8,036 nt of DNA, taken from the NCBI GenBank assembly GCA_937914895.1, contig CALGIL010000424.1:1-8036 (forward strand). Direction: 5' to 3'. Position numbers and translations under genes: made by a program. Source of the DNA: an uncultured Angelakisella sp. (GTDB lineage: Bacteria > Bacillota > Clostridia > Oscillospirales > Ruminococcaceae). Each line of letters opens with the position of its first letter. Position 1 is the stretch's first letter. The notes under the pieces were generated by a model, which saw nothing but the letters and a program-made list of their open reading frames with translations, searched no databases and was not told where the DNA came from. Below, one piece after another: positions 1 through 8,036 of this stretch.

Positions 1-68
1 TTTGTGTCGCAGTAGCGGAGAGGCTGCAGGGAGTTTTATCTTGCGCAGCTGCCTTTTCGACAGCCCAA

Positions 69-90
69 GGGCCGCCCCGCGGGGCGGCCC
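69..90 (-). terminator. GC-rich perfect palindrome after asnB
   Basis: A perfect 22-nt palindrome with 10-bp arms (GGGCCGCCCC / GGGGCGGCCC) and a 2-nt centre starts 9 nt after the asnB stop codon. Its place fits a transcription end for asnB. The T-run is poor on the minus strand (TTGGGC) and slightly better on the plus strand (TGCTTTTGG), so it may be bidirectional or serve a gene reading in from the left. Bases 1-68 hold no gene I can assign. Confidence 0.55.
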
Positions 91-99
91 TGCTTTTGG

Positions 100-1953
100 T
101 TACAGCTCAATGGCGATGTTATAGTGCTTCAGCCAGTAGTTGATCTGGAGGAGATACGCCAGAAGCTGGGGCCCGGCCATGAGCTGGCCGAAAAACGGCT
201 TTCCGTAATCGGACTGCCCCGCCATCAGGTTTTCCACGGCCCTTTTGTCCACCAGCCTGTGGATTGGCTGGGCGGGGTCCTCCAGCACGCTTTTCAGGCG
301 CTCCTTTACTATGCGCTCGTACCCCGGGTTGTGGGTCTTGGGGTAGGGGCTTTTTTTGCGCATCAGCGCGTCCTGGGGCAGCCAGGACTCCGCGGCGTCG
401 CGCAGCAGGGCTTTGGACACGCCGCCGTGACATTTGTAGTCCCACGGGGTGTTAAACACATACTGCACCAGCCGGTGGTCGGCGTAGGGCACCCGGACCT
501 CCAGGCCGCTGGCCATGCTGGCCCGGTCCTTTCGGTCCAGCAGCATGGTCATAAACCAATAGATGTTGAGGAAGGAAATTTCTCTGCGGCGCTTTTCCCG
601 GGGGTCCTCCCCTTCCAGCTCCGGCACGGCGGCCAGGGATTCCTCATACCGCCGGGCCACATATTCCTCCAGCCGAAGCGCGTCGGCGGCCCCGGGCAGC
701 AGCAGCCCCGTGCGGACGGACAGGTCGGGGGACCAGGGGAAGGTGTGTCCCTCCAGGGCTTCCTTTTGATGGAACCAGGGATACCCGCCGAAGATCTCGT
801 CGGCGCATTCCCCGCTGAGGCCCACCACGTGGTTCTTTTTAATCAGCCTGCAAAAGTGCAGCAGAGAGGAATCCACATCCGCCATGCCGGGCAGGTCCTT
901 GGCCTCCACGGCGTCGTACAGGCAGTCGGCCAGCTCCTGGTTGCCGCACTCCAGGTAATGGTGGTCCGTATGGCAGAAGTGGGAGATTCTGTCCACCCAC
1001 GGCCGGTCGGAATCCGGCTGAAACGCGCTGGGGTGGAAGTACTCGTCGTTGCCCGCAAAGTCGAAGGAATAGGTGGAAAGGACCTCTCCCCCGCGGTTGT
1101 AGCTCCGCGCCGCCAGGGCGGTGATGACGCTGGAATCCAGCCCGCCGGAAAGCAGGGTGCACAGCGGCACATCCGATACCAGCTGGCGGGCCACAATGTC
1201 CTCCATCAGCTCCCGGACATGCTTTACCGTGTCCTCGTAGCTGTCCGGGTGCCGGTAGCTTTCCAGCTTAAAATACGCCTCCTGCCGCAGACCGTCCCGG
1301 TCAAACACGGCGCGGCAGCCGGGCCTTATTTCGTGGACGCCCTTAAAGACGCCCACCCCCGAGGTGCGGGCCGGCCCCAGCCCGAAGACCTCGCACAGGC
1401 CCTCCCGGTCCACGGCGGGGCTGAGGCCGGGGTATTCGAACAGCGCCTTCATCTCCGACGCAAAAACCAGCCGCCCCTGGGTCAGGGCATAAAACAGCGG
1501 CTTTACGCCAAACCGGTCCCGGCACAAAAAGCAGCGGCCCCGGCGCTGGTCGTCCACCGCAAAGGCAAATATCCCGTTGAGCTTTTCCGCACAGCCGGGC
1601 CCGTACTGGATGTAGCTTTTCAGGAGCACCTCCGTGTCGCTTTTGGTTTCAAACCGATGTCCCAGAGCCTTCAGCTCATCGCGCAGCTCCCCGGTGTTGT
1701 AAAGCTCCCCGTTATAGACAAGGGTATAAAGAAAACCGTCCTGGACCGCGCTCATGGGCTGCTTTCCCCCCTCAATATCCACCACGGCAAGCCTGGCGTG
1801 GGCCAGCGCGGCGTGGGCGGACAGATGGACTCCCTTATCGTTGGGCCCGCGGTGCTGCAGGCGGTCCCCCATTTTTTGGGCCAGCGCCTCCCAGCGCGGG
1901 GCCTCCTTGTCTAAGCCGCCGTTATAATCGCAGAATCCGGCAATCCCGCACAC
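100..1953 (-). CDS. asnB: Asparagine synthase (glutamine-hydrolysing), AsnB/AsnO type
   Basis: Class II glutamine amidotransferase, 617 residues, expected in the cytoplasm. It uses glutamine and ATP to amidate a carboxylate, classically aspartate to asparagine. The GTG start at 1951-1953 is chosen because it puts the nucleophile at Cys2 (VCGIAGF), which must become the N-terminus, and GGGAGG lies 7 nt upstream; the frame stays open 87 nt further but those codons are implausible. The glutaminase domain shows QHRGPND (33-39), NGELYN (81-86), SDTEV (105-109) and RDRFGVKPL (145-153). The synthetase domain shows the ATP PP-loop SGGLDSS (269-275) and GLSGECADEIFGGY (378-391). Length matches the Bacillus paralogues (about 615-630) better than E. 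coli AsnB (554). In several Firmicutes AsnB-like enzymes amidate meso-diaminopimelate in peptidoglycan, so the real substrate may be a cell-wall precursor; sequence alone does not decide. It is divergent from the BlaI-like operon. Confidence 0.95.
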   Translation of the reverse strand: MCGIAGFCDYNGGLDKEAPRWEALAQKMGDRLQHRGPNDKGVHLSAHAALAHARLAVVDIEGGKQPMSAVQDGFLYTLVYNGELYNTGELRDELKALGHRFETKSDTEVLLKSYIQYGPGCAEKLNGIFAFAVDDQRRGRCFLCRDRFGVKPLFYALTQGRLVFASEMKALFEYPGLSPAVDREGLCEVFGLGPARTSGVGVFKGVHEIRPGCRAVFDRDGLRQEAYFKLESYRHPDSYEDTVKHVRELMEDIVARQLVSDVPLCTLLSGGLDSSVITALAARSYNRGGEVLSTYSFDFAGNDEYFHPSAFQPDSDRPWVDRISHFCHTDHHYLECGNQELADCLYDAVEAKDLPGMADVDSSLLHFCRLIKKNHVVGLSGECADEIFGGYPWFHQKEALEGHTFPWSPDLSVRTGLLLPGAADALRLEEYVARRYEESLAAVPELEGEDPREKRRREISFLNIYWFMTMLLDRKDRASMASGLEVRVPYADHRLVQYVFNTPWDYKCHGGVSKALLRDAAESWLPQDALMRKKSPYPKTHNPGYERIVKERLKSVLEDPAQPIHRLVDKRAVENLMAGQSDYGKPFFGQLMAGPQLLAYLLQINYWLKHYNIAIEL

Positions 1954-2136
1954 ATACAACCCTCCCGTTCGTTTTGTGAGAAGCCGCGGATTCCACGGGG
2001 GCACGCGGAGGGCAAAGGGGTTCCGGCGCCGTCCGGGCACGGCTTCCGGACAGGCATGGGCCGGCGGCGCACACGGAAGGAATCATGGATTCTCTGGTTT
2101 TATATTACGCTGCAAAAGGAGAGTGGTTCCAGGTCT

Positions 2137-2164
2137 ATTGTATGCTTTCTGATCCTTTTGTACC
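2137..2164 (-). promoter_or_regulatory. Candidate asnB promoter (weak)
   Basis: On the minus strand TACAAT (2137-2142, five of six to the -10 consensus) lies 16 bp from GGTACA (2159-2164, three of six to -35). Transcription from about 2129 would give a leader of about 175 nt before the asnB GTG. That leader includes a GC-rich stretch (about 1984-2080) with short self-complementary parts. No T-box motif was seen in it. The call is tentative; an alternative -10, TAATAT at 2102-2107, has only a poor -35. Confidence 0.3.
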
Positions 2165-2183
2165 GGTTACCCGCAAAAAACAC

Positions 2184-2212
2184 TTGACATTCTTTGTTTA
2201 CAGGTGTAGTCT
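2184..2212 (+). promoter_or_regulatory. Promoter of the BlaI-like/M56 operon
   Basis: A perfect -35 TTGACA (2184-2189) is followed after 17 bp by a poor -10, TAGTCT (2207-2212). Start of transcription would be near 2219, about 36 nt before the repressor ATG. A strong -35 with a weak -10 and two dyads, one over the spacer and -10 and one just downstream of the start, is the arrangement expected of a repressed, inducible promoter. Confidence 0.65.
2197..2210 (+). promoter_or_regulatory. BlaI/MecI-type operator O1
   Basis: TTTACAGGTGTAGT contains the TACA-nn-TGTA dyad (core 2199-2208) typical of characterised BlaI/MecI operators. It sits in the -35/-10 spacer and touches the -10, so binding should block RNA polymerase. 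Assignment to the adjacent repressor is inference from motif and position. Confidence 0.7.
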
Positions 2213-2222
2213 GCTTATTGAA

Positions 2223-2236
2223 ACTACATATGTAGA
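2223..2236 (+). promoter_or_regulatory. BlaI/MecI-type operator O2
   Basis: CTACATATGTAG (2224-2235) is a perfect 12-bp palindrome with a TACA-TA-TGTA core (2225-2234). Its centre is 26 bp from that of O1, and both share the outer half TGTAGT/ACTACA. It lies just after the predicted transcription start, 19 nt before the repressor ATG. The same core occurs, as I recall, in Bacillus licheniformis bla operators. Confidence 0.75.
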
Positions 2237-2254
2237 TTGAATGGGGTGCCAAGT

Positions 2255-2638
2255 ATGTCTGATATTGCAAACCGGGTGTCCGACGCCGAGGCCGAGGTGC
2301 TGAAGGTGCTGTGGGCCAGCCATACGCCTATGACAGAGCGGCAGATTACCGACGCTTTGCGTGACGAGAGCGACTGGAGCCCGACGACAATGAAGACTTT
2401 GCTAAAGCGGCTGTATGATAAAGGCGCGGTGCGGCGGGAAAAACGAGACGTGTTTTATTATACGCCCGCCCTGTCACAGGCCGATTTTGCAAAGGGGCGG
2501 ACGGTGGACCTCCTCAATAAGGTGTTTGGCGGCAATGCCAAAAGCCTTGTGTCCACAATGCTCAGTCAGGATATTTTATCGGAGGGGGACATTGACGAAC
2601 TGAAAAAATACTGGCATGAAAGGGGGAAGAAAGAATGA
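2255..2638 (+). CDS. BlaI/MecI-family transcriptional repressor
   Basis: A 127-residue cytoplasmic DNA-binding protein, the usual length of the family. The N-terminal winged helix covers roughly residues 7-72: SDAEAEVLKVLW (9-20), the helix MTERQITDAL (26-35), a recognition helix around SPTTMKTLLKRLYDKG (42-57), and a wing ending in VFYYTP. The C-terminal helices (74-122, with LLNKVFGGNAKSLVSTML) correspond to the dimerisation part. Start ATG 2255 is chosen because GGGGTG lies 6 nt upstream; an in-frame TTG at 2237 has no such site and overlaps the operator. It presumably represses its own operon through the two TACA-nn-TGTA dyads. The stop overlaps the next start by ATGA, implying translational coupling. 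No Asn-Phe dipeptide is present, the bond cut in S. aureus BlaI, so inactivation may use another site. It could regulate other genes in trans. Confidence 0.92.
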   Translation: MSDIANRVSDAEAEVLKVLWASHTPMTERQITDALRDESDWSPTTMKTLLKRLYDKGAVRREKRDVFYYTPALSQADFAKGRTVDLLNKVFGGNAKSLVSTMLSQDILSEGDIDELKKYWHERGKKE

Positions 2639-5427
2639 ATGCCCTCCTGCTTCTGTTTCTTTCCCTGTCAGTTTCCGGCTCTGTGCTTGTGCTGGTCCTG
2701 CTGCTGTTAAAGCCGCTCCTGAAAAATCGCCTCAGCCATACATGGCAATATTATATCTGGCTGATTGTCATTTTGCGGCTTTTGCTGCCGTTTTCGCCGG
2801 AGACAAGCGGCATAGCGTCAGCGGTTCATTATTTTCAAGCAATTGGCAGCAGCCCGTCGGCAAGCCCCGCCCCGCCGCCCCCGGACAGCGGGGACCGCCA
2901 AGAGCCCGTCACAATCCCGCAGCCTTCCGCAGCAACTGCCCCGGAAACTCCGCGAAGCGATTTGCGGGAACAGAATGCGGCCATACCGTGGCGTGAGCTG
3001 TCCGGTTACGCCTGGGCCCTTTGGCTTACCGCCGCTTTGGTGCTGTTTGTGCATAAGGCGGCCAGCTACCGAAGCTTTGTGCGCTTTGTCAGGGTGGGGG
3101 CAAAGCGGGTAACCGACCCGCGGCTGCTGACGCTTTATGGCGAGGTACTGGCCGAAGCGGGCGTCAGAAGGCGGCTGCCGCTGTTCATCAATGAACAGGT
3201 TTCCTCCCCCATGCTGGTGGGAATGCTTCGCCCCATGGTCATCCTGCCCCCGCTGCAGGCGGGGGACGGCGCCTTTCGCAATATCTTCCGCCACGAGCTG
3301 ACCCATTACCGGCGGCGGGATTTTTTCTACAAATGGCTGGTGCAGATAGCCGTCTGCCTCCACTGGTTCAACCCGCTGGTGTATTTGGCGGCCAGAGAGA
3401 TCAGCCGGGCCTGCGAGCTTTCCTGCGACGAGGCCGTCCTCCGGCGGCTGGACGCGGCGGACCGCCTGACCTATGGGGACGCCCTCATCACCTCCCTGCA
3501 GGCCCAGGGCGGTTACAGCGATTTTGTGGTGTCCATCACCATGAGCGAAAGCGCCCGGCTGGTAAAAGAGCGGCTGGAGGCCATTGTGAACCACAGGGAG
3601 CAGAAAAAATGGATGGCGGCGCTGGCCGCCGTGCTGGCCGTGGGCCTTTTTGCGGGGGGATATGCGCTAGGCGTTTATTCAGTAATGCCGCCGGATGAAA
3701 AAACAAAGGATGCCCTTTTGCAGCAGGAATATAGCTTGTATATATTTACCGCCAGGGAATTGATGGCGCAGGCCCATACTGTTTTTTCATGGTATTTTAG
3801 CGATGCCCCCTTTGAGGAGCTGTGGATTGCCGAGGATGCCCCCACATTGGAACTGGACGGCGCATATTACAGAAAAGTTGTTCGGTTTCAGAGCTTAGAT
3901 GAACTTAGATCTGCAACGGAAGCAGTTTTTACAAGGGCTTTTTGTCAATCCAACTTCTATGACAAGATTGAGATCGGTAAATTCAGGGAAATAGATGGGG
4001 CCCTTTATGTTGGCGACCAGGGCGGCGTTCCGGAGGGTGGAACCACCCCGCCAAAGGAATATATTGTGCTCTCCACATCGAAAGAAAATGTTGCTTTAAC
4101 TGCTATCTGTGAGGGGCCGGATAAAAACAGTGATAATCCCTCAAATGTTCCGCTGGTCGATTATTCTTTTGAACTGCTTCTGCGTAAAGAAGGTCCGCAG
4201 AATCCTGATACATCCCCTGCCGATAGCTGGAGAGTAGCAAGCTATTACAATTATAATGAGGGGGGTTATCAGGGAGATTTGCTGCCTTTTGTAGAGGATG
4301 TGCAGGAGGATGGAATGAGTAAGGATGGCTATGGCTTAACGGTTTATGTCAACGGGGAGTATCTTTCATCCGACGTCCGTTACCTGTGGAACAACGTCAA
4401 CAACATCTACAACGTGGACAATACCGAAACCTTTGAAGTCAGTGATTCCGGCGTTTCTCTGTTTGAGGACGCGCCTGAATTTTTTGAGATTTTTAATTAT
4501 GACGAGGCTGTTGATGCTTATTTTACCGCTGACGGCAAGGCACAGCTGGAACAAACCCTGATTGGAGGGCCCTATACTTTCATCCAAAAGAGAGGGCAAA
4601 AAGTTTACAGGATGGGACCATGGAGAACGGGCTACTCCTATGCGGATGCCTTAGATGGAATGAAGGTAGTTGAGGCTGTCGGCGATACAGTTGTATTGGA
4701 TATAAAATACCGGCAGCCTGAAGGCACAAATGATCCGCCCACCTTTGGTCATGCTGAATTTACCATAAAACGCATGGACGGTAACTGGTATGTAGAGGAT
4801 TATGATTATCCTGAGGCTGTCAATGAAACGCATAATGCAGCACCGGACAGCGAAAGCGCATTGGAATCCAGCGGCTCTGCGAATGTTCCCGCCGGCTTCG
4901 CATGGCAAGCCGTTACCTTTCCTGCCAACGACATTGGGAAAACCCAGTACAGCGGTAAAGTTTTTGACATTGCCCCGTTTACGCTGGAGCTGCTTCTCCC
5001 CGACGGCTGGACTCTTAAGACGCCGGAAGCGGAGGGGGACGCCGCCTGGGGTCTGTTTTCAACCGTTGGCATTTATCAGGGGGAGGTGCGCATCGGCTCC
5101 ATGGGCTGCAATACCTTTCAGCTTTATGAGGACGCGGGGGACAATCCCCGGGCGGTATACAGTCAAATCATGACCGGCTCGGTGGTCAGCTGGGAGGAGG
5201 ACTATACCCCCGTGGTCCAAAGCGAAGCCGCCTGCACCGCCACCTGCCGGATCAGGCGCCAGGTCCCCAAGGACGGCCAGGCCATGGCGGCAGCCAAGAC
5301 GCAGTACAGCCGGGGGATTTTGTCCTACGATAAAAATCTGCTGGTCTATGTGGGAATCCAGCTGGAGGAGGGTGTTATTGCGGACAAAAGCCTGTGGGCA
5401 ATTGCAAAAAGCGTAAAACTCACATAG
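2635..5427 (+). CDS. BlaR1/MecR1-like M56 metalloprotease sensor with IseA-like outer domains
   Basis: A 930-residue membrane protein; BlaR1 has about 600. Seen in order: hydrophobic segments 2-25 and 38-54, a Pro-rich outer loop (73-107), a membrane segment 124-140, a cytoplasmic M56 zinc protease with HELTH (220-224) and ELSCDEAVL (261-269, Glu261 likely third ligand, 37 residues after His224 as in BlaR1), a membrane segment 326-349, then about 580 outer residues. That part lacks an ordered SxxK/SxN/KTG set. Residues about 366-540 and 612-727 each have a helical start, a YFT or VFT-like segment, a GxxxY strand and a closing W-R/Y-V strand, resembling IseA, the DL-endopeptidase inhibitor; this is pattern-based and moderate. 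A third domain (752-930, LPDGW near 788-792) is unrecognised. The expected role is to sense an envelope signal and release the BlaI-like repressor. AGGGGG lies 8 nt before the ATG. The outer core (about 3700-4860) is AT-richer than the rest. Confidence 0.88.
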   Translation: MNALLLLFLSLSVSGSVLVLVLLLLKPLLKNRLSHTWQYYIWLIVILRLLLPFSPETSGIASAVHYFQAIGSSPSASPAPPPPDSGDRQEPVTIPQPSAATAPETPRSDLREQNAAIPWRELSGYAWALWLTAALVLFVHKAASYRSFVRFVRVGAKRVTDPRLLTLYGEVLAEAGVRRRLPLFINEQVSSPMLVGMLRPMVILPPLQAGDGAFRNIFRHELTHYRRRDFFYKWLVQIAVCLHWFNPLVYLAAREISRACELSCDEAVLRRLDAADRLTYGDALITSLQAQGGYSDFVVSITMSESARLVKERLEAIVNHREQKKWMAALAAVLAVGLFAGGYALGVYSVMPPDEKTKDALLQQEYSLYIFTARELMAQAHTVFSWYFSDAPFEELWIAEDAPTLELDGAYYRKVVRFQSLDELRSATEAVFTRAFCQSNFYDKIEIGKFREIDGALYVGDQGGVPEGGTTPPKEYIVLSTSKENVALTAICEGPDKNSDNPSNVPLVDYSFELLLRKEGPQNPDTSPADSWRVASYYNYNEGGYQGDLLPFVEDVQEDGMSKDGYGLTVYVNGEYLSSDVRYLWNNVNNIYNVDNTETFEVSDSGVSLFEDAPEFFEIFNYDEAVDAYFTADGKAQLEQTLIGGPYTFIQKRGQKVYRMGPWRTGYSYADALDGMKVVEAVGDTVVLDIKYRQPEGTNDPPTFGHAEFTIKRMDGNWYVEDYDYPEAVNETHNAAPDSESALESSGSANVPAGFAWQAVTFPANDIGKTQYSGKVFDIAPFTLELLLPDGWTLKTPEAEGDAAWGLFSTVGIYQGEVRIGSMGCNTFQLYEDAGDNPRAVYSQIMTGSVVSWEEDYTPVVQSEAACTATCRIRRQVPKDGQAMAAAKTQYSRGILSYDKNLLVYVGIQLEEGVIADKSLWAIAKSVKLT

Positions 5428-5464
5428 CTGCCATCACTTTTCCCACCGCTTCCCTTTCTGACAA

Positions 5465-5497
5465 GTCATGACCACCCCTAAGAGGGGTGGTCATGAC
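5465..5497. repeat. Perfect 15-bp inverted repeat after the M56 gene
   Basis: GTCATGACCACCCCT and its exact complement flank a 3-nt AAG loop, 37 nt after the stop of the M56 gene. The stem is very stable. No T-run follows on either strand, so it is not a classical intrinsic terminator. It may still act as a 3' end or RNA-stabilising hairpin for the operon, or be a copy of a dispersed palindromic element. Confidence 0.7.
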
Positions 5498-5520
5498 GGG
5501 CAGCCTATAAGGCCTTAAGA

Positions 5521-5549
5521 AAAGCCAGCGCCTAAATGACGCTGGCTTT
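5521..5549 (-). terminator. Rho-independent terminator of the orphan gene, possibly bidirectional
   Basis: AAAGCCAGCG and CGCTGGCTTT form a perfect 10-bp stem with a 9-nt loop. On the minus strand the stem is followed by TTTTCTTAAGG, a good T-run, 71 nt after the stop of the orphan gene ending at 5621. On the plus strand the tail TTTATGGG is weaker, so it may also back up termination of the M56 operon. Confidence 0.7.
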
Positions 5550-5620
5550 ATGGGCCAATGGGACGGTTTTTTCCCGAAGCCTGAACGCAATTTGTAGGGC
5601 CTGGAGAAATTAAGGGGAAA

Positions 5621-6511
5621 TCATACTTGATAAAATAACTCATACTCATGTTTGGTATCATTCCATCTGTCAATTACATCGAGATCGTTTTTGTAGTCAA
5701 GCCGGCCATCCGCAGTGCATTTAATCGCCCTCACCGCAAATTTCCCACAAAATGCAAGTGATGTTTTTTCATGAACCGTAAACACATAAAACTTTCTCCC
5801 GTCCTGCACAATGTCTGTGTCTTCCAATAGAAAGTGGTCCTCAATTTTCAGATTCCTCTGCTCCAGTAAAACTTGCTGCAGCAGCATAAGCGCATGAATA
5901 CGGGGCGTTTGCTGACAAGAATTTACATTCCTATTCAGATGATTGAGCATGCGATTGCATATCGGTTCCATAATGGTAGCTTCCGGGTCACCCAGAAAAG
6001 CAAAATTTACAACAATCAAGCTAAGTTGATTATCAATCGTTTGTATTGCATCCAGCAAACGGGTACGGTAAATAAGTTCGAAAAGTGTTTGCCAAAAAGT
6101 GCCGCAATGGTCTTCTTCAAGGGCGAGAATATCCCAGTATTGCTCATAAAGGCCGGTACGGTTAATGACAGCCTGGATATATTGAGCATAGTTGTAAACC
6201 GGATTAAACTGTGTGATGAAGGTTTTTAAAACGGCTTCCTGTTCAGGCAAAACTGCACCTTGGGCCGAAAGAACCTCCCCCATGGCATAGAGGGGCACCA
6301 ATTTTGTGCTTTCCACAATTTCAGTGGGCAGGCCTATGGGTCCGCTCTCCAAAATAAGCGTGGCCAGAATTTCCTGTAATGCAGTGATTGCATGAATAAG
6401 TTCTTCTCTGCGCTGCCGCAGAAACTCTTGGCGGGTTCGCTCGGCTTTTTGTTCCCTGCGCATTTGTAGGCCAAGCGCAAGTAAAAGGGAGTTAAACCAA
6501 CTGTCACTCAT
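5621..6511 (-). CDS. Hypothetical protein, unrecognised family
   Basis: A 296-residue protein that I do not recognise. The start at ATG 6509-6511 is preferred because AAGGTG lies 6 nt upstream; a GTG three codons earlier is the alternative. The N-terminus has a short hydrophobic patch (WFNSLLLALGL, 5-15), too short for a clear membrane helix, then a strongly basic and charged helix (18-37). The middle (40-225) is mostly helical by pattern. The C-terminus (238-293) looks strand-rich, with GRKFYVFTVHEKTSLAF and several aromatic residues. There is no signal peptide cleavage pattern, nucleotide-binding motif or metal motif. It has its own extended -10 promoter and terminator, so it is a single-gene unit. 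It is clearly AT-richer than the flanking genes (one 60-nt line at 6001 is 32% GC), suggesting separate origin or transfer. The frame is open and well initiated, so it is probably a real gene. Confidence 0.75.
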   Translation of the reverse strand: MSDSWFNSLLLALGLQMRREQKAERTRQEFLRQRREELIHAITALQEILATLILESGPIGLPTEIVESTKLVPLYAMGEVLSAQGAVLPEQEAVLKTFITQFNPVYNYAQYIQAVINRTGLYEQYWDILALEEDHCGTFWQTLFELIYRTRLLDAIQTIDNQLSLIVVNFAFLGDPEATIMEPICNRMLNHLNRNVNSCQQTPRIHALMLLQQVLLEQRNLKIEDHFLLEDTDIVQDGRKFYVFTVHEKTSLAFCGKFAVRAIKCTADGRLDYKNDLDVIDRWNDTKHEYELFYQV

Positions 6512-6542
6512 ATTTGTCACCTTTTCCTTTCAACTGGCTACT

Positions 6543-6551
6543 ATTATAGCA
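6543..6551 (-). promoter_or_regulatory. Extended -10 promoter of the orphan gene
   Basis: On the minus strand TGCTATAAT gives a perfect -10 TATAAT (6543-6548) with the TG of an extended -10 (6550-6551). No good -35 lies at 16-18 bp, which extended -10 promoters tolerate. Transcription would start near 6536, about 25 nt before the ATG, leaving just room for the ribosome site. Confidence 0.65.
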
Positions 6552-6662
6552 GGATTCTCATAACAACACTACTCAAATTCGGTTTTGAGCGCGGCGATAG
6601 AATTTATCCCCTATTGAAGGTCGGTGGGAAACAGCGTGATTCGTGGGTACGGCGTCCCTGCG

Positions 6663-6697
6663 GGCAGAAAAATCAGCCGCCCATAGGCGGCTGATTT
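6663..6697 (-). terminator. Rho-independent terminator of the ABC transporter gene
   Basis: AAATCAGCCGCC and GGCGGCTGATTT (6670-6681 and 6686-6697) form a perfect 12-bp stem with a 4-nt loop. On the minus strand it is followed by TTTTTCTG (counting the stem end), a proper T-run, 54 nt after the ABC stop codon. It separates the ABC gene from the orphan gene. Between it and the orphan promoter (6552-6662) I see nothing assignable. Confidence 0.85.
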
Positions 6698-6751
6698 GCA
6701 TCTTTGAATGTTCTGTTTTCGCTTTGTTTGGCATACCGCGAGTTAGAAGCC

Positions 6752-8036
6752 TCAGGCGTTTTCTCCCAGCGTCCACGCGGTGCTTTTCTGCTGCAGCTGC
6801 ACCATATGGCGGAAGGCTTTGCCGTCTTTCATCAGCTCCTCCGGCGTTCCCTGTTCGGCTACCCGGCCTTCTTCCAGCACCACAATTTTGTCAGCCCCGG
6901 CGACGGTGCGCATCCGGTGGGCGATGATGAGAACCGTTTTGCCCTGCAGCAGGCGCGAAAGCGCCCTTTGCACCGCGCTCTCATTTTCCACATCCAGACT
7001 GGCGGTGGCTTCATCCAGCAGGACGATGGGCGCGTTTTTCAGCAGTGCGCGGGCAATGGAGATACGCTGGCGCTCTCCGCCGGAAAGCGTCGCGCCGTTT
7101 TCGCCGATCATCGTTTCGTATTTTTCGGGGAGCCCCTGGACAAATTCGTCGCAGTGGGCGGCCTTGGCGGCGGCCAGTACCTCTTCGTCGCTTGCGTCCC
7201 GGCGCCCAAGGCGGATATTTTCCATAATGGTATCGCGGAAAAGCACCACGTCCTGAAAAACGATGGCGTAATATTTCAGCAGCGTTTCGGGATCAACCGA
7301 GGATACGTCCACGCCGCCCAGGGTGATGGTTCCGGCTCCCACGTCCCAAAAGCGGGCGGCCAGCTTGGCGGCGGTGGATTTACCCCCGCCGGAGGGCCCC
7401 ACCAGCGCCGTAATTTCGCCCTGCTTTGCCGCAAAGGACACATCCTTCAAAACGCCCTCGTCGTCGCCCTGGTAAGAAAAATCCACATGGTCGAAAATGA
7501 TGTCGAACCCATCCGGCATAAAATGCTCCGTCCCGGTTTGGATGGGCTCCTCCTGAATGGCGCGCATGCGGTCAATATAGAGCTTGGCGTTAAAGGTGGC
7601 GGCAATATTTTGCAGCGTCTGCGAAATTGGGTCGTAAATGCGCGCGGCGGCAAAAAGGAAGCCGAGGAAAAACAGAAAATCAAACCTTCCCGCCGTGACC
7701 TGGGCAATGCCCACCAGCACCGTGGTGGCAAGGCCCACCTTTAAAAAGGCCTGTGCGCTGCTGATGAAGGAGCCGCCCACCAGTTCGGCCTGGATGCAGC
7801 CCCGTTCGGCAATCTCCGTTTTTTCGTTCAGCTCCGCAAGGTAGCTTTCCTCCAAATTGTCGGCCTTAATGTTCCGGATGGTTTCAAGCCCCTCCTGGAT
7901 ATGGTCGGTCACAGCGCGCTTTTTCAGGATGCTTCTGCCGCCGTATTGGTCCTGCAGCTTTTTCGTACCCACGGTCAACACCAAAGCGACGGGGACGACC
8001 CAAAGGATGGCAAGGGCCATGCGCCAGTTCATCACA
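6752..8036 (-). CDS. ABC transporter, fused permease/ATPase (5' end outside window)
   Basis: The visible 427 residues are the C-terminal part of an exporter-fold (type IV) ABC half-transporter; such proteins run about 580-600 residues, so roughly 150-170 are missing. The GTG/ATG codons at the edge are internal. Visible are late membrane segments (about 7-22, 96-111, 117-131), then the ATPase: A-loop Tyr188, Walker A GPSGGGKST (213-221), Q-loop Gln261, signature LSGGERQ (317-323), Walker B IVLLDEA (337-343), D-loop SLD (346-348) and H-loop His373. All catalytic residues are intact, including Glu342. It would act as a dimer in the cytoplasmic membrane; many relatives are encoded next to a partner half. 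The phrasing around VFQDVVLF and CDEF recalls the IrtB/YbtP-like siderophore-linked branch, but this is a weak guess and drug or lipid export remains possible. GC is high (67% in the 60 nt from 7141), unlike the neighbouring orphan gene. Confidence 0.93.
   Translation of the reverse strand, partial: VMNWRMALAILWVVPVALVLTVGTKKLQDQYGGRSILKKRAVTDHIQEGLETIRNIKADNLEESYLAELNEKTEIAERGCIQAELVGGSFISSAQAFLKVGLATTVLVGIAQVTAGRFDFLFFLGFLFAAARIYDPISQTLQNIAATFNAKLYIDRMRAIQEEPIQTGTEHFMPDGFDIIFDHVDFSYQGDDEGVLKDVSFAAKQGEITALVGPSGGGKSTAAKLAARFWDVGAGTITLGGVDVSSVDPETLLKYYAIVFQDVVLFRDTIMENIRLGRRDASDEEVLAAAKAAHCDEFVQGLPEKYETMIGENGATLSGGERQRISIARALLKNAPIVLLDEATASLDVENESAVQRALSRLLQGKTVLIIAHRMRTVAGADKIVVLEEGRVAEQGTPEELMKDGKAFRHMVQLQQKSTAWTLGENA

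Follow-up and report, generated by a model that had tools for sequence, protein, structure and literature searches.

In Staphylococcus and Bacillus, the BlaR1/BlaI and MecR1/MecI systems join an M56 membrane protease with an HExxH motif to an adjacent repressor of the BlaI family, and their promoters carry dyads of the TACANNTGTA type, which we take to be the bla/mec operator motif. The C-terminal part of BlaR1 and MecR1 is a class D beta-lactamase-like sensor with SxxK, SxN and KTG motifs. BlaR1-type receptors are known as beta-lactam sensors. M56 proteins abound, however, and not one of the 30 sampled here, several of them cut short, was transpeptidase-positive at E<=0.01. The window analysed, a stretch of 8,036 nucleotides from an uncultured Angelakisella sp. 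(contig CALGIL010000424.1), encodes an M56/BlaI pair whose receptor bears a different ectodomain, of 580 residues in a protein of 930, made of three modules named A, B and C. The predicted presence of a wall-hydrolase-inhibitor fold in this ectodomain, that of IseA, offers a concrete guess at the sensed signal.

The gene pair and its protease

2255 to 2638, forward strand: BlaI/MecI-type repressor gene (PF03965)
2635 to 5427, forward strand: M56 protease gene (open reading frame of 930 aa, ATG start)
2635 to 3681, forward strand: M56 membrane protease part, residues 1-349 (PF05569, alignment to BlaR1 8exp, hydropathy)
5521 to 5549, unstranded: inverted repeat AAAGCCAGCG-9 nt-CGCTGGCTTT (seen in the sequence)

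The first gene of the pair belongs to the BlaI/MecI repressors (PF03965, E 5.9e-28, 98 bits against a cut-off of 22.6), its matches to the NCBIfam BlaI/CopY models being below cut-off, and translation more probably begins at ATG 2255 than at TTG 2237, where the listed reading frame starts. Its reading frame ends at 2638 and overlaps by 4 nt the M56 gene, which starts with the ATG at 2635, so that the overlapping BlaI-like partner described in the initial annotation is confirmed. The flanking genes (asparagine synthase, a 299-aa ORF and an ABC transporter) lie on the opposite strand, and no beta-lactamase gene adjoins the pair within the window. The 299-aa ORF (5621-6520, reverse strand) has no Pfam match above cut-off. 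The inverted repeat at 5521-5549 is likely, from its sequence, to be the terminator of a two-gene operon; a terminator scan confined to loops of 3-8 nt listed nothing, this 9-nt-loop repeat included.

The BlaR1/MecR1-type membrane and HELTH layout read from the sequence at the outset also holds. PF05569 (Peptidase_M56) covers residues 8-317 (E 3.5e-59, 200.8 bits against a cut-off of 31), the zinc protease motif HELTH occupies residues 220-224 with the downstream E/D intact, and residues 7-320 align to the solved BlaR1 structure 8exp (E 4.2e-9), placing the protein in the M56/BlaR1 superfamily. Residues H220, E221, H224, D229, W244, P247, E261, C264, D265 and Y280, invariant positions in an alignment of 30 M56 proteins, are all retained. 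Only segments 1-31 and 326-351 exceeded the hydropathy threshold, the latter corresponding approximately to the last membrane helix, and the remaining membrane segments were assumed from the M56 alignment. A related-locus search of the genome contigs returned one M56 relative, matched over residues 26-357 only.

Operator-like dyads

2199 to 2208, unstranded: operator-like dyad 1, TACAGGTGTA (TACANNTGTA site count; sequence)
2225 to 2234, unstranded: operator-like dyad 2, TACATATGTA (TACANNTGTA site count; sequence)

Upstream of the repressor gene, a candidate promoter consists of TTGACA (2184-2189) and TAGTCT (2207-2212) separated by 17 nt, with dyad 1 in the spacer and touching the second element; no promoter reached the threshold of a promoter scan. 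The window holds three TACANNTGTA sites against 0.02 expected, the third (4686-4695, within the M56 gene) being either a chance occurrence or an auxiliary site. The assembly contains a single pair of exact dyads spaced 8-38 nt from each other, and for this reason the operon may chiefly control its own expression. Genome-wide, TACANNTGTA has four exact sites, two at this promoter, one in the M56 gene and one in a lipoprotein-like ORF; since the latter two lie inside genes, a wider TACANNTGTA regulon was rejected and no outside target is proposed. A BlaI regulon made of a single operon has been described for BlaI_1845 of Clostridium thermocellum, whose operon comprises two further genes (PMC8457756, accessible part).

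The backward-read control motif has 22 sites in the genome, and TACANNTGTA is possibly avoided, though this control may differ in dinucleotide make-up. Among 30 other M56 loci, 29 have a BlaI-like ORF and only two have TACANNTGTA near it, so this operator is not general. The genome's own M56 paralog has a dyad, TACACTTGTGTA, with a spacing other than that of TACANNTGTA, and because of this difference the repressors of the two pairs may be mutually insulated.

An ectodomain without a recognisable penicillin-binding domain

The initial annotation had reported about 580 outer residues lacking the SxxK, SxN and KTG set, and this stands: the whole 930-aa protein has no [KH][TS]G motif, and although it has SxxK strings (480, 897) and [SY]xN strings (499, 537, 571, 748), the full sensor set is missing. 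At E<=1, Pfam gave M56 alone for the whole protein and no family for the ectodomain. The NCBIfam BlaR1/MecR1 models gave matches below cut-off confined to residues 9-332 (NF000326, 134.8 of 400 bits), and the ectodomain by itself gave none; nor did it match any sequence in the plasmids and phages searched. A class D beta-lactamase-like fold, the outcome that would have contradicted the earlier reading, headed neither list of fold matches; PBP2a appeared low in them (E 0.08-0.73), through what we take to be its NTF2-like N-terminal part. Motif, family and fold evidence led us to reject an identity as BlaR1/MecR1-type beta-lactam sensor.

It is the norm for these M56 proteins to have no penicillin-binding domain: at E<=0.01, none of the 30 others (29 from relatives and one own paralog) matched a transpeptidase family, several being clipped by the 1,500-base flank, with some ectodomain ends outside the sample. 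Two of the 30 (L050 and L053) matched M23-like domains in the ectodomain; L050 is clipped at the locus end, while simple patterns find no M23 zinc motifs in L053, whose domain may be non-catalytic.

The three modules

3724 to 4320, forward strand: ectodomain module A, residues 364-562, divergent IseA domain (BLAST, model, fold match, profile)
4012 to 4062, forward strand: conserved loop of module A, residues 460-476, GDQGGVPEGGTTPPKEY (invariance count, alignments, model)
4324 to 4818, forward strand: ectodomain module B, residues 564-728, IseA/NTF2-like (BLAST, profiles, fold lists)
4846 to 5424, forward strand: ectodomain module C, residues 738-930, PsbP/Mog1-like (fold list)

Module borders were set by BLAST among related proteins. 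The two IseA-like segments first proposed, 366-540 and 612-727, both exist, but their borders are better placed at 364-562 and 564-728, residue 612 missing the start of the second. Their mutual likeness was borne out by profile-profile comparison (E 1.3e-5 over 100 columns, against 0.21 and 0.30 for module C controls; 8e-7 in a version whose alignment included an IseA-family member). When the complete ectodomain was aligned jointly with fragments, rows of B and C fell on A, and for this reason two separate models were built.

That module A is a divergent IseA domain is well supported by the predicted model and by profiles, in agreement with the earlier assignment. At E<=0.001, the model's PDB matches were three IseA chains and nothing else, so the top structural match is solved IseA, clear of other folds. 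Compared with the IseA-family profile, module A gave E 5.6e-13 over 142 columns, the module C control giving 0.085. This comparison and the model used alignment A5, which leaves out L005, a near relative of certain PF16800-labelled proteins; a profile search with alignment A1, which includes L005, returned those labelled proteins but is partly circular. Sequence profiles of A and B found no IseA in the PDB. Filing module A as Pfam IseA was rejected because it misses the PF16800 cut-off (12.4 of 29.9 bits). Among nine M56 proteins with module A, 44 of the 146 residues in 364-509 are invariant, and 460-476 is the best-conserved 17-residue window of the module (11/17 invariant, tied with overlapping windows). 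This loop comes after a shared DGxLY strand, at the place occupied in IseA by GDGD, the corresponding loop region of that protein; in the model of module A the loop overlaps a stretch of low confidence (block mean 59).

Module B appears, with weaker support, to be more distantly IseA/NTF2-like. The IseA resemblance claimed for this second segment stands in the profile comparison (E 1e-5 over 107 columns, same module C control); in the fold comparison, NTF2-like hubs are as near as IseA. It has its own conserved loop, PWRTGYSY (662-669), at the place corresponding to the loop of module A. A peptide synthetase PaxA chain, the top PDB profile row for B (E 0.0011), was discarded as no fold row supported it. 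Module C, the extra third domain already noticed at first, has a PsbP/Mog1-like leading fold match and, taken alone, no Pfam match at E<=10.

Module shuffling on a conserved protease

The module orders after the protease, listed below, were read with profiles for A, B and C and for two additional modules, D and E. The profiles were built from the same related proteins, and the orders rest on the best 11 of 7,995, 3 of 4,092 and 9 of 2,784 scored candidates:

Window protein: A-B-C
P0002: D-A-C
P0003, P0004, P0005, P0010: D-A
P0007: D-A and unassigned sequence
P0006: D, two D-like stretches, A
P0009: A
P0008: B-E
P0011, P0012: E-C-B

The protease parts of P0008, P0002 and P0003 are 58-61% identical to that of the window protein while their ectodomains differ and, since such similar proteases bear differing module orders, the modules are, among the matches listed, shuffled on a conserved protease chassis. 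Module D (P0002-P0007, P0010) and module E (P0008, P0011, P0012) are themselves recurrent ectodomain modules of M56 receptors; apart from M56, the proteins that carry them have a single precomputed Pfam label among them, PF19546 on P0006.

Searches of 100 genomes each, the own genome included, detected module A in 3 genomes, module B in 4 and module C in 21. All three also occur in standalone lipoprotein-like proteins: A in L004/P0013 (from Oscillospiraceae bacterium MB08-C2-2) and P0016, B in L008, L009 and L010 (the last in the own genome), and C in L012, L021 and L024. Among the 30 other M56 proteins, module C is present in five, module B is clear in one (L065) with a partial weak match in another (L063), and an A-like stretch occurs in one, the own paralog. 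Relatives have up to 10 M56 matches in one genome, and one relative (L091) has adjoining IseA-profile genes at 7008-7880 and 7884-8405.

Wall enzymes and the sensed signal

The receptor probably reads cell-wall enzymes, not an antibiotic. In the mechanism that we propose, and to which we give about an even chance as a whole, a wall-modifying enzyme would dock on the ectodomain through the IseA-like module A, with loop 460-476 as the putative contact, ligand and contact both being suggested by the IseA family. Docking would switch on the inner protease, which would then cut the BlaI-type repressor as its substrate, these two steps being modelled on the BlaR1/MecR1 pathway (PMC7593790, accessible part), and loss of the repressor would derepress mainly the receptor's own operon. 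Module B could serve as a second docking surface and module C as a spacer or second ligand site. Candidate ligands in the own genome would include M23 peptidases (seven matches, six above cut-off), S11 DD-carboxypeptidases and polysaccharide deacetylases (two matches), NlpC/P60 enzymes not being favoured.

The initial annotation had envisaged a sensor of wall-hydrolase activity or some other envelope state, with DL-endopeptidases as the possible target. Wall state in place of an antibiotic remains the best available reading, but the genome does not support the DL-endopeptidase ligand. Sensing of same-cell NlpC/P60 DL-endopeptidases would agree with IseA chains being the closest folds of module A, two of the three coming from complexes with LytE and CwlO, and with NlpC/P60 matches in 26 of the 41 genomes searched (own included) and in five of nine of the same genus; the own assembly (92.7% complete), however, has no match at E<=1e-3. 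Moreover, three of the six PF16800-matching relatives searched for both families have no NlpC/P60 match, so IseA-like proteins do not track NlpC/P60 in this sample, and the idea is quite unlikely. According to the accessible part of PMC12700454, IseA-family proteins act on wall enzymes other than NlpC/P60, so that a wall enzyme in general, and not NlpC/P60 specifically, is a possible ligand. The same paper names the family member Tai3 as a protein that confers immunity to an endopeptidase effector of a type VI system. The latter case would suit an ectodomain that detects foreign wall-attacking enzymes, from competitors or phages, instead of self enzymes, and module shuffling among receptors would fit varied partners, yet the Pfam scan of the window's five proteins found no defence family and we regard this alternative as very unlikely.

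A possible, if somewhat doubtful, explanation is that a small molecule is sensed, be it a wall fragment, a peptide, a lipid or another metabolite. It would sit in NTF2-like pockets of modules A and B, in module C, or in both places, and the likeness to IseA would then reflect mere common fold ancestry. NTF2-like folds commonly contain pockets; NTF2-like chains occupy the rows below IseA in the fold list of module A, and the equal nearness of B to both folds points the same way, as does module C, the most widespread module, for which no link to wall enzymes was seen. A beta-lactam sensor after all, working in the manner of BlaR1/MecR1, would be in keeping with the BlaR1-related protease and the BlaI-like partner, but the ectodomain has no KTG-type motif and matches neither a transpeptidase nor a beta-lactamase family, and its leading folds are IseA, NTF2-like and PsbP/Mog1-like, which leaves this reading hardly any probability; an indirect beta-lactam response through wall damage is possible.

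As an extension of the docking proposal, sensor and effector could be one: the tethered ectodomain would itself inhibit the wall enzyme, and docking would lead to BlaI cleavage, induction of the own operon only and more inhibitor. This version, which we consider unlikely, predicts a two-gene operon, an operator pair unique in the genome and a conserved loop. If true, the locus would by itself keep wall lysis in homeostasis, and modules A, B, C, D and E on one chassis would form an enzyme-specific receptor repertoire.

The own genome has a second M56/BlaI pair, that of the paralog (L082, contig C130), whose M56 gene (1026-3299, reverse strand) encodes an IseA-like stretch near its end (E 2e-4) and lies divergently to a D-Ala-D-Ala carboxypeptidase gene of the S11 family (3769-5088, forward strand) that might share its control region. 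The module B protein L010 (contig C291, 1279-1944), with a lipobox-like start, adjoins another D-Ala-D-Ala carboxypeptidase gene. An S11 neighbour was found at three of 16 loci, namely both own-genome loci and one of the 14 others, which were taken with wide flanks; the remaining loci scanned, mostly with 1,500-base flanks, have none nearby, and S11 carboxypeptidases were dismissed as a general partner.

Comparison with known systems

The window locus is an M56/BlaI pair, and not a BlaR1/MecR1 beta-lactam sensor. It likewise has the HExxH protease, the adjacent repressor and the promoter dyads of the staphylococcal and Bacillus systems, with three other modules in place of the class D beta-lactamase-like sensor. 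The mycobacterial BlaR (Rv1845c)/BlaI system offers another BlaR1 homolog that regulates BlaI without a beta-lactam sensor domain; in the accessible part of PMC5473688, Rv1845c is said to have no extracellular sensor domain, in contrast with the 580 residues of modules in the window protein. In the literature covered, which includes few subscription papers, no report of IseA domains in BlaR1-type receptors was found, and one paper, PMC13204101, mentions both IseA and BlaR1.

The PsbP/CyanoP and Mog1 proteins, to which the fold of module C is likened, occur in a different setting. IpdA of B. anthracis and Tai3 of Ralstonia pickettii direct an IseA-type fold at wall enzymes outside the NlpC/P60 family (PMC12700454, accessible part), but they are separate proteins, whereas module A is part of a receptor ectodomain. 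With IseA itself (YoeB, PF16800) of Bacillus subtilis, module A has in common the predicted fold and the place of the loop; unlike IseA, it is receptor-borne, falls below the Pfam cut-off and carries a longer loop (GDQGG..TPPK against GDGD in IseA).
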